64,000 nt of DNA. Origin: Microbacterium esteraromaticum. GTDB lineage: Bacteria; Actinomycetota; Actinomycetes; Actinomycetales; Microbacteriaceae. Each line of letters begins with the position of its first letter. The stretch's first letter is position 1. The translations under genes and the position numbers were made by a program. Under the pieces are notes generated by a model that searched no databases, had not been told where the DNA came from, and saw nothing but the letters and a program-made list of their open reading frames with translations. The stretch covers positions 1,240,001 to 1,304,000 of the forward strand of contig NZ_CP043732.1 in NCBI RefSeq assembly GCF_014084045.1, read 5' to 3'. Below are positions 1 to 64,000 of this stretch, in pieces.

Positions 1-501
1 GCGGGAGCGCTCTGCTACTACGTCGCCGCGCGGATCCTCGATGCGCGGCAGGAGAAGACGAAGCGGGATGCCGGTGGCGGGTCGCTCGCCGTCGGAGCGC
101 TGCTCGACGGCATCCCCGAGCAGCTCGTGCTGGGCATCGGACTCGCCGCTGGCGAGGGCGTGGGCGTGGCCCTGGTGGTCGCGATCGTCGTGTCGAATCT
201 GCCCGAGTCGATCGGCTCGGCATCCGACCTGCTCCGCACCGGGATGCGCCGCGGGCGCGTCGTGCTGCTGTGGGCCGGTGTCGCGGTGCTCTGCGCGCTC
301 GCCACCGTGGCCGGGTTCGCCCTGGCATCCGTCGTCGGCGACGGGTTCCGCGCCGCGGCCAACGGCTTCGCAGCGGGAGCCCTGCTGGTGATGCTCGTCG
401 ACTCGATGGTTCCCGAGGCGCAGCAGAAGGCCAAGGAGGCGACGGGTCTCGCGACCGTCATCGGCTTCGCGTTCGCGGCCTGGCTCGCGCTCGCCGCCTG
501 A
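1..501 (+). CDS. ZIP-family metal permease, C-terminal part (5' end outside window)
   Basis: The frame is open from the first base and ends at TGA 499-501, giving the last 166 residues of a membrane protein. Glycine- and alanine-rich hydrophobic helices carry two ZIP-like turns, DGIPEQLVLG and SNLPESIGSA. They sit where ZIP transporters usually have HNIPEG-type metal sites, but the usual histidines are replaced by Asp and Ser. The family moves divalent metals or acts as a permease in the cytoplasmic membrane. Given the missing histidines, zinc transport is not assured. The fold call is fairly firm, the substrate is not. Confidence 0.75.
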   Translation, partial: AGALCYYVAARILDARQEKTKRDAGGGSLAVGALLDGIPEQLVLGIGLAAGEGVGVALVVAIVVSNLPESIGSASDLLRTGMRRGRVVLLWAGVAVLCALATVAGFALASVVGDGFRAAANGFAAGALLVMLVDSMVPEAQQKAKEATGLATVIGFAFAAWLALAA

Positions 502-508
502 GCCGGGC

Positions 509-595
509 GTTCGGGAGGAGAACGCACGCACCGGAGGAGCGCTGGGCGCATCGGGTCCTCCCGAGCGCGCCTTCTCCTCCCGAGCGTGCGAGCCG
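509..595. repeat. 87-bp direct repeat, copy 1
   Basis: This copy is identical over 87 bp to 650-736. Each copy is bounded by 12-bp inverted arms (TCGGGAGGAGAA and TTCTCCTCCCGA), so it could fold into a long-loop hairpin. It lies between the ZIP gene end and the convergent kinase gene, where a bidirectional terminator would be expected. Confidence 0.9.
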
Positions 596-649
596 TGTGG
601 AGTCTGGGTGCCGGGTGTGCGGTACGACGGTGCGAGCTTCAGGCTGCGG

Positions 650-736
650 GTTCGGGAGGAGAACGCACGCACCGGAGGAGCGCTGGGCGCATCGGGTCCT
701 CCCGAGCGCGCCTTCTCCTCCCGAGCGTGCGAGCCG
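650..736. repeat. 87-bp direct repeat, copy 2
   Basis: Second identical copy, 141 bp downstream of the first, with the same 12-bp inverted arms. It ends 20 bp before the stop of the minus-strand kinase gene. No coding sequence is evident in 502-756. Confidence 0.9.
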
Positions 737-756
737 AAGCGAGGAGACGACCAGGG

Positions 757-1680
757 TCAGCGGGTGCGCTCGGCGAAGCGCTCGCGCAGCGGATGCCCGG
801 CACCGAGGCGCGCGAGGGCGACGGCCCCGTCGAGGCCCGTTCCCGCGGGAGGGACGAACCGGGCATCCGGACGCTCGGCGCGCACGGCGTTCTCGAACGC
901 GGTGCGGATGAGCTCTGAGCCGAACACCCCGCCGATCGCGCCGATCGCGGCGTCGGCGGGTGCCTCGGTGACGCGCAGGGCCGCGAGCACCGCGGCCGCC
1001 AGCTCCGCGGCCGCCTCGCGGCAGATGCGGATCGCGACCGGGTCGCCGGATGCCGCATGGGCGGCCGTCGGTGCCGCGAACGACGCCACCGTGCGCACGC
1101 GGTCCTCCGACGCCTGCAGGGGGACGTAGGCGGTCTCGAGGTCGGGCCAGCGCTCCTGCATCACCGCGGTCAGAGACGTCGCCGGTCCGCGTCCGTCATG
1201 AGCGCGCATCACGGCATCCAGAGTCTCCCTGCCGATCCAGTACCCGCTGCCCGCGTCGCCCATGATGTAGCCCCAGCCGTCGACGCGCGTCGAATGCACG
1301 GGGCCGACACCGAGTGTCACCACTCCGGTGCCGGCGGCCACCACCGCACCCTGCTGATCGCCGAGCACCCCGAGGAACGACGTGACCGAATCGTGGGTCA
1401 CCACCAGCCGCTGCACGCCGGCGAGATCGGGGCGCTGCATCAGGGCATCCGCCTCTGCCTCGGCGGAGGTGAGGCCTGACACTCCCACGGTCACGGTGTG
1501 CGGAACCTCGCCGGTGGCTCGTGCGATCTCGGCGACGACGGCGGCGAGCTGCGGCGACAGCGGTCGATTGGTGAACACCGCGGGCAGCAGCCGGTCGCTG
1601 GCGGATCCGTCTGCCGCGACCAGGCGGGTCTTGATGCCGGTCTGGCCGCCGTCGATGGCGAGAAGCGTCTGCTCAGACAC
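757..1680 (-). CDS. BadF/BadG/BcrA/BcrD ATPase-family kinase (N-acetylglucosamine kinase-like)
   Basis: A 307-residue protein starting at GTG 1680 with a GAGAGGA ribosome site about 8 bases upstream. The N-terminus LLAIDGGQTGIKTRLV is the phosphate-1 loop of the actin/hsp70/sugar-kinase fold. GVSGLTSAEA, VVTHDSVTSFLG and VVAAGTGVVTLGVG follow in the family order (phosphate 2 and adenosine regions). Family members phosphorylate N-acetylglucosamine or related sugars in the cytoplasm, or act as ATPase activators of dehydratases. With no dehydratase nearby, a sugar kinase is more likely. It stands alone, convergent to the ZIP gene and divergent from the Rieske-FAD gene. Confidence 0.8.
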   Translation of the reverse strand: MSEQTLLAIDGGQTGIKTRLVAADGSASDRLLPAVFTNRPLSPQLAAVVAEIARATGEVPHTVTVGVSGLTSAEAEADALMQRPDLAGVQRLVVTHDSVTSFLGVLGDQQGAVVAAGTGVVTLGVGPVHSTRVDGWGYIMGDAGSGYWIGRETLDAVMRAHDGRGPATSLTAVMQERWPDLETAYVPLQASEDRVRTVASFAAPTAAHAASGDPVAIRICREAAAELAAAVLAALRVTEAPADAAIGAIGGVFGSELIRTAFENAVRAERPDARFVPPAGTGLDGAVALARLGAGHPLRERFAERTR

Positions 1681-1834
1681 GTTCGGAGTCCTCTCGATCT
1701 GATCGCGCCGCGCGACCAGATGCCAGCGTAGGACACCGGCGCCCTTCGTCGTGACGAAGATGTCAAGGCCCCTTCGCCGGGCAGAGGATCACGATGTACT
1801 GGTGGCCCACTCGCCCCCAGCGAAGGAGACACCC

Positions 1835-3364
1835 GTGACGTCCCTCTGGCTCGACGACCAGCGTGAGCGCATCGCCTCCGACACCTTCGAACCGGGCGCG
1901 CGGTACGACGCCGTGGTCGCCGGGGCCGGCATCACAGGACTCACCACGGCGCTTCTGCTCGCCCGCGCAGGCCTCTCGGTGGCCGTGCTCGAGGCGCGTT
2001 TCGTGGGTGCCGTGTCGACGGGTCACACGACCGCGAAGCTGAGCCTGCTGCAGGGCACCGTGCTCTCGGGCATCCTGTCCCGCGGGTCGAGCCATGTGCT
2101 CAAGGCGTACGTCGAGGGCAACCGCGAGGGTCAGGCGTGGCTGCTGCGCTACCTCGACGAGCACGGCGTCGAGGTGCAGCGACGCGACGCGTTCACCTAC
2201 GCCTCGACGCCGGACGGCGTGAAGAGGCTGGATGCCGAGTACGAGGCGTGCCGCAAGGCCGGTCTCGATGTCGAGCGCCTGCACACCCTCGACCTGCCGT
2301 TCGAGACGCACGGCGGCCTGCGCCTGCGCGACCAGGCCCAGTTCCAGCCGATGGACGTGCTGGCCGCGCTCGCCGCCGATCTGCGCGAGCGCGGTGGCGT
2401 GATCATCGAGGGCGCCAGGGTGAAAGACGTCGAGACGGGTGAGCCGAGCAAGGTCACCACCTCGCTCGGGGACGTGCGGGCGGGCACGGTGGTGCTGGCC
2501 ACGGGCATCCCGATCCTCGATCGCGGTCTGTACTTCGCCAAGGTGAAGCCGCTGCGCTCATATGCGCAGGCGTACCGGGTGCCGGGGCAGCTGCCCCAGG
2601 GGATGTACCTCTCGATCGATTCGCCGAGCCGGTCGCTGCGCACGGCGCCGACCGGACAGGAGGAGCTGCTGGTGGTCGGCGGCAACGGCCACGTCGTCGG
2701 CAGGGAGGACGACACGCAGCGTCTCGTCGACGACCTGGAGCAGTGGACGAAGAAGCACTTCCCGGGTGCTGAGCGCACCCACGCCTGGTCGGCGCAGGAC
2801 TACCGGTCGATGAACCTCGTGCCGTTCGTCGGGTGGATGCCCCGCACGGGCAAGCACGTGACACTCGCGACCGGCTACAACAAGTGGGGCATGACCAACG
2901 GGGTCGCCGCGGCACTGAGCATGACCGCCGACATCCTCGACGGGAACATCTCGTGGGCGAAGACGCTGCATCACCGCGTCACGCTGCCGAAGGACGTCGC
3001 GAACAGTGTCGTCGCGAACGCTCAGGTGGCTGGCGAGCTGGCATCGGGGTGGGTCGGAAGTCTGCACCCGCTGCCCGACGAGCCTCCGGGCGAGGGCGAG
3101 GGCGTGGTCGGCGCGGAGGACAAGGAGCCCGCCGCGGTCTCGACCGTCGACGGGGTCACATGCAGGATGTCGGCGGTCTGCACGCACCTGGGCGGCATCG
3201 TGTCGTGGAACAGTGCAGAGCGCTCGTGGGACTGCCCGCTGCACGGTTCTCGCTTCGCCGCCGACGGCACTCTGCTGGAAGGCCCTGCGGTCGAGGACCT
3301 CAAGCCCATCGATGAGCCAGAGCTGCCCGGCGACGAGCACGTGCCCGTGGAGGAGCTGCCGTAG
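1835..3364 (+). CDS. FAD-dependent oxidoreductase with C-terminal Rieske [2Fe-2S] domain
   Basis: A 509-residue protein. The start is set at GTG 1835 because GAAGGAG lies just upstream and the FAD loop then falls near the N-terminus. AVVAGAGITGLTTALLLARAGLSVAVLEA is the Rossmann dinucleotide fold of the DAO superfamily. The C-terminal Rieske domain keeps all four cluster ligands: Cys449-x-His451 and Cys467-x2-His470. DAO-Rieske fusions are known in actinobacteria and bacilli, usually without a defined substrate. I infer an amine or amino-acid oxidase-like redox enzyme passing electrons through the iron-sulfur centre. A G-rich tandem repeat follows directly after the stop. Confidence 0.85.
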   Translation: MTSLWLDDQRERIASDTFEPGARYDAVVAGAGITGLTTALLLARAGLSVAVLEARFVGAVSTGHTTAKLSLLQGTVLSGILSRGSSHVLKAYVEGNREGQAWLLRYLDEHGVEVQRRDAFTYASTPDGVKRLDAEYEACRKAGLDVERLHTLDLPFETHGGLRLRDQAQFQPMDVLAALAADLRERGGVIIEGARVKDVETGEPSKVTTSLGDVRAGTVVLATGIPILDRGLYFAKVKPLRSYAQAYRVPGQLPQGMYLSIDSPSRSLRTAPTGQEELLVVGGNGHVVGREDDTQRLVDDLEQWTKKHFPGAERTHAWSAQDYRSMNLVPFVGWMPRTGKHVTLATGYNKWGMTNGVAAALSMTADILDGNISWAKTLHHRVTLPKDVANSVVANAQVAGELASGWVGSLHPLPDEPPGEGEGVVGAEDKEPAAVSTVDGVTCRMSAVCTHLGGIVSWNSAERSWDCPLHGSRFAADGTLLEGPAVEDLKPIDEPELPGDEHVPVEELP

Positions 3365-3383
3365 GTCGATCGCGTGGTTTTCC

Positions 3384-3419
3384 GGGGGTGTTCGGGGGTT
3401 GTCCGGGAGTGTTTGGGGG
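3384..3419 (+). repeat. Potential G-quadruplex in two 21-bp tandem repeats
   Basis: Four G tracts (5, 5, 3 and 5 G at 3384, 3394, 3405 and 3415) are separated by loops of 5, 6 and 7 bases. This meets the usual G3+N1-7 rule on the plus strand. The underlying structure is two diverged copies of a 21-bp unit, 20 bases after the Rieske-FAD stop, so it could act in termination or mRNA stability. Confidence 0.6.
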
Positions 3420-3450
3420 TTGTCCGTCGCTGTCGGCCGCCCCGACGCCC

Positions 3451-3525
3451 GAGATCCGGCAGGTGCGCCGGGATCCGGATGCCTGCGGCCAAAGTGTCCG
3501 GATCTGGGTCGGTCTGCCGGATTTC
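3451..3525. repeat. 75-bp nested palindrome, copy A
   Basis: Outer arms are GAGATCCGGCA and TGCCGGATTTC. Inner arms are GATCCGGATGC and a diverged GTGTCCGGATC around an 11-base loop. Member of a nine-copy family in this window. Confidence 0.9.
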
Positions 3526-3598
3526 AGGGCGGTGACGGCGGCACCGGTGCGCCTCGTGGTCCCATGGTGCGGCGACTGCGAGCAAGCGCCGGGCGCCT

Positions 3599-3673
3599 GA
3601 GATCCGGCAGGTGTGCCGGAATCCGGATGCCTGTGGTCGAAGCATCCGGATCTGGGTCAGTCTGCCGGATTTC
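3599..3673. repeat. 75-bp nested palindrome, copy B
   Basis: Same architecture as the other copies, with inner arms ATCCGGATGC and GCATCCGGAT perfect and the 11-base loop CTGTGGTCGAA. It starts 148 bp after copy A. Confidence 0.9.
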
Positions 3674-3746
3674 GGGGCCGTGACGGCGGCACGAGTGCGC
3701 CTCGTGGTCCGGCGGTGCGGCGACTGCGAGCAAGCGCCGGGCGCCT

Positions 3747-3821
3747 GAGATCCGGCAGGTGCGCTGAGATCCGGATGCCTGTGGTCGAAGCATCCGGATC
3801 TGGGTCGGTCTGCCGGATCTC
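3747..3821. repeat. 75-bp nested palindrome, copy C
   Basis: Closest to a consensus: outer arms GAGATCCGGCA/TGCCGGATCTC and inner arms GATCCGGATGC/GCATCCGGATC are both perfect. It starts 148 bp after copy B. Confidence 0.9.
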
Positions 3822-3919
3822 AGGGCGGTGGCGGCAGCCAGGTCACGCGTCGGCGAGTCCGTTCACCGGGCGCCTCGTAGCCCGGCGGTGAGGCGACCGA
3901 CCGCGAGCGCCGGGCGTCT

Positions 3920-3994
3920 GAGATCCGGAAAGTGTGCCCAGATCCGGATGCCTGTGGCCGAAGCATCCGGATCTCGGGCGGGCGGCCGGATCTC
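3920..3994. repeat. 75-bp nested palindrome, copy D
   Basis: The inner palindrome is intact and the outer arms have changed (GAGATCCGGAA and GGCCGGATCTC). It ends about 50 bp before the stop of the tetR gene. Confidence 0.88.
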
Positions 3995-4045
3995 GGCGAC
4001 CGGATGCCCGTACGCGGCTGACCCGATGCCGCGAGCGGCGTCGGG

Positions 4046-4636
4046 TCAGCGGTTCCCCGCCAGTTCATCCAGGTGTCGCCCGAGGGTCTCCAGCATCTGC
4101 TCGGCGGCCTGCGGATGCCCTCTCCAGAGCCCGTGCATCGCGATGCCGTCGATCAGCGCACGCAGTCGTCTGGCCTCGTAGGCGGGATCGCGCCGCTGGC
4201 CGAGCCGCCCCGCGGCGGCGAGGATCTCGATGGCGGCAGCGCATGCCCTGTCGACGGCGGCGCTCAGGGCGATGGCGGCGGGTCGCAGCTCATCGTCGGT
4301 GAGGGCGAGCACGCCGAGCTGAACCTGGGCGAGCAGCTCCGCGCGCCGAACGGCATCGAGGGGCAGAAGCTGCGCGAGCAGGGCGTCGGCCAGTGGCCGG
4401 CCGGTGACGTCGAGTGCCAGGATTCTGCTCGTGACGCGCTGTTCGATGAGTTCGAGACAGTAGACGCGCAGCGCATGCTGGGTGGGGAACGCGCGCCGCA
4501 GCGACGCGGCGGCGATGCCCGCCTCGGCCGCGACACCGCGCACCGAGAGCCCGGCGAGTCCGTCGCGCTCGAGCACGCGCACGGCGGCGGCGGCGATCTG
4601 CTCGGTGCGCTCGTCGGCGTCGATTCTTCGCGGCAT
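4046..4636 (-). CDS. TetR/AcrR-family transcriptional regulator
   Basis: A 196-residue protein. The start MPRRIDADERTEQI at 4636 is chosen because it gives the usual TetR N-terminus and lies 2 bases after the stop of the upstream membrane gene. Residues 9-55 form the helix-turn-helix (VLERDGLAGLSVRGVAAEAGIAAASLRRAF), with the rest an all-helical ligand/dimer domain ending in a TetR_C-like IDGIAMHGLW segment. Co-transcription with the small membrane protein upstream, and the AGTAC-N4-GTACT palindrome ahead of that gene, suggest local autoregulation. The ligand is unknown. Confidence 0.88.
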   Translation of the reverse strand: MPRRIDADERTEQIAAAAVRVLERDGLAGLSVRGVAAEAGIAAASLRRAFPTQHALRVYCLELIEQRVTSRILALDVTGRPLADALLAQLLPLDAVRRAELLAQVQLGVLALTDDELRPAAIALSAAVDRACAAAIEILAAAGRLGQRRDPAYEARRLRALIDGIAMHGLWRGHPQAAEQMLETLGRHLDELAGNR

Positions 4637-4638
4637 GG

Positions 4639-5196
4639 TCAGGATTCTGGCACGACGCTCGCGGGGGGAGCGGATGCCGGCTTCGGCCACACCGTGTAGC
4701 TGAGGGCCCAGATGAGGTCGATGGCGAGAATGATCCCGAGCGTGCCGAAACAGTTCGAGAGGGCTGCCGTGCGCTCCGCATCGCCGACGAGCAGGATGAT
4801 CGCACCGAGGATCGCGGCGGCGATGCTCATCGCGATGCCGGTGAGCAGGGCGTCGCGCCAGCATTTCGTCGTGTAGCGGGCGCCGGTGAGGCGCTCGGGT
4901 GCGGGTCCACCGGCGAATCGGTGACGGAACCGGGTGTCGGCCCAGGCGATCATGCGCTTTCCGTAGGCGACCGAGACGCCGATGTAGATCGCCGCGAGTC
5001 CGTGCTGCCATGAGGCGGTGCCGCCGCCCAGCAGATCGATCGCGACGAGCGCGAGCAGGATCACGTCGATCACAGGAGCGAGAACGAGAAGTGCGGCGCC
5101 GAGGCCGGGTCGCCGTAGCAGGTACCGCGTGGCGAGTCCCGCGACGATCGCCACCCAGAATGCCACCTCGCAGATCACGATCGCCGTCAGGATCAT
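4639..5196 (-). CDS. Small polytopic membrane protein of unknown function
   Basis: A 185-residue protein with about five hydrophobic helices and a basic loop after helix 3 (GKRMIAWADTRFRHRF). The start at ATG 5196 is supported by GGGGAGG six bases upstream. It is the first gene of a two-gene operon with the TetR regulator, the usual arrangement for a regulator controlling a membrane protein. The layout is reminiscent of the YmcC-type hypothetical proteins of bacilli, but I cannot confirm that. No transporter motif is visible, so function is left open. Confidence 0.75.
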   Translation of the reverse strand: MILTAIVICEVAFWVAIVAGLATRYLLRRPGLGAALLVLAPVIDVILLALVAIDLLGGGTASWQHGLAAIYIGVSVAYGKRMIAWADTRFRHRFAGGPAPERLTGARYTTKCWRDALLTGIAMSIAAAILGAIILLVGDAERTAALSNCFGTLGIILAIDLIWALSYTVWPKPASAPPASVVPES

Positions 5197-5215
5197 GGCG
5201 CCTCCCCCGTTTGTT

Positions 5216-5229
5216 AGTACGAGTGTACT
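5216..5229. promoter_or_regulatory. Candidate TetR operator AGTAC-GAGT-GTACT
   Basis: A perfect 5-bp-arm palindrome with a 4-base centre, 20 bp upstream of the membrane-protein start. It lies in the only AT-richer stretch nearby and is followed at 4636 by a tetR gene in the same operon. Assignment is by position and symmetry only. Confidence 0.5.
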
Positions 5230-5295
5230 CAAACGCGGCGTCATGGAACAGATTCGATGGAATGTCGGTGCTCCGGCAGCCTCTCCCGGGCGCCC

Positions 5296-5370
5296 GAGAT
5301 CCGGCAGGTGTGCCGAGGTCCGGATGCCTGTGGCTGAAGCATCCGGATGTGGGTCGGTCCTCCGGATCTG
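5296..5370. repeat. 75-bp nested palindrome, copy E
   Basis: Inner arms TCCGGATGC/GCATCCGGA are intact, the loop is CTGTGGCTGAA, and the right outer arm is CTCCGGATCTG. First of a second, 99-bp-periodic cluster. Confidence 0.88.
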
Positions 5371-5394
5371 GGGGCGTTGCCGGACCGGGCGACC

Positions 5395-5469
5395 GAGGTC
5401 CGGCGGGCCCTCCGAGATCCGGATGCCTGTGGCTGAAGCATCCGGATGTGGGGCGGTCCTCCGGATCTG
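5395..5469. repeat. 75-bp nested palindrome, copy F
   Basis: Shares the CTGTGGCTGAA loop and the right half with copy E, marking E and F as the closest pair. Confidence 0.88.
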
Positions 5470-5493
5470 GGGGAGGCGCTGGACCGGGCGCCC

Positions 5494-5568
5494 GAGATCC
5501 GGCGGGTCTGCCGAGATCCGGATGCCTGTGGTCAACGCATCCGGATCCGGGTCGGTCTGCCGGATTTC
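5494..5568. repeat. 75-bp nested palindrome, copy G
   Basis: Loop CTGTGGTCAAC. Right outer arm TGCCGGATTTC, as in copies A and B. Confidence 0.88.
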
Positions 5569-5592
5569 AGGGCGGCGCCGGGCCGGGCGCCC

Positions 5593-5667
5593 GGGATCCG
5601 GCAGGTCTGCCGACATCCGGATGCCCGTGGTCGAAGCATCCGCATCTCGGGCGGTCCGCCGGGTCTC
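5593..5667. repeat. 75-bp nested palindrome, copy H
   Basis: The most diverged member of this cluster, with an inner right arm GCATCCGCATC. It ends 27 bp before the stop of the following minus-strand gene. Confidence 0.85.
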
Positions 5668-5694
5668 GGGCACCGAATGGCGGACAGCTGCGGG

Positions 5695-6852
5695 TCAGAA
5701 CCCCGGGTACTCCTGCAGCCGCTGCTCGAACTCGGCGCGGTCGCCCTCGGGGAGCACGCGGCGGGCGAAGACCACGAGCTGGATGCCCTCGAGGGGCTCC
5801 CCGGTCTGCTTCGCGAGCGCTTCGCGCTGGGTGCGGAACTCTCCGGTCGGGTCGTTCGACAGGTCATAGGCGTACGCATAGAAGCGCAGCGGGCCGGGAT
5901 AGGTGCCGCTGTAGTACTCCCAGGTGTGCTGTCGTGACGGCTCGGTCGACCCGTACAGCTTCGCGACCATGTCGGGAGAGATGCCCGCATCCACCTCGTT
6001 CAGCGGATAGAGCTCGCTCATGGCGCGTTCGAGAAGCACTTCGTCGATCGTCTGCATGACCTCGCGCTTGCGATCGTCGTCCTGCACCGGCTGCGCGGTC
6101 GTCCACGTGGTGGACGTGTACCTGCGCAGCATCGACTCGCCACCGTATCCGTTGCGCTCGGGGCTCACGTCCTGCGAGCCGCTCTGCACCCAGGTGTAGC
6201 CGAAGCGCTGGCTGACGCGCTCGCGGACGGCGGCCATCAGCGCGTCGCCCTCGGACTGCACGCCTTCCAGCGAGGGCCCGGCCAGGGCATCCTGAGGCGA
6301 GAAGTCCTTCACGCCCGGGTACGCCTCCTCGTGCCGCTGCCGCTCCGACTTCGTGCCGTCGTACGCCTGCGTCGCCGCCGACCGCAGGGCTCCCATCGCA
6401 CCGACGGTCGCGACGTTGAAGACGAGCGAGACGGCGAGGGCGATCGCGCCGAGCATCCGGCCGCGAGCGGTGAGCATCGCCGCCACGATCAGCCCGGCGA
6501 TCGTCAGCTGCAGCACGAGCATCGTCACGCCGTAGACGGCATCGGTGCCGCCGGCGAGCATGAGCAGCAGCAGGATCAGCGCGAAGATCGCCGTCGCCGA
6601 GATGGCGGCCAGGCCCAGCGCGTTGACGCCCTTCCTCTCACCGCCGTCGTCCGGTGCGGTGTAGGTGATTCCGGATGCCTGGGGCAGGCCGGCCGCGGCA
6701 TCCAGCCCTCCTCGCGTGCGGGCGGCACCCGCGTAGCCACCGGGCGGGGGAGCGGCGGGGCGCCCTCCGCCCCGCCGACGTATCTGCTGCGCTGACGATC
6801 TACCACGGCTTGTCCGTTCCGCCGCCGCCTGAACCGTCGTCGCCCTGGCCAC
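5695..6852 (-). CDS. Membrane protein with Pro/Gly-rich N-terminus and C-terminal soluble domain
   Basis: A 385-residue protein at the end of the MoxR-VWA operon. The only plausible start is GTG 6852, which overlaps the preceding gene by 53 bases; I see no ATG or GTG closer to the membrane domain. Residues 1-75 are Ala/Arg/Pro/Gly-rich. About three hydrophobic helices follow (AISATAIFALILLLLMLAGG, VLQLTIAGLIVAAML, MLGAIALAVSLVFNVATVG), then about 220 soluble residues with no recognised motif. The N-terminal half resembles DUF4190-type proteins. Function unknown; its position suggests an envelope role linked to the MoxR system. Confidence 0.65.
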   Translation of the reverse strand: MARATTVQAAAERTSRGRSSAQQIRRRGGGRPAAPPPGGYAGAARTRGGLDAAAGLPQASGITYTAPDDGGERKGVNALGLAAISATAIFALILLLLMLAGGTDAVYGVTMLVLQLTIAGLIVAAMLTARGRMLGAIALAVSLVFNVATVGAMGALRSAATQAYDGTKSERQRHEEAYPGVKDFSPQDALAGPSLEGVQSEGDALMAAVRERVSQRFGYTWVQSGSQDVSPERNGYGGESMLRRYTSTTWTTAQPVQDDDRKREVMQTIDEVLLERAMSELYPLNEVDAGISPDMVAKLYGSTEPSRQHTWEYYSGTYPGPLRFYAYAYDLSNDPTGEFRTQREALAKQTGEPLEGIQLVVFARRVLPEGDRAEFEQRLQEYPGF

Positions 6853-7579
6853 CGCCGAGCTGATCCTCGCGCTCCTGTGCGCCCTGGTTCAGTCGGTCTT
6901 CGATGTCGTCGAGCTTGTCCTGCGGGGTCTCGGACTGCTCGCCCTCGCCCTGCTCGGGCTGCTCCGGCTGCTCGGGCGGCGGCTGCTGGCTCTGGCGCTG
7001 CTTCTCCTGCTGACGCTGCTGGTTCTCGTCGAGCGTGTCGCTCATGTCGCGATCCGGCTGCGGCGACTGCCGCTGCGCCTCGTCGCTGCTGCACTCCTCT
7101 GGTGTCTCGACGGTGATCTCGAGCGCCTCGCCGTACAGCTCGGCGGCCTTCGCCGCATCGCCGTCGGCCTGCGCGGCATCCCCCTGGCGCTCGACGACGA
7201 GCGAGAGATTGATCAGCACGGGGCAGACCTCGAGCCCCTGCGCGAGGGGAACCGCCCGCTCGAGCTCGGAACGAGCCGCGTCGAGCTGCTCCGCCCCGGC
7301 GAGAGCGGTGCCGATGTTGTACGGAGCCCTGACCTGCTCGAACCAGTTGAGCACGTCCTGCCCGCGCGCGGCCGACTCCGACTCGGCGTACGCACCAGAC
7401 ACGAACGAGCTGATCGACGTATGCGCGAACGCGTACATGCTGAGCAGTTTCACGACGAGCAGCAGCGCGGCGAGCGTGAGAGGCAGGGTTGCGATCGAGA
7501 CCCAGCGCCGGATGCTGCGGCGCCGGCGGTTCACGGCCAGCAGAGCCGCCGCGGCATCGGCGTGCGTGGGGGAGGTCAT
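6800..7579 (-). CDS. TPR-like membrane protein with Gln/Glu/Pro-rich tail (BatC/BatE-like position)
   Basis: A 259-residue protein. The start ATG 7579 overlaps the stop of the upstream VWA gene (ATGA). A basic N-terminus leads into one membrane helix (ATLPLTLAALLLVVKLLSMYAF), then alpha-helical repeats (YNIGTALAGAEQLDAARSEL, AAELYGEALEI) like tetratricopeptide units. The tail is low-complexity (EQPEQPEQ, then Gly/Asp-rich). In Bat aerotolerance-type operons a TPR protein follows the two VWA proteins, and this fits that slot. It is probably an envelope scaffold partner of the VWA proteins. Confidence 0.75.
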   Translation of the reverse strand: MTSPTHADAAAALLAVNRRRRSIRRWVSIATLPLTLAALLLVVKLLSMYAFAHTSISSFVSGAYAESESAARGQDVLNWFEQVRAPYNIGTALAGAEQLDAARSELERAVPLAQGLEVCPVLINLSLVVERQGDAAQADGDAAKAAELYGEALEITVETPEECSSDEAQRQSPQPDRDMSDTLDENQQRQQEKQRQSQQPPPEQPEQPEQGEGEQSETPQDKLDDIEDRLNQGAQEREDQLGGGQGDDGSGGGGTDKPW

Positions 7580-8574
7580 GAGGCGGCTCCCTTCGCGCGC
7601 GAGGTCGTGGTCGACTGCCCGCGCAGCCGCACGATCGACATCGTCGCGAGCGTCACCTCGACGGCGAGAAGGGCGACCAGCGCGAGAGCGGCGATCCAGT
7701 ACAGCTCGATGACGTTGCCCACCTCGCCCGATGCCGAGTAGTCGGTGGTGCTGGTGGGCGCCTCCGGCAGCTCGATCGCGGCATCCGCCGTCCGCAGGAG
7801 GTACTCGACGCCCAGCTGCTCCGACACCTGCCGAAGGTTGTCCTCGTCGATCACCGACATGGCGGGACCGCCCTGGTACTCGATGTAGCCGCCGGCCTCC
7901 GCCCCCGCGCCCGTGGTCTTCCGCATCGGGCCGCCGTCGGTCGTGCCGTAGCCGAGCACGGCGCCGCCGTCGATGAACTTCGCGCTCGACGCGAACGACT
8001 CCGGTTCGCGCGAGGCGGTCTGCTCTCCGTCGCCCAGGTAGAACACCATGCGACCGCGCTCCGGCGATGCCTCGGCCGCCGCCGAGAGGGTGTCGGCCAG
8101 CATCCGGTTCGCGGTGCCGATCGACGATCCCCGCGACTGATCCGTGACCTCGGGACGCATCACGTCGAGCGACGACATGAGCGCTGTGGCATCGGTGGTC
8201 AGCGGCAGGCGCAGCTGCGCCGCCGCGTCGAAGCTGATCAGCGCGAAACGAGCGCCGGGGTACTCGTCGACGATCGCCTGCACGTCGCCGCGCACGCCGT
8301 CGATGCGGGGCCGGTCGCCTGCCCAGTCCTCGGCCACGATGCTCGCGGTGGTGTCGACGACGATCACGACATCGGTGTCGGTCGCGAGGGTCTGCGAGGT
8401 GCCCCCGGGGATGCCGGGACGAAGCAGCATCGCGAACACGACGACGATCATCCCGAGGCGAAGCGCCCAGATTCCGCGCGAGGGGCCGCGCACCAGCGCG
8501 CGGGACACGAAGAAGGCCGGCACCGCGCACAGCAGCGCCAGCAGGAGGGGATGCAGGACGGGCTGGAGGATCAT
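7576..8574 (-). CDS. von Willebrand factor A domain membrane protein (BatB-like)
   Basis: A 332-residue protein with two N-terminal helices, a VWA domain and a C-terminal helix (VIELYWIAALALVALLAVEVTLATM). The metal-ion-dependent adhesion site is degenerate: DTTAS instead of DxSxS, with later GSSIGTA and YLGDGEQT segments. It overlaps the neighbouring VWA gene upstream and the TPR gene downstream by 4 bases each, so translation is probably coupled. VWA pairs beside MoxR ATPases usually act in metal-dependent assembly or stress tolerance at the membrane. The precise client here is unknown. Confidence 0.85.
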   Translation of the reverse strand: MILQPVLHPLLLALLCAVPAFFVSRALVRGPSRGIWALRLGMIVVVFAMLLRPGIPGGTSQTLATDTDVVIVVDTTASIVAEDWAGDRPRIDGVRGDVQAIVDEYPGARFALISFDAAAQLRLPLTTDATALMSSLDVMRPEVTDQSRGSSIGTANRMLADTLSAAAEASPERGRMVFYLGDGEQTASREPESFASSAKFIDGGAVLGYGTTDGGPMRKTTGAGAEAGGYIEYQGGPAMSVIDEDNLRQVSEQLGVEYLLRTADAAIELPEAPTSTTDYSASGEVGNVIELYWIAALALVALLAVEVTLATMSIVRLRGQSTTTSRAKGAAS

Positions 8575-9437
8575 GCGCGCCCCTTTCCCGCATCCCGGGC
8601 GCTGCCCGCGTCGCGCACCCGTCCCGTATCGCGTACTCGTCCCGTATCGCGTACTCGTCCCTTATCGCGTACGAAGATGAGCAGGACGATGAAGCCGAGC
8701 ACGGCGACGAGCATCAGTGCGATCCAGAGGTCCGGGCTGTCGACGAGCACCACCTGCGCCTGCCCCTTGAGCGCCGTCGCCTCCTGCTTCTGGATCTCGG
8801 AGATGATGTCGCCCACCGTCGTCGTGTCGCGCAGCGCGTACGACTGTCCTCCCGTGAGCGCGGCCGCCTCCGAGAGCTGCGCGCTGACCTTCGCATCCTT
8901 TCCCTGCACGGGGTTGAGCGCGAAGACACGCACGCTCTTCGACTTCGCGTACTGCGCGGCCTCCTCGATCGTGAGGATCGAGGCGCCTGCCAGCTCGTTG
9001 TCGGTGGCGAGGATGACCGAACGGCTGCGCTCGTCGTCCTCATGGTCGAAGCGCATGGTGCAGGCGGCGAGACCGTCGCCGATCAGCGAGGCACCGGGTC
9101 CGTTGAGCGTGCCGACCCAGTGCTCGGGGGTCTCGTCGTCGTAGTCGAAGCTGCCGCGCACGTTCTGCAGCTGCTCGCGCACGAACCTGTAGTCGTCGGT
9201 GAGCGGGAAGACCTGCACCGGCGAGCTGTTGAAGATCGTGAGTCCGATCCGCTCGCCCTCGAAGCCCTTCAGCAGCTCTTCGAAGACGCTGAGCACCTCG
9301 ACGTCGACCTCCGACATCGATCCCGACACGTCGAGGCAGAGCATGATGTCGCGGCTGCCGAGCAGCACCCCGACCACGATCGCCGCGGCCAGTGCGCCGA
9401 GGGCGACGAGCAGCATCCACCACATGCTCAGTGCCAT
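8571..9437 (-). CDS. von Willebrand factor A domain membrane protein with intact MIDAS (BatA-like)
   Basis: A 288-residue protein starting at ATG 9437, overlapping the DUF4381 gene by 10 bases. One N-terminal helix precedes a VWA domain with a canonical DVSGSMS metal site, and a second helix (LWIALMLVAVLGFIVLLIFV) follows. The C-terminal tail is a repeated basic RVRDTG unit encoded by an 18-bp tandem repeat. The intact site contrasts with the degenerate one in the next gene, a common division in Bat-type pairs. Likely a membrane-anchored partner of the MoxR ATPase. Confidence 0.87.
   Translation of the reverse strand: MALSMWWMLLVALGALAAAIVVGVLLGSRDIMLCLDVSGSMSEVDVEVLSVFEELLKGFEGERIGLTIFNSSPVQVFPLTDDYRFVREQLQNVRGSFDYDDETPEHWVGTLNGPGASLIGDGLAACTMRFDHEDDERSRSVILATDNELAGASILTIEEAAQYAKSKSVRVFALNPVQGKDAKVSAQLSEAAALTGGQSYALRDTTTVGDIISEIQKQEATALKGQAQVVLVDSPDLWIALMLVAVLGFIVLLIFVRDKGRVRDTGRVRDTGRVRDAGSARDAGKGRA
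8620..8673. repeat. Three 18-bp tandem repeats inside a coding tail
   Basis: Three adjacent 18-bp units (CGTCCCGTATCGCGTACT and one variant) encode VRDTGR repeats at the C-terminus of the VWA protein. Multiples of 18 keep the frame, so copy number could vary between strains without disrupting the gene. Confidence 0.9.
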
Positions 9438-9916
9438 GTCGTGACCACCTTCCGGGCGGCCTCGGCACCGTAGATCGGATCGATCGCGGGTCCGCGCTGG
9501 AAGATGCTCGGGTAGTAGTGCCGGCGGATCGCGTCGATGAGCGCAGGGTCGACGCCGCGAGTGACCAGATCGTCGAGCGACAGCACCGGCGCCTCGAGTC
9601 CGGAGTACTCGTTGACGAAGGCCCGCACGCTGCGGCTGAGCTCGAGGTTGGCTTGCCGCGGCGAGATATTCCCGGATCGGTATGCATCTTCGATGTGCTG
9701 CACGTCGGCGAGGTACTCGCCGCGCAGCTGATCGAGGAAGGCGGCAGCCGGGGGTGTGAAGGTCGTCTCGCCGGCGAGGTGGATGCTGCGCTTCGGCCGG
9801 GTGAGGACGATCAGCAGCCAGGCCGCAGCGGCGAGCAGCAGCAGGATGCCGATCGCCAGCGCGATCCAGCCCCATCCGTACTGCGCGGGCGGGTAGAGCT
9901 CGTCAGGAGCGGGCAT
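9428..9916 (-). CDS. DUF4381-like single-pass membrane protein
   Basis: A 162-residue protein with one helix near the N-terminus (WGWIALAIGILLLLAAAAWLLIVL) and a helical cytoplasmic domain. It overlaps DUF58 upstream and the VWA gene downstream. In MoxR operons a short DUF4381 protein typically sits between the DUF58 and VWA genes, exactly as here. No enzymatic motif is visible. A structural or adaptor role is inferred from context only. Confidence 0.8.
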   Translation of the reverse strand: MPAPDELYPPAQYGWGWIALAIGILLLLAAAAWLLIVLTRPKRSIHLAGETTFTPPAAAFLDQLRGEYLADVQHIEDAYRSGNISPRQANLELSRSVRAFVNEYSGLEAPVLSLDDLVTRGVDPALIDAIRRHYYPSIFQRGPAIDPIYGAEAARKVVTTWH

Positions 9917-10793
9917 GCGACCTCCTGTTGAGCATGGTCAGCAGCGTCGGCACGGCCGCGGTCTGCGCGCCGAACTCGGCGTGCGTGATCTCGAGGCGCC
10001 GCAGTGCGGCATCGCGTCGGGCGGTGTGCGCGGCTTCATCGGCTTCGAGCTCGGCCATCACCTCCGCGTCGCCGTGCACGAAGTCGGGGATCGCCCACCC
10101 GCTGTCGACATCGCGACGGTGGGTGCCGCCGGACCCGGGACGGACCACGGGGTCGGCGTCGCGGACGGTCAGCCACAGCACGTCGTGCTGCACCGTGAGC
10201 CGCCGCAGCAGCGGCTCGGTCTCCGACGTCATCGGCGCCTCGTCGGTGATGAGGACGACGATCATCCGGCGGGCGACGTTGCGCGCGGTGTAGCGGAGCA
10301 GGGCGTCCCGCTCGCCCGCATCGGTGCTCGAGTCGATGGCTGCGCTGACCGTGCGAAGGGCGTGCTCGAGCGCGCCCTCGCTGCTGCCCGTCGCCAGCCG
10401 GCGCACGCGGGCGCTGTCTCCGTAGACCACCGAGAAGTCGTCTCCGTGCCGCACGGTGAGGTAGCCGAGGGCGCCTGTGAGCAGCACCACGAGGTCGCGC
10501 TTGCTCCGCTCGTCTTCGGCGAGGGCTTTCATGCCGCGACCGGAATCCACGAGGAAGAGCACGGTGTGCTTGCGCGTCGCCTTCGTGCGCTTGATGAGCG
10601 GTTCCCCGTGCCGCGCGGTGGCGCGCCAGTCGATGTCGCGCACCTGATCGCCGAACTCGTACGGGCGCAGATCCTCGAAGTCGAGGCTGCGTCCGCGCAG
10701 CAGCGATGCGTATGCGCCGTCCAGCGCGTGCATCGACTTCTGCGACGAGCGGATGAAGAGCTTGCTCTTCACCTGGGTGATCAGACTTGCCAT
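9903..10793 (-). CDS. DUF58 domain protein
   Basis: A 296-residue protein starting at ATG 10793, 5 bases after the moxR stop. It contains the DUF58 signature GRSLDFEDLRPYEFGDQVRDIDWRATARHGEPLIK, then a degenerate VWA-like fold beginning VLFLVDSGRGM. No membrane segment is apparent. DUF58 proteins almost always accompany MoxR ATPases and are thought to be their client or partner. It is the second core component of this chaperone-like system. Confidence 0.9.
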   Translation of the reverse strand: MASLITQVKSKLFIRSSQKSMHALDGAYASLLRGRSLDFEDLRPYEFGDQVRDIDWRATARHGEPLIKRTKATRKHTVLFLVDSGRGMKALAEDERSKRDLVVLLTGALGYLTVRHGDDFSVVYGDSARVRRLATGSSEGALEHALRTVSAAIDSSTDAGERDALLRYTARNVARRMIVVLITDEAPMTSETEPLLRRLTVQHDVLWLTVRDADPVVRPGSGGTHRRDVDSGWAIPDFVHGDAEVMAELEADEAAHTARRDAALRRLEITHAEFGAQTAAVPTLLTMLNRRSHARS

Positions 10794-10798
10794 GGGGT

Positions 10799-11866
10799 CT
10801 ACGGGGTCGGCACCGACGCGAAGATCTGGTCGATGATGTCTTCGCTGCGCACGCCCTCTGCCTCGGCCTCGAAGGTCAGCAGCACCCGGTGGCGCAGCAC
10901 AAGGTGGCGGAGCGAGCGGACGTCCTCCGGCAGCACGTGAGTGCGCCCGTTCAGCAGCGCCAGCGCACGCGACGCCTGCAGGAACGCGATGCTCGCACGC
11001 GGGCTCGCGCCGTACTTGATGAACCGGGCGCGCTCCTCCCCGATGTACGGCGCAGGGTTGCGGGTCACGTACGCCAGCTGAACGATGTAGTTGCGGATCG
11101 CGGGGTCGATGTGCACGCGCGACGCGATGTCCTGCAGGTCGTGCACGTCGTCGAGGCCGATCGCCCCTGGTACGTGCCGGTCGGGGTCGAGCGCACCGGA
11201 GTCGATGCGGTTGAGGATCTCGAACTCCTCGGCGGGGCTCGGGTACTCGACGATCGCCTTGAGCAGGAAGCGGTCCATCTGCGCCTCGGGCAGCTCGTAC
11301 GTGCCCTCCTGCTCGATGGGGTTCTGCGTCGCGATGACGAGGAACGGGCGGGGGAGCGGGTGCACCTCGCCGCCGATCGTGGTCTGGCGCTCCTGCATCG
11401 CCTCGAGCATCGCCGACTGGGTCTTCGCGCTCGAGCGGTTGATCTCGTCGAGCAGCACGAAGTTGGCGTGCACAGGGCCGAGCACCGTGCGGAAGCTGCC
11501 GGTGGCGGCGTCGTAGATCTGGCTGCCGGTGATGTCGCTCGGCAGCAGGTCGGGGGTGCACTGGATGCGCTTGAAGCTGGCCTTGACGGTGTCGGCGAGT
11601 GTGCTCGCGGCGGTCGTCTTCGCGAGCCCTGGCACCGACTCGAGCAGGATGTGACCGCCGGCGATCAGCGCGACGAGCAGGCTCATGCGAAGGCGATCCT
11701 GCCCGACCATCTTCGTGGCGTACGAGTCGGAGATGACCTTCAGGATGCGCTGTGCACGAGCGAGGTCGTCATTCGACAGCGGAGCCGTCGACTCCCCCGG
11801 TATCGCCGGTGCCGGCGGAGGGGGTGGCGCCGACGAGGTCGTTGCGGGAATCGGGAACTCGGACAT
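10799..11866 (-). CDS. MoxR-family AAA+ ATPase
   Basis: A 355-residue protein with a Pro-rich N-terminus. Walker A is at about residues 77-85 (ESVPGLAKT) and Walker B at about 138-141 (LLDE), followed by the MoxR sensor region (FLVIATQNPIEQEGTYELPEAQMDRFL). MoxR ATPases work as chaperones that activate or assemble partner complexes, often metal-containing or envelope proteins, with VWA-domain partners. All expected partners follow in the same operon. Confidence 0.93.
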   Translation of the reverse strand: MSEFPIPATTSSAPPPPPAPAIPGESTAPLSNDDLARAQRILKVISDSYATKMVGQDRLRMSLLVALIAGGHILLESVPGLAKTTAASTLADTVKASFKRIQCTPDLLPSDITGSQIYDAATGSFRTVLGPVHANFVLLDEINRSSAKTQSAMLEAMQERQTTIGGEVHPLPRPFLVIATQNPIEQEGTYELPEAQMDRFLLKAIVEYPSPAEEFEILNRIDSGALDPDRHVPGAIGLDDVHDLQDIASRVHIDPAIRNYIVQLAYVTRNPAPYIGEERARFIKYGASPRASIAFLQASRALALLNGRTHVLPEDVRSLRHLVLRHRVLLTFEAEAEGVRSEDIIDQIFASVPTP

Positions 11867-11976
11867 CTCTCACTCCTCGTGCGCTCGGGGGCCCGTCGAC
11901 CGAGAACCCCCGGTCAAGGGTAACCGCCCAGCCCGTGCCCGAGAGGATGGGCGGATGCCCCGCACGATCGCGCGGG

Positions 11977-12567
11977 TCAGCGGCTGAGCGACAGCTCGTC
12001 GCCCGACAGCAGGTCGATGCCGAGCAGGTCCACCGCGTACCCGGCTGTGCGCTCGACGAAGGCCAGGACCGAGCCCGGCTTCGCGTGAGGCGGCGGGTCT
12101 GCGCGCCCGCGCTCGCCCGGCCCGCGACCGCGGTCGCCATTGCCGCCGGGGTGCGAGGGCTCTGGGCTGGGTGCGGGCGCCGGAGGCGGGCTCGGCGACT
12201 GCTCCTCCGTGACCACCGGAGATGACGGAGGCTGCGGCTGCGGCTGCGGCTGCGGCTCAGCCGGAGCCACCGGCGGCACCGTGGGGTCGGGGTCGTCGCG
12301 ATCGACGGGGCGGACGATGCCGCCGACGCCCTCGCCTCCGATGGACGCCACGGTGAGGTCGTGCTTCTCGACCGGCCGCGACTCGCGGACCTCGGGGTCC
12401 GGCATCGCGAGTCCGGCGACCAGCGCGCCCGCGCCGATCAGGGCGATGGCGGCGAAGCCGGCGATCAGGCGGCCTGCCCGCGCCGCGGGGGCGCCTGCAG
12501 CGGGGACGGCACTGCGCGCGGTGCGCACGTCGCGACGCAGCGGCGGCGCCGATGCGTCTTCGCTCAC
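11977..12567 (-). CDS. Single-pass membrane protein with long Pro/Gln-rich linker
   Basis: A 196-residue protein if it starts at GTG 12567, preferred because GGGGG lies about 7 bases upstream; ATG 12609 would add 14 residues. A basic N-terminus, one helix (LIAGFAAIALIGAGALVAGLAM), about 90 residues rich in Pro, Gln, Ser and Glu, and a C-terminal segment FVERTAGYAVDLLGIDLL. The linker may span the cell wall. It is the first gene on the minus strand before moxR, 110 bp away, so it could lead the operon. The family is not recognised. Confidence 0.65.
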   Translation of the reverse strand: MSEDASAPPLRRDVRTARSAVPAAGAPAARAGRLIAGFAAIALIGAGALVAGLAMPDPEVRESRPVEKHDLTVASIGGEGVGGIVRPVDRDDPDPTVPPVAPAEPQPQPQPQPPSSPVVTEEQSPSPPPAPAPSPEPSHPGGNGDRGRGPGERGRADPPPHAKPGSVLAFVERTAGYAVDLLGIDLLSGDELSLSR

Positions 12568-12716
12568 CCGAGAACCCCCGAAATCACATGGTCGGCCGTC
12601 GCCGCTCATCGTTCCAGTATGCCTTCCTCGCCCGCCGCGTCGAGTGGGCGGCCGCCGCTCGCGCGATGGCCGCTGCTCAGTCGGGCCGACCGGCGGATCG
12701 GGTGAGGCGCAGCGGA

Positions 12717-13637
12717 TCAGGTTGGCCGGACGGATGCCTGATCGCGCGCGAGGAACGCTGCCACGACAGACATGTACGCCTCTCGCTCCTCCCAGTGCGG
12801 CATGTGGCTGGACTGCTCGAAGCGGTGGTGAGTGACGTCGGGGATGCCGGTCAGGAAGGGTTCGATCGTCTCGTCTGTGGCTTCATCGTGGCGCCCGTTG
12901 ATGACGAGCGTCGGAACCGAGACCAGCGGAAGCCGACTCTCGACGGTCCATTCGCGAAGCGAGCCGATCACATGGAACTCGGTCGGGCCGTTCATCGCCC
13001 GGTACACCGTCGGATCCCGATCGAGCCACGCGAACGTCGCAGCCACCTCGGGCGGATGGGGGACGACGCGGCAGACATGACGCGCATAGAAGATGTCGCT
13101 CGCGGCGAGGTACTCATCGCTCTCGATCGTCCCTGCAGCCTCGTGCTGCTCGAGCACCGATCGCACGTCCTCCGGGAGCTCCGCCCGAAGCGCGGCGGCG
13201 GCGGCGCGCCATCGCGGCATCGACGCCGGCGAGTTCGCGATCACCAGCCGGCGAAGGCCTCGCGGACGCCGCACGGCGTGCTCGGCTGCGAGCATCCCGC
13301 CCCACGACTGCCCGAGCAGGTCGTACTCGTCGGTGAAGCCGAGGCCGTCGAGGAGCATGTCGAGTTCATCGAGGAAGAGCCCCACCGTCCAATGCTCGGG
13401 CGGAAGGTCCGGATGATGCGACGAGCGGCCGTTGCCGATCTGGTCGTAGAAGACGACCGGCCGCCCCGGCCGCACCAGGTCGGTCAGGCTCAGCAGATAG
13501 TCGTGCGTGCAGCCAGGACCGCCGTGCAGCACGACGAGCGGTGTTCCGGGCTCGGAGGAGGAGGTCTCGGTGTCCTCGGCCAGCCAATACGCCGTCTCTC
13601 CGTTCACGCGACGGAGACGCCCCTCTGTGATCTTCAT
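12717..13637 (-). CDS. Proline iminopeptidase-like alpha/beta hydrolase
   Basis: A 306-residue protein. The start ATG 13637 follows GAGAGGA at a suitable distance. The oxyanion segment VVLHGGPGCTHDYLL, the nucleophile elbow GQSWGG, and late Asp and His in INGRHDEATD and EQSSHMPHWEE match proline iminopeptidases and tricorn factor F1-type enzymes. These release N-terminal proline or hydrolyse small amides. It lies 25 bp after the next hydrolase gene and probably ends the rraA-nitrilase-mocR operon. With a peptide-type importer across the divergent promoter, cleavage of an imported peptide or amide is plausible. Confidence 0.82.
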   Translation of the reverse strand: MKITEGRLRRVNGETAYWLAEDTETSSSEPGTPLVVLHGGPGCTHDYLLSLTDLVRPGRPVVFYDQIGNGRSSHHPDLPPEHWTVGLFLDELDMLLDGLGFTDEYDLLGQSWGGMLAAEHAVRRPRGLRRLVIANSPASMPRWRAAAAALRAELPEDVRSVLEQHEAAGTIESDEYLAASDIFYARHVCRVVPHPPEVAATFAWLDRDPTVYRAMNGPTEFHVIGSLREWTVESRLPLVSVPTLVINGRHDEATDETIEPFLTGIPDVTHHRFEQSSHMPHWEEREAYMSVVAAFLARDQASVRPT

Positions 13638-13662
13638 GAATCGATTCCTCTCCGCTCCGCTC

Positions 13663-14472
13663 TCATGGGTGCGACTCCCCCGGGTCGGTGTCCCCGATAC
13701 CCGTGAGGTGGCCGTCGAAGAACGACTGGATCGCGGGGGCGAACGGAGCGAACTCGTGGCCCACCCCTTCGAGGACCCGGTGCTCGACGTCGACGCCGTG
13801 CGCACGCCAGTCATCCGCGAGCGCCTGCAGGCGCTCGCCGCGCGTCACTCCGGCATCGTTGGCCCCCTCCACCCAGCGGGAATCCTGATGCCGGATGCGG
13901 ATGACCTGCCGGTCGTCGTCGTCGCCGCCGACCAGTGCCTGCACGGGGGTCGAGCAGAGCGCCGCGAGATCGACGGGGCGTCCGAGCGCCTGCTGCGCAT
14001 CGGCGACGCCCGCCCACCAGCGCCTGCCGTTGCCGAGCAGCGTGACGTTGCCTGGCGCGACCATGCTCAGTGCGGCGACCCGCTCCGGGTGGCGCAGCGT
14101 GAAGCGATGCGCGAACTGGGCGCCGCCCGAGAACCCGAGAAGCAGGAAGGGGCCGGTGGGCGTCGAAGTCTCGTCGGCGGCTTCGGCGAGCATAGACAGC
14201 AGCGCCTGGTCGAAGGCGTATCCGTCGGTGCGCAGAGACTTGTACCCGTCGCCGTCCCCGCGGACGGGGACGCCGACGGGGAAGAGCGGCGCGAAGAGCG
14301 CGACGCGGCGGAGCTCGGCCCAGCCGCGCAGCTGGCGCACCATGCCGACGGGGTCTCTGTCGCTGCCGTGGACCACGACGGCCCATCCGAGGGCATCGGT
14401 CGGGACGACCGCGCACCATGCCAGGCGGTCGGCGGAGAGGCTCGCGCGCAGCGGCAGGAATCGAGATGTCAC
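13663..14472 (-). CDS. Alpha/beta-hydrolase family protein
   Basis: A 269-residue protein starting at GTG 14472, overlapping the mocR stop by 4 bases (GTGA). The nucleophile elbow GFSGGAQ, VVVHGSDRDP near the N-terminus and a C-terminal EGVGHEF histidine segment support an alpha/beta hydrolase of the esterase/PHB-depolymerase-like type. Coupled translation with mocR and the nitrilase argues for a step in the same pathway. Substrate cannot be read from the sequence. Confidence 0.75.
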   Translation of the reverse strand: MTSRFLPLRASLSADRLAWCAVVPTDALGWAVVVHGSDRDPVGMVRQLRGWAELRRVALFAPLFPVGVPVRGDGDGYKSLRTDGYAFDQALLSMLAEAADETSTPTGPFLLLGFSGGAQFAHRFTLRHPERVAALSMVAPGNVTLLGNGRRWWAGVADAQQALGRPVDLAALCSTPVQALVGGDDDDRQVIRIRHQDSRWVEGANDAGVTRGERLQALADDWRAHGVDVEHRVLEGVGHEFAPFAPAIQSFFDGHLTGIGDTDPGESHP

Positions 14473-15821
14473 GAGTCCTCCACGCGACCGGCGGCCGCGG
14501 CGATGAGCTCGGCGAGGCGCGGGGCGGCGTCGACGGGAAGGCGCGAGGTCGCCACGCGGATGTGCGGACCGGCCGCACCGGCGAACGACGAGGCTCCCCG
14601 CATGACGAGGATGCCGAGGCCGGACAGCTCTTCGGCGGCCGCGGATTCGCTGATGACCGGGACCCAGACGCAGAACCCGTCCTCCGTGGCGATCGGGATC
14701 CCTCGGGCGCGCAGCTGTGCGGTGAGCGCGGTGAGCCGCATCGCGTAGGTCGATCGAGCAGCTGACAGCGAGGCGGCCGTCGTCGGATCCTCCAGCATCC
14801 AGGCGAGGGCTGCCTGCAGGATCCGCGAGGTCCACTGTCGGGTGAGGCGGATCTGGGCGTGCGCATTGCGGATGACGTTCTCAGGAGCGCCGATGACGGC
14901 GAGCCGGAGGTCGGGCCCGTACGACTTCTCGTAGGAGCGGATGATCACGGTGTGATCCGGTGCGTGTTCGGCGAAGGAATGGTGACGGCCGCGGGCCAGG
15001 TCGCCGAGATCGTCGTACTCCATGATCAGCGGGTGATGGGGCCCGCGGATCATCCCCGCCAGCGCGGCGATCCGCTCGCGAGAGGAGGCGAGCCCCGTTG
15101 GCACCTGCGCACGCGGCTGGAAGAAGATCGCCGCGGGCCGCGTCGCGAGCGCGTCCCGGAAGGCACGCGGGTCGAGCCCGTCGACGCCGTACGGTATCGG
15201 GACGATCGTGAGGCCGAGTTCCACCATGAGGCTCAGCAGCTGAGGCTGGGTGGGCGACTCGACGAGGATGCGGTCGCCGGGAACCGAGATCGACTGGAGC
15301 ACCGACCACACGGCGTCCGCACCTCCGTTGGCGACCGCGAACGCCTCCGAGCGGGTCGGCCAGCTCGGCTCGATGGCGCGCTGCAGAGCGGGAAGGATCG
15401 CCGAGTCGTAGTACTCGTTGAGGTTCTTCTGGTGGGCCGCTCCCACGAGGGCCTGGTCGAGGGCGGGGAGCAGCTCGCCATCGGGGTAGAGGAGGCGCAG
15501 ATCGTTCACCCCCGGCACCGTGGCGTACATCTCCAGACCGCGGATGAGTCCGGTTGCGCTCGCCACCTTGACGCCGGCCTTTCCCGTGCCGGTGAGCAGG
15601 CCTCGCTTCTTGAGCAGTCCCCATGCGGTCGAGATGGTGGAGGGGCTCACCCGCAGCTCGCCCGCGAGCACACGCACGGGTGGCAGCACCTCGCCGAGAG
15701 AGAGCTCGCCGCTGCGCACCAGGGCCGCGACGTGCGATGCGATCCCGCGCGCCGACACATCGGGTATCTGCGTTGCATCCACCCACGCCGGAACAGCAGC
15801 GCTCTGGTCGCCCTCGGTCAT
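14469..15821 (-). CDS. MocR-type regulator (GntR helix-turn-helix fused to class I aminotransferase domain)
   Basis: A 450-residue protein. A GntR winged helix spans about residues 20-95 (VLAGELRVSPSTISTAWGLLKKRGLL), followed by an aminotransferase fold. The PLP lysine is Lys299 in RSYEKSYGP and the PLP-contacting Asp is Asp270 in MEYDD. MocR proteins use PLP or an aldimine as effector rather than catalysing transamination. It is embedded in its own target operon, with 4-base overlaps on both sides. The two palindromes at 17490-17526 are its likely operator and could control both divergent units. Confidence 0.88.
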   Translation of the reverse strand: MTEGDQSAAVPAWVDATQIPDVSARGIASHVAALVRSGELSLGEVLPPVRVLAGELRVSPSTISTAWGLLKKRGLLTGTGKAGVKVASATGLIRGLEMYATVPGVNDLRLLYPDGELLPALDQALVGAAHQKNLNEYYDSAILPALQRAIEPSWPTRSEAFAVANGGADAVWSVLQSISVPGDRILVESPTQPQLLSLMVELGLTIVPIPYGVDGLDPRAFRDALATRPAAIFFQPRAQVPTGLASSRERIAALAGMIRGPHHPLIMEYDDLGDLARGRHHSFAEHAPDHTVIIRSYEKSYGPDLRLAVIGAPENVIRNAHAQIRLTRQWTSRILQAALAWMLEDPTTAASLSAARSTYAMRLTALTAQLRARGIPIATEDGFCVWVPVISESAAAEELSGLGILVMRGASSFAGAAGPHIRVATSRLPVDAAPRLAELIAAAAGRVEDS

Positions 15822-16666
15822 CGGGCGGCCTCCTCCACACGGGCAAGGCCGGCGGAGCGGGGTGTGGCGTCGATGCGGAAACGTCTCTGCTGGAGCATCG
15901 GGAAGGTCTCGCGGGTCCGGTCGAGTCTCGCGGTCGACACCCGTGAGAGCACCAGCCCCTCATCCGTGCCCGCCGCGGCTTCTGCGATGCCGTCCGGACC
16001 GACGATCGTCGTTCGGCCGATGCGGTTTCCCCCCGTCTGCGAGGCACCGGCGATGTAGACGGTGTTCTCGATCGCTCGCGCTCGGCAGAACGTGTTCCAG
16101 TGCAGCTCCTTCATCGGCCCCCGCACCCAGGAGGTCGGGACCACGATGACGTCCGCTCCGCGATCGGACAGCAGACGCGAGAGCTCTGGGAACCTGATGT
16201 CGTAGCAGGTCATCATCCCGATGCTGAACCCGTCGACGTCGAACGTCGCGACGGGGCCGTCGCCCGGTGTGACGGTGTCCGACTCGCGGAAGCCCGCCGC
16301 GTCGTACAGGTGCAGCTTGCGGTAGGCGGACAGCACTCTGCCGCCGTCCAGCGCGACGAGCGTGTTGTACGGACGGCCCGCCGGCCCCGGCTCCATCACG
16401 CCCGCGACCACCGTGATGCCGGCGCGGGCGGCTGCGGCCGCGAGCCCGGGGACGAAGCCGAGGTCGAGGGGCTCCGCGATCGGGCGGACTGCGGGGTCGT
16501 CGGAGCGGCTCGATGCCGACTCAGGGAAGACCAGGAGTCGCACGCCGGCGCGCGCTGCGGTCTCGACGTACGCGACAGCGCGCTCGAGGTTCTCCTGGGG
16601 ATCGAGGACCGAGCGCATCTGGACGCAGCCGACGACGAGGTCGGCGCTGCTGCGCAGAGGAATCAT
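15818..16666 (-). CDS. Carbon-nitrogen hydrolase (nitrilase superfamily)
   Basis: A 282-residue protein starting at ATG 16666, overlapping the RraA-like gene by 4 bases. The catalytic triad is visible: Glu49 in LLVFPES, Lys117 in YRKLHLYD and Cys154 in MMTCYDIRFPE. The length and the CYDIRFPE motif favour the Nit/omega-amidase or carbamoylase branches over true nitrilases. It probably hydrolyses an amide or carbamoyl group on the compound brought in by the adjacent importer. Confidence 0.9.
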   Translation of the reverse strand: MIPLRSSADLVVGCVQMRSVLDPQENLERAVAYVETAARAGVRLLVFPESASSRSDDPAVRPIAEPLDLGFVPGLAAAAARAGITVVAGVMEPGPAGRPYNTLVALDGGRVLSAYRKLHLYDAAGFRESDTVTPGDGPVATFDVDGFSIGMMTCYDIRFPELSRLLSDRGADVIVVPTSWVRGPMKELHWNTFCRARAIENTVYIAGASQTGGNRIGRTTIVGPDGIAEAAAGTDEGLVLSRVSTARLDRTRETFPMLQQRRFRIDATPRSAGLARVEEAAR

Positions 16667-17334
16667 GCGCCGCCTCCGCGGAAGAGTGCCGACGCTCCGG
16701 TGAGGGCTCCGAGCGGCGTCCCGTTTCGGACCGACTCCCGTAGCGAGAGGATCACCGGATCGGCGTCCAGCTCTGTGATCCGGCGGACGATCTCCTCGGC
16801 TTCGGCGCGCGGGATCACGCACAGACCGTCGGAATCGCCGAAGACGATGTCGCCAGGCATGACGACGACTCCGCCGACCGCGACGGGAACGTTGATGCGG
16901 CCTTCCAGCCCGAGGATCCTCGTCGTCAGCGAGCCCGGGCCCCGTGAGAACACGGGGAAGCCGAGGTCGATGATCTCGTCGACATCATTCGTCCGACCGT
17001 TCGAGACCGCTGCGATCGCCCCAGCGTCGAGGGCGATGCCTGCGAGAGTCCCCCCGAAGCTGGAGCGGTCGTCGTCTCCGGACTGATCGATGACGAGCAC
17101 GTCACCGGGGCGGATGTGCCGGAGTGCTTCGTGGACGGCCGTCGAATCCGCGTGCGGGATCTGCACGGTCAGAGCGGGACCGGCGAAGGCAGGGCTCGCC
17201 CCGATGGGCACGAGCCCGCGCACGAACCCGAAATCCGTCAGATGGCCGAGCGTGGCCGTCGATGAGCTGAGGAGCCGGGCGATCATCGCCGGATCGACGG
17301 CGGTCGACGCTGCGCCGAGGCGGAACGCGCTCAT
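16663..17334 (-). CDS. RraA / HMG-CHA aldolase-like protein with altered active-site motif
   Basis: A 223-residue protein starting at ATG 17334 with GGAGG seven bases upstream. The fold signature GDVLVIDQSGDDDRSSFGGTLAGIALDAGAIAAV matches RraA and 4-hydroxy-4-methyl-2-oxoglutarate aldolases. The usual DGxxRD motif reads NGRTND (residues 112-117). The substrate-binding Arg is therefore Asn116 and the first Asp is Asn112, while the metal-ligand Asp117 remains. Classical aldolase activity is doubtful; a different lyase or a binding role is possible. It is the first gene of the minus-strand operon. Confidence 0.8.
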   Translation of the reverse strand: MSAFRLGAASTAVDPAMIARLLSSSTATLGHLTDFGFVRGLVPIGASPAFAGPALTVQIPHADSTAVHEALRHIRPGDVLVIDQSGDDDRSSFGGTLAGIALDAGAIAAVSNGRTNDVDEIIDLGFPVFSRGPGSLTTRILGLEGRINVPVAVGGVVVMPGDIVFGDSDGLCVIPRAEAEEIVRRITELDADPVILSLRESVRNGTPLGALTGASALFRGGGA

Positions 17335-17604
17335 GCCGAGACCTCCGCGGGGACTCTCGCGCTTCCGGGATCCTTCAGCCTCCGCCTCATACGGCGCACG
17401 CCCTCTCATCATCGAAGTGTCAGTCGGTGGTCGATGCCATCCATGAGCGCCCAAGCCCCGGTGGTCAGACTTCGAACAGTATGAAAGAGCTTTTGTTCGA
17501 CGACAAACGTTTTTGTTACTGCACAAAACTGCGACCATTGAGGGACCTTCACCGCGCCAATAGAGTGATCGTGCCCAAGCCCCCTCGAATCCCGAGGGGA
17601 AATC
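17335..17604. promoter_or_regulatory. Divergent promoter region between catabolic operon and ABC importer
   Basis: 270 bp between RraA (minus) and the ABC ATPase (plus). A distinctly AT-rich stretch at 17480-17530 contains the tandem palindromes. Both operons must be read outward from here. Confidence 0.75.
17490..17526. promoter_or_regulatory. Tandem operator: two TTTGT-N6-ACAAA palindromes
   Basis: Palindrome 1 is TTTGT (17490-17494), six bases, ACAAA (17501-17505). Palindrome 2 is TTTTGT (17509-17514), six bases, ACAAAA (17521-17526). Their centres are exactly 20 bp apart, two helical turns, so dimers would bind on the same face. MocR regulators commonly bind paired sites in divergent promoters, and this operon encodes one. 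Confidence 0.75.
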
Positions 17605-19243
17605 ATGAACCGCGATTTTCGCGCGGCGCCTGAGCCTGTTCTGGACGTGCGCTCCCTGTCGATCGCCTACAGGGACACGCCCGTCGTCACCGATGTGTCG
17701 TTCGCCGTGCACGCGGGCGAGAAGCTCGCCATCGTCGGCGAGTCGGGCTCGGGCAAATCCACGCTCACCGGCGCGGTGCTCGGTCTGCTGCCGGCCACTG
17801 CCCGAGTCCGCGGGTCCATCACCCTCGCCGGCACCGAGGTCGTCGGCCTCGGGGAGCCCGCGATGCGCGGGCTTCGCGGAGACACCATCGCGTACGTGCC
17901 GCAGGACCCGATGTCGAATCTGAACCCGGGTGCACCGCATCGGAGCGCAGGTCGTCGAGGCAGGCGGAGTGCACCGCAGACTGCGCCCCGACGCGGCTCG
18001 GGCGCGTGCGCTCACAGCCCTGCAGAGCGCGGGCCTCGTCAATGCCGAATCCCGCTTCCGGCAGTACCCCCACGAGCTCTCCGGGGGTATGAAGCAGCGC
18101 GCACTCATCGCCATGGGCACCATCAACCGCCCACGCCTGCTGATCGCCGATGAACCGACGTCGGCGCTGGATGTCACCGTTCAGCGCGTCATCCTCGACA
18201 ATCTCGATCAGCTGGTGGCAGAAGCCGGAACGGCCGTGATCCTGGTGACCCACGACCTCGGGCTCGCCGCAGACCGGGCGGATCGGGTGCTCGTCATGCA
18301 CAGAGGCCGCGTCGTCGAGCACGGCGATTCGCGCGGCGTTCTCATCGCGCCTCAGGCCGACTACACGCGCGCGCTCGTCGCCGCCGCGCCTGCGAATCGG
18401 AGCGGCGACGGGGCTCCTCTGCCCGATCCGTCGGCGCCGGTCATCCTCTCCGTCGCTCACCTCGGCAAGACCTACCCCGCACGCGGACACGGTCGCCGGC
18501 GCACAGAGCCCGTGCACGCAGTCGACGACGTCTCATTCGCCGTCCGCCGCGGCCAGACGCTCGCGATCGTCGGCGAGTCGGGCTCGGGCAGGAGCACGGC
18601 GGCGAGCATCGCGCTCAAGCTGCTCGAGCCGACCACGGGCGATGTCCGGTTCGACGGAGAGGACGTCACCGCGCTGAAGGGGCGCGAGCTGCTCGCCTAC
18701 CGGCGCCGCGTCCAGCCGATCTTCCAGGACCCGTATGCATCGCTCGATCCGATGGCGACCATCGGCCAGATCCTGACTGAGCCGCTGCGTGCCTTCCGCA
18801 TCGGGGACGCCGCGTCGCGGCGGGTGCGCGTCCGGGAGCTTCTGGAGATGGTCAGGTTGCCCCAGGACATCATCGAGCGGTCTCCGAACGAGCTGTCCGG
18901 AGGACAGCGGCAGCGCGTGGCCATCGCCAGGGCGCTGGCTCCTGAGCCCGAGCTCATCGTCTGCGACGAGCCCGTCTCCGCACTCGATGTGCTCGTGCAG
19001 GCGAACGTCCTGGAGGTCATGCAGCGGATCCAGCAGGAGCTGGGCGTGGCCTACCTCTTCATCTCGCATGACCTCGGCGTCGTCGAACAGATCGCTCACG
19101 ATGTCGTCGTGATGTCCGGCGGCCGCGTCGTCGAGGCGGGACCGACACGCGACGTCTTCTCGAACCCTCAGGCGGCCTACACCCGCGAGCTGCTCGAAGC
19201 CGTTCCCGGCCGAGCCGTGCTCGTCGGTCACCGGTCGTCCTGA
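17605..19243 (+). pseudogene. Peptide-type ABC transporter double ATPase, frameshifted near 17928
   Basis: Conceptually a 545-residue fusion of two DppD/DppF-like ATPases. The first half starts at ATG 17605 with Walker A GESGSGKST and Q-loop QDPMSNLNP. It then shifts frame at the GGG run 17928-17930. Removing one G restores NPVHRIGAQ and continues through ELSGGMKQR and LLIADEPTSALD. The second half has Walker A GESGSGRST (Lys replaced by Arg), Q-loop QDPYASLDP, ELSGGQRQR and VCDEPVSALD. As read, the first domain is cut off. Either the importer is dead or the base is a sequencing error. The Arg in the second Walker A is a separate oddity that may weaken ATP hydrolysis there. Confidence 0.85.
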
Positions 19244-19305
19244 CCCCGGCATCGACACAGCCGATCCACCCCACCCAACCCGATACCGATCACGAAAGAG
19301 AGACC

Positions 19306-20916
19306 ATGAAGTCATCGACACAACGGCGCCACCGCCTGGTCGTCGCCACTGCCGCAGCCGCGGGCGTGGCGCTGGCGCTGAGCGCCTGCTCCGCATCGCC
19401 CGGAGAGGCCGGCGTCAGTGGCGACGCCATCCTCACCGTAGGCATCCAGAAGCCCACGAGCCTCATCCCGGGCAACAGCTCGGGACTGTTCGCCAATACG
19501 GTCGTCGGCGCCCTCTTCGACGGGCTGGTCGACTACGACCCGGACACAGGCGAGGTGCGCAACCTCGTGGCGAAGTCGATCGAGACCGACGACCAGAAGG
19601 TCTGGCGCATCACGATCGCCGACGGATGGACGTTCCACAACGGCGAAGCCGTGGATGCGGAATCCTTCGCCCGCGCATGGAATGCCGCCGTCGATCCCGA
19701 CAACGCGTGGGCGCAGGGCGACCAGTTCTCGAACATCGAAGGCTACGACGCGGTGGCTCCTGCCGAGGGCGAGCCGACCGCGGAGACGCTGAGCGGCGTC
19801 GTCGTCGAGGACAGCAGCCACCTCACGGTCACGCTGAAGGCGCCGAACAGCCAGTTCCCCTACCTGCTCGGCAGGCCGTACTACTCCCCCATCCCCGCGG
19901 AGGCTCTGACCGACGCTGAGGCGTTCGCGCAGCAGCCCATCGGGAACGGACCGTACAGGCTCTCCGAGCCCTGGACGGGAGGCGACCAGATCCCCACCGT
20001 CGTCTTCGACGAGTATGCGGGGACCGCACCGGCGAACGACGGTGTGACCTTCCGGATCTACACGGGGAACGACGTCGCCTACACCGACTACCAGGCGGGT
20101 GCGGTGGACATCGTCACCCTCAACCCCGCGGACATCCCTCAGGCGGAGGCAGCCGCGCCCGATCTGGTGCGTCGCATGGCAGTGGACGACTGGCGCAACT
20201 ACCTCAGTCTTCCGACCTACCTGCCCGGGTACGACAACGCCGACATCCGTCGGGCGCTGTCGATGGCGATCGACCGGCAGGCGATCATCGACTCCCTTCT
20301 CGACGGAGAGGCGCATGTCGCCACCGACTACGACATCCCGGCGAGTGTCGGCTACCGCGACGACGCATGCGGCGCGGACTGCGAGTTCGACCCTGAAGAG
20401 GCCAAGAGGCTGTGGGACGCGGCAGGCGGCATCGACGGCGAGCTCGCGATCACCTCGGTGACAGGCACCGGCCGTGAGGTGTGGGCGGAGGCGATCGCCA
20501 ACCAGTGGTCGAAGACGTTCGGCGTCGACGTGAAGATCAAGCAGGTCGCGTCGGAGAACACCTGGTCGGGCATTCTCGGCAAAGAGGTGCAGACGCCCGT
20601 CGCGCTGGGCGCACCCGCGAACTACCCCTCGCCGCTGGACACGCTCGGACCGTCGTACTCCTCCCACGGCAGCGTGAACGGATCGTTCTACGCGAACCCG
20701 GAGTTCGACTCCCTTCTCGACGCCGCCGCGGGCGCGCCGGGGCTCGATGAGCAGCTGGCGCAGTACGCCGCGGCGAAGGATCTGCTGGTGAGGGACACCG
20801 CCTCGATCCTGCTGTGGACGTACCCGAGCACCTTCGCCGTGTCGGAGCGCGCATCATCCTGGGTCCCGGACCCGTTCAACAAGGGCCAGTTCGCCGGCGT
20901 CGAACTCGCCGGCTGA
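19306..20916 (+). CDS. ABC transporter substrate-binding lipoprotein, family 5 (peptide/opine type)
   Basis: A 536-residue protein with a lipoprotein signal: basic start, hydrophobic core and lipobox ALSAC with Cys28 as the lipid site. The mature part has the SBP_bac_5 layout, including LFDGLVDYDPDTGEV, GWTFHNGEAVDAESFARAWN and a late VSERASSWVPDPFNKGQFAGVEL. These proteins bind peptides, opines or similar amphipathic molecules and deliver them to DppB/C-type permeases. It follows the ATPase gene by 62 bp. A 12-bp-arm hairpin follows it before the permeases. Confidence 0.92.
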   Translation: MKSSTQRRHRLVVATAAAAGVALALSACSASPGEAGVSGDAILTVGIQKPTSLIPGNSSGLFANTVVGALFDGLVDYDPDTGEVRNLVAKSIETDDQKVWRITIADGWTFHNGEAVDAESFARAWNAAVDPDNAWAQGDQFSNIEGYDAVAPAEGEPTAETLSGVVVEDSSHLTVTLKAPNSQFPYLLGRPYYSPIPAEALTDAEAFAQQPIGNGPYRLSEPWTGGDQIPTVVFDEYAGTAPANDGVTFRIYTGNDVAYTDYQAGAVDIVTLNPADIPQAEAAAPDLVRRMAVDDWRNYLSLPTYLPGYDNADIRRALSMAIDRQAIIDSLLDGEAHVATDYDIPASVGYRDDACGADCEFDPEEAKRLWDAAGGIDGELAITSVTGTGREVWAEAIANQWSKTFGVDVKIKQVASENTWSGILGKEVQTPVALGAPANYPSPLDTLGPSYSSHGSVNGSFYANPEFDSLLDAAAGAPGLDEQLAQYAAAKDLLVRDTASILLWTYPSTFAVSERASSWVPDPFNKGQFAGVELAG

Positions 20917-20922
20917 CGCGCA

Positions 20923-20956
20923 GGGCCCTCCCGATCCGCAGAGCTCGGGAGGGCCC
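20923..20956 (+). terminator. Intra-operon hairpin (attenuating terminator)
   Basis: Perfect 12-bp arms GGGCCCTCCCGA/TCGGGAGGGCCC around a 10-base loop, 6 bp after the binding-protein stop. There is no U-tract. Such structures often keep binding-protein mRNA more abundant than permease mRNA. Confidence 0.75.
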
Positions 20957-20974
20957 GACGTACAGGAGTCATCC

Positions 20975-21898
20975 ATGCATCCGTTCATCAACCGACTGCT
21001 CCAGGCCGTCGTCGTCTTCTTCGGCACGTCACTGCTGGTCTTCCTGGCGGTCTTCGCCCTCCCCGGCGACCCGCTCGGCACGCTCGCCGGTGACGCGCAG
21101 CTCACCGAAGCCGTGCGACGAAACCTCGAGCAGCACTACCACCTGGACCAGCCGGTCATCGTGCAGTACGGCCTCTACGTCTGGGGGCTGCTCCAGGGCG
21201 ACCTCGGCACGACGATAACCGGCGAGAGCGTCGGGTCGATCCTGGGGCATGCCTGGCCGATCACGGTCAAGCTCGCGCTGACCGCGTGGGTGATCGAGCT
21301 CATCGTCGGCATCGGCGTCGGAGCGATCGCGGCCGTGCGTCCCGGCGGCGTCATCGATCGCATCGCGACATCGATCACGATCGTGAGCCTCGCGGTGCCC
21401 ACGTTCGTCCTGGCGTTCTTCGCGCAGCAGGTGCTCGGCCTTCAGCTCGGATGGTTCCCCGTCGCAGGAGCGGGCGACGGGTGGCCCATGTCGTTCATCC
21501 TTCCCGCGGCCTGCATCGCGGCCCTCGGCGTCGGGCCGATCGCCCGGCTCACTCGGACCAGCATCCTGCAGACCGTGAACGCGGACTTCGTGCGCACGGC
21601 ACGATCGCGGGGCATCACCCCGTGGAGGCTGGGCACCCGTCACGTCCTGCGCAACGCCATGGTTCCCGTCGTCACGTATCTCGGCCTCGACCTGGGGTCG
21701 CTCTTCGGCGGGGCCGTCCTCGTCGAGGGGATCTTCAATCTGCCCGGCATCGGCCGGGCGCTCTTCACAGCGGTGAACACCCAGCAGGGCTCGGTGGTCG
21801 TCGGGATCGTGACGGCGGGCGTGCTCGTGGTGCTCGTCGCGAACCTGCTCGTCGATCTGCTGCACCGTGTTCTCGATCCAAGGATCTCTCATGTCTGA
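20975..21898 (+). CDS. ABC transporter permease, DppB/OppB type
   Basis: A 307-residue protein with about six helices. The N-terminus (FINRLLQAVVVFFGTSLLVFLAVFALPGDPL) is the hallmark of DppB-type permeases. The EAA-like loop ARSRGITPWRLGTRHVLRNAMVPVVTYLG contacts the ATPase. It overlaps the next permease by 8 bases. Confidence 0.92.
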   Translation: MHPFINRLLQAVVVFFGTSLLVFLAVFALPGDPLGTLAGDAQLTEAVRRNLEQHYHLDQPVIVQYGLYVWGLLQGDLGTTITGESVGSILGHAWPITVKLALTAWVIELIVGIGVGAIAAVRPGGVIDRIATSITIVSLAVPTFVLAFFAQQVLGLQLGWFPVAGAGDGWPMSFILPAACIAALGVGPIARLTRTSILQTVNADFVRTARSRGITPWRLGTRHVLRNAMVPVVTYLGLDLGSLFGGAVLVEGIFNLPGIGRALFTAVNTQQGSVVVGIVTAGVLVVLVANLLVDLLHRVLDPRISHV

Positions 21899-22799
21899 CA
21901 TCGCGTTCCTCGCCGAGGAGACCGCCGAAACCCGCGCGCCGCGCGGTGGGCGGGTCCTCCGTCGCCTCGCCGCCAACCCCGAGTTCTGGATCGGCGCTGT
22001 GCTCGTGGCGTTCTTCCTCCTGATCACCGTCTGGCCCGCCAGCGTCGCGGGCCTCTTCGGGCACGGCGACCCGCGCGAGTGCGATCTCTCGTTCTCGCGA
22101 CGCCCGCCGGATCCTGCGGCTGGGCATCCCTTCGGCTTCACGGTGCAGGGGTGCGATCTGTACGCGAGCGTCGTGCACGGCGCGGCCAACTCGATCACCG
22201 TCGGCATCGTCGTCACACTGGGCACGGCGCTCATCGCGATCGTGCTCGGAATGCTCGCGGGCTACCTGGGCGGATGGGTCGACACCCTGCTGTCGAGGAT
22301 CTCAGAGGTCGTGGTGTCGGTGCCGCTGCTTCTCGGTGCCGTGCTCGTGCTCAACTCCATCGAGGCGCGCAACGTCTGGTTCGTCTCGGCCGTGCTGATC
22401 GCATTCTCGTGGCCGGCCGCGATGCGCGTGATGCGCACGTCGACGATCTCGATCCGCGCTCGGTCGTTCGTGACGGCGGCCAAGGCGCTCGGTCTGCCGA
22501 CCTGGCGGATCCTGCTGTCTCACGTCATCCCGAACACGGTGGGCCCGGTGATCGTGCTGGGAACGCTGCAGGTCGGTGCGGTGATCGCCAGCGAGGCCGC
22601 GCTCACCTACCTCGGAATCGGCCTGCAGGCTCCGGCTCTGTCGTGGGGGCTGCAGCTCTCGCAGGCCGAGGCGTACTTCGCCGACGCCCCGCACCTGCTC
22701 TACTTCCCCGCCGGGGCGCTCACTCTCGCGGTGGGAGGTTTCGTGCTGCTGGGCGAGGCCGTGCGCCAGGCCGGGTTCCACTCGTCGAACGGGGCCTGA
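21891..22799 (+). CDS. ABC transporter permease, DppC/OppC type
   Basis: A 302-residue protein. The start ATG 21891 overlaps the end of the dppB-like gene; an upstream in-frame ATG at 21867 is less likely because it lies deep inside that gene. An N-terminal helix precedes about five more. The EAA loop is FVTAAKALGLPTWRILLSHVIPNTVGPVIVL. Last gene of the importer operon, convergent with the following minus-strand gene. Confidence 0.92.
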   Translation: MSDIAFLAEETAETRAPRGGRVLRRLAANPEFWIGAVLVAFFLLITVWPASVAGLFGHGDPRECDLSFSRRPPDPAAGHPFGFTVQGCDLYASVVHGAANSITVGIVVTLGTALIAIVLGMLAGYLGGWVDTLLSRISEVVVSVPLLLGAVLVLNSIEARNVWFVSAVLIAFSWPAAMRVMRTSTISIRARSFVTAAKALGLPTWRILLSHVIPNTVGPVIVLGTLQVGAVIASEAALTYLGIGLQAPALSWGLQLSQAEAYFADAPHLLYFPAGALTLAVGGFVLLGEAVRQAGFHSSNGA

Positions 22800-22808
22800 C
22801 CGCCCCGC

Positions 22809-23510
22809 TCAGCGGGAAGCCCGAGCCTGCGCACGCCTGCGCGACCACCAGACGACGCCGGCGCCGACCGCGATGATCGCCACGGCGATGCCGACGATGT
22901 ACCCTGCCACGCCCAGGTAGCCGCCCGGCGTGAGGTGCGGGTTGAGGAAGGGATACGGGTACCAGTACGCGTCGCCGGTGCCGGGCGACGTGATCAGGTT
23001 CGCGCGCACCAGGGTGTACACGGCCCAGACGATGGGGAACGCCGCGATCGTCGCGAGGGCCGGCCAGCCCAGCATCCGCCGCTTCGGCGCGAACAGCACG
23101 TCGGCCAGCAGGAAGAGCGGGATGATCACGTGCAGCACCTCGTTCGACCAGGGCACGGTCGAGCCCTGCGGCAGCTCGATCCCTCGCAGCAGCAGGTTGT
23201 AGACGATGCCCGTGGTGATCATGTACGTCGCGACGCAGGCGAGCGTCACGGCAAGCCATCGGGGCTCGCGCGTGGCATCCCGCCCCGTCGTCCAGGCCCA
23301 CACGGCCGCGACGGCCAGCACTACAGCCGCCGCCAGGTTCGACAGCACGGTGAAGAAGCTGAAGAAGTTCACCACGACGGTCGGCAGGTGCCCGCCCCAC
23401 GCCGTGGTCGATCCAATCGCGATGGTCAGAGTGAGGATGAGCTGGGCGATGATCGCCGCAAAGCCGAGGAGGGATGCTGCGAGTCGGCCCCACGGCCACC
23501 AGGTCGTCAT
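22809..23510 (-). CDS. Pr6Pr-family integral membrane protein
   Basis: A 233-residue protein with about six helices and the family-like segments FFSFFTVLSNLAA, WSNEVLHVIIPLFLLADVLFAP and YWYPYPFLNPH. Pr6Pr proteins are widespread in actinobacteria and distantly related to FAR-17a/AIG1 membrane proteins; their function is not settled. It is a stand-alone gene. A short CCCGCT/AGCGGG hairpin lies in the 9-bp gap to the convergent permease gene. Confidence 0.82.
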   Translation of the reverse strand: MTTWWPWGRLAASLLGFAAIIAQLILTLTIAIGSTTAWGGHLPTVVVNFFSFFTVLSNLAAAVVLAVAAVWAWTTGRDATREPRWLAVTLACVATYMITTGIVYNLLLRGIELPQGSTVPWSNEVLHVIIPLFLLADVLFAPKRRMLGWPALATIAAFPIVWAVYTLVRANLITSPGTGDAYWYPYPFLNPHLTPGGYLGVAGYIVGIAVAIIAVGAGVVWWSRRRAQARASR

Positions 23511-23545
23511 GCTCGAATGCTAGCGAGCAGGCGGTCCGGTTCGCG

Positions 23546-24469
23546 TCAGGTGCGCCGTCGCCACCGCGTGCGCGTCACGAGCACGCCGAGCAGGCACAGG
23601 GCGCCGCCGAGCAGCATCAGGGGCGTCGGCACCTCGCCGAGGATCAGCCACGACAGCAGGATCGCGATCGCCGGCACGACGTACGTGGTCGCCGAGGTCT
23701 GCCCTGCGGTGCTGCGCTGCAGCACGTACGCCCAGGTGGTGAATGCGATCGCGGTGGGGAAGATGCCGAGGTAGATCACCCACAGCGTCGCGTCGAGCGG
23801 CGCGGTCTGCAGTGCCCCGACGAGACTGCCCGTCCACGGCAGCAGGGCGACGGTGCCCGCGGCCGCTCCGAGCCACGTGAGGGTGGTCGAATCGGCGCCC
23901 GAGGTCAGCAGGTGCTTCTGCAGCAGGGTGCACCCCGCGTACATGACGGCGGCGAGCAGGGCCAGCAGAAGACCGGTGACGTCGAGCCCGGCATCCGTTC
24001 GCGAATTCATCCCGATCAGCACGACGCCGGCGAAGGCGATCGGCGCGCCGATCAGCAGCGGCCGCGGGAAGCCCTCTCGCAGGAACAGTCCGCTGAAGAC
24101 CACGACCATGAGCGGCGCGAGGTTGACCACCATCGCCGCTGTGCCCGCGTCGAGCGTGAGCTCGGCGGCGTTGAGCGCCACGTTGTACACGCAGAACCAG
24201 CCGATGCCCCAGACCGCGACGAGCCACCAGTGCCGCCGCTGCGGGAGGCGGATGCCCTGCCGCCACGCGATCAGGCCCAGCGCGACGGTGCCGACGCCCA
24301 TCCGCAGCAGCGCGAGCGCGCCGGGGTCGTAGTGCGGTCCTGCGCCGCGGATGCCGATGAAAGCGGATGCCCAGAGCACGACCGTCACGAGGGCGGCGAG
24401 CAGCACGAGCGATCCGCTCGGGCGCGGTGCGGAGGGAGCGGAGTCGATCAGAGGATCCGGTGCGGGCAT
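23546..24469 (-). CDS. EamA/DMT-superfamily transporter
   Basis: A 307-residue protein with ten predicted helices in two EamA repeats. The first starts LLAALVTVVLWASAFIGIRGAGPHYDPGALALLR; the second repeats the pattern (LLLALLAAVMYAGCTLLQKHL). ATG 24469 is the best start visible, but its GGAGG abuts the ATG, so initiation slightly downstream is possible. DMT carriers export amino acids, nucleobases or other metabolites. Substrate unknown. Confidence 0.88.
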   Translation of the reverse strand: MPAPDPLIDSAPSAPRPSGSLVLLAALVTVVLWASAFIGIRGAGPHYDPGALALLRMGVGTVALGLIAWRQGIRLPQRRHWWLVAVWGIGWFCVYNVALNAAELTLDAGTAAMVVNLAPLMVVVFSGLFLREGFPRPLLIGAPIAFAGVVLIGMNSRTDAGLDVTGLLLALLAAVMYAGCTLLQKHLLTSGADSTTLTWLGAAAGTVALLPWTGSLVGALQTAPLDATLWVIYLGIFPTAIAFTTWAYVLQRSTAGQTSATTYVVPAIAILLSWLILGEVPTPLMLLGGALCLLGVLVTRTRWRRRT

Positions 24470-24534
24470 CCTCCGATCGTGGCAGGTGGCACCGACATCT
24501 CTCGAGCGGCGGGGACGGGCGATGGTCCACGGAC

Positions 24535-24553
24535 TCAAGCGGTCAGCGCTTGA
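24535..24553. promoter_or_regulatory. Operator TCAAGCG-N5-CGCTTGA (copy 1) upstream of acetyl esterase
   Basis: A perfect 7-bp-arm palindrome. It is followed at once by a -10-like TATGCT (24554-24559), with ATG nine bases after that. The same geometry is seen at 28050-28074. Probable site for the IclR regulator of this locus. Confidence 0.8.
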
Positions 24554-24567
24554 TATGCTCTGGTGCT

Positions 24568-25533
24568 ATGGCATTGACCGACCTTCCCCTGGATCAATTG
24601 CGGGCCTTCCGACCAGAAGTGGCCGAGCCTGATGATTTCGATCAGTTCTGGTCGCGCACTCTTTCCGAGTCGCGTGCGCTCGCGGGTGATCCCGCCGTCC
24701 GTTCGGTGAATGGCCCGATCACCGAGGTCGTCGTCGAGGACCTCACGTTCACGGGCTTCGCGGGCGAGCCGATCCACGGCTGGATCATCCGCCCCCGCAC
24801 CGCTACCGCTCTGCCGGCAGTGGTGGAGTACATCGGGTACAACGGCGGTCGCGGCGCACCGAGTGATCATCTGAAATGGGCGGCCTCCGGATATGTGCAC
24901 GTCGTCATGGACACGCGGGGGCAGGGCAGTGGCTGGGGATCGGGCGGGCGCACCCCCGATCCCCATGGCTCGGATCCGGCTGTTGCAGGATTCATGACAC
25001 GTGGCATCTCGCATCCTGACGGCTACTTCTACCGCCGGGTCTTCACCGATGCGGTGCTGCTGATCGATGCCGTGAAGACTCTGCCGTTCGTCGATCCCGC
25101 GAGGATCGCGGTCACCGGAGTCAGCCAAGGCGGAGGTATCAGTCTCGCGGCGGCCGGCCTGCATGCCGGCGTACGCGCCGTCCTGCCGGACGTGCCATAC
25201 CTCTGCCATTTCCGGCGTTCCGCGACCATCGCGACCCAGTTCCCATTCCGAGAGATCGAGCGCTATCTCTCTGTCCACCGTGATCGGGTGGATGCCGTGT
25301 TCGACACCCTGTCCTACTTCGACGGCGTGAACTTCGCACGGCGGATCGTCGCCCCGGCGCTGTTCTCGGTCGCGTTGATGGACGACATCGTCCCGCCGTC
25401 CGGCGTGTTCGCGGCGTTCAATCACTGCGCGTCGTCGGATGCCGAGATCGAGGTGTACGAGTTCAACGGCCACGAGGGCGGGCAGGCGGTGCAGTGGGCC
25501 AGGCAGGCCGATTGGCTCCTGGGGCGGATCTGA
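24568..25533 (+). CDS. Acetyl xylan esterase / cephalosporin-C deacetylase family esterase
   Basis: A 321-residue protein of the AXE1 family (carbohydrate esterase 7). The nucleophile is Ser186 in GVSQGGG, the acid lies in LMDDIVPPS (Asp272/273) and the base is His302 in GHEGG. The conserved RGQG segment is at about residues 117-120. It removes acetyl groups from sugars or oligosaccharides, likely in the cytoplasm as no signal peptide is seen. The start ATG 24568 has no Shine-Dalgarno, while a -10-like TATGCT sits 8 bases upstream, so the mRNA is probably leaderless. The shared operator ties it to the PL8 lyase locus. Confidence 0.9.
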   Translation: MALTDLPLDQLRAFRPEVAEPDDFDQFWSRTLSESRALAGDPAVRSVNGPITEVVVEDLTFTGFAGEPIHGWIIRPRTATALPAVVEYIGYNGGRGAPSDHLKWAASGYVHVVMDTRGQGSGWGSGGRTPDPHGSDPAVAGFMTRGISHPDGYFYRRVFTDAVLLIDAVKTLPFVDPARIAVTGVSQGGGISLAAAGLHAGVRAVLPDVPYLCHFRRSATIATQFPFREIERYLSVHRDRVDAVFDTLSYFDGVNFARRIVAPALFSVALMDDIVPPSGVFAAFNHCASSDAEIEVYEFNGHEGGQAVQWARQADWLLGRI

Positions 25534-25563
25534 GTTCCCGGCAGGAGCCGATCGGCCCGCCAG

Positions 25564-27984
25564 TCAGATGCTCACACGCACGACCTGCGTCGCACCCTGA
25601 GTGCCGGCGAGCCCCTCGAACTCCATGCGCAGGCGCTCACCTGTCGTCACGGCGCTGAGAGTATCGGGCTGCTCGAGGACGGCGTTCACGGCGCGCTCCC
25701 ATGTCAAGACGAGCCGACCGGTGGTGCGTGTCGGGTCGCTGACACAGATCGTCGCCTCCGTGCCGGAGACGCGGATCAGCACTGACGCGGGTCCGGAAGA
25801 GGAAAGGTCCTTGACCGTCGCCGACTGCCAGAAATTCGCCGCAGTGGTCTTCAACCGAGGAAGATGCACCGCCTGGACGGAGGCCGTGTTCGACAGGATC
25901 TGCACCGTTCCATGGATGCAGGCGGCGGCGCGACGAGTCTGCTCTGACGATGCACCGGGGAGCATTACATAGGAATATCCCTGATCGCCGGGGTTGACGC
26001 CGTGATCAATCGTCATCGTCACGTACGTCTCGGACACGGTCTGCGTATTGCTCGTCGATGAGTTGATGTCTCTCCAGCGACCGCTGCGCGTCTGTCGGGA
26101 AGCGTGCACGGTCTCGCCCGATGGGAAGACATAGCCGCCGTGGTCGCTCAGATGGGCCCACGTGGCAGTCACCGTCGCCGAGTCACCGGGTCGCGGGACC
26201 GATGTCACGCCGTCCAAGGTGAGGGTGTTGTCGCTCGATGCTCTGACACGACGGTTCTCGATCGTCGTGTGGATTGCTGCAGCATCCGAGGCGGTGATGC
26301 CTGCGCCGAGGCAGATCACCCTGTCGTCGAGGAAGATCCAGGACTTGCGGGCCTCCAGTGTGCTGGAGATCGCTTTCAAATATTGGCCGGCGATGCTCAG
26401 CGATCCGTCGCCTGCACCGCCGACCCAGGGGGTGTCCGGGGCCGTGCGGCCCCATGCGACGCCTTCGCCGTCGTTGAGCGGCTTCAGTGAGGTCGTGGTT
26501 CCCGTGTGGTGGTAGGGGTCGACGGTAGGCCAGAAGTTGCCCGTGTACTGATCCATGGTGTTCGGGGTGAGCCACTGGATCCAGCCATTGCTGGTGTTCC
26601 ATCCGCGCAGATTCTCCCCGTTTCCGTACTCGTAGTAGCAGGTGCGAGCCGACGCCATGGACAGCGCAGCCGCCCAGTCGACGCGCTTGTGCGCGACGCG
26701 GTCCATCTGCGCGAAGACCCTGCTCTCGGCCCTTTCGGGAGCAGGCGGCACGTCGGTGCCGCGAAGCAGTTCGTCGAGGTAGGCCAGTCGCACCGTGGTG
26801 GCGGCGGAGTAGCCCATGGCGGGTTCCACAGCGTTGCGCAACAGCCAGCCCTTGACCATCGACCGCCAGCGCTCAGCCGTGGCGCTCTCGACACCCTTCG
26901 CGATCAGCGCGATGGATGCGAGGTGCGAATGCGCGCGCACGAAGCCCGAGGTGGCCGGCCGAGCGATACTGCGGCCCGAGACGGAATCCATCATGAACCC
27001 GTTGTACAGAAGCGGGGCGACCGCCTTGTCGACCGCATCGAAGAACTTGGGCAGGTTCGGAGGTGCGATCTCCCACTCGGTTCCGTGTAGCAGCGCGAGC
27101 AATCGGCCGACGCCGTCTGACAGTACGGCGCCATAACTGCCGATGTACGGGACGGTGTCGTGCTGAATGAACGATCCATCCGCGTAGTAGCCGTCTCCGG
27201 TGGTCACGTGATCGAAGACCGGGCTGAGCGCGGCGCTGGCCAAGGAGAGCCGCGCGGAGTTCTCCGACAGGAGAGCGCTGATGGCGATCGCACGGCAGAG
27301 GTCGACCCGGTTGGCGCCAGTGCTCAGCCCCGTGTACGAGCTCACGACCGGGTCGGGCAGATAGAAGTCGATGCACGCGGCGTAGTGTGCTCGTCGTGCA
27401 CTGGAGAGGTGCTCGAACACGAGTGTCGCCGTGTCGCCGAGAGCCCGAGCCGCTCCGATCTGGAAGTCCCACCAATTACCGAAGCGAGGGTGCGCCGGGG
27501 AGTATGCATCGCTGGTGAGGTGGTCAAGGCCGGCGATGACCGCATCGAGCAGGGTCTGAGAGCCCGTGTGCCCCGTGCCCGGCTGTGCCCAGGCCTCAGC
27601 CATGGTCCACAGCCTCTGGAAAGAGCTGGTGATCTTGGCGGTGAACGCGATCGACTCGGCATCGCCGTCCGGCTCGGGGTCGAGGTAGCTGAGCGTCGGC
27701 CACAGCGAGCCACGCGCGGGCGCCATCGTGTTCATGAAGGACAGCGCCTGGGTGCCCAGGCTCAGGAGTTTCGCCTGGAAGGGCGCCGCGGTGGGGTCGA
27801 AGCCCACCCCGAGGTTCAGGTCACGCCACCGGATGCGCAACATGGCGAACGTGGCGTTCGCCGCGGAGTCCGTGACTGCTGAGGGGGGGACGGTCCACGC
27901 GGCGACGCTGCGGCTGTCGAGCAGCAGCGATGCCCCGATGGCGGCAGAGGTGCCGGCGAGGCCGAGGAACAGGCGGCGATCCAT
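25564..27984 (-). CDS. Secreted polysaccharide lyase family 8 (hyaluronate/chondroitin/xanthan lyase type)
   Basis: About 806 residues from ATG 27984; ATG 28005 or 28017 would extend the signal region. The start was chosen because the twin-arginine signal MDRRLFLG then sits at the N-terminus, with a GAAGG site upstream. The cleavage region is near SVAAW. Catalytic residues can be placed: Asn225 in GANRVDL, His275 and Tyr284 in QHDTVPYIGSY, Arg338 and Arg342 in GRSIAR. The aromatic patch is NWW at about 170. Spacings match PL8 enzymes, including xanthan lyase. The C-terminal half is the PL8 beta-sandwich. It cleaves acidic polysaccharide by beta-elimination outside the cell. The neighbouring deacetylase makes an acetylated polymer such as xanthan a fair guess. 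Confidence 0.9.
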   Translation of the reverse strand: MDRRLFLGLAGTSAAIGASLLLDSRSVAAWTVPPSAVTDSAANATFAMLRIRWRDLNLGVGFDPTAAPFQAKLLSLGTQALSFMNTMAPARGSLWPTLSYLDPEPDGDAESIAFTAKITSSFQRLWTMAEAWAQPGTGHTGSQTLLDAVIAGLDHLTSDAYSPAHPRFGNWWDFQIGAARALGDTATLVFEHLSSARRAHYAACIDFYLPDPVVSSYTGLSTGANRVDLCRAIAISALLSENSARLSLASAALSPVFDHVTTGDGYYADGSFIQHDTVPYIGSYGAVLSDGVGRLLALLHGTEWEIAPPNLPKFFDAVDKAVAPLLYNGFMMDSVSGRSIARPATSGFVRAHSHLASIALIAKGVESATAERWRSMVKGWLLRNAVEPAMGYSAATTVRLAYLDELLRGTDVPPAPERAESRVFAQMDRVAHKRVDWAAALSMASARTCYYEYGNGENLRGWNTSNGWIQWLTPNTMDQYTGNFWPTVDPYHHTGTTTSLKPLNDGEGVAWGRTAPDTPWVGGAGDGSLSIAGQYLKAISSTLEARKSWIFLDDRVICLGAGITASDAAAIHTTIENRRVRASSDNTLTLDGVTSVPRPGDSATVTATWAHLSDHGGYVFPSGETVHASRQTRSGRWRDINSSTSNTQTVSETYVTMTIDHGVNPGDQGYSYVMLPGASSEQTRRAAACIHGTVQILSNTASVQAVHLPRLKTTAANFWQSATVKDLSSSGPASVLIRVSGTEATICVSDPTRTTGRLVLTWERAVNAVLEQPDTLSAVTTGERLRMEFEGLAGTQGATQVVRVSI

Positions 27985-28046
27985 GGGGATGGCCTTCAGC
28001 TTCATTGATGAATCCATAGGGGCATGGTCGCGGCTCACCACCCCAA

Positions 28047-28074
28047 TTGTCAAGCGCTGTGCGCTTGTGATACT
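28047..28074 (+). promoter_or_regulatory. Promoter of the sugar-transport operon
   Basis: -35 TTGTCA (28047-28052) and -10 GATACT (28069-28074) with a 16-bp spacer. The spacer is almost exactly the operator palindrome. A minus-strand TTGACA (28053-28048) offers the -35 for the divergent lyase gene. Confidence 0.65.
28050..28068. promoter_or_regulatory. Operator TCAAGCG-N5-CGCTTGT (copy 2)
   Basis: Palindrome with one mismatch in the right arm, lying in the promoter spacer between the divergent lyase and permease genes. Its -10 follows immediately, as at copy 1. Confidence 0.8.
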
Positions 28075-28079
28075 GTCAC

Positions 28080-28098
28080 GACAGCGCTGAACGCTTGA
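28080..28098. promoter_or_regulatory. Operator half-conserved copy 3 (N3-AGCG-N5-CGCTTGA)
   Basis: The right arm CGCTTGA is perfect and the left arm keeps AGCG. Centre-to-centre distance from copy 2 is 30 bp, near three helical turns. It sits at the expected transcription start, just before AAGGAGG. Confidence 0.65.
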
Positions 28099-28111
28099 CC
28101 AAGGAGGTTCG

Positions 28112-29038
28112 ATGTCGCACAGCCGTCGCCCCGGACAGGGGCGGTTCATCCGCGACCGCGGACTGATCATGCTCGCGCTTCCCGGCGTCCTGCTCGTCCT
28201 TCTGTTCCACTACGTGCCATTGCTCGGCAACGTCATCGCGTTCAAGGACTATCAGCCGTTCCTCACCATCCCGGAGGCGCCTTGGGTGGGCCTCGACAAC
28301 TTCGCGGTGCTCTTCGCCGGCGACCCGTTCTTCGTGAACGCGCTGCTGAACACGCTTGTGATCGCCCTCGTGCAGTTGGTTCTCGTATTTCCCGTGCCGA
28401 TTGCTCTCGCGCTACTCCTGGACTCTTTGCTGAGTGAGCGGCTGAAGCGGCTCGTGCAGTCTGTGCTGTACCTGCCTCATTTCATCTCCTGGGTCATCGT
28501 CGTGGCGCTCTTCCAGCAGATCCTCGGCGATGCCGGGATGCTGAACACCTGGTTCGCTCAGAACGGGTTGCCGATCTGGCATGTGATCGGCAACCCGGAC
28601 GGGTTCATCGCACTGATCACTTCGCAGGTGATCTGGAAGGACGCCGGATGGGGCACCATCATCTTCCTCGCGGCGATCTCGCAGGTGGATGTACAGCTTT
28701 ACGAGGCCGTCGCGATCGATGGCGGCGGACGATGGCGTCAGCTCTGGCATGTCACACTGCCCGCGATCCGCGGTGTGATCATCCTGCTCCTCATCCTGCG
28801 ACTAGGGGATGTGCTCACCGTCGGATTCGAGCAGATCTATCTACAGCAGGAAGCCGTCGGCCTCCAAGCGTCCGAGGTGCTCGACACATACGTCTATAAC
28901 CGGGGAATCGCAGGCGGCGAATGGGGAGTCTCCGCGGCTGCCGGCCTGATCAAGGGACTGGTCGGGACCGCGCTGGTGCTCGGCGCCAACAAGCTTGCTC
29001 ACGTGTTCGGTGAGCGCGGCGTGTATTCGAAGGACTGA
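28112..29038 (+). CDS. Carbohydrate ABC transporter permease, LplB type
   Basis: A 308-residue protein with six helices, preceded by a strong AAGGAGG. PLLGNVIAFKDYQPF near the start and the EAA loop EAVAIDGGGRWRQLWHVTLPAIRGVIILLLIL are typical of LplB/YtcQ-partner permeases that import oligosaccharides from acidic polysaccharides. No ATPase is encoded nearby. These systems usually borrow a shared MsiK/MsmX-type ATPase encoded elsewhere. Confidence 0.92.
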   Translation: MSHSRRPGQGRFIRDRGLIMLALPGVLLVLLFHYVPLLGNVIAFKDYQPFLTIPEAPWVGLDNFAVLFAGDPFFVNALLNTLVIALVQLVLVFPVPIALALLLDSLLSERLKRLVQSVLYLPHFISWVIVVALFQQILGDAGMLNTWFAQNGLPIWHVIGNPDGFIALITSQVIWKDAGWGTIIFLAAISQVDVQLYEAVAIDGGGRWRQLWHVTLPAIRGVIILLLILRLGDVLTVGFEQIYLQQEAVGLQASEVLDTYVYNRGIAGGEWGVSAAAGLIKGLVGTALVLGANKLAHVFGERGVYSKD

Positions 29039-29041
29039 TCG

Positions 29042-29929
29042 ATGACGACAACGAGACAGAGACTCGGCGGAACTCACCCGCCGTCGTTAGCCATGCGCGC
29101 GTTGAAGGGCATTGTGCTGTTCGCCTGCTGCATGGTCATCGTGATCCCCTTCATTGCAGTCGTCTCCACTAGCCTGGCTGACGAGTCGCAGATCCGATCC
29201 GCTGGCGGGTACGTACTGTGGCCGACGGCACCGACGTTCGAGGCGTATCGTGCGGTGTTCAGCGGCGGTATCGTCACCCGTGCCACGATCGTGTCGATTG
29301 GAGTGACCGCCGTCGGAACCGGTTTGTCCCTCGTGGTCACGACCTGTCTCGCATACGCACTGTCCCGGCCCGGCACCTTCGCGCACAGGCCGATCCTGCT
29401 GCTCGTCCTGTTCACCATGCTGTTCTCGGCAGGGATGATCCCCAACTACCTCCTTATCAAGTCGTTGGGCCTCCTTGATTCATACTGGTCGCTCATCCTC
29501 CCAGGGCTGGTGACCGGATTCCAGGTCGTTCTGATGCGCGGCTTCTTCCTCGAGATCCCGCGGGAACTCGTCGATGCCGCTCGAATCGACGGAGCCGGCG
29601 AACTGCGAACACTCTGGTCTGTTGTGCTTCCCATGTCCAAGGCCCCCATCGCGGTCGTGGGCCTGTTCAACGCGGTGGCCTACTGGAACGCCTTCTTCAA
29701 CGCCGTGCTGTACATCAACTCGACCGAGAAGTGGCCGCTGCAGCTGGTGTTGCGGACATACGTCGTGGATAAGAACGAGATCCTGGCCACGATCGGCGAG
29801 GCGCCTCCTCCCCAGGAATCTCTGCAGATGGCGATCCTGGTGATCTCTCTCGTACCCATCTGCTTGATCTACCCGTTCCTGCAGAAGCACTTCGCCAAGG
29901 GCGTCATGATCGGCGCCGTGAAGGGATGA
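29042..29929 (+). CDS. Carbohydrate ABC transporter permease, LplC/YtcP type
   Basis: A 295-residue protein, 3 bp after the first permease. Six helices with the EAA loop ELVDAARIDGAGELRTLWSVVLPMSKAPIAVVGLFNAVAYWN and the YtcP-like end CLIYPFLQKHFAKGVMIGAVKG. It forms a heterodimer channel with the preceding protein. Confidence 0.92.
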   Translation: MTTTRQRLGGTHPPSLAMRALKGIVLFACCMVIVIPFIAVVSTSLADESQIRSAGGYVLWPTAPTFEAYRAVFSGGIVTRATIVSIGVTAVGTGLSLVVTTCLAYALSRPGTFAHRPILLLVLFTMLFSAGMIPNYLLIKSLGLLDSYWSLILPGLVTGFQVVLMRGFFLEIPRELVDAARIDGAGELRTLWSVVLPMSKAPIAVVGLFNAVAYWNAFFNAVLYINSTEKWPLQLVLRTYVVDKNEILATIGEAPPPQESLQMAILVISLVPICLIYPFLQKHFAKGVMIGAVKG

Positions 29930-30918
29930 CGACCAACATGACGACGACGGCGACGCCCATCTGGGGCCACCTGATGCACCTGAGCATGAACATGTGGGAG
30001 GACGTGCCCGGAGCAGGCGCGAATTCCTATCACCCGCAGCTGCTCTGCGAGGACGATGTCTGGGCTCGCATCACACAGCGACTGGCGGATGCCGGGGCGA
30101 ACATGGTCGTCATCGACCTCGGCGACGGGGTGCACTACCGCTCCCATCCGGAGATCGCGGTGGAGGGTGCCTGGTCGGTGGACCGGCTTCGCGATGAACT
30201 GGGTCGTCTGCGTGACCTCGGGCTGGAGCCGATCCCGAAGCTCAACTTCAGCACGACCCACGACGCCTGGCTGGGCACATACTCGCGCATGGTGTCAACC
30301 GAGACCTACTACAAGGTGTGCACCGAACTCATCGACGAAGTAGCAGAGATCTTCGCTCCGCGCTTCTTCCACATCGGGATGGATGAAGAGAATGCCGCCT
30401 CTCAAATCGGGTGGGAGCTCGCCGTCGCCAGGCAGGGTGAGCTCTGGTGGCACGACCTCGAACTACTCGTCGGCGCTGTCGAACGGCATGACGCCCGCGC
30501 ATGGATCTGGTCGGACTACGCGTGGGCTCACCCACGGGAGTTCTATGCCCGCATGTCGCGGGATGTACTCCAGAGCAACTGGTACTACCGGAACCTGTTT
30601 GACGGAGCCCCGAGGAGCAGCACACCGATTCGTCTCGGCGCGATCGAACAGTACCGCGCCTACGTCGACCTCGACCAGAACGGCTTCGACCAGATCCCCG
30701 CTGCCTCGAACTGGCTCTATGCGGACAATCTCACGCGCACCGTCGACTACGCTCTGCGGAACATCCGCCCTGAGCGTCTGCTCGGATTCATGCAGACGAC
30801 ATGGCGGCCGACAACCGCAAGATACGAGGCGCACATCGAGGAATCGATCCGCGATATTGCCCGTGCGATCGAGCACTTCGACGCGCCTCGGGAACTGGAG
30901 AACCATGATGGCGAATGA
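29926..30918 (+). CDS. TIM-barrel protein related to GH20 hexosaminidases
   Basis: A 330-residue protein, translationally coupled (ATGA) to the permease. It has barrel strands such as MVVIDLGDGVHY, LEPIPKLNFS and RFFHIGMDEENA. The HxGxDE motif with Asp153 and Glu154 matches the catalytic Asp-Glu pair of GH20. No signal peptide, so it would act on imported oligosaccharide. It is shorter than full GH20 enzymes and lacks their N-terminal domain, and the rest of the active site cannot be checked here. It could cleave a terminal sugar from the lyase product, or be a sugar-binding or isomerase relative. Confidence 0.65.
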   Translation: MTTNMTTTATPIWGHLMHLSMNMWEDVPGAGANSYHPQLLCEDDVWARITQRLADAGANMVVIDLGDGVHYRSHPEIAVEGAWSVDRLRDELGRLRDLGLEPIPKLNFSTTHDAWLGTYSRMVSTETYYKVCTELIDEVAEIFAPRFFHIGMDEENAASQIGWELAVARQGELWWHDLELLVGAVERHDARAWIWSDYAWAHPREFYARMSRDVLQSNWYYRNLFDGAPRSSTPIRLGAIEQYRAYVDLDQNGFDQIPAASNWLYADNLTRTVDYALRNIRPERLLGFMQTTWRPTTARYEAHIEESIRDIARAIEHFDAPRELENHDGE

Positions 30919-31687
30919 CGCGGACCGGGCCGATTCCCGTAACCAGGGGGTGGAGCGTGCGCTGGATGCCCTGGGGCTGCTCGTCAGAGCGGGAAAGCCC
31001 CTGACCGGGACGGAGATCGGCGAAGCGCTGGGAGTCCACCAGACGTCGGCATCACGCTTGATGAGGACACTGGTCGCCTCCGGCTATGCGCGAGCGGCGT
31101 CAGGCGGTGGCTTCGAGCCTGACCTGCGCGTGTTCGCGATGGGCGCGGATGCCATCGAGGCGTTCCCTTTGGTCTCGGAGCTGCGCGAGCCGATGAACGC
31201 GATCGCGCAGGAGCACCCCGATTGTGAGGTCACGCTGGCCACCGTCGTCAACGGGCGGCCGCTCTACTTCCTGCGATCCATTGCCGGCCAGCGCATCTCC
31301 TTCTCGACCAGGCGGTATCCGCTCCACCTGTCAACGGCGAGCCTGCGTGTCCTGTTGGAACTGCCCGAGCAGACGATGCTCGATGCGCTCCGAGCGTCCG
31401 GCGACGAGCTCGGGTGGGAACGCCCGACGACTGCCGTCCCGGCGACACCCGAGGGCGTTCTGGAGGCGGCAAAGCAGAACCTGCGCGGTGACGCACTGGT
31501 GATCAGTTCCTGGCTGGGCCCCAAGCACATCTCGGGTGCGATCTCGATCGACACCGACGAGGCCGCACCATTCGTGCTCGCGATCATCAGCGACCTCGAT
31601 CACACCAGCGAAAGCGAACTGCGACTGCACCTGGCCGAGGGGCGTCGTCGTCTTGAGAACCACCAACACACCAGAAGAAAGAGGTAA
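30905..31687 (+). CDS. IclR-family transcriptional regulator
   Basis: A 260-residue protein. ATG 30905 follows CTGGAG and overlaps the previous gene by 14 bases. The N-terminal winged helix (GVERALDALGLLVRAGKPLTGTEIGEALGVHQTSASRLMRTLVASGYA) and C-terminal effector domain (SWLGPKHISGAISIDTD, FVLAIISDL) are IclR hallmarks. It is the only regulator in the locus, so the TCAAGCG-N5-CGCTTGA sites are provisionally its operators. It lies inside the operon, which allows autoregulation. The effector is probably a lyase-derived sugar. Confidence 0.9.
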   Translation: MMANDADRADSRNQGVERALDALGLLVRAGKPLTGTEIGEALGVHQTSASRLMRTLVASGYARAASGGGFEPDLRVFAMGADAIEAFPLVSELREPMNAIAQEHPDCEVTLATVVNGRPLYFLRSIAGQRISFSTRRYPLHLSTASLRVLLELPEQTMLDALRASGDELGWERPTTAVPATPEGVLEAAKQNLRGDALVISSWLGPKHISGAISIDTDEAAPFVLAIISDLDHTSESELRLHLAEGRRRLENHQHTRRKR

Positions 31688-31690
31688 CTG

Positions 31691-33301
31691 ATGTCGACGC
31701 TGACACGACGGAACCTGCTGATCGGCGCCGGATTGGGTGCCGCCAGCATCGCCGCGGTGCTCACGGGGTGCGCGCCGCAGGGCGGACCGGCCGGAGCCGG
31801 TGCGGGCGGGAAAGCTGCTGCGTTGCCGACCTACCGTGCGTTCACGGGCGTGAAACCGGATCTCCCGGGGGCCGACGGCGTTCCGGAAGCTTTCTACCGC
31901 TATCCGTCGAATCCGGTGGCCGCGATCAGTGGCAAACCGGCCACGTCACCTGTCAGCTTCATGTGCGCTCTTGACAACCTGCCCCAGAAGCCTCCGGGGA
32001 ACACGTTCTGGGCCGGTCTCAACGACCGCCTCGGCGCTGACCTCGACATCAATGGTGTGCCCGGCGCGGACTATCAGGCACGGCTCAGCACAGCGATCGC
32101 AGGCGGGCAGTTGCCTGACCTGGTCCAGCTGAACCTCGATGTGCCGCAGTTGAATCAGCTTCTTCCGCGCCGGTTCGCGAACCTCAATGAGTACCTCGGT
32201 GGTGACGCCGTGCTCGAGTACCCCATGCTGGCGAACCTGCCGACTTCGGCGTGGAAGAACGTGATGATCAACGGGAGCATCTGGGGCGTTCCATATCCCT
32301 CGGTCCGCGCCAGCAGCCCGCTCTTCTACCGCTCCGACATCACCGACTCGCTCGGCGTCAAGCCTGATCTGCAGGACGCACAGAGTTTCCTCGACTTCTG
32401 CAAGGAGGTCACCGACAAGTCCGCATCGCGCTGGGCGATCGCCAGCTGGCCCACGATCACGGACTGGGTGATGGAGATGTTCGGTGCGCCGAACCAGTGG
32501 AAGGTCGACGACTCCGGTGCCTTCACACGCATGTGGGAGAGCGAGTCGTTCCTCCGAGGCGTCGAGTTCCTCGTTCGAATGCACGAGGCAGGCGTGTTCC
32601 ATCCCGACGCGTTCTCGGGTCAGTCGAACAACCTGCAGAACTTCAGCGCGGGGCACACGGTGATCAACTCGTCCGGATTCATGTGGTGGCCCAACTTCTA
32701 CAGGGATAACGCCAGCATCGCCGGGTTCCGGGTCGAACCGCTGCTGGCGCCCCGCCACGACGGCGGTGGTCTGGCGGCGAAGTGGCTGCTGAACGGCCTG
32801 TACACCTTCGCCGCGATCAACGCCGACGCGAAGCCCGATCGCATCAAGGAGCTTCTGCGGGTGCAGGACTACCTCGCCGCGCCCTTCGGAACGGCTGAGC
32901 ACCTCTACCGTACCTACGGGGCAGAAGGCACGCACTTCACCTGGGCTGACGGCGAGCCCGTGCTCACCGAGACCGGCGTCGCAGACGTCTCGGCAGTGCC
33001 CGTGCGATTCGCCTCAGGCTTCCCAACGGCCATCTACACGCCGGGGGCGCCGGAGATCACGAAGCAGAACTGGGAGCTGCAGAAGAAGGTCGTGGAGGGT
33101 GGCGTGGAGCTGCCCACAGTCGGTCTCATCTCCGATTCGCAGACCTCGCTGGGCACATCGCTCGATCGCGACGTGCGTGACGCGATCAGCGAAGTCGTGC
33201 AGGGTCGCCGGAAGATGGGCGACCTCGAAGCGGCGGTGAAGCGCTGGCGCTCCGGTGGCGGCGACAGGATCGCCGACGAGTACGCCGCGGCGAGGGCCTG
33301 A
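31691..33301 (+). CDS. Extracellular sugar-binding lipoprotein (LipO/LplA-like)
   Basis: A 536-residue protein, 3 bp after iclR. The signal has an RRNLLIGAG segment suggesting Tat export, and lipobox VLTGC with Cys27. The mature protein has features of family 1 solute-binding proteins for oligosaccharides (QARLSTAIAGGQLPDLVQLN, WGVPYP). At this length it belongs with the large LplA-type proteins that pair with LplB/LplC permeases. It is followed by a strong terminator. Confidence 0.9.
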   Translation: MSTLTRRNLLIGAGLGAASIAAVLTGCAPQGGPAGAGAGGKAAALPTYRAFTGVKPDLPGADGVPEAFYRYPSNPVAAISGKPATSPVSFMCALDNLPQKPPGNTFWAGLNDRLGADLDINGVPGADYQARLSTAIAGGQLPDLVQLNLDVPQLNQLLPRRFANLNEYLGGDAVLEYPMLANLPTSAWKNVMINGSIWGVPYPSVRASSPLFYRSDITDSLGVKPDLQDAQSFLDFCKEVTDKSASRWAIASWPTITDWVMEMFGAPNQWKVDDSGAFTRMWESESFLRGVEFLVRMHEAGVFHPDAFSGQSNNLQNFSAGHTVINSSGFMWWPNFYRDNASIAGFRVEPLLAPRHDGGGLAAKWLLNGLYTFAAINADAKPDRIKELLRVQDYLAAPFGTAEHLYRTYGAEGTHFTWADGEPVLTETGVADVSAVPVRFASGFPTAIYTPGAPEITKQNWELQKKVVEGGVELPTVGLISDSQTSLGTSLDRDVRDAISEVVQGRRKMGDLEAAVKRWRSGGGDRIADEYAAARA

Positions 33302-33313
33302 CCGGACCCACAA

Positions 33314-33348
33314 GATCGAGACGCCCGCCGGTCGCGGGCGTCTCGATC
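33314..33348 (+). terminator. Strong hairpin terminator after the sugar-binding protein
   Basis: Perfect 15-bp arms GATCGAGACGCCCGC/GCGGGCGTCTCGATC with a 5-base loop. There is no clear U-tract. It separates the transport operon from the FAD oxidoreductase gene. Confidence 0.85.
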
Positions 33349-33400
33349 ACGTTCTGCATGCGCTGAGTCACCGAACCATGCCCACAGGCGGAAAGAGACC

Positions 33401-35664
33401 ATGAGAGAGATCACGTTCGAAAGCGACATCACCGTCGTCGGCGGGGGATTGGCAGGAGTGTGCGCGGCCATCGCCGCGGCACGGTCCGGCGCTCGCGTCG
33501 CGCTGGTGCAGAACCGGCCCGTGCTCGGGGGAACTCCTCGTCCGAGGTGCGGGTGTGGGTTCGCGGCGCAACGGCCTTCGACGCGCACCAATGGGCACGG
33601 GAGACCGGGATCATGGGCGAACTCTGGCTGGAGAACCAGTTCCGTAATCCGGAGGGGAATCCCTACTACTGGGATCTCGTCGTGCTCGAGGCCGTTCGGG
33701 CCGAAGAGAACATCACCTTGTTCCTCAACACAGATGTCCATGAAGTAGAGGCGAGCGGTTCACCGGAACAGAGACGCATCGACTCGGTCACTGGGTGGCA
33801 GATGGGGTCAGAGCGTCGAATCCGTTTTCGGTCTCCGGCGTACGTCGACTGCTCGGGCGATGCGCTCGTGGGGCATCTTGCCGGTGCTGAGTACATGATC
33901 GGGCGGGAGAGCCGGGAGGACTTCGGAGAGTCCTGGGCTCCAGATGCCACCGATTCGGAACTGCTCGGGTCGACGATCCTGTTCTACAGCAAGGACGCCG
34001 GCCACCCCTCCGAGTTCGTGCCGCCATCGTTCGCCGTCGACATCTCGCAGACGGATATCCCGAGCCGGCGCGTGATCCGCAGCGACATGCGCGGCTGCGC
34101 GTTCTGGTGGATCGAGTGGGGCGGGGAGCGGGATGTCACGGATGAGAACGAGCTCATCCGCGATGAACTGCAGGGGATCTGCTATGGCATCTGGGACCAC
34201 ATCAAGAACTCGGGGGAGTTCGAGGGGGTCGAGAACCTCACCCTGGAGTGGATCGGCGCCGTGCCTGGCAAGCGGGAGTATCGGCGTCTGATCGGCGACC
34301 ACGTGCTCACGCAGGAGGACATCCTCAGCCAGCGGGACTTCCCGGACGCAGTCACGTTCGGCGGCTGGTCAATCGATCTGCATCCGGCGGGTGGCGTGTA
34401 CAGCTCGGCCCCCGCATCACGCCACTGGTTCTCGGATGGCAACTACGACATCCCGCTTCGCTCCCTCTACTCCCGCAATGTCGGCAACCTGTGGATGGCG
34501 GGGCGGAACATCTCCGCGACGCACGTGGCTTTCGGCTCCACTCGCGTGATGGCGACCTGCGCCGCGCTCGGCGAGGCGGTGGGATTGGCGGCGGCGATCG
34601 GCACGCGTGAGGGCCTGACACCGCGAGAGCTCGCCGGGGTCGAGTTCTGGCGCATGCGTGCAGCGATGACACGGGCCGACTCGAGCGCACTCGGGTTGCG
34701 CCATCTCGATCCGAGTGATCACGCGTTGGATGCGCGTGTCTCCGCCTCATCCACGCGCGCTGTGCTCGAGACGACTCCTGGTGGTGAGGCCCTCGCCCTC
34801 GCCTCCGACCTGGCGGTCGTCGTGCCGGTGTCAGGCGATGTCCTGCAGCTCGAGATCCGTGTCGGCGCGATCGAGGACAGCGTGCTTGCCCTCGACGTCC
34901 ACGGGGTGTCCAAGGCCCGCAACTACCTGCCTGATCGGGTTCTCGCCAAGACGACGATCGACGTGGCCGCCAGCGACCCGGCGTGGTTGCGGGTGGATGT
35001 GCCACTTCCCGCACGTCCGGCGGAAGACGGCGAGAACGTGGTCGTCGTGCTCCGCGCTGACGACCGAGTGTTCGTCGAATCGTCCGACGCCGATGCTCCC
35101 GGGCTGAGCTTCATGCGCCGGAGGCCTCTGGAAAGTCACGAGGCATGGCCCCTGCAGTTCCGACACTGGAAGCGTTTTGCGACGGGGCAGGGGTTCGCTG
35201 TGCGGGTGCGGGGGGTGACAGGGACCTTTGCGCCAGCGCGCGTGCTCGGGGGCTACAGCCGCCCTTACGGTGGACCGCAGATGTGGTCATCCGAGAGGCT
35301 CGCCGTCGACGCGAACCCGACGCTGGATCTGAGTTGGGATGCGCCCGTGTCCGTGCACGAGGTGCAGGTGCTGCTCGACGCAGACCTCATGATTGATCTG
35401 GTCAATCTCCACCATCACTGGACGCCGGACCGCATCATGCCGACGCTGCTGCGTGATTTCGATGTTCTGGTCCGGATCGGCGGCCGGTGGTCAACGTTGC
35501 AGAAGGTCCGCGAGAACCGTCACCGCCGCGTTCGCATTCCGCTCGCGCTCCCGATCGCAATCGACGGATTGCGCATCGTGGCTCACGCCACAAATGGTGC
35601 CGACCACGCGCACGTGGTCGGTGTGAGGGCTTTCGGCACTCCAGCGGCGCCCAGCAGTCAATGA
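33401..35664 (+). pseudogene. FAD-dependent oxidoreductase (FAD_oxidored family), frameshifted at 33527-33531
   Basis: Conceptually about 754 residues. The N-terminus from ATG 33401 has the FAD loop [31 protein letters not shown]. After the G5 run at 33527-33531 the protein continues one frame over as [12 protein letters not shown]. Adding one G (six in place of five) joins the halves into the expected LGGNSSSE motif. Family members sit in polysaccharide-use loci, where many are loosely annotated as xanthan lyase. The C-terminal 250 residues form a beta-rich, discoidin-like domain. The locus context suggests a sugar oxidation step. It is inactive as read unless the indel is a sequencing error. 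Confidence 0.82.
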
Positions 35665-35748
35665 CGAACACACGGTCGAGCGACGTCAACCGCTCATGGC
35701 TGACACCTTCCGGACTCTCGAGATGCTTCTGAGCCCACGGCGGTAGGG

Positions 35749-35764
35749 GTGCCATCTGTGGCAC
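35749..35764 (+). other. Small hairpin upstream of purA
   Basis: GTGCCA/TGGCAC arms with a TCTG loop, 85 bp after the FAD-oxidoreductase stop. Possibly a weak terminator. A -10-like TAGGAT follows at 35804-35809, giving purA a leader of about 70 bases in which I recognise no known riboswitch. Confidence 0.4.
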
Positions 35765-35884
35765 GTATCGGCCGTGGCCCCAGGGGGCGAAAGGCCTCTC
35801 CGATAGGATGGACTCGCCCGATCAGGGCCAGCTCATCTGCCGGTGCAAACCCGGCGAAAGCGTGCAGCACCAGGGGGTACACGC

Positions 35885-37171
35885 ATGCCAGGAATCGTGA
35901 TCGTCGGCGTCCAGTGGGGCGATGAGGGCAAGGGCAAGGCCACCGACCTGCTCGGCGAGCGCACCGACTGGGTGGTCAAGTTCAACGGCGGCAACAACGC
36001 CGGCCACACGGTCGTCATCGGCGACGAGAAGTACGCCCTGCACCTGCTGCCCTCGGGCATCCTCAGCCCGGGTGTCAACGCGGTCATCGGCAACGGCGTG
36101 GTCGTCGACCTCGCCGTGCTGTTCCAGGAGCTCGACGCGCTCGACGCCCGCGGCGTCGACACCTCGCGCCTGAAGATCAGCGCCAACGCGCACATCATCA
36201 CCGCGTACCACCGCACGCTCGACAAGGTCACCGAGCGCTTCCTCGGCAACCGGCGCATCGGCACCACCGGCCGCGGCATCGGACCCGCGTACGCCGACAA
36301 GATCAACCGCGTCGGCATCCGGGTGCAGGACCTCTTCGACGAGAACATCCTGCGCCAGAAGGTCGAGGGCGCGCTCGACCAGAAGAACCACCTGCTCGTG
36401 AAGGTGTTCAACCGCCGCTCGATCACGGTCGACGAGATCGTCGACGACCTGCTCTCGTACACCGAGCGGCTGCGCCCCATGGTCGCCGACACCGGCCACC
36501 TGGTCGACGAGGCGCTGAATCGCGGCGAGGTCGTCGTGTTCGAGGCAGGCCAGGCGACCATGCTCGACGTTGACCACGGCACCTACCCCTTCGTGACCTC
36601 GTCGACCGCGACCGCCGCGGGAGCGGCATCCGGATCCGGCGTCGGCCCCAACCGGCTCGACCGCATCGTCGGGATCGTGAAGGCGTACACCACCCGTGTC
36701 GGCTCCGGCCCGTTCCCGACCGAGCTGGACGACGAGGTGGGCGAGTGGCTGCGCAAGACCGGCGGCGAATACGGCACCACCACCGGCCGCGAGCGCCGCA
36801 CCGGATGGTACGACGCCCCGATCACCCGCTACGCGACCCGCGTGAACGGCATCACCGACATCGTCCTCACCAAGCTCGACGTGCTGACCGGTCTCGACCG
36901 GATCCCGGTGTGCGTCGCCTACGACGTCGACGGCACCCGCTTCGACGAGGTCCCGGTGAACCAGACCGACTTCCACCATGCGAAGCCGATCTACGAGGAG
37001 TTCCCGGGGTGGAGCGAGGACATCTCGAAGGCCCGCTCCTTCGAGGACCTGCCGCAGAACGCGCAGGACTACGTGCTCACCCTCGAGCGGATGAGCAACA
37101 CCCGCATCTCGGTGATCGGCGTCGGCCCCGCCCGCGACCAGGTCATCGTGCGTCACGAGCTGGTCGACTGA
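35885..37171 (+). CDS. purA: Adenylosuccinate synthetase
   Basis: A 428-residue protein, the usual family length. The start ATG 35885 follows AGGGGG. The N-terminal loop WGDEGKGK binds GTP phosphates, with [21 protein letters not shown] and FEGAQ-like [22 protein letters not shown] segments following. It condenses IMP with aspartate using GTP, the first committed step to AMP. In the FEGAQ region the sequence reads FEAGQ, a small deviation. A housekeeping gene marking the right border of the accessory locus. Confidence 0.97.
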
Positions 37172-37194
37172 GCACCGGTTCGGCGGTTCGTGGA

Positions 37195-37275
37195 CACAGA
37201 TGTCGGCGCGATGCACGGATGTCGGTCGATCCTGCCGAATCCGGCCGACGGGCGTGAGATCCGCCGACATCTGTG
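37195..37275 (+). terminator. Long-loop inverted repeat after purA
   Basis: Perfect 14-bp arms CACAGATGTCGGCG (37195-37208) and CGCCGACATCTGTG (37262-37275). The intervening 53 bases contain a smaller GTCGG/CCGAC pair. The nested form recalls the 75-bp repeats but the sequence is different. Confidence 0.65.
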
Positions 37276-37314
37276 CAAGACGAGCGGAGCGGTGACGAGC
37301 GGAGCGGATGACGC

Positions 37315-38421
37315 ATGACGCGATTCTGGGCCGGCGGCTACGGCGCCGACATGGACGGGGAAGCCGAGGGCATCGGCGTCCTGTCGGTCGATGACGGTCG
37401 AGGGCCGTCGACGCTGCGGCACCGCGGGGTCGCGGCGGCCGCGCCGTCGCCATCGTGGCTGGCCGCGCACCCGACGCTCGACGTCGTCTACGCCGCGCTG
37501 GAGGGCCAGGGCACGGTGCAGGCCTTCGCTCGCGCCGGCGAGGCGGCACTGCGCCCGCTCGGCGAGCCGGTCAGCGCGGGCGAGGGCGTCTGCCACCTCG
37601 CGGTCTCGCCCCGCGGGCGGATGCTGATCGCCAGCTGCTACGGCGACGGCCGCGTGGCCCGCTTCGGCATCGCCGACGACGGCGCGCTCGTGCCGCCCGG
37701 CGTCGACAGGGCGGCGGCTCTGCGTGCGGCGCTGTTCGGCGAGCCGGATGCCGACGAGGGGCCGGATGCCGATCCGTCGCGCGCCCGCGATCCGCACCCC
37801 GTGCCCGCCGGCGCCGATCCGCGGCAGTCGCACGCCCATGCGGCGGTCTTCCTCCCCGACGGGCGGATCGCGACCACCGATCTCGGGTTCGACCTGGTGC
37901 GCATCTGGAGGGTCTCGGGGACGGCGCTCGCCCTCGACCACGAGGTCGTGCTGCCGCGCGGCACCGGCCCGAGGCACCTGGTGCTGCACCCCAGCGGGCA
38001 TCTGCACGTGGTCACCGAGTACTCGTGCGAGGTGTTCACCCTGGCATCCGCTCGCGACGGGAGCTGGGGCCTCGTCGCCGCGACGCCTGCATCCCCGATC
38101 GCGCAGGTGGGATTCGACTTCCCCGCCGAGCTCGCCGTCTCGCGCGACGGCGACACGCTCTACACGGCGCTGCGCGGCAGCAACACCCTCGCGGCGCTGC
38201 GCGTGCGCGGGGGCGGGGAGGTGCTCGAGCCTCTCGCGCTCTCCGACTCCGGTGTCGACTGGCCGCGTCACCACCTCGTCTACGACGGCACCCTGCTCGT
38301 ATCGGGGCAGCGCTCGGGATCGGTGAGCGTGGTCGATCTCGACGAGCGCACCGGCGCTCCGCGCGATGTGCGCCACGTCACCGCGGCACCCACGCCGACG
38401 GTCATGCTGCCCGCGCGCTGA
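37315..38421 (+). CDS. Lactonase-family beta-propeller protein (6-phosphogluconolactonase-like)
   Basis: A 368-residue protein with repeated seven-bladed propeller motifs (WLAAHPTLDVVYAALEG, CHLAVSPRGRMLIASCYGDG, LVLHPSGHLHVVTEYS, LAVSRDGDTLYTALRG). The YbhE-type signature QSHAHAAVFLPDG is present. Family members hydrolyse 6-phosphogluconolactone or related lactones. It has an Asp/Pro-rich insert before the QSHAHA motif (PDADEGPDADPSRARDP). The precise substrate is uncertain. Confidence 0.87.
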   Translation: MTRFWAGGYGADMDGEAEGIGVLSVDDGRGPSTLRHRGVAAAAPSPSWLAAHPTLDVVYAALEGQGTVQAFARAGEAALRPLGEPVSAGEGVCHLAVSPRGRMLIASCYGDGRVARFGIADDGALVPPGVDRAAALRAALFGEPDADEGPDADPSRARDPHPVPAGADPRQSHAHAAVFLPDGRIATTDLGFDLVRIWRVSGTALALDHEVVLPRGTGPRHLVLHPSGHLHVVTEYSCEVFTLASARDGSWGLVAATPASPIAQVGFDFPAELAVSRDGDTLYTALRGSNTLAALRVRGGGEVLEPLALSDSGVDWPRHHLVYDGTLLVSGQRSGSVSVVDLDERTGAPRDVRHVTAAPTPTVMLPAR

Positions 38422-38541
38422 GTCCGTCGATCGCAGCCAGGCGTCCCGCGCACCGATCGAGCCGGTTCGGACCCACTGCCTGAATCGGGAATCGCCTGTC
38501 AACCCGTGGCGTCGCCTCGTCTGCTCGGCAAGACTGGCGGA

Positions 38542-39951
38542 ATGAGCGACGAATACGACCTCATCGTCCTGGGCGCCGGCCCCGTAGGGGAGAACGTGGC
38601 GGATCGCGCCGTCGAAGGCGGCCTGACCGTCGTCATCGTCGAGAGCGAGCTCGTCGGCGGCGAGTGCTCGTACTGGGCGTGCACGCCGTCGAAGGCGCTG
38701 CTGCGGCCCATGCAGGCGCTGCGCGTCGCGCAGCACGTCCGCGGCGTGACGGGAGGCTCCGTCGCGCCCGCCGAGGTGCTCGCCAGGCGCGACCGATTCG
38801 TGGCGGATTGGTCGGATGACGGTCAGGTGACGTGGCTGCGCAGCGCCGGCATCGACCTGGTGCGCGGACAAGGCAGGCTCACGGGCGAGCGCGAGGTCAC
38901 GGTCGCCGCCGACGACGGAGAGCGGGTGCTTCGCGCGAGGCACGCCGTCGCGATCGCCACAGGATCGGATGCGGCGATCCCCGGCATCCCCGGCCTTCGG
39001 GACGCCCGACCGTGGACCAGCCGCGAGGCCACCAGCGCCCAGCAGGTGCCCGCGTCGCTCGCCATCATCGGCGGCGGAGTCGTCGGCGTCGAGATGGCGA
39101 CCGCGTATGCGGGGCTCGGATCGGCGGTCACGCTCATCGCCAGGCACGGGCTCCTTGAGCGGATGGAGCCGTTCGCCGGCGAGCAGGTCGCCGACGGGCT
39201 GAGGGAGCTCGGGGTCGATGTGCGGCTGAACGCGCAGACCAGCGCGGTGCGCAGGGACGGCGGCACGGTCACGCTCACCCTCGACGACGGTGAGGAGATC
39301 AGGGCCGACGAGGTGCTCGTGGCCGCTGGACGCACGCCGCGCAGCGCCGGCATCGGCATCGAGTTGGCCGGTCTTCGCCCCGGCAGCCCCATCGAGGTCG
39401 ACGACACGATGCGGGTTCCAGGGGTCGACTGGCTCTACGCGGTCGGCGACGTGAACGGCCGGGCGCTGCTCACGCACCAGGGCAAGTACCAGGCGAGGGC
39501 CGCCGGCGACGTCATCGCCGCCCGGTCGCGCGGCGAGGTGGTGGCCGACGACGCGTGGGGCAGGCACGTCGCCACGGCCGACCACGCCGCGGTGCCCCAG
39601 GTCGTGTTCAGCGAGCCCGAGGTCGCCTCGGTCGGCCTGACGGCGGATGCCGCACGCGACACGGGACGTGAGATCGAGGTCGTCGACTGCGACTTCGCCT
39701 CGGTCGCCGGCGCAGCCCTGCATGCCGACTCCTACCGGGGCAGGGCGCGGATGGTGGTCGACACCGAGCGGGAGGTGATCGTCGGCGCGACCTTCGTCGG
39801 CGCCGATGTCGCCGAGATGCTGCAGGCGGCGACGTTCGTCGTCGCCGGCGAGGTGCCGATCAGCCGTCTCTGGCATGCGGTGCCCGCGTATCCGACGATG
39901 AGCGAGATCTGGCTGCGACTGCTCGAGGCGTACGGCAGGCAGTCCGCGTGA
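38542..39951 (+). CDS. NAD(P)/FAD-dependent disulfide oxidoreductase (dihydrolipoamide/mercuric reductase-like)
   Basis: A 469-residue protein. The FAD loop VLGAGPVGENVADRA leads to the redox-active disulfide Cys42/Cys47 in GGECSYWACTPSK. The NAD(P) loop IIGGGVVGVEMATAYAGLG and C-terminal dimerisation domain ending in HAVPAYPTMSEIWLRLLEAYG follow. The active-site His-Glu pair of lipoamide dehydrogenases appears as HAVPAYPTMSE, with an alanine before Val. It belongs to the class I pyridine nucleotide-disulfide reductases. The substrate (lipoamide, mercuric ion, mycothione or a quinone) cannot be fixed. Confidence 0.88.
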   Translation: MSDEYDLIVLGAGPVGENVADRAVEGGLTVVIVESELVGGECSYWACTPSKALLRPMQALRVAQHVRGVTGGSVAPAEVLARRDRFVADWSDDGQVTWLRSAGIDLVRGQGRLTGEREVTVAADDGERVLRARHAVAIATGSDAAIPGIPGLRDARPWTSREATSAQQVPASLAIIGGGVVGVEMATAYAGLGSAVTLIARHGLLERMEPFAGEQVADGLRELGVDVRLNAQTSAVRRDGGTVTLTLDDGEEIRADEVLVAAGRTPRSAGIGIELAGLRPGSPIEVDDTMRVPGVDWLYAVGDVNGRALLTHQGKYQARAAGDVIAARSRGEVVADDAWGRHVATADHAAVPQVVFSEPEVASVGLTADAARDTGREIEVVDCDFASVAGAALHADSYRGRARMVVDTEREVIVGATFVGADVAEMLQAATFVVAGEVPISRLWHAVPAYPTMSEIWLRLLEAYGRQSA

Positions 39952-40019
39952 GCCGCGGCGACGCGCGCCTGGCCCGGCGTCGGCAATCCGCTGCGCCGTC
40001 GGCTCCGAACCCTTGTCAT

Positions 40020-40045
40020 GGCCGGAAAAGCCGTGGGTTCCGGCC
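40020..40045. promoter_or_regulatory. Inverted repeat GGCCGGAA-N10-TTCCGGCC upstream of the osmoprotectant operon
   Basis: Perfect 8-bp arms about 50 bp upstream of the leader ORF. It could be a terminator of the flavoprotein gene or an operator for the importer. Position alone does not decide. Confidence 0.5.
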
Positions 40046-40096
40046 GCAATGTCCGTGACGTCGCCTACGCTCGAATGGATGCCAGGAGGTACGTGC

Positions 40097-40132
40097 ATGA
40101 GAGCTGTCCCCGCAGGAGTCGAGATCCGATGA
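40097..40132 (+). CDS. Eleven-residue leader peptide coupled to the osmoprotectant ATPase
   Basis: ATG 40097 is preceded by a strong AGGAGG at suitable spacing and encodes MRAVPAGVEIR, then TGA 40130-40132. The stop overlaps the ATPase start in an ATGA junction. The ATPase ATG has only a weakly placed AGGAG that lies inside this short ORF. Translation of the leader would therefore deliver ribosomes to the ATPase start, or gate it. No codon run suggests classical attenuation. Confidence 0.6.
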   Translation: MRAVPAGVEIR

Positions 40133-40953
40133 TCGAGTTCAGGTCGGTCACCAAGACGTTCCCCGATGGCACGCGCGCCGTCGACGATTTCAGCCTGGTC
40201 ATCCCGTCGCACAAGACGACGGTGTTCGTCGGATCGTCCGGCTGCGGCAAGACCACGCTGCTTCGCATGATCAACCGCATGGTCGAGCCCACGTCGGGCG
40301 AGGTCGAGATCGACGGCGAGAGCGTGCTCGGCGGCGACCCTGTGGCGCTGCGCCGGCGCATCGGGTACGTGATGCAGAACTCCGGCCTCATGCCGCACTT
40401 CACCGTGATCGACAACGTCGCCACCGTGCTGCGCCTCACCGGCGTCTCGCGCCGCGATGCGCACGCGAGGGCTCGCGAGATGCTCACCACGGTCGGACTC
40501 GACCAGTCCCTCGCCGAGCGCTATCCCAGCCAGCTGTCCGGTGGGCAGCAGCAGCGCGTCGGCGTCGCACGAGGGCTCGCTGCCGACCCGAACATCCTGC
40601 TGATGGACGAGCCCTTCGGGGCCGTCGACCCGATCGTCCGCGCCGACCTGCAGCAGGAGCTCATCCGTCTGCAGGTCGAGCTCGACAAGACCGTCGTCTT
40701 CGTGACCCACGACATCGACGAGGCCTTCCTGCTCGGCGACCAGGTGGTCATCCTCGACCGAGGGGCTCGTGTCGTGCAGGTCGGCAGCCCCAGCGAGATC
40801 ATCGAGAACCCCGCGGATGCCTTCGTCGAGGCCTTCATCGGCGCCGAGCGGGGCCGCAGGGCGCTGACCGTCAAGCAGACGGCGAACGGGGCGGTCGTGG
40901 TCGACTCGGAGGGCCGCACGCAGGGGCGTCTGGTGGCGGAGCCGGGCGCATGA
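40129..40953 (+). CDS. Osmoprotectant (glycine betaine/carnitine/choline) ABC transporter ATPase, OpuCA-like
   Basis: A 274-residue protein. ATG 40129 is chosen because MIEFRSVTKTFPDGT is the family N-terminus. Walker A is GSSGCGKTT, the Q-loop QNSGLMPHFT, the signature LSGGQQQR and Walker B ILLMDEPFGAVDP. It lacks the long CBS region of some OpuCA proteins. It powers import of compatible solutes under osmotic stress and is the first full gene of a four-gene operon with 4-base overlaps. Confidence 0.92.
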   Translation: MIEFRSVTKTFPDGTRAVDDFSLVIPSHKTTVFVGSSGCGKTTLLRMINRMVEPTSGEVEIDGESVLGGDPVALRRRIGYVMQNSGLMPHFTVIDNVATVLRLTGVSRRDAHARAREMLTTVGLDQSLAERYPSQLSGGQQQRVGVARGLAADPNILLMDEPFGAVDPIVRADLQQELIRLQVELDKTVVFVTHDIDEAFLLGDQVVILDRGARVVQVGSPSEIIENPADAFVEAFIGAERGRRALTVKQTANGAVVVDSEGRTQGRLVAEPGA

Positions 40954-41621
40954 CCTGGGTGGTGGACAATCTGGGGCTCATCGTCGAGCTCACCGTGACC
41001 CACCTGCGTCAGAGCCTCATCCCCATCCTGCTCGGCCTGCTGCTCTCGGTGCCGCTCGGCTGGATCGCCTGGAGGTACCGGCTCGTCCGCGGGCCGCTCA
41101 TCGTGCTGACGGGTCTGTTGTACACGATCCCGTCGCTCGCGCTGCTGATCCTCATGCCGGCGGCGCTCGGATACTCGGTGATCAGCGAGGAGAACCTCGT
41201 CGCCGCGCTGACGATCTACGCCGTGGCCATCCTCGTGCGCGCCGTGGCCGACGGACTCGACTCGGTGGACGCGGACGTGCTCCAGGCGTCGACCGCGATG
41301 GGCTACGCCGCGCCGCGGCGCTTCTTCGCCGTCGAGCTGCCGCTCGCCGGCCCCGTGATCCTGGCCGGTCTCCGCGTGACCGCGGTGTCGACGATCTCAC
41401 TCGCCACGGTCGGCATCCTGATCGGCGTGAGGAACCTCGGCTACCTGTTCACGAACGGTCAGCAGCGCAGGCTCATCCCGGAGGTGCTGGCCGGGGTCGT
41501 CGCCGTGGTCGTCATCGCGCTGCTCGTCGACCTCGCGCTCATGCTCGCGGGGCGGATGCTCATGCCGTGGACCCGCGCGACGTCGATCACGGCGCGACAG
41601 TCGAAGGCGGTCAGCGCATGA
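40950..41621 (+). CDS. Osmoprotectant ABC transporter permease, OpuCB-like
   Basis: A 223-residue protein with five or six helices (LIPILLGLLLSVPLGWIAW, GLLYTIPSLALLILMPAALG) and an EAA loop ADVLQASTAMGYAAPRRFFAVELPLAGPVILAG. It overlaps both neighbours (ATGA), indicating coupled translation and near-equal stoichiometry. Confidence 0.92.
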   Translation: MTWVVDNLGLIVELTVTHLRQSLIPILLGLLLSVPLGWIAWRYRLVRGPLIVLTGLLYTIPSLALLILMPAALGYSVISEENLVAALTIYAVAILVRAVADGLDSVDADVLQASTAMGYAAPRRFFAVELPLAGPVILAGLRVTAVSTISLATVGILIGVRNLGYLFTNGQQRRLIPEVLAGVVAVVVIALLVDLALMLAGRMLMPWTRATSITARQSKAVSA

Positions 41622-42346
41622 ACCTCTTCGCCGACGCACTCGCATGGCTGTTCTCACCAGACCGCCTGGTGGGGACCTACGCGCTGCCCACTCTGCTCGT
41701 CCAGCACCTGCTGTACACGATCGTGTCGGTCGCCGTCGCGGCCGCGATCGCCCTGCCCGCCGGCTGGCTGATCGGCCACACCGGCCGAGGGCGCGAGGTC
41801 GCCGTCGCTGTGTCGGGTGCCGCCAGGGCGATCCCCTCATTCGGACTGCTCGTGCTGCTGGTGCTCGTGCTCGGCATCCTGCAGACGCCGCTCGCCGCAG
41901 TGATCACCTTCGTCCTGCTCGCGATCCCCTCGCTGCTGGCGGGGGCGTACACCGGCCTCGAGGCCATCGACCGGCGCGTCATCGACGCCGCGCGCGCGAT
42001 GGGGATGACGGAGTGGCAGATCTTCACGCGGGTCGAGCTGCGACTCGGGCTGCCGCTGCTGATCGGCGGGCTGCGCTCGGCGCTGCTGCAGGTGATCGCC
42101 ACCGTCACGATCGCCGCCTACGTCAACCTCGGCGGCCTCGGGTGGCCCATCATCCAGGGCATCCCGCTGAGCCGCTTCGACCAGGTGCTCGGCGGGGCGA
42201 TCCTCGTCGCCCTGCTCGCTCTCATCGTCGACCTCCTCATGGCGCTCGCCCAGCGAGCAGCCGTCCCCGCCGGGCTGCGCACCCCCGCCTCCGGAGCACC
42301 CGCCTCGACCTCGCGCGCTCGCCGCGTGGCATCCGTCCCCGCCTGA
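41618..42346 (+). CDS. Osmoprotectant ABC transporter permease, OpuCD-like
   Basis: A 242-residue protein paired with the preceding permease. Helices include LLYTIVSVAVAAAIALPAGWLIG and IPSFGLLVLLVLVLGI. The EAA loop is RVIDAARAMGMTEWQIFTRVELRLGLPLLIGGLRSA. Start ATG 41618 is within the ATGA overlap. Confidence 0.92.
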   Translation: MNLFADALAWLFSPDRLVGTYALPTLLVQHLLYTIVSVAVAAAIALPAGWLIGHTGRGREVAVAVSGAARAIPSFGLLVLLVLVLGILQTPLAAVITFVLLAIPSLLAGAYTGLEAIDRRVIDAARAMGMTEWQIFTRVELRLGLPLLIGGLRSALLQVIATVTIAAYVNLGGLGWPIIQGIPLSRFDQVLGGAILVALLALIVDLLMALAQRAAVPAGLRTPASGAPASTSRARRVASVPA

Positions 42347-42365
42347 TCCCCATCGAAAGGCCGCC

Positions 42366-43289
42366 ATGTCCACCCATCGCAAGACCCGCACCGCCTTCAT
42401 CTCCGGCATCGCCGTCGTCGCCGCGCTCTCGCTCGCCGGCTGCGGATCGAACACGAACCCGCTCGACAAGCCCGCCGGCGACGGCGGCGACACGGGCGGC
42501 GGCGACACGATCGTCGTCGGCTCCCAGGCGTACTACTCGAACGAGATCATCGCCGAGATCTACGCCCAGGGCCTCGAAGACGCCGGCTTCACCGTCGAGC
42601 GCACCTTCAGCATCGGCCAGCGCGACGCCTACATGCCCGAGGTCGAGTCGGGCAACATCGACGTCTTCCCCGAGTACACCGGCAACCTGCTCGAGTACCT
42701 CGACAAGGAGGCGACGGCCACCAGCCCCGACGATGTCTATGCGGCGCTGCAGGACGTGCTCCCCGACGGGCTCACCGCCCTCCAGTTCGCCGACGCGAGC
42801 GATCAGGACACCTACACGGTGCTGAAGTCGTTCGCCGACGAGAACGGTCTCACCACGATCGCCGATCTGTCGAAGCTCAGCGAGCCCGCGACCATCGGCG
42901 CGGCGCCCGAGTTCGAGCAGCGCCCCTACGGCCCGGCCGGCGCCAAAGACGCCTACGGCGTCGACCTGAAGTTCTCGGCCACCGGACAGGGCACGCTCGA
43001 CGCGCTGCTCGCCGGCACCGTGCAGGTGGCCGACATCTACACCGCTGACCCGGCGTTCCAGACCGAGGAGATCGTGGCGCTGGAAGACCCCGAGAACATG
43101 ATCCTCGCGTCGAACGTCGTGCCGCTCGTCTCGAGCGACATCGCCGACGACGTCCGCGACGTCATCGATGCGATCAGCGCGGAGCTGACCGCCGAAGACC
43201 TCGTCGACATGAACGTGCAGAGCACGGTCGACCAGAAGTCGTCGGCCGAGATCGCCACGGCCTGGCTGAAGGAGAAGGGCCTGATCTGA
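42366..43289 (+). CDS. Osmoprotectant-binding lipoprotein, OpuCC/OsmF-like
   Basis: A 307-residue protein with lipobox LSLAGC (Cys26). The mature part carries the quaternary-amine-binding signature TIVVGSQAYYSNEIIAEIYAQGLEDAGF, then NIDVFPEYTGNLLEYL and the late KSSAEIATAWLKEKGLI. It delivers glycine betaine, carnitine or choline-type solutes to the permeases. A GAAAGG site lies upstream of ATG 42366. Confidence 0.93.
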   Translation: MSTHRKTRTAFISGIAVVAALSLAGCGSNTNPLDKPAGDGGDTGGGDTIVVGSQAYYSNEIIAEIYAQGLEDAGFTVERTFSIGQRDAYMPEVESGNIDVFPEYTGNLLEYLDKEATATSPDDVYAALQDVLPDGLTALQFADASDQDTYTVLKSFADENGLTTIADLSKLSEPATIGAAPEFEQRPYGPAGAKDAYGVDLKFSATGQGTLDALLAGTVQVADIYTADPAFQTEEIVALEDPENMILASNVVPLVSSDIADDVRDVIDAISAELTAEDLVDMNVQSTVDQKSSAEIATAWLKEKGLI

Positions 43290-43303
43290 CCTCGACGGCA
43301 TGA

Positions 43304-43336
43304 GCGCGGCCGGGTGGGCCTCCCACCCGGCCGCGC
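43304..43336. terminator. Bidirectional hairpin terminator
   Basis: Perfect 15-bp arms GCGCGGCCGGGTGGG/CCCACCCGGCCGCGC with a 3-base loop. It sits between the convergent binding-protein and AI-2E-family genes and can serve both. Confidence 0.9.
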
Positions 43337-43342
43337 GTTCTG

Positions 43343-44587
43343 TCAGACGCGGGCGTCCTGCCGTGGGATGAAGATCTGATTCAGCACGATGAGGATGGAT
43401 GCCGTCGCCGGCACCGCGACGAGGGCGCCGAGCAGCCCGAGCAGGGTGCCACCGACCAGAGCGCCGATCACGACGAGCAGACCAGGCACGGACACGGTGC
43501 GGTTCATCACCTTCGGGGTCAGCACGTAGGCCTCGATCTGGATGTAGACCAGGTAGACGACACCGAAGATCAGCGCGTTGACCGGGTTGGCGAGCACCGC
43601 CACGACCGTGCCGATCGCGAGGAACAGCAGCGGGCCGACCAGGGGGATGAGCGTCACGAGGAACGCCACGACCGCCATCAGCGGCGGGAACGGCAGCCCG
43701 AGAAGCAGGTACAGCACGAGCGCCATCATCGAGTTCGCGAACGCCAGGATCACCATGCCCTGCACGTAGCCGCCCACCGACTCGGTGATCTGCTCGACGA
43801 TGCCGCGGGCCTGCGAGCGCTTGCGCGCCGGCGCGAGACGAAGCATCGAGGTGATGATGCCGGGGAGTCCGACGACGAAGTACAGGGTGAGCACGAAGAC
43901 GATCACGAACGCGGAGATGCCGGTGGCGATCGAGCTGCCGACCTTCAGCGCGCCGCCACCCAGGGCCGTGAGCGTCTTGCCGTCGGTGAGCAGCTTCTCG
44001 CCATCGGCCAGCAGCGAGTCGATCTGGTCTCCGAACTGCTTCTCGAGAAGGAGGTAGAGGTCGGTGTGCATGAAGTCGTCGATCACCTGGGGCACCGACT
44101 TCACGAAAGACGAGACCTGCTCGACGACGACGGGCACGATCATCACGAGGATGAGTCCCACCGCGACGACCAGGGCGACGATGACGATCGCGACGCTGAG
44201 CCCGCGTGAGAGCCCGCGCCGCTCGAGCAGCCGCACGGCGGGGTTGAGGCCGAGGGCGGCGAACAGGGCGAACGCGACATAGACCAGGACGGTCGACAGG
44301 TTGGTGAGCGCCAGCGCGAGCAGGAAGGCGGACAGGCCGCCGAGGGTGATCAGGAACCCGAGCCGGAACGGGCGGTCCATGCGGGTCCAGGTCGAGCGGC
44401 GGGGCGTCGGGGCATCGGCGGGGGAGGGATGCTCCGCCCGCTCAGCGGCCTCCGCGGTGTCGTCCGCCTCGTCGGCCGCGCGGATCTCTGCGGCCTCCGC
44501 GTCGTCGGCCGCGCGGGTGGCCCTGGATTCGGCGCGGGAGTCGCCGCTGTCGCGGGAAGCGGACGACGACGGTTCTTCGGTGCTCAT
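43343..44587 (-). CDS. AI-2E-family transporter-like membrane protein
   Basis: A 414-residue protein. About 60 residues of charged Ala/Glu/Arg/Asp-rich N-terminus precede eight helices of the AI-2E_transport fold (TerC/PerM-like): LNPAVRLLERRGLSRGLSVAIVIVALVVAVG, VGGYVQGMVILAFANSMMALVLYLLLGLPFPPLMAVVAFLVTLIPLVGPLL and IEAYVLTPKVMNRTVSVPGLLVVIGALVGGTLLG. Members include AI-2 exporters and Na+/H+ antiporter-like proteins. No quorum-signalling gene is adjacent, so the name denotes family only. Confidence 0.88.
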   Translation of the reverse strand: MSTEEPSSSASRDSGDSRAESRATRAADDAEAAEIRAADEADDTAEAAERAEHPSPADAPTPRRSTWTRMDRPFRLGFLITLGGLSAFLLALALTNLSTVLVYVAFALFAALGLNPAVRLLERRGLSRGLSVAIVIVALVVAVGLILVMIVPVVVEQVSSFVKSVPQVIDDFMHTDLYLLLEKQFGDQIDSLLADGEKLLTDGKTLTALGGGALKVGSSIATGISAFVIVFVLTLYFVVGLPGIITSMLRLAPARKRSQARGIVEQITESVGGYVQGMVILAFANSMMALVLYLLLGLPFPPLMAVVAFLVTLIPLVGPLLFLAIGTVVAVLANPVNALIFGVVYLVYIQIEAYVLTPKVMNRTVSVPGLLVVIGALVGGTLLGLLGALVAVPATASILIVLNQIFIPRQDARV

Positions 44588-44674
44588 GGCGATTACTCTA
44601 GGGCGGCGTCGGCGCCGACCTGTCATGGCGACGCGGGGGTTGACTATCGTGAGAGTCCCGACCCCAGGAGGATC

Positions 44675-44986
44675 ATGTCCGACGCCGCCGCCCCCGCCGA
44701 CGCCGCCCGTGCCGAACTGCTGCGCCTGCGCGCCAGCATCGACAACATCGACGCCGCGCTGATCTTCATGCTCGCCGAGCGGTTCCGCTGCACGCAGCAG
44801 GTGGGCAGACTCAAGGCCGAGCACGAGATGCCCGCCTCCGACCCCGGGCGCGAGGAGCAGCAGACCGCACGACTTCGGGCACTCGCCGAAGAGGCGCACC
44901 TCGATCCGGAGTTCGCCGAGAAATGGTTCAACTTCGTCGTCGCCGAGGTCATCCGGCACCACACCGAGGCGGCCGAGGGGCGCTGA
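44675..44986 (+). CDS. Chorismate mutase, AroQ type
   Basis: A 103-residue all-helical protein. ATG 44675 follows AGGAGG. The AroQ pattern LLRLRASIDNIDAALIFMLAERFRCTQQVGRLKAEHEMPASDPGREEQQTARL is present, including the conserved first-helix Arg and the Lys/Glu of later helices. It rearranges chorismate to prephenate for Phe/Tyr synthesis. It stands alone, divergent from the AI-2E-family gene. Confidence 0.92.
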   Translation: MSDAAAPADAARAELLRLRASIDNIDAALIFMLAERFRCTQQVGRLKAEHEMPASDPGREEQQTARLRALAEEAHLDPEFAEKWFNFVVAEVIRHHTEAAEGR

Positions 44987-45017
44987 TCCCGCTTCAGTGT
45001 GTCGCAGTTTCATGGCA

Positions 45018-45038
45018 CAATATGAGCGTTACCCGCTC
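45018..45038 (+). promoter_or_regulatory. Promoter -10 and DeoR-type palindrome ahead of the amino-sugar operon
   Basis: A -10-like CAATAT (45018-45023) is followed directly by GAGCG-TTACC-CGCTC (45024-45038), a perfect 5-bp-arm palindrome over the expected start of transcription. A DeoR-family repressor gene ends the operon, so this is its likely operator. Confidence 0.6.
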
Positions 45039-45071
45039 TTAAGCGTCAAAAACTTGCATCCAGGAGTTGCC

Positions 45072-45965
45072 ATGACCATCACCGCCGGCGCGCACATGCG
45101 CGTGGAACTCACCTCGCAGCCCGACACCTGGGCCCGCGCGGCCGCGATGCGCGACGAGCAGGCCCTGCTCCCGGCATCCGGCGCGCGCATCGCGGTGGTC
45201 GGCTGCGGCACCTCCTGGTTCATGGCGCAGGCGTACGCGTCTCTGCGAGAGACCGCCGGTCACGGCGAGACCGATGCGTTCACGGCATCCGAGTTCCCGT
45301 TCGGCCGCGGCTACGACGCGATCGTCGCGCTGACCCGCTCCGGCACGACGACCGAGGTGCTCGAGCTGACCGAGCGCGTCACGGGCTCGACGCCCGTGGT
45401 CGCCGTGGTCGGCGACACCACCTCGCCGCTCGTCGACCTCGCCGACACCGTGATCGGCCTGCCCTTCGCCGACGAGCAGTCGGTCGTGCAGACCCGTTTC
45501 GCGACCACGGCGCTCGCGCTGTTCCGCGCCTCGCTCGGCGAGAACCTCGACGCCGCGATCGCCGATGCGCGGAACGTGCTCGACGGCGCCGACGACACCG
45601 CCCTCCGCGACGCCGAGCAGTACAGTTTCCTCGGCATGGGATGGGCGATGGGTCTCGCCCACGAGGCCGCCCTCAAGATGCGCGAGTCGTCGCAGTCGTG
45701 GACCGAGTCGTACAGCTCGATGGAGTACCGCCACGGCCCGATCGCGATCGCCGCTCCCGACCGCATCACGTGGCAGTTCGGCGCCGCCCCCGACGGCCTG
45801 CAGGCGCAGGTCGAGGCGACCGGTGCACGGTTCGTGCAGCACGCGATCGACCCGATGGCCGACCTCGTGCGTCTGCACCGTGTCGCCCTCGACCGCGCCA
45901 TCGCGAAGGGCCTCGACCCCGATCAGCCGCGCAACCTCACCCGCTCGGTGATCCTCGCCGGCTGA
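45072..45965 (+). CDS. SIS-domain sugar isomerase/deaminase (AgaS/FrlB-like)
   Basis: A 297-residue protein, ATG 45072 with CAGGAG upstream. The first SIS domain has VVGCGTSWFMAQAYASL and LTRSGTTTEVLEL; the second has ALKMRESSQSWTESYSSMEYRHGP, whose Glu and His match the isomerase active site. In amino-sugar operons such proteins deaminate and isomerise galactosamine- or glucosamine-6-phosphate to the ketose phosphate. Here it leads a kinase-aldolase set that would need exactly that product. It lacks the glutaminase domain of GlmS. Confidence 0.82.
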   Translation: MTITAGAHMRVELTSQPDTWARAAAMRDEQALLPASGARIAVVGCGTSWFMAQAYASLRETAGHGETDAFTASEFPFGRGYDAIVALTRSGTTTEVLELTERVTGSTPVVAVVGDTTSPLVDLADTVIGLPFADEQSVVQTRFATTALALFRASLGENLDAAIADARNVLDGADDTALRDAEQYSFLGMGWAMGLAHEAALKMRESSQSWTESYSSMEYRHGPIAIAAPDRITWQFGAAPDGLQAQVEATGARFVQHAIDPMADLVRLHRVALDRAIAKGLDPDQPRNLTRSVILAG

Positions 45966-45999
45966 CGACCGACGACGACCGACGACGACGGAGCAGGAC

Positions 46000-46986
46000 A
46001 TGTCCGAGCAGAGCGGCATCCCCGAGGTGGTCAGCGACGAGTCCGGTGAGCGCCTGGCGCGCGCCGTGACGATCGGCGCGGGCGCACCCGTGCTCGCGTT
46101 CGACGTGGGAGGCACCGACATCAAGTCGGCCCTGTTCGACGCCAACGGCACCGCGCTCGGACTGCGACGCACGCCGACCCCGGCGGGCGGTGAGGACAGC
46201 CCCACACGGCTGATCGACCGGCTCGCCGAGCTCGCAGGCGAGCTGCGTGCGCAGTATCCGCACGCGCAGCCGAAGGCGGTCGGACTGGTCGTACCGGGCA
46301 TCGTCGACGCCGAGAACGGCATCGGCGTCTTCAGCAGCAACCTGGGCTGGCGCGACGCGCCGATCCGCGATCTGATGGCCGCGAGATTCGGGATGCCCGT
46401 GGCCTTCGACCACGATGTGCGGACGGCCAGCTGGGCCGAGCACGTGCTCGGCGGGGCGCGGGACTTCGCCGACTCCGTCGTGCTGATCATCGGCACCGGG
46501 ATCGCCGGCGCGCTGCTCGTCGACGGCCGCCCGCACACCGCCGGCGGCTATGCGGGGGAGGTCGGCCACTCGCCGATCGGGGAGTGGCCGTGCCCGTGCG
46601 GCGCCCGCGGGTGCCTGGAGGCGGTGGCCTCGGCCGGCGCGATCTCGCGACGCTACACCGACGCCACGGGCGAGGTCGTCGACGGAGCCCGCGAGGTCAT
46701 CGCCCGCGCCGCAGCCGGAGACGAGACCGCTGGCCGCATCTGGAACGAGGCGCTCGACGCACTGACCATGTCGATCGCGCAGCTGACCGCGGTGATCGCC
46801 CCGCAGGCGGTCGTCATCGGCGGAGGTCTGTCGCGCGCGGGCGGAGCGCTGTTCGACGAGCTGCGATCCCGGCTCGCCGAGCGGCTGAGCTTCCACCGCA
46901 TCCCGGCCCTGGTTCCGGCCGAGCTGTCCGGCAACGCGGGCATCCTCGGGTCGGCGCTGCGCGCCCGACAGGTGGCAGCGGCATGA
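46000..46986 (+). CDS. ROK-family sugar kinase
   Basis: A 328-residue protein. Phosphate-1 loop AFDVGGTDIKSALFD, catalytic Asp region FDHDVRTASWAE, IIGTGIAGALLVDG, and the ROK zinc motif CPCGARGCLE preceded by GEVGHSP. It phosphorylates a hexose or amino sugar in the cytoplasm. The operon suggests that a free amino sugar, imported without PTS phosphorylation, is the substrate. It overlaps the next gene by 4 bases. Confidence 0.9.
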   Translation: MSEQSGIPEVVSDESGERLARAVTIGAGAPVLAFDVGGTDIKSALFDANGTALGLRRTPTPAGGEDSPTRLIDRLAELAGELRAQYPHAQPKAVGLVVPGIVDAENGIGVFSSNLGWRDAPIRDLMAARFGMPVAFDHDVRTASWAEHVLGGARDFADSVVLIIGTGIAGALLVDGRPHTAGGYAGEVGHSPIGEWPCPCGARGCLEAVASAGAISRRYTDATGEVVDGAREVIARAAAGDETAGRIWNEALDALTMSIAQLTAVIAPQAVVIGGGLSRAGGALFDELRSRLAERLSFHRIPALVPAELSGNAGILGSALRARQVAAA

Positions 46987-48167
46987 TCGTCACCGTCACG
47001 CCCAACCCGGCGCTGGATCTCACCTGGCACGTCGCGTCGCTGGTCGTCGGCGGCACGCACCGGGTGGATGCCGGGCAGGTGCGCGCAGGGGGCAAGGGCC
47101 TCAACGTCGCCCGCGTCGCCCACGCCCAGGGCGCTGACGTGCGCGCCGTGACGACATCGGGCGGCGCGACCGGCGAGGAGCTCGCCGCGGAGCTCGCGTC
47201 GTCCGGCGTGCCGAACGTGCTGGTGCCGGTCGCCGCCGCCACGCGGCGCAGCGTCGCGCTCGTCGACGAGGCTCTCGGCGACACCACCATCATGAACGAG
47301 CGGGGCGTGGCGCCGTCGGCCACCGAGTGGGATGCGCTGAGGGAAGCCGTTGCCGAGGCGCTCGGCGCCGCGGCGGGCGGCGACCTCTCGATGGGTGCTT
47401 CGGCTGTCGGACGCACCCCCGCTTCCGGTCCGACCGCCGACGCGTCGGCGCCCGACCCGCATCCGGTCGCCGACCCTTCGGCGCCCGACCCGCGTCCGGC
47501 CGAGCGCGCCAGGGTGCTCGTGATCTCGGGAAGTCTGCCGCCCGGCACGCCAGACGACGCTCTGCCCTCCCTGATCCGGCTCGGCCTCGAGGCGGGCGCG
47601 ACGGTGATCGCCGACACCTCGGGCCCGGCGCTGCTGGCCGCGGCGGAGGCCGGGGCATCCGTCCTCAAGCCCAACGAGCACGAGCTGCGCGATGCGACCG
47701 GCCTCGACGACCCGATCGACGGCGCGCGCGAGCTCGTGCGCCGCGGTGCCCGGCTCGTGCTGCTCTCGCTCGGGGCCGACGGGATGCTCGCGGTCTCTCC
47801 CGCGGCATCCGGAGGCCTCTCCGTGCTGCACGCGAGGCTTGACCGGTCGCTCGCGGGCAACCCGACCGGTGCGGGGGACGCCGGGGTCGCCGCGTGCGCG
47901 GTGCTGATGGATGCAGGCATCCACGAGCCCGCGCAGATCCTGCGCCGCGCGACCGCCTGGTCTGCCGCCGCCGTGCTCATGCCGCTCGCCGGCGAGATCC
48001 ATCCCACCTGGCCCGACCTCGAGGCCGCCCTCACCCTGACGTCCGGTGCGCCCTCCGGTGAGAAACCGCATCCTGCCCGGGAAACACGCGCACGCGTGGC
48101 TCCCCATGCGGAATCCGGTCTCTCGCCGGGCGAGCGCCCGGCATCCCACCCGAAGGAGCCCCGATGA
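46983..48167 (+). CDS. PfkB-family 1-phosphofructokinase / tagatose-6-phosphate kinase with insertion
   Basis: A 394-residue protein, about 80 longer than usual. The FruK/LacC features are clear: MIVTVTPNPALDLTWHV, GGKGLNVARVAHAQG, ISGSLPPGTP, and the catalytic GAGD in NPTGAGDAGVAACA. Extra length comes from a low-complexity insertion at about residues 131-176, encoded partly by a 33-bp tandem repeat, and a polar C-terminal tail of about 40 residues. The insertion lies just before the ISGSLPPG strand, a surface loop in relatives. Likely reaction: ATP-dependent phosphorylation of tagatose-6-phosphate (or fructose-1-phosphate) to the bisphosphate. Confidence 0.85.
   Translation: MIVTVTPNPALDLTWHVASLVVGGTHRVDAGQVRAGGKGLNVARVAHAQGADVRAVTTSGGATGEELAAELASSGVPNVLVPVAAATRRSVALVDEALGDTTIMNERGVAPSATEWDALREAVAEALGAAAGGDLSMGASAVGRTPASGPTADASAPDPHPVADPSAPDPRPAERARVLVISGSLPPGTPDDALPSLIRLGLEAGATVIADTSGPALLAAAEAGASVLKPNEHELRDATGLDDPIDGARELVRRGARLVLLSLGADGMLAVSPAASGGLSVLHARLDRSLAGNPTGAGDAGVAACAVLMDAGIHEPAQILRRATAWSAAAVLMPLAGEIHPTWPDLEAALTLTSGAPSGEKPHPARETRARVAPHAESGLSPGERPASHPKEPR
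47445..47501 (+). repeat. 33-bp tandem repeat within the PfkB-family gene
   Basis: The word TCGGCGCCCGACCCGC recurs at 47445 and 47478 in frame, encoding SAPDPHPVADP then SAPDPRPAE. The multiple of three keeps the frame, so it behaves as an expandable linker. Confidence 0.85.
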
Positions 48168-49030
48168 CCCTCGTATCCGCACGTGAGCTCATGCGGTCAG
48201 CCGCATCCGCCGGCACCGGGATCGGCGCGTTCAACGTCATCCATCTCGAGACGGCAGAGGCGCTCGTCTCGGCGTCCGAGCGCGCGAACCTCCCCGTGAT
48301 CCTGCAGATCTCGCAGAACTGCGCCGACTACCACGGGGGCCTCGAGCCCATCGGCTGGGCGACGCTCGCCATCGCCCGGCGCGCGAAGACCCCGGTCGCC
48401 GTGCACCTCGACCACGCCGAGCGCCCCGAGCTCGTCGACGAGGCCATCGAACTCGGCTTCGGATCGGTGATGTTCGACGGGGGCAGGCTCGACTACGAGC
48501 AGAACGTCGACACCACGGCCGACGTGGCGGCGCGCGCACGAGCCGCCGGCGTGTACATCGAGGCCGAGCTCGGCGAGGTCGGCGGCAAGGACGGGGCCCA
48601 CGCCCCTGGCGTCCGCACCGACCCCGATGAGGCCCGCGCGTTCGTGGAGGCGACGGGCGTCGACTCGCTCGCCGTCGCCGTCGGCTCATCGCACGCGATG
48701 CTCGACCGCTCTGCGTCCCTCGACATCGACCTCATCGGACGCCTGAAGAGCGCGCTGCGCGGGATCGGGCGCTCCGGCGGCGACATCCCGCTGGTGCTGC
48801 ACGGCTCGTCCGGCGTCGCAGACGACGTCATCGTGCAGGCGGTGCGCGCGGGCATGACGAAGATCAACGTCTCGACCCACCTCAACGGCTACTTCACCCG
48901 GGCGATCCGCGAGGCGCTCGCCGCCGACGAGAACCTCGTCGACTCGCGCAAGTACCTGAAGCCGGCCCGCGAGGCCGTCGCCGAGGAGGCGGCGCGGATG
49001 CTGCGCCTGTTCGCCCTCGAATCCGCCTGA
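48164..49030 (+). CDS. Class II fructose/tagatose-bisphosphate aldolase (GatY/KbaY-like)
   Basis: A 288-residue protein, ATGA overlap with the kinase. Zinc-binding HLDHAE at about residues 80-85, GIGAFNVIHLETAEALV at the N-terminus, EAELGEVGGKDGAHAPG, VAVGSSHAM and VLHGSSGV are the class II aldolase landmarks. It splits tagatose- or fructose-1,6-bisphosphate into glyceraldehyde-3-phosphate and DHAP. With the SIS protein and kinases it completes a route from hexosamine to triose phosphates. Confidence 0.92.
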   Translation: MTLVSARELMRSAASAGTGIGAFNVIHLETAEALVSASERANLPVILQISQNCADYHGGLEPIGWATLAIARRAKTPVAVHLDHAERPELVDEAIELGFGSVMFDGGRLDYEQNVDTTADVAARARAAGVYIEAELGEVGGKDGAHAPGVRTDPDEARAFVEATGVDSLAVAVGSSHAMLDRSASLDIDLIGRLKSALRGIGRSGGDIPLVLHGSSGVADDVIVQAVRAGMTKINVSTHLNGYFTRAIREALAADENLVDSRKYLKPAREAVAEEAARMLRLFALESA

Positions 49031-49061
49031 CAGTCGCCCGGACTGCCAGACTGAGCACGAT

Positions 49062-49835
49062 ATGAAGCGCGCCGCCAGACTCACCGCCATCCTCGACCTG
49101 CTCGCCGCACAGGGCGAGGTGAGCGTCGACGATCTCGTCGAGCGGTTCGGCGCGTCGGCTGCGACCACCCGCCGCGACCTCGACAGCCTCGCCGAGCGCC
49201 GGCTGCTCACCCGCACGCACGGCGGCGCCGTCGCGCAGTCCGTCGCCTACGAGCTGCCGATCCGCTACCGCAGCCATCACGGCACGGGAGCCAAGGAGCA
49301 GATCGCGGCCGTCGCTGCATCCCTCGTCGAGCCGGGCCAGGTGGTCGGGCTCTCTGGTGGCACGACGACCAACGCGATCGCCACGGCGCTCGCCGCGAGG
49401 GACGACTTCGCCGAGCAGGGCCTCACCGTCGTCACCAACGCGGTCAACATCGCCGCGCAGCTCGCGATGCGACCCGAGTTCAAGGTGGTGGTCACGGGCG
49501 GCGTGATCCACCGTCGCAGCTTCGAACTGGTCGGGCCGTTCGTCGAGCAGCTGCTCGGCGGCATCCGCCTCGACATCGCCTTCATCGGCGTCAACGGACT
49601 CTCGGCAGAGTCGGGAGGCAGCACGCACGACGAGGCAGAGGCCGCCGTGAACCGGATGATGGCCGAGCGCGCCGGGCGCGCGGTGATCGTCGCCGACGCC
49701 TCGAAGATCGGCCGTGCGGCCTTCGCGCACGTCGGAGATTCCGACCTCTTCCCGCTGATCATCACCGACCCCGCTGCCACCCACGAGCAGCGCGCGGCGC
49801 TGGCGGGAGCCGGATTCGAGGTGCGCGTCAGCTGA
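49062..49835 (+). CDS. DeoR/GlpR-family transcriptional regulator
   Basis: A 257-residue protein. The N-terminal helix-turn-helix (RLTAILDLLAAQGEVSVDDLVERFGASAATTRRDLDSLAERRLLTRTHGGAV) and C-terminal DeoRC sensor domain (VVGLSGGTTTNAIATAL, VVTNAVNIAAQLA, VVTGGVIHRRSFELVGP) are complete. The effector is normally a sugar phosphate. It closes the operon and probably represses it at the palindrome 45024-45038. Confidence 0.92.
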   Translation: MKRAARLTAILDLLAAQGEVSVDDLVERFGASAATTRRDLDSLAERRLLTRTHGGAVAQSVAYELPIRYRSHHGTGAKEQIAAVAASLVEPGQVVGLSGGTTTNAIATALAARDDFAEQGLTVVTNAVNIAAQLAMRPEFKVVVTGGVIHRRSFELVGPFVEQLLGGIRLDIAFIGVNGLSAESGGSTHDEAEAAVNRMMAERAGRAVIVADASKIGRAAFAHVGDSDLFPLIITDPAATHEQRAALAGAGFEVRVS

Positions 49836-49840
49836 TCCGC

Positions 49841-49903
49841 GCGCTGCCCGGGGTCGGCGCTGCCCGGGGTCGGCGCGCTGCCTGGGTCGGCGCGCTGGGT
49901 CGG
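49841..49903 (+). repeat. Degenerate 13-17-bp tandem repeats after the deoR gene
   Basis: Four units related to GCGCTGCCCGGGGTCG lie directly after the deoR stop, progressively shortened. They precede the isolated 75-bp palindrome. Confidence 0.75.
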
Positions 49904-49919
49904 TGGGGTTAGTCTGCCC

Positions 49920-49994
49920 GGAATCCGGCAAGTCTGCCGGGATCCGGATGCTTGTGGCTCGGACGTCCGGATCTGGGGTGGTCTGCCGGATCTG
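49920..49994. repeat. 75-bp nested palindrome, copy I (isolated)
   Basis: The same 75-bp length and design as copies A-H, some 44 kb away. The inner left arm GATCCGGATGC is kept while the right arm is GACGTCCGGATC, and the right outer arm is TGCCGGATCTG. It lies between convergent deoR and lrp genes. Confidence 0.85.
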
Positions 49995-50038
49995 GGACAG
50001 CGCGGGGTGCCGGGCGGCGGGCGGTCGGACGGCGGCGG

Positions 50039-50512
50039 TCAGATGCCGCGCGATCCGGCGGCCTGGGCGAAGATCAGGCTGGTGCTGGTGGATGCCACCT
50101 CGGGCTGCAGGCTGATGGTGTCGGACACGAGCTCGCGCAGTGCCGAGGCATCCGGCACCGCGACGTGCACCAGGAAGTCGCGGTCGCCGGCCAGGAAGTA
50201 GACGCGCTGCGTCGCCGGCAGCTCTTCGAGGTAGGTCTGGAATCGGCGCAGTTCTCCGCGGGCGTGAGCGTGCAGACGGATCGTGATGAGCGCCTCGAGG
50301 TGCAGGCCGAGGGCGGCGGGTGCGATCTCGGCGTGGAAGCCCACGATGACGCCGTTCGCCTGCAGCGCGCGCACCCGCTTGAGGCAGGTCGATTCGGCGA
50401 TGCCGGCGATGGCGGCGAGCTCGGTGTTCGAGATGCGTCCGTTGCGGCTCAGCTCGTGCAGCAGGGTGCGGTCCACGGCATCCAGGACGGGGCGCGAAGA
50501 TTCAGCGACCAT
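50039..50512 (-). CDS. Lrp/AsnC-family transcriptional regulator
   Basis: A 157-residue protein. ATG 50512 is preferred because GGAGGAAGG lies 8 bases upstream. The helix-turn-helix is at LLHELSRNGRISNTELAAIAGIAESTCLKRVRALQANGVI, followed by a RAM ligand domain (ALITIRLHAHARGELRRFQTYLEELPATQRVYFLAGDRDFLVHV). Divergent from the dadA-like gene, the classical arrangement for an Lrp-type activator of D-/L-amino acid catabolism. The palindrome at 50560-50575 is its likely site. Confidence 0.92.
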   Translation of the reverse strand: MVAESSRPVLDAVDRTLLHELSRNGRISNTELAAIAGIAESTCLKRVRALQANGVIVGFHAEIAPAALGLHLEALITIRLHAHARGELRRFQTYLEELPATQRVYFLAGDRDFLVHVAVPDASALRELVSDTISLQPEVASTSTSLIFAQAAGSRGI

Positions 50513-50559
50513 GCAGGGCCTTCCTCCGTGAGGGGTGAAGATTGCCACCATTCATACCT

Positions 50560-50575
50560 GATTCTACGCAGAATC
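50560..50575. promoter_or_regulatory. Candidate Lrp site GATTCT-ACGC-AGAATC
   Basis: A perfect 6-bp-arm palindrome 47 bp from the lrp start and 93 bp from the dadA-like start. A related degenerate word (GATTATGCAGATTC on the minus strand) recurs around 50601-50615, consistent with cooperative Lrp binding. Confidence 0.65.
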
Positions 50576-50668
50576 TTCGGCGGAGCATCCATCCATCCTC
50601 GGAATCTGCATAATCGCAGGTAGTGGGCGTCTTCTCGCGCCCACGCTCAGCTGTCTCAGGAGGACGCA

Positions 50669-51892
50669 ATGACGCGGACGATCGTCGTCGGTGCCGGAAT
50701 GGTCGGACTTGCCACGGCATGGCATCTGCAGGAGCGCGGAGTCGACGTCACGGTCATCGACCGCGTCGGCATCGGCGCGGGCTCGTCGTGGGGCAATGCC
50801 GGCTGGCTGACCCCGGGCAAGACCATCCCGCTCGCCGACACCGGGCTGTGGACGTACGGTCCCAAGGCGCTGCTCGACCCGGATGCCGCCCTGCACGTGC
50901 CGTTCCGGGTGGATGCCGGACTCTGGTCGTTCCTCGCGCAGTTCGCCGCGCACGGCACCAACCGGGCGTGGGACAGGACGATGGCCGACCTCACGCCGAT
51001 CGACAAGATCGCGCTGGAGTGCTTCGACGAGCTGATCGACGGCGGCGTGAAGTCGTGGACCCGCGAGGGGCCTTTCGTCATCGGCTTCAAGCAGGAGGCT
51101 GATTCGAAGGGCTTCCTGCACGAGATCGAGGGTGTCGTCCGCCACGGACAGGACGTGCCCTTCGAGCGCCTCGAGAACCCGCGCGAGCTGGCTCCGGTTC
51201 TGTCGGATGCCGTGACGCATGCGTACCGGCTCGACGGTCAGCGCTTCTTCGAGCCGGCGCCGTTCCTCGAGGCGCTCGGCGCCGCTGTGGTGGGACGGGG
51301 TGCCGAGCTGGTCACCGGATACGAGGTCACCGACGTCTCGTCGACTCGCCGCCCCGTGGTGACGATGTCGAACGGTCAGCGCCTCGAGGCCGACTCGGTC
51401 GTGATCGCGACGGGCGCCTGGATGCCTGCGCTCGCCCGCAAGCTGGGTGTGCGCACGCGCGTGCAGGCCGGCCGCGGGTACTCGTTCACCGTCTCGACCG
51501 AGGTGCCGCAGGAGCATCCGGTGTACTTCCCGTTCCAGCGCATCGCGTGCACCCCGTACCAGGGGCGCTTCCGCATCGCGGGCACCATGGAGTTCCGCCG
51601 CCCCGACGAGCCCTTCCAACCTCGCCGAGTGCAGGCGATCATCGCCCACGCGCGGGAGATGTTCCAGGGCATCGATCTGGACGACTGCCAGGACGAATGG
51701 GTCGGCTCGCGCCCGGTCACACCCGACGGGCTTCCGCTGGTCGGCGCGACCCAGGCCCCGAACGTGTACGTCGCCGGCGGCCACGGCATGTGGGGCATCG
51801 TGCTCGGCCCCGCGACCGGCAAGCTGCTCGCCGAGCAGATCACCACCGGCCGCATCGCCGACGAGATCCGCCCCTTCGACCCGCTGCGCTGA
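50669..51892 (+). CDS. FAD-dependent amino-acid dehydrogenase, DadA-like
   Basis: A 407-residue protein with AGGAGG upstream of ATG 50669. The DAO-family FAD loop VVGAGMVGLATAWHLQERGVDVTVIDR, GSSWGNAGWLTPGKTIPL and the C-terminal TPDGLPLVGATQAPNVYVAGGHGMWGIVLGPATGKLLAEQI match D-amino acid dehydrogenases. It oxidises amino acids at the membrane with electrons passed to the respiratory chain. The 3' end, including the stop, is partly repeated downstream. Confidence 0.88.
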   Translation: MTRTIVVGAGMVGLATAWHLQERGVDVTVIDRVGIGAGSSWGNAGWLTPGKTIPLADTGLWTYGPKALLDPDAALHVPFRVDAGLWSFLAQFAAHGTNRAWDRTMADLTPIDKIALECFDELIDGGVKSWTREGPFVIGFKQEADSKGFLHEIEGVVRHGQDVPFERLENPRELAPVLSDAVTHAYRLDGQRFFEPAPFLEALGAAVVGRGAELVTGYEVTDVSSTRRPVVTMSNGQRLEADSVVIATGAWMPALARKLGVRTRVQAGRGYSFTVSTEVPQEHPVYFPFQRIACTPYQGRFRIAGTMEFRRPDEPFQPRRVQAIIAHAREMFQGIDLDDCQDEWVGSRPVTPDGLPLVGATQAPNVYVAGGHGMWGIVLGPATGKLLAEQITTGRIADEIRPFDPLR

Positions 51893-51954
51893 GCCGCGCG
51901 TCGTGCCCGCGCCCGGCGGCGGGCTGCTGCGCTGAGCCGCGCGTCGTGCCCGCG
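51883..51954 (+). repeat. 29-bp direct repeat spanning the dadA-like stop codon
   Basis: Bases 51883-51911 recur at 51926-51954, including the terminal Leu-Arg codons and TGA. A local duplication of 43 bp with minor change is the simplest explanation. Confidence 0.85.
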
Positions 51955-52002
51955 TCGGGTTGCGTCCGAGTTACGTGGCTCGACGGACCGCAGCTGTCGG
52001 AC

Positions 52003-52042
52003 GGGAAACGCCGGTGCCGGATGCCTCCCACCGGCGTTTCCC
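52003..52042. repeat. Hairpin repeat, copy 1
   Basis: 14-bp arms GGGAAACGCCGGTG/CACCGGCGTTTCCC, 12-base loop. The 30 bp upstream (from 51973) match the flank of the copy at 53152. Confidence 0.85.
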
Positions 52043-52062
52043 ATCTGCCGCCCGGCCGCACA

Positions 52063-52108
52063 GATGGAAATCGCCGGTTCCAGGGGGCGCGCACCGGCGT
52101 TTCCCATC
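52063..52108. repeat. Hairpin repeat, copy 2
   Basis: 16-base arms GATGGAAATCGCCGGT and ACCGGCGTTTCCCATC with two mismatches. A diverged version of the adjacent hairpin. Confidence 0.75.
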
Positions 52109-52268
52109 CGGCGCGGGCATCCGGGTCGGTCGGGCACGCCCGGTCACCAAGGCGGACTCGTCGTCCTGCGGCCAGGAGCGCACGTACAGCTCGCGGCAGG
52201 GTCCCGACGGTGCGAGTCCTCGGGCGAGCATCTCGGCACTGTGTCCGGGCCGATTCTGGTCGGTGCTT

Positions 52269-52739
52269 CTACTTGTAGAAGCCGTCTCGCAGGTTGATGC
52301 CGTGTTCGACCCATGCCTTCATTGCGGACAGCATCCCGGTCCAGCCCTCGCAGTTGCCGAAGGCGCTCTTCGCGCCGGCATCGGTCGCGCGCCAGGCGCT
52401 CTCGGTGATCGTGATGAGCGTGCGTGTGCCCTCGTCGATCGCGGCGAACTCGAAGACGGTGCGGGTGCGTCCGGTGTCGGATGCCGTGTCGGACCCGTCC
52501 CATTCGAGCACGATGCGGTTCGGAGCCTGGGCCTCGACGACTGTGACCGGGAAGCGTCCGGGAAAGTCGGCGAAGTCCCATGTGACATCGGCGCCCGTCT
52601 CGAGGCGGCCACGGGCGCCGCCCGTGGTGAAGTACTTCGACAGCTGGGCGGGGTCGGCGACGGCTTCGTAGACCTCGGAGACGGGCCGCGACACGCGACC
52701 CGAGACGGTGAAGGAGAGTTCGGTGATCTGCTCCGACAT
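52269..52739 (-). CDS. SRPBCC (AHSA1-like) domain protein
   Basis: A 156-residue protein. FTVSGRVSRPVSEVYEAVADPAQLSKYF, DFPGRFPVTVVEAQAPNRIVLEW and the final GMLSAMKAWVEHGINLRDGFYK follow the AHSA1/START-like fold. Such proteins often pair with ArsR regulators in actinobacteria. The start lies within the operator palindrome with no room for a ribosome site, so its mRNA is probably leaderless. The ligand is unknown. Confidence 0.9.
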   Translation of the reverse strand: MSEQITELSFTVSGRVSRPVSEVYEAVADPAQLSKYFTTGGARGRLETGADVTWDFADFPGRFPVTVVEAQAPNRIVLEWDGSDTASDTGRTRTVFEFAAIDEGTRTLITITESAWRATDAGAKSAFGNCEGWTGMLSAMKAWVEHGINLRDGFYK

Positions 52740-52760
52740 GTTGTAAAATTACAACATGTC
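52735..52760. promoter_or_regulatory. 26-bp palindrome containing both divergent start codons
   Basis: Perfect 12-bp arms GACATGTTGTAA/TTACAACATGTC around AA. The CAT at 52737-52739 is the SRPBCC start and the ATG at 52756 is the ArsR start. Internal TAAAAT/TAATTT act as overlapping -10 elements about 7 bases from each ATG. Operator, both promoters and both start codons therefore coincide. Confidence 0.85.
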
Positions 52761-53079
52761 ATCGTCCGATGGAACCCCCGCCGACGACGACCTCGTCTTC
52801 AAGGCGCTGGCGGCACCGGCGAGGCGCCGGATGCTCGACGCGCTGCGCCCCGGCGAGCTGACTACGGGCGAGCTGTGCGCGGCCTTGCCCGAGCTGGATC
52901 GCACCACAGCGCTGCAGCATCTGCGGGTGCTGGAGCGGGCCGAGCTCGTGATCGGCCGCCGCGTCGGCCGGGAGCGCCGCCTCTCGCTCGCGCCGATGCC
53001 GATCAAGCGCATCTTCGACCGCTGGATCGGTGACTACGCACGCGCCGCCGTCGACCTGCTCGACGATCTCCACCGCTGA
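52756..53079 (+). CDS. ArsR-family transcriptional regulator
   Basis: A 107-residue winged-helix protein: KALAAPARRRMLDALRPGELTTGELCAALPELDRTTALQHLRVLERAELVIGRRVGRERRLSLAPMPIKRIFDRWIGDY. No metal-binding cysteine pairs are present, so it is not a metal sensor of the classical type. It is very likely leaderless, with its ATG inside the palindrome it probably binds. It controls the divergent SRPBCC gene and itself. Confidence 0.92.
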   Translation: MSSSDGTPADDDLVFKALAAPARRRMLDALRPGELTTGELCAALPELDRTTALQHLRVLERAELVIGRRVGRERRLSLAPMPIKRIFDRWIGDYARAAVDLLDDLHR

Positions 53080-53174
53080 GCGCCTGCTCGCCGCGGTGTG
53101 GGGCGGTCGATTCCTGCTCGCCGCGGTGTGGGCCGTGCCCGCATCCGGGTCACGTGACTCGACGGACAGCAGCT

Positions 53175-53228
53175 GGCGGATGGGAAACGCCGGCGCGCGG
53201 ATGCCTCCACCGGCGTTTCCCATCCGCC
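53175..53228. repeat. Hairpin repeat, copy 3 (between convergent genes)
   Basis: Perfect 19-bp arms from GGCGGATGGGAAACGCCGG and its complement, 16-base loop. It lies between the convergent arsR and MFS genes, so it probably terminates both. The flank from 53152 matches that at 51973. Confidence 0.9.
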
Positions 53229-53352
53229 GCGGGCGACCGGGAGTCGATTCGGCACGGTCTCCTGCCGTTTCGCGTACGCGATCGACCCCGGGGCCGGGCA
53301 AAACCCGGCCGTCCGCGCTCCGCCCGACCCGACCGTCCGCACCCCCGTCCGC

Positions 53353-54732
53353 TCAGGAGACCCCGACCGGTGAGGCGGGCTCGAACTGCGCCGCATGCGC
53401 GCGCCAACCCGCCTCGGACGGGAGCGAGCGCAGCGGACGGTTGACGAGGGCGAGCAGGGCGGCGACCGCGCACAGCGCACCGCAGAAGAGGATGGTCGTC
53501 GTGCGACCTGCCCACGAGAGGCCGAAGCCGGCGATGAGCGGAGCCAGCGGCATCGCCCCCATGCCGAGCACTCCGGCTGCGCTGTTCGCGCGCCCGAGCA
53601 GGTGCGAGGGCGTGGCGACCATGAAGTAGCCCATCATCGCGGCGTTCAGCGCCGGAAGGAGGAACACCGCGGCGCCGAACACGATCGCGATGGCCACCGG
53701 CGCGTCGACGACGCTCATCGCGAACACCCCGGCCGTCGCGACCACCAGGCCCAGAGAGGTCAATGTGCCCGCCTTGACGCGAGGCACGAGCATCGGCGCG
53801 ACCAGGGCGCCCACCAGCATCACCGCGCCGATCGCGGCTGAGATCACCCCGATGACGACCTCGGAGTGTCCGTCCTGCTGCAGGGAGTACACGACGCTCG
53901 TGCTGGCCGCGTTGAAGCCGAGGTTGATGACGGTGATCACGATCAGCACGCCGCTGAGGTCGGGGCGGGAGAAGAGCCACCGGAACCCGGTGCGGATCTC
54001 GCTCAGCATCCCGCCGCGCGGGGCCTCCTCGGCGACGGCCGCCGCCGCGGCATCCCCTTCGCTCTCCGCGCCGGAGGTCGCGCCGGGGCGCACGTCGGTC
54101 GCGAATCCGGATGCCATGGCACCGGCGTCGCCGTCGGAGCCGTCGTCTCCTCCGCGCGCCGCTCGCGTGCGACGGGTGGCGCGCACCAGCATCCACGCGG
54201 TGATCGCGGCGAAGCCGTATGCCGCCGTCATCACGACTCCGACCACCCATGCTCCTGCCGCGAGCAGGACGCCGCCCAGTGGTCCGCCGGCGAGCTGCAG
54301 TGCGGCGTCTCGGCCTTGGTTGGCGGCCTGGGCGCGGCCCATCGTCTCGTCAGAGACGAGCTGCTTCAGAGCGCTCTCGCCTGCCGGCTCGAACAGTCCC
54401 GCTCGCACGCAGAGCACGATCTCGAGGGCCAGCAGCACGGCGAAGGTGAGCGCATCGGCGGAGGCGAGCACGGCGAAGGCCGCTCCGACGAGCATCGCGA
54501 TCAGCGAGCCGACCAGCATCATCAGGATGCGGTCGTGCCGGTCGGCGAGCGCGCCGCCGACCAGCGTGCTGATCAGGCGCACGCCCATGCCGACGCCGCC
54601 GATGATGCCGGCCTGCGCCGGGTCGTCGGTGACGAAGAGCGCGACGAGCGGGATCGCGAAGCCGAAGAGCGTCGTGCCCAGGCCCTTGCTCGTGTCGCTG
54701 ACCAGCCAGAGCAGTAGCGGCGATTGCTCCAC
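53353..54732 (-). CDS. MFS transporter (N-terminus possibly frameshifted)
   Basis: 459 residues from GTG 54732, with about twelve helices and a long polar loop between helices 6 and 7 rich in Asp, Gly and Ala. The MFS motif GGALADRHDRILMM is present. Members export drugs or metabolites. The GTG start is weak. ATG 54758, one frame over, encodes MTTDSPARLWSNRRY, a typical MFS beginning, and sits 7 bases after a -10-like TAGCAT. One base missing near 54714 would explain both. If so, the gene as read starts late or is damaged. The divergent ArsR gene and TTGCGCAA sites regulate it. Confidence 0.85.
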   Translation of the reverse strand: MEQSPLLLWLVSDTSKGLGTTLFGFAIPLVALFVTDDPAQAGIIGGVGMGVRLISTLVGGALADRHDRILMMLVGSLIAMLVGAAFAVLASADALTFAVLLALEIVLCVRAGLFEPAGESALKQLVSDETMGRAQAANQGRDAALQLAGGPLGGVLLAAGAWVVGVVMTAAYGFAAITAWMLVRATRRTRAARGGDDGSDGDAGAMASGFATDVRPGATSGAESEGDAAAAAVAEEAPRGGMLSEIRTGFRWLFSRPDLSGVLIVITVINLGFNAASTSVVYSLQQDGHSEVVIGVISAAIGAVMLVGALVAPMLVPRVKAGTLTSLGLVVATAGVFAMSVVDAPVAIAIVFGAAVFLLPALNAAMMGYFMVATPSHLLGRANSAAGVLGMGAMPLAPLIAGFGLSWAGRTTTILFCGALCAVAALLALVNRPLRSLPSEAGWRAHAAQFEPASPVGVS

Positions 54733-54772
54733 AGGCGCGCGGGCGAGTCGGTCGTCATGATGGCGATGCTAT

Positions 54773-54808
54773 CTGCGCAAGAAAACTTGCGCAACTAAAG
54801 TTGCGCAA
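54773..54808. promoter_or_regulatory. Three TTGCGCAA boxes at 14-bp spacing between MFS and ArsR genes
   Basis: Boxes start at 54773 (one mismatch), 54787 and 54801. Together they make two overlapping palindromes, 54774-54793 (8-bp arms) and 54787-54808 (10-bp arms). A divergent promoter lies on either side: TAGCAT toward MFS, TACAAT (54820-54825) toward ArsR. Confidence 0.85.
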
Positions 54809-54831
54809 ATTTGGCTGAGTACAATGCGGTC

Positions 54832-55425
54832 ATGCCGGACGACACGAAGAGCAGCGGTCACCAGGGCGTGACGACCATGACCTCGGCGATGCTCAAGGCT
54901 CTCGCCAATCCCCTTCGCCGCCGTATCGTCAACGAGCTGATCCGCCGCCGGCACGCGCGCGCCGCCGACCTCGCGGCCGACCTCGACGTCGCGGCCAACA
55001 CCCTCAGCTTTCACCTTCGCGTCCTTGCCGACGCCGGCCTCATCGAACCCGATCCCGAGCACGCGCGCGATCGGCGCGACCGGGTCTGGAAGCCGGCTGA
55101 ACTGCACGCCCTCGAGCTCGGCTCACCCGATCACCCCATCGAGGACACCGCGGCCGGGGCTGCCTTCGTCCGACTGGTCATGGACGAGCACGCCGACCTG
55201 CTGCGCCGCGTAGCCAGTTGGACGCCGGAGTACACGCAGGGCCGCGACCCGGTGGTCCGCGGCACGTTCCAGCAGCGCCATGCCCGCCTCACCCGTGCGG
55301 AGTTCGAGAAGGCGATGACCCGGGTCGACGAGGTCTTCCGTGAGATCGAAGAGGCGCACGATGAAGCCGATCCCGCCAGCCTCTTCTGGCAGATCGACAT
55401 CCTCGCAGCGGACGAGACGATCTGA
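54832..55425 (+). CDS. ArsR-like winged-helix regulator with extended C-terminus
   Basis: 197 residues from ATG 54832, which lies 7 bases after TACAAT and has no ribosome site, so a leaderless mRNA is likely; TTG 54811 is the alternative. The winged helix is MLKALANPLRRRIVNELIRRRHARAADLAADLDVAANTLSFHLRVLADAGLI. A helical C-terminal domain of about 110 residues follows. It likely represses the divergent MFS gene via the TTGCGCAA boxes. The trigger is unknown. Confidence 0.88.
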   Translation: MPDDTKSSGHQGVTTMTSAMLKALANPLRRRIVNELIRRRHARAADLAADLDVAANTLSFHLRVLADAGLIEPDPEHARDRRDRVWKPAELHALELGSPDHPIEDTAAGAAFVRLVMDEHADLLRRVASWTPEYTQGRDPVVRGTFQQRHARLTRAEFEKAMTRVDEVFREIEEAHDEADPASLFWQIDILAADETI

Positions 55426-55463
55426 CCGGCTCGCGGGGGGCCGCCGCGCGGCCCCCCGCTCGC

Positions 55464-56150
55464 CTAGGGAGTCGCCCTGCGCAGAGTGAGGTACGAGACG
55501 GCCATGAGTCCGACCACCCCGACCAGGCCCCAGAGGGCGATCCCCAGCGCGCCGAGCTCACCCAGCACTCTGCCGACCTGCATCCAGAGCTCGAGCCTGG
55601 TGATCACGAAGGCTACGGCGACCAGCAGCAGACCGATTCCGACGCCGACGAGCGAGATGGTCATCGCCCCCCACCGCTTGTAGATCGTGGCGCCCGTGAA
55701 CCCCGTGACGAAGAAGAACAGCGCGAGGGTGAAGAAGATCACGAACGCACCGGCGGGACCGGCGGTCCACAGGTCGGGCAGGTGGAACACCCATCCGTTG
55801 ACGCCCCACCCGTCGGTCAGCAGCTCGATGCCTCCGCCGATCAGGAAGAGCAGTCCCATGAATGCACTGCTGATGACCGCGGTCAGCATCGTTCCGATGA
55901 AGAACTCTCGGCGGGTGATGCTGATCGCCTGCGAGAACGGGAACGTCAGGGTCATCGCCGACATCCCCACGCCGAAGAACACCCACAGCGGGGCCTGGCC
56001 GCCACCGCCGTACTTCGGGGTGTCGACGGGGATCATCGCGTAGATGAGCACGGAGAGCACGACGGCTCCGGCGAGAACGATGAGCGGCACCCAGATCAAG
56101 GGGGCTCGGTTGATCATCTGCAGTCGGACGACATTGAATACGCGTCGCAT
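55464..56150 (-). CDS. ABC transporter permease (ABC-2-like)
   Basis: A 228-residue protein. ATG 56150 follows GAGGAGG and shares one base with the ATPase stop. About six helices, including WVPLIVLAGAVVLSVLIYAMIP and VIFFTLALFFFVTGFTGATIYKRWG. Permease half of a small exporter in the ytrA-type operon; the substrate is unknown, though such systems often answer cell-wall antibiotics. Confidence 0.87.
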   Translation of the reverse strand: MRRVFNVVRLQMINRAPLIWVPLIVLAGAVVLSVLIYAMIPVDTPKYGGGGQAPLWVFFGVGMSAMTLTFPFSQAISITRREFFIGTMLTAVISSAFMGLLFLIGGGIELLTDGWGVNGWVFHLPDLWTAGPAGAFVIFFTLALFFFVTGFTGATIYKRWGAMTISLVGVGIGLLLVAVAFVITRLELWMQVGRVLGELGALGIALWGLVGVVGLMAVSYLTLRRATP

Positions 56151-57067
56151 CAGCGGACCTCCTCGGCAAGAGCGGGCGTGGTGGTGGAGCGCGCCTGGGC
56201 GGCGTTCTGGGTGAGGCGCACGATGAGCTGCTGCAGCGATACCGGCGCGAGGTCGAGATCGGCCTCGGCTACGGCGGCGCGGTCGGCATCGGTGAGGTGA
56301 CCGAGCACGGTGACGGATGCCACTCGGCCGAGCGATTCGCGATGAAGGACCTCGCGTCCTTCGGCCCACGCCTCGACCTTGGCGGCATCGCCGACGACCG
56401 TCGACGCACGCCCCCGCACCGCATCCGTGTCCTCGTCGAGCAGCACCCTGCCCTCGTCGATCACGATGACCTTCTCGATGAGGTTCGACACCTCGTCGAT
56501 CAGGTGGGAGGAGAGGATGACGGTGCGCGGGTGCTCGGTGTAGTCCTCGAGCAGGCGGTCGTAGAAGATCTGACGCGCGACGGCATCGAGACCGAGGTAC
56601 GGCTCATCGAAGAAGGTGATCTCGGCGCGGGATGCGAGGCCGATGATCACACCGACGGCCGACAGCTGGCCGCGCGACAGCTTCTTGATGGTCGTCTTCA
56701 TCGGCAGCTGGAAGTCTGCGATCAGACGCTCGGCGAAGGTCTGGTCCCAGTTGTCGAAGAACATCCGGGCGGCGCGGAACGCATGCGTCGGCGTGGCGTC
56801 GTCGGGGTACTTCTGGCTCTCGCGCACGAAGCAGATGCGGCTGAGCACGCGCGCGTTCTCGTACGGGCGCTCGCCGAACACCAGGGCATCGCCGGATGTG
56901 GCGAAGTTCTGCGCGGTGAGGATCGACATCAGCGTGGTCTTGCCGGCGCCGTTGCGGCCCAGCAGCCCGTAGATGGCATCCTTCTCGATCGACAGCGAGA
57001 CGCCGTCGAGAGCGAGCTTGTCCTTGTAGCGTTTGGTGACGTTCCGAACCTCGATGACAGCGGTCAT
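56150..57067 (-). CDS. ABC transporter ATP-binding protein
   Basis: A 305-residue protein. Walker A GRNGAGKTT, Q-loop region VRESQKYPDD, signature LSRGQ, Walker B EITFFDEPYLGLDA, and the H-loop in VILSSHLIDE. The Q-loop shows an unusual VRESQ rather than the common Q-x-x pattern. The C-terminal accessory domain is typical of drug or bacteriocin exporters. It overlaps the regulator gene by 4 bases. Confidence 0.92.
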   Translation of the reverse strand: MTAVIEVRNVTKRYKDKLALDGVSLSIEKDAIYGLLGRNGAGKTTLMSILTAQNFATSGDALVFGERPYENARVLSRICFVRESQKYPDDATPTHAFRAARMFFDNWDQTFAERLIADFQLPMKTTIKKLSRGQLSAVGVIIGLASRAEITFFDEPYLGLDAVARQIFYDRLLEDYTEHPRTVILSSHLIDEVSNLIEKVIVIDEGRVLLDEDTDAVRGRASTVVGDAAKVEAWAEGREVLHRESLGRVASVTVLGHLTDADRAAVAEADLDLAPVSLQQLIVRLTQNAAQARSTTTPALAEEVR

Positions 57068-57459
57068 GCGCGGCTCCTTTCTGTCGATGCGTGTTCATCC
57101 GCACGCCGCACTCGCTCGCGCAGCAGGGCGGTCAGGTCTTCGGCGCCGAGGCCCAGCGTCGCCGCCTCGGCGATGAGCGGGTCGATGTACCGCTCGGCGA
57201 ACGCGGTGCGCCTCTCGGCCAGCAGGATGTCGCGTGCGCCGGCGGCGACGAACATCCCGATCCCGCGACGCTTGAGCAGGATGCCCTTGTCGACCAGCAT
57301 GGCGACGCCCTTCGCGGCCGTGGCCGGGTTGATCCTGTAGAACGCGGCGAGCTCGTTCGTCGAGGGGGCCTGGTCGTCCTCGCTGAGCGTGCCGTCGAGG
57401 ATGGACTCCTCGATCGACCCGGCGATCTGGAGGAACAGCGGCCTGGCTTCGTCGATCAC
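57064..57459 (-). CDS. GntR-family regulator, YtrA subfamily
   Basis: A 131-residue protein, GTG 57459 with GGAGG seven bases upstream. The winged helix PLFLQIAGSIEESILDGTLSEDDQAPSTNELAAFYRINPATAAKGVAMLVDKGILLKRRGIGMFV is followed by a short helical tail, as in YtrA. Such regulators repress their own operon with an ABC exporter. The perfect operator at 57481-57500 lies 21 bp upstream. Confidence 0.93.
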   Translation of the reverse strand: MIDEARPLFLQIAGSIEESILDGTLSEDDQAPSTNELAAFYRINPATAAKGVAMLVDKGILLKRRGIGMFVAAGARDILLAERRTAFAERYIDPLIAEAATLGLGAEDLTALLRERVRRADEHASTERSRA

Positions 57460-57480
57460 GTCGCCTCCGGTTAGATGGTT

Positions 57481-57500
57481 GGTTACTTAACTAAGTAACC
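57481..57500. promoter_or_regulatory. YtrA-type operator GGTTACTTA-AC-TAAGTAACC
   Basis: A perfect 9-bp-arm palindrome, AT-rich in a GC-rich background, just upstream of the GntR-ABC operon. Confidence 0.9.
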
Positions 57501-57559
57501 ACATGACCGGCGATGGTGTCAAGCCCCGGATACGACGGCGGGCGAGTACAGCGGCCGGG

Positions 57560-59515
57560 TCAGGTCATCGAGAAGTCGTAGCGGGCCGGAACGGGGCGGT
57601 CGGGGAACGCCTGCTGCCACAGCGCCGACATGCTCAGCTCTCCCTCGCGGATGTCCGGCACGTCGAACTCGGCTTCCAGCATCCGTCCGGCGTCGTCGCG
57701 AGCTCCGGATGCCAGCGCCGCGCGCACCGCGAGCACCCGGAACCGACCCCGCTCCCGCACCTCGGCGGGCAGTGATGCGATGAGCCCCGATGCCTCCTCC
57801 GCCCGCTCCGCGGTCAGCAGCGCCTCACCGAGCTCGAGCGCGAGGGGAGCGAGATCGGGGGCGAGCGAGAGGGCGTCGGCGAGGGCCGCGATGCCGGCAT
57901 CCGTCTCCCCGCCGGCGATGTCGACCAGGCCCAGCCCTCGCAGCGCCCAGGCCGTGCGGCGCAGGCGCAGCGACGCCTCGTAGGCCGCCTTCGCCCCGGC
58001 CAGGTCGCCGCGCGCGTGCGCCATGACTCCACGGTGGTGATGCGTGAGCCAGCTGGCCGGAGCCTCGGCGAGGAGCCGATCCCAGAGCGGGCCGGCGACA
58101 TAGCTGGCAGGCGGTGCACCCGCGTCGAGATCGGAGTCGTCGCCGTCCGCGTCGATCGCGCCGGCATCAGAGCCCGCCCGAGCGTCGGCTTCGCTCAGCC
58201 CGAGCAGGCGGCGCCAATACGCGGCGTCCTCCCCTGCCGTCGCGTCGAACCGCACGCCGGGCAGGCTCTCGAACGCCTCTCCGTACCGCTCCGCGAGCAC
58301 AGCCTCCAGCGCGCCCCACGGCGAGCCGACGTTCAGCAGTCGCTCCGGAGCGACGTCGGCGACGGCGTCGAGGCGCGACGCATCGGTGGCTCCCGCCGCC
58401 GTGCGCAGCTGCGCCCCGACGACCTCCACGGCCGAGGCCCACGCCCCGTCGACGTCGCCGTCGACCTGCAACGGCAGGAAGGTCTCGCTCCACTCCCAGG
58501 TCGCGCCTCCCGGCATCCGCAGGTGCTCGTACTGCGTCGTCGCGAGCCCGCCCTGGATCTCGAAGTACGCGCCCGTCCGTCCTCCCAGCCACTCCTGCCA
58601 GTGCCGCCCACCGGTGGTCTCGCCCCACACGAACAGCTTGCGTCCCGACAGGCGCGGCGAGGAGACGTGGCCGAGGCCGGAGCCATCCGGCTCGAGTGCG
58701 GCGATCCAGGGCACGACCGAACCCTCGAGCGAGTAGAACCAGTCAGCCGCCGCGCGGGCTTCGGCCGGGCGGCTCACGTCGGGCGAGGCGACGTCCACCC
58801 GCCCCAGCGTCCCGTCGTACTGGGTCTGGTACGCGTGCGTCGCAGGGGCGAACACACGCGAGCCCGCGGTCTGCGCGACCGCGATGTTGGTCCACCAGTA
58901 CATGCCGGTCTCGTCGGCGTGCGGATTGCGCACCCGCACGCGCACATGCAGTGCCGCGACGGCGGAGTCGAGAGTCGCGTCGATCTGCACGATCAGCCCG
59001 CGCACCCGCTCGTACTCCCACATCCGCAGCACCGGCTCGCCGTCGGGCGCGATGAGCGATGCGGCGTACATCGGATCGCAGGTGAGCGGCCAGTGCCCGC
59101 GCATGCCGATGTTCCACTCGACGCCGCCCGAGAACCAGGCGCCCCGCAGCGCGAGATTCGCCGGCTGGAACATCGCGTTGCGGTACACCAGATCGCGCCC
59201 CGTGGCCTTGTCGAGCAGGCGCACCAGCCGCCCACCGAGCTCGACCGCGAACTCGGCTCTCATCAGGTCGTTCTCGAGCACTGCCACGCGCATCGGCGTG
59301 GGGGTGCGCTCTCGCGTGTACTCATCCTGCAGCAGGTAGGGGTGGATGCTCGTGACCTGGCCGTACCGGATGTTCTCGGCGATGTCATCCGGAAGCCCGT
59401 CGACCGACGCCTCGTACGGCGCCTGCGGCATGGCCGCCACAGCCGGCAGCGGATTCGGCGCCCCGACGGGAGCCGACGGGAGAGTGACCGAGGTGAGCGC
59501 GAGCGTGGCAGTCAT
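57560..59515 (-). CDS. DUF5107 domain protein with C-terminal TPR repeats
   Basis: A 651-residue protein. The N-terminal 400 residues match DUF5107 features (LGGRLVRLLDKATGRDLVYRN, GAWFSGGVEWNIGMRGH, FVWGETTGGRHWQEWL), a galactose-mutarotase-like beta-sandwich. The C-terminal part has TPR-like helices (THHHRGVMAHARGDLAGAKAAYEASLRL). No signal peptide is clear, so it acts in the cytoplasm. Related proteins accompany sugar-degrading clusters and may act on unusual oligosaccharides. Here it sits between two ABC exporters with no sugar genes. Function unproven. Confidence 0.8.
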   Translation of the reverse strand: MTATLALTSVTLPSAPVGAPNPLPAVAAMPQAPYEASVDGLPDDIAENIRYGQVTSIHPYLLQDEYTRERTPTPMRVAVLENDLMRAEFAVELGGRLVRLLDKATGRDLVYRNAMFQPANLALRGAWFSGGVEWNIGMRGHWPLTCDPMYAASLIAPDGEPVLRMWEYERVRGLIVQIDATLDSAVAALHVRVRVRNPHADETGMYWWTNIAVAQTAGSRVFAPATHAYQTQYDGTLGRVDVASPDVSRPAEARAAADWFYSLEGSVVPWIAALEPDGSGLGHVSSPRLSGRKLFVWGETTGGRHWQEWLGGRTGAYFEIQGGLATTQYEHLRMPGGATWEWSETFLPLQVDGDVDGAWASAVEVVGAQLRTAAGATDASRLDAVADVAPERLLNVGSPWGALEAVLAERYGEAFESLPGVRFDATAGEDAAYWRRLLGLSEADARAGSDAGAIDADGDDSDLDAGAPPASYVAGPLWDRLLAEAPASWLTHHHRGVMAHARGDLAGAKAAYEASLRLRRTAWALRGLGLVDIAGGETDAGIAALADALSLAPDLAPLALELGEALLTAERAEEASGLIASLPAEVRERGRFRVLAVRAALASGARDDAGRMLEAEFDVPDIREGELSMSALWQQAFPDRPVPARYDFSMT

Positions 59516-59542
59516 GATGCTGCCACGCTAGCGCCGCCGGGC

Positions 59543-60343
59543 TCACCCGCGCAGGTCGCGGCGCGAGAGCGCGAGGGCCGATGCGACGCCGAGCACCACG
59601 GCGATCCCCCAGACGAGCAGCAGGCCGCCCGTCTCGACGCCGTCCCTCAGCGGCGGCTGGTGGTACACCCACGCGTAGGGCGAGAGGGCGTTGAGCCATT
59701 CGAGGTCGTCGGACTGCTTCGCGACGGCCTGGAGCACGTATCCGAGCACGGCGACGCCCGCCGCGACGCCGGTCGCCCATGCCCTGCGCCCCGTCAGGGA
59801 GCCGGCGAGCAGACCTGCCATCGCGCTGAGGAACGCCAGCCCAGTGAGCGCGAGCGCGGCTCCGACGATGTGCGGAGGATGGATGCCCAGCTCCGCCGGC
59901 TCGTTCAGCGCGAACACGATCGCGCCCGAGAACGCCCCCAGCCACAGCAGCCGCACGAGCACCGCCAGCGCCGACTCGGCCGCGTACTGCGACCGGCCGA
60001 TGCCGTGGGCGAGGTCGAGCTCGAGCCGACCCGACTCCTCCGCGCCGGCGACCGCGGCCGAGCCCCACAGCACCGCGGCGATGGTCAGCAGCAGGAAGCC
60101 CATCAATCCGTAGAAGGTGCTCTGCGCGTATCCGGCGCCGGTGGCGATCTGGTCGTAGCCGATCGTGTCGACGAGCTGTTTCGGCAGCGCCTCGATGACG
60201 CCGTCGAGCTGGCCGTTCGCCCCGAAGCTCGGGTACAGCGGCAGGTACAGGAAGAGCACCGCCGCGATGCCGAGGCTCCACCCGATCAGGCTGCGCCACG
60301 ACTCGCGGATGCTGCGCCGGAACACCGGCAGGATGCCGCTCAT
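59543..60343 (-). CDS. ABC-2-type transporter permease
   Basis: A 266-residue protein, ATGA overlap with the ATPase gene. About six helices, including LIGWSLGIAAVLFLYLPLYPSF, FYGLMGFLLLTIAAVLWGSAAVAG and GLLLVWGIAVVLGVASALALSRRDL. Pairs with the preceding ATPase to form an exporter of unknown substrate. Confidence 0.87.
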   Translation of the reverse strand: MSGILPVFRRSIRESWRSLIGWSLGIAAVLFLYLPLYPSFGANGQLDGVIEALPKQLVDTIGYDQIATGAGYAQSTFYGLMGFLLLTIAAVLWGSAAVAGAEESGRLELDLAHGIGRSQYAAESALAVLVRLLWLGAFSGAIVFALNEPAELGIHPPHIVGAALALTGLAFLSAMAGLLAGSLTGRRAWATGVAAGVAVLGYVLQAVAKQSDDLEWLNALSPYAWVYHQPPLRDGVETGGLLLVWGIAVVLGVASALALSRRDLRG

Positions 60344-61374
60344 CGCGCACCTCCCTCGTGACGTGAGCGTCTGGTCTCGCCGACACCCCCACCTGTCGCC
60401 GACACCCCCGCCTGCGAACGCCCATACCTGGGGGTGTCGGCAGGAACCAGGGGTGTCGGCGAAGGGGCGGTCGGGCCGTACAGCCGCAGCACGCTCTCCT
60501 CGAGGTCGGGCTCCTCGACGGTCAGGTCGCGAACGGTCACCTGGGCCAGCGTCTTCACCAGCGGGTCGATGTCGCCGTCGACGGTGGCGGCCAGCTGCAG
60601 CGCGCCCGCATGAGAGGTGATCTCGAGCTCGGTCACACCCGGGATGCCCGTGAAGCGGCGGTGCAGGGCATCCGGATCCTGCCCGTCGAGCGCGACCCTC
60701 ACCCGGCGCACCGAGCCGAGGCGCAGTGACGCCACGTCGCCCTGGGCGACGATGCGACCCGCGGCGAGCACGGCGACCTCGTCGGCGGTCTGCTGGATCT
60801 CGCTGAGCACGTGCGAGCTGAGCAGCACGGTCTGCCCTGCGTCGCGCGCCTCGCGCACCATGGAGAGGAATTCGCGCTGCACGAGCGGGTCGAGACCGCT
60901 GGTCGGCTCGTCGAGGATCAGCAGCTCCGGTCGGTGCATGAACGCCTGGATCAGCCCGACCTTCTGCTTGTTCCCTTTCGACAGACTGCGCACCGGGCGC
61001 GACAGATCGACCCCGAGCCGCTCCGCGAGCTCGGAGACGTAGCCACGCGCGACGGGGGCGGAGACCTCGGAGTAGAACGACAGCATCCGGTGCCCCGTCA
61101 CGCGGCCTTCGAGCCGCAGCTCGCCCGGCACGTAGCCGATGCGCCGCCGCAGACGCGCGCCGCCGTGCCGCGGATCCTCGCCGAGCACGCGCACCTGGCC
61201 GGAGGAGGGCCTGATGATGTCGACGAGGGTGCGCAGAGTCGTGGTCTTGCCTGCGCCGTTCGGCCCGATGAGGCCGTAGATCGTGCCCGGCCGCACGTGC
61301 AGGTCGAGGTCGTGCACAGCGGTGCGGCGACCGTATCGCTTGTGCAGCGCGGAGATGTCGATGACGGAGGTCAT
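60340..61374 (-). CDS. ABC transporter ATP-binding protein with repeat-derived C-terminal tail
   Basis: A 344-residue protein. Walker A GPNGAGKTT, signature LSKGNKQKVG, Walker B LLILDEPTSGLDP and H-loop LLSSHVLSE. After the normal accessory domain (ending near LEESVLRLYG) a tail of about 40 residues is encoded by two direct and two inverted copies of a CCGACACCCCC word. The stop is real, as it overlaps the permease start. Translation is coupled on both sides, with TetR upstream. Confidence 0.9.
   Translation of the reverse strand: MTSVIDISALHKRYGRRTAVHDLDLHVRPGTIYGLIGPNGAGKTTTLRTLVDIIRPSSGQVRVLGEDPRHGGARLRRRIGYVPGELRLEGRVTGHRMLSFYSEVSAPVARGYVSELAERLGVDLSRPVRSLSKGNKQKVGLIQAFMHRPELLILDEPTSGLDPLVQREFLSMVREARDAGQTVLLSSHVLSEIQQTADEVAVLAAGRIVAQGDVASLRLGSVRRVRVALDGQDPDALHRRFTGIPGVTELEITSHAGALQLAATVDGDIDPLVKTLAQVTVRDLTVEEPDLEESVLRLYGPTAPSPTPLVPADTPRYGRSQAGVSATGGGVGETRRSRHEGGAR
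60378..60461. repeat. Direct and inverted 12-13-bp repeats in the ATPase coding tail
   Basis: CGCCGACACCCCC occurs at 60378 and 60397 and its inverse at 60430 and 60450. The DNA or mRNA can form alternative hairpins while remaining open in the ATPase frame. Confidence 0.85.
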
Positions 61375-62054
61375 GAGGCCCCTCCTTCGGTGGGCTTCGG
61401 GGTGCGGGTCTCGGTGAACTGCTCGGCTGCGGATGCCACGGCCTGGCGTGCGCCGTCGAGGAAGGCCGTGCTCGAGTAGATGCCGTGGGTGAGCAGTTCG
61501 AGGGTGGGCAGGGTGGTGCGCAGCATCCCGGCCGGGCTCAGCTGGTCCTGGCCCAGCACACGGCCGATCTGCGTGCGCATCATCACCGGCGCGAGGCCCA
61601 TCATCGCCACCAGCAGCGTGGTCATCTCGGGGTCGCTCATCTCGACGAGCAGGCCGGCTGCGCGCTGCTCGTCGAGCACGCTGCGGGTGACCTCGATGAT
61701 CTCGTCGAACAGGCGGTCCGCCGCCGGCGAGCTGTCGCTCAGCATGCGACCGAGGTAGTCGACGTAGGGGCCGTAGCGCTCGACGTCGTTCAGGGCCGCG
61801 CGGATGCGGTCGGCCGTCGGAGCCTCGATCAGCTCGTGCTTGTCGTCGAGGAACGCCGCGAGCACGTAGTCGTCGCACGCGGCGCGCAGCGAGCTCTTGT
61901 CGCCGAAGTGGTGCACGATCAGCGCGGCGCTGACGCCCGCGTCCTTCGCGATCGCTCGCATGCTGGTCGCGTCGAAGCCGTCGCGCGCGAACGCGCGGAT
62001 CGCGGCCTCGCGGATGCGGGCTCTGGCGGTGAGATCATCGGATGCTGAACGCAT
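61371..62054 (-). CDS. TetR-family transcriptional regulator
   Basis: 227 residues from ATG 62054. The helix-turn-helix is RIREAAIRAFARDGFDATSMRAIAKDAGVSAALIVHHFGDKSSLRAACDDYVL. The ligand domain has LLVAMMGLAPVMMRTQIGRVLG. It overlaps the ATPase gene by 4 bases, so regulator and exporter are one operon. The ATG is placed by the promoter: a near-consensus -35/-10 with start of transcription expected at the ATG, making it leaderless. The operator lies in the promoter spacer. Confidence 0.92.
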   Translation of the reverse strand: MRSASDDLTARARIREAAIRAFARDGFDATSMRAIAKDAGVSAALIVHHFGDKSSLRAACDDYVLAAFLDDKHELIEAPTADRIRAALNDVERYGPYVDYLGRMLSDSSPAADRLFDEIIEVTRSVLDEQRAAGLLVEMSDPEMTTLLVAMMGLAPVMMRTQIGRVLGQDQLSPAGMLRTTLPTLELLTHGIYSSTAFLDGARQAVASAAEQFTETRTPKPTEGGAS

Positions 62055-62061
62055 GTACAGC

Positions 62062-62090
62062 ACACTAAACGTACGTTCAGTCGCTGTCAA
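62062..62090 (-). promoter_or_regulatory. Near-consensus promoter with TetR operator in its spacer
   Basis: -35 TTGACA (62090-62085) and -10 TAGTGT (62067-62062), spacer exactly 17 bp. The spacer is filled by CTAAACGTACGTTCAG (62065-62080), a 16-bp palindrome with one mismatch. Binding there would block polymerase. Confidence 0.88.
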
Positions 62091-62114
62091 GGCGCGCGGC
62101 GATAGTGTGAGCGG

Positions 62115-63269
62115 ATGGTGTTCGACTTCCGCGCCCTGCGGCGCTTTCCCGACGTCGAGGCACCGAATCTGCAGGCGTGGGACGCCACCGACGAGCTGCT
62201 CGTGCAGAGGGCGCTCGCGGCCGAGGTCGCCGGTGATGAGATCGTCGTGATCGGCGATGAGTACGGAGCGATCGCGCTCGCCCTGACGGAAGCAGGGATG
62301 CACGGCATCCGCGTGCACCAAGACCTCATCACCGGGCGGCGTGCGCTCGTCGCCAACGCGCGGACGCTCGACCTGCCGCTGCCCGCGGCCCACGAACTCG
62401 ACAGCTCGCTGCTCGCCGGTGCGCGCCTCGTGCTGCTGCAGCTTCCCAAGGGGCTCGCCGAACTCGAGGAGATCGCCGACGCCGTCGCCCGGTGGGCGGC
62501 GCCCGACGCCACGCTCATCGCCGGCGGGCGCGTGAAGCACATGACGCTCGCTCAGAACGAGGTGCTCGGGCGCTTCTTCGGCGAGGTGCAGCCGCAGCGC
62601 GCCGAGCGCAAATCGAGGCTCGTCGTGGCATCCGCAGCCCGACCCGTGCCCGATCGGCCCCCTTTCCCGGTGAGCCGGCAGCACGACGGCTTCACCCTGA
62701 GCGCATACGGCGCGGCGTTCGCCGGCGCGCGTCTCGACATCGGCACGCGCGTGCTCATCGACGTCATGGCGACCCGGTTCCTGAGCGAGGAGCGCAGCGA
62801 CGAGACGAAGGGCGACCCGCCCTCGGGCGACGGGCTGCAGGTCGTCGACCTGGGCTGCGGCACCGGCGCGCTCGCCGTGGCGTTCGCGCAGCGGCATCCG
62901 GATGCGGTGGTCACCGCCACCGACAGATCGGCCTCCGCGGCGCGCTCGGCCCAGGCGACCGTCGTCGCGAACGGGCTCGCAGGCCGGATCACCGTCACCC
63001 TCGACGACGCCGGCGCGGAGCTGCCCGACGGATCGGCCGACCTCGTGCTGCTCAACCCGCCGTTCCATCTCGGCGCGGCCGTGCACGAGGGCGCGGGGCA
63101 CCGGCTCATCCACGCCGCCGCGAGGCTGCTGAGACCGGGCGGGGAGGTGTGGACGGTGTTCAACTCGCACCTCGATCACCGGGGTGTGCTGAGCCGCGAT
63201 GTAGGGCCGACCGAGCAGGTCGCCCGCACCCCGAAATTCACCGTGACGCGCAGCATCCGCCGCGGCTGA
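62115..63269 (+). CDS. rRNA (guanine-N2) methyltransferase-like protein, RlmG/RsmC family
   Basis: A 384-residue protein with an N-terminal degenerate methyltransferase-like domain and a C-terminal catalytic one. SAM motif I is VVDLGCGTGALAVAFAQ, the acidic loop ATDRSASAARSA, and the N2-guanine motif LLNPPFH. It probably methylates 16S or 23S rRNA. TAGTGT at 62103-62108 lies 6 bases before the ATG with no ribosome site, so it may be leaderless. Confidence 0.88.
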   Translation: MVFDFRALRRFPDVEAPNLQAWDATDELLVQRALAAEVAGDEIVVIGDEYGAIALALTEAGMHGIRVHQDLITGRRALVANARTLDLPLPAAHELDSSLLAGARLVLLQLPKGLAELEEIADAVARWAAPDATLIAGGRVKHMTLAQNEVLGRFFGEVQPQRAERKSRLVVASAARPVPDRPPFPVSRQHDGFTLSAYGAAFAGARLDIGTRVLIDVMATRFLSEERSDETKGDPPSGDGLQVVDLGCGTGALAVAFAQRHPDAVVTATDRSASAARSAQATVVANGLAGRITVTLDDAGAELPDGSADLVLLNPPFHLGAAVHEGAGHRLIHAAARLLRPGGEVWTVFNSHLDHRGVLSRDVGPTEQVARTPKFTVTRSIRRG

Positions 63270-63572
63270 CGATTCGCAGAACCCCCGGTGAGAGCGGGAT
63301 TCGCGAAAGCAGATTTGCCACCGGATCAGCCATTCGTTAGCGTGGACAGGTGGCCGGGAGGCCACCATGACCAGTCCGCGGTCTCGTCCTTCTTTCGACT
63401 CGAGCTGTACACGAAGAGGCGTGAGCGTACGGTCGATGTTCTATCGCGGGGATCCGAAATCCTCGTCTGTGCCGCCAGTGCAGCGTTGTCGAAACGGCCT
63501 TGAGAACGTCACCCGGGCGTAACCGAAGCGGCCCGCCGAGACCCGAAGAAGTCGGTGGGCAACGGGGGAAAC
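63270..63572 (+). promoter_or_regulatory. Promoter and long leader of the proV operon
   Basis: -35 TTGCCA (63315-63320) and -10 TAGCGT (63338-63343) with a 17-bp spacer predict transcription from about 63350, leaving a leader of about 220 bases. It begins with a 7-bp hairpin GGTGGCC/GGCCACC whose right half carries GGGAGG five bases before an ATG (63367) opening a 51-codon frame. I cannot match the leader to a named riboswitch. Confidence 0.6.
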
Positions 63573-64000
63573 GTGTCCGAAACCGCTCTTGAAGCGCGCA
63601 ACATCTACAAGGTCTTCGGCCGGAATCCGCAGCAGGCCGTCAAGCGTCTGAAAGCCGGTGAGACCCGCACCGAGGTGCAGGACGTCGGCACCGCCGCCGT
63701 GATCGACGCGAGCTTCACCGTCAACCGCGGTGAGATCTTCGTCATCATGGGCCTGTCCGGATCCGGCAAGTCGACCATCATCCGCATGCTCAACGGCCTG
63801 CACGACGCGACCGCGGGAAGCATCACGATCGGCGGCGACGCGATCACGGGCATTCCGGCGTCGCGGCTGCGCGACATCCGTCGCGACCGCGTGTCGATGG
63901 TGTTCCAGCACTTCGCACTGCTGCCGCACCGCACGGTCGCCGCCAACGTCGCGTACCCGCTCGAGCTGAAGGGAGTCGGCAGGACGGAGCGACTGCGCAA
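63573..64000 (+). CDS. proV: Glycine betaine/proline ABC transporter ATPase, ProV-like (3' end outside window)
   Basis: The first 142 codons from GTG 63573, which has GGGGG upstream. ALEARNIYKVFGRNPQQAVKRL is the ProV N-terminus; Walker A GLSGSGKST and Q-loop MVFQHFALLPHRTV follow. This is a second compatible-solute importer besides the OpuC set at 40-43 kb, of the ProVWX class with the longer N-terminus. The window ends before the signature motif. Confidence 0.92.
   Translation, partial: MSETALEARNIYKVFGRNPQQAVKRLKAGETRTEVQDVGTAAVIDASFTVNRGEIFVIMGLSGSGKSTIIRMLNGLHDATAGSITIGGDAITGIPASRLRDIRRDRVSMVFQHFALLPHRTVAANVAYPLELKGVGRTERLR

Follow-up and report, generated by a model that had tools for sequence, protein, structure and literature searches.

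The question raised by this locus is what the nested palindromes repeated in one of its intergenic regions are, and what could have placed them there. The window considered here is a stretch of 64,000 nucleotides, positions 1240001-1304000 of a 3.37-Mb contig of Microbacterium esteraromaticum. The evidence below points to a family of short repeats that belongs with a single chromosomal gene elsewhere in the same genome.

Structure of the repeats

The four 75-bp copies at 3451-3994 (array 1) reported in an earlier note are real and were recovered with the same coordinates and lengths, and the matching linkers of copies A-C do give a 148-bp tandem unit. The nested arms that the note described around an 11-base loop (outer GAGATCCGGCA/TGCCGGATCTC, inner GATCCGGATGC/GCATCCGGATC) are exact in the copy at 3747; the other three of the four copies in this array carry substitutions in the arms. 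Outer and inner arms repeat a single word, so that the element is more than two nested stems: it consists of four short boxes, GAGATCCGG, in the layout →→←← (the first two direct, the last two inverted), and within each half the step is 19 bp. The features of the window are as follows.

3451-3525, + strand: array 1 copy A, TCCGGA family, 75 bp (model R1, E=3.4e-21)
3599-3673, + strand: array 1 copy B, four-box element, 75 bp (R1, E=1.8e-21)
3747-3821, + strand: array 1 copy C, four-box element, 75 bp (R1, E=6.4e-23)
3747-3755, 3766-3774, 3794-3802 and 3813-3821, + strand: the boxes of array 1 copy C
3920-3994, + strand: array 1 copy D, four-box element, 75 bp (R1, E=8.1e-22)
4046-5196, - strand: TetR-type regulator and small membrane-type protein (without a Pfam match), between arrays 1 and 2
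5296-5370, + strand: array 2 copy 1, four-box element
5395-5469, + strand: array 2 copy 2, four-box element
5494-5568, + strand: array 2 copy 3, four-box element
5593-5667, + strand: array 2 copy 4, four-box element
37197-37273, - strand: lone dispersed element of another family (box TGTCGG; gene G000:C1:2028244-2029044)
49920-49994, + strand: lone dispersed four-box element of the TCCGGA family

The TCCGGA family thus has nine copies in the window, four in each array and one at 49920. Start-to-start distances are 148, 148 and 173 in array 1, which lies between a converging FAD/Rieske gene and the TetR gene, and the period of array 2 is 99 bp. A pattern for the 5' half of the element, allowing up to 3 mismatches, matched 17 times in the window when both halves were counted, against an expectation of 0.01. 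Rfam gave nothing above its gathering score in window positions 3300-5800, with three sub-threshold miRNA matches only. Directly before array 1, at 3376-3417, the window also contains short degenerate direct repeats, GGTTTTCCGGGGGTGTTCGGG and two variants.

Distribution in the genome and the genus

Further copies, which the earlier note had proposed to seek, occur in the genome and in relatives. A sequence-only model detected 35 copies of the TCCGGA family in nine clusters in the source genome (both strands merged, best E<1e-6); the model was built from 27 of the genome's own copies, the window's nine included, and those 27 match by construction. The clusters are located as follows.

660.6 kb: 5 copies
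901.3 kb: 4 copies
903.3-904.1 kb: 4 copies
1243.4 kb: 4 copies
1245.3 kb: 4 copies
1289.9 kb: 1 copy
1487.8 kb: 7 copies
2626.8 kb: 3 copies
2628.0 kb: 3 copies

Across the genus, 48 of 295 genomes contained a match to the model at E<=1e-4 under stricter filters and with just 15 candidates scored per genome. In the copies of relatives that were read by eye, the four boxes and their spacing are kept, and the core is changed in all or nearly all of the boxes together, giving ATCCGGA, ATCAGGA, AATCGGA, ATGCGGA, ATTCGGA and AACAGGA. Exceptions to the shared-box layout exist, one being locus L092, in which the outer boxes differ from the inner ones. The arrays seem to gather or bracket passenger genes, such as the TetR and membrane-type pair at 4046-5196 in the window and an MFS transporter at L031 3726-5168; four arrays outside the window (in L031, L032 and L064) border MFS/POT transporter or MarR regulator genes, which may be chance.

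The site of the arrays differs among relatives. Genome G091 has one element after the FAD gene, followed (by eye) by the same gene that comes after array 2 in the window, and lacks the TetR and membrane-type genes. G051 has this next gene with an element remnant, G107 has it without any element, and in G084 other genes stand there and no element was detected. Thus, either the window gained two arrays and the two genes between them, or these relatives lost them.

The gene associated with the element

An element of the TCCGGA family flanks a DUF559 gene, G000:C1:2627085-2627915, and the window's arrays are best read, from their sequence, as solo copies of the family to which this gene belongs. 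The predicted protein has two halves, one AbiEi-like and one Vsr/homing-endonuclease-like. In its structure model the N-terminal half matches AbiEi (PDB 6y8q) and the C-terminal half is closest to I-Bth0305I (3r3p); 6mpx, a collagen fusion that also appeared among the solved-structure matches, was taken as chance. Both Pfam DUF559 (PF04480) and MTES_1575 REase (PF18741) match all 19 aligned members at E<=0.01, AbiEi_4 matches 8 of the 19, and PADLOC identifies up to 10 of them with AbiEi models and 5 with a homing-endonuclease model; NCBIfam assigned no family to the 19. Residues E180, D206, H223 and D232 are invariant in all 19 members (alignment A2), and in the 31 rows of alignment A3 the latter three remain invariant, with E180 at 90% or above. 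By our assignment, these residues would correspond to the EDxHD pattern E..D..x..H..D. PMC3710099, in the part drawn on here, describes the domain that founded MTES_1575 as a Vsr REase.

The source genome carries six DUF559-type genes at E<=0.01. That of the TCCGGA family stands between two ordinary genes, in the interval between PFK and S9, and the ORF list of this interval, taken alone, showed no evident second gene, and no toxin partner was noticed there, AbiEii/DUF1814 being the toxin expected in an AbiEi operon. Intergenic sites between PFK and S9 are empty in some genomes and occupied in others; the survey covered 30 loci, with L104 read from L033 and L116 placed via gene coordinates, and five (L118, L120, L130, L132 and L133) could not be resolved. 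The named loci in which the partner gene is most similar come mostly from Microbacterium. A phage search returned 0 records, and a plasmid search returned one distant match, in Tsukamurella.

Two other observations concern the same site. The 6-phosphofructokinase gene (G000:C1:2625733-2626760; L033 3734-4761) is apparently split by a frameshift into two frames, through either a sequencing error or a real change. In three genomes (G045, G048 and G090) a second protein type occupies the site (L110 78-1471, L109 125-1498 and L127 38-1492). It is about 330 aa in L109 and L110, looks Vsr-like by eye, and has a palindrome of another kind on its flanks, including words such as GTCACAGAA; it may represent a further gene/repeat system.

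Association between gene and element

The element is associated with the gene well beyond this single case. A detector requiring four matching 9-mers in the four-box layout was scored against distant windows and shuffles. Around 80 named loci, and at a score cut-off of 32 that was set after a first look at the data, 71 of 157 near-gene windows held an element, compared with 1 of 155 distant windows, which are often coding, and 1 of 314 shuffles; 86 near-gene windows fell below the cut-off. At a score of at least 31 the counts were 102 of 157, 5 of 155 and 10 of 314, respectively. For 35 loci of the genus (score >=32) they were 33 of 70, 0 of 70 and 0 of 350, a set that shares genomes with the 80 loci and is not independent of them. 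The flanks of an unrelated gene, that of the FAD/Rieske protein at 16 loci, reached 32 in just 1 of 32 cases, and this case is the true element in G091.

The two flanks of a gene also resemble each other. Their agreement in box was 0.612 in the 53 loci where both flanks score 30 or more, compared with 0.449 (sd 0.011) when partners were permuted, and 0.637 against 0.486 (0 of 2000 permutations) in 26 loci. Spacing behaves in the same manner: of the 24 loci where both flanks score 32 or more, 19 have a step, 18 or 19 bp, common to the two, compared with a permutation mean of 9.7 and with 1 of 5000 permutations reaching the observed value. Among 53 elements scoring at least 33, the steps were (18,18) in 26 and (19,19) in 22, though steps of 14-26 were allowed. 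Finally, divergence in box goes with divergence in protein (Mantel r=0.446, 0 of 2000, n=59), a correlation that common ancestry alone can also give.

This pairing of gene and four-box element was seen only in Microbacteriaceae among the loci examined here. An extension test drew on 28 of the 30 loci L275-L304 (the genome's own and that of G091 left out), of which three near contig ends were dropped, leaving 25. The 18 usable loci outside the family yielded no element in 36 near windows and 2 in 36 far windows, and the seven loci of the same genus or family yielded 2 in 14 near windows. Thus, even among close homologues the association is not universal.

A repeat family for every gene would predict solo copies for the other DUF559-type genes of the source genome as well, and this prediction was then checked. 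Three of the six genes, the three searched, have dispersed copies of their own element. The element with box TGTCGG adjoins gene 2028244-2029044 and recurs, mostly as single copies, at 16 further places at E<=0.001, of which 15 were fetched and aligned; four weaker places also align as four-box elements, one of them with an indel. The element with box AACAGG adjoins gene 2063373-2064191 and has five full places and two that are partial and doubtful. Near the remaining three genes there was no element scoring 32. Three gene/repeat families are thus present in one genome.

Hairpin pairing or protein recognition

Inverted boxes may be kept because they pair or because a protein reads them. Folding is strong, with z values of -4.66 to -8.35 for 11 sequences (seven of the nine window copies, two copies lying outside the window, and two minus-strand sequences). 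The claim of the earlier note that the arms vary while mostly keeping pairing fails for the TCCGGA family: 84.9% of cells are paired, the figure for shuffles is 87.5%, and not one of the 500 shuffles falls below the real family. Changed boxes in this family match their stem partner no better than permutation, and the RNAalifold covariation term is only -0.36. Among its stem cells that are not Watson-Crick, G-U is commoner than A-C on the + strand of the element; since element orientation is inherited, this excess may mean nothing.

The compensatory changes for which the note had proposed a test are thus lacking in the TCCGGA family and weakly present in the TGTCGG family. There the test confined to boxes was negative (the row with the indel, L320, being left out), and in the wider stem (alignment A4, 19 of the 20 box-test rows, without L321) double changes exceed those of shuffles (11 pairs, 11/500; score, 2/500; cells paired, 32/500). 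Twelve of the 22 double changes lie in the four pairs closest to the loop. Together these results favour recognition of the boxes by a protein over their maintenance as hairpins, as far as sequence comparison can suggest, with a hairpin stage of the element possible.

It is very unlikely that the repeats are maintained simply as RNA or DNA hairpins, for instance to terminate transcription in both directions or to stabilise mRNA at gene ends. Such a role would fit the strong folding, the weak compensation in the TGTCGG family and the frequency of convergent positions: by raw counts from a home-made gene caller, the 26 solo or partial copies in the genome comprise 10 convergent, 9 co-directional and 2 divergent positions, with 4 more within a called gene and 1 left unclassed, compared with 6 convergent, 8 co-directional and 8 divergent among the window's intergenic gaps of at least 60 bp. 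Selection for hairpins is rejected for the TCCGGA family by pairing below that of shuffles and by the box comparison, the small covariation term also speaks against it, and it leaves unexplained both the identity of inner and outer boxes and the tie to a gene.

Comparison with known systems and alternative explanations

The closest organisational parallel is the REPtron, in which REP/REPIN sequences occur with a RAYT (TnpA-REP), as described in the parts of the cited papers used here (PMC6006769, PMC3733652, PMC3116915). As in those accounts, a chromosomal enzyme gene is flanked by palindromes of its own repeat family, several such families share a genome, and solo copies and arrays are dispersed between genes. 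The enzyme differs, being AbiEi-like and Vsr-like here and a HUH Y1 transposase in the REPtron, and so does the repeat, which has no GT[AG]G foot and is built of four direct and inverted boxes with an 18- or 19-bp step. The resemblance to REP/BIME elements that the earlier note had seen therefore stands for the palindromic intergenic copies, the arrays, the genome-wide spread and the species-specific sequence in relatives, and breaks down at the transposase. The RAYT-type enzyme that it had proposed to look for was not found: the Y1_Tnp profile (PF01797) found nothing in the genome at E<=1, and it matched 10 of 14 control genomes, six of them over the cut-off. These results speak against a REP moved by a RAYT. 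More broadly, classical REP/BIME elements or MITEs of a DDE transposon can hardly be the explanation, despite copies that are palindromic, intergenic, dispersed and clustered. GTAG or GTGG is absent at either end of the 27-copy consensus, and 18 TGTCGG copies gave no target-site duplication clearly above permutation for repeats of 2-6, 8 and 9 bp (the lowest permutation value was 26/200, for 3 bp).

The two halves of the protein each suggest a further reading. AbiEi and Rv2827c bind inverted repeats, two and four respectively, through which they repress their own operons, according to the portion of the source considered (PMC7319586), and the N-terminal half here is like theirs (Pfam AbiEi_4, PADLOC, PDB 6y8q). 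The boxes might thus be operators, with the DUF559 protein a transcription regulator of its own gene and the dispersed copies its regulon; the 5' element ends a median of 123 bp upstream of the match (54 flanks), as this would lead one to expect. Unlike AbiEi and Rv2827c, the protein is joined to a nuclease-like half and the element is dispersed over the genome. Another element begins a median of 33.5 bp downstream of the match (50 flanks), and divergent positions, at 2 of 26, are too few to suit operators. The copies of the TGTCGG family have sharp ends, with flank information near background within about 4 bases, and such ends with unrelated flanks, together with tandem arrays, are not operator-like. 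On balance, the regulatory reading is unlikely.

The C-terminal half resembles the EDxHD homing endonuclease I-Bth0305I (3r3p) and Vsr (1cw0) in modelled fold and in the residues E..D..x..H..D. The nuclease gene could then be a homing-type parasite and the palindromes its pre-existing target, not its product, and the PFK/S9 sites, both empty and occupied, would fit. A homing gene splits its own target, leaving half a site on each flank. Here, in 24 of 80 loci, the target is not split: where palindromes were detected the gene lies between whole ones, these 24 loci having a whole element scoring 32 on both sides, and it has an AbiEi-like N-terminal half that I-Bth0305I and Vsr do not share. The elements also match those on the gene's other flank and diverge along with the protein, so that this explanation appears decidedly improbable.

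The repeats are probably a REPtron-like system of short mobile or formerly mobile DNA in which an AbiEi-Vsr nuclease, its architecture predicted from models, takes the place of the HUH transposase. Its unit would be four copies of an 8-9 bp box (→→←←) with a fixed 18- or 19-bp step within each half, going with a single-copy chromosomal gene that carries copies on both sides. The AbiEi-like half would recognise the boxes, probably with one protein per box, and the nuclease half would nick or cut DNA held in the AbiEi-box complex. Repair could then copy the element into intergenic sites or enlarge it into tandem arrays. Binding, cutting and copying or movement of the elements are inferred from these comparisons. 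A broader proposal stands at about even chances: that four-box palindromes are a new minimal class of mobile DNA, spread in trans by single-copy AbiEi-Vsr nucleases independently of REP/RAYT, with many nuclease/box families whose box and 18-/19-bp period have diversified across Microbacterium.

Significance

In the accounts cited here, REP repeats are linked to HUH tyrosine transposases, and PMC3733652 adds that no transposase is known for CGTC REPs. A link of DUF559 to palindromic repeats was not found in one open-access library, subscription papers lying outside the scope of the search. The natural nuclease/box pairs, at least three in one genome, make binding specificity directly testable. 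If the REPtron-like explanation is true, DUF559, a Pfam family of unknown function, would gain a testable role, and a second, unrelated enzyme would have the layout of a gene with its repeats, meaning that this lifestyle arose more than once.
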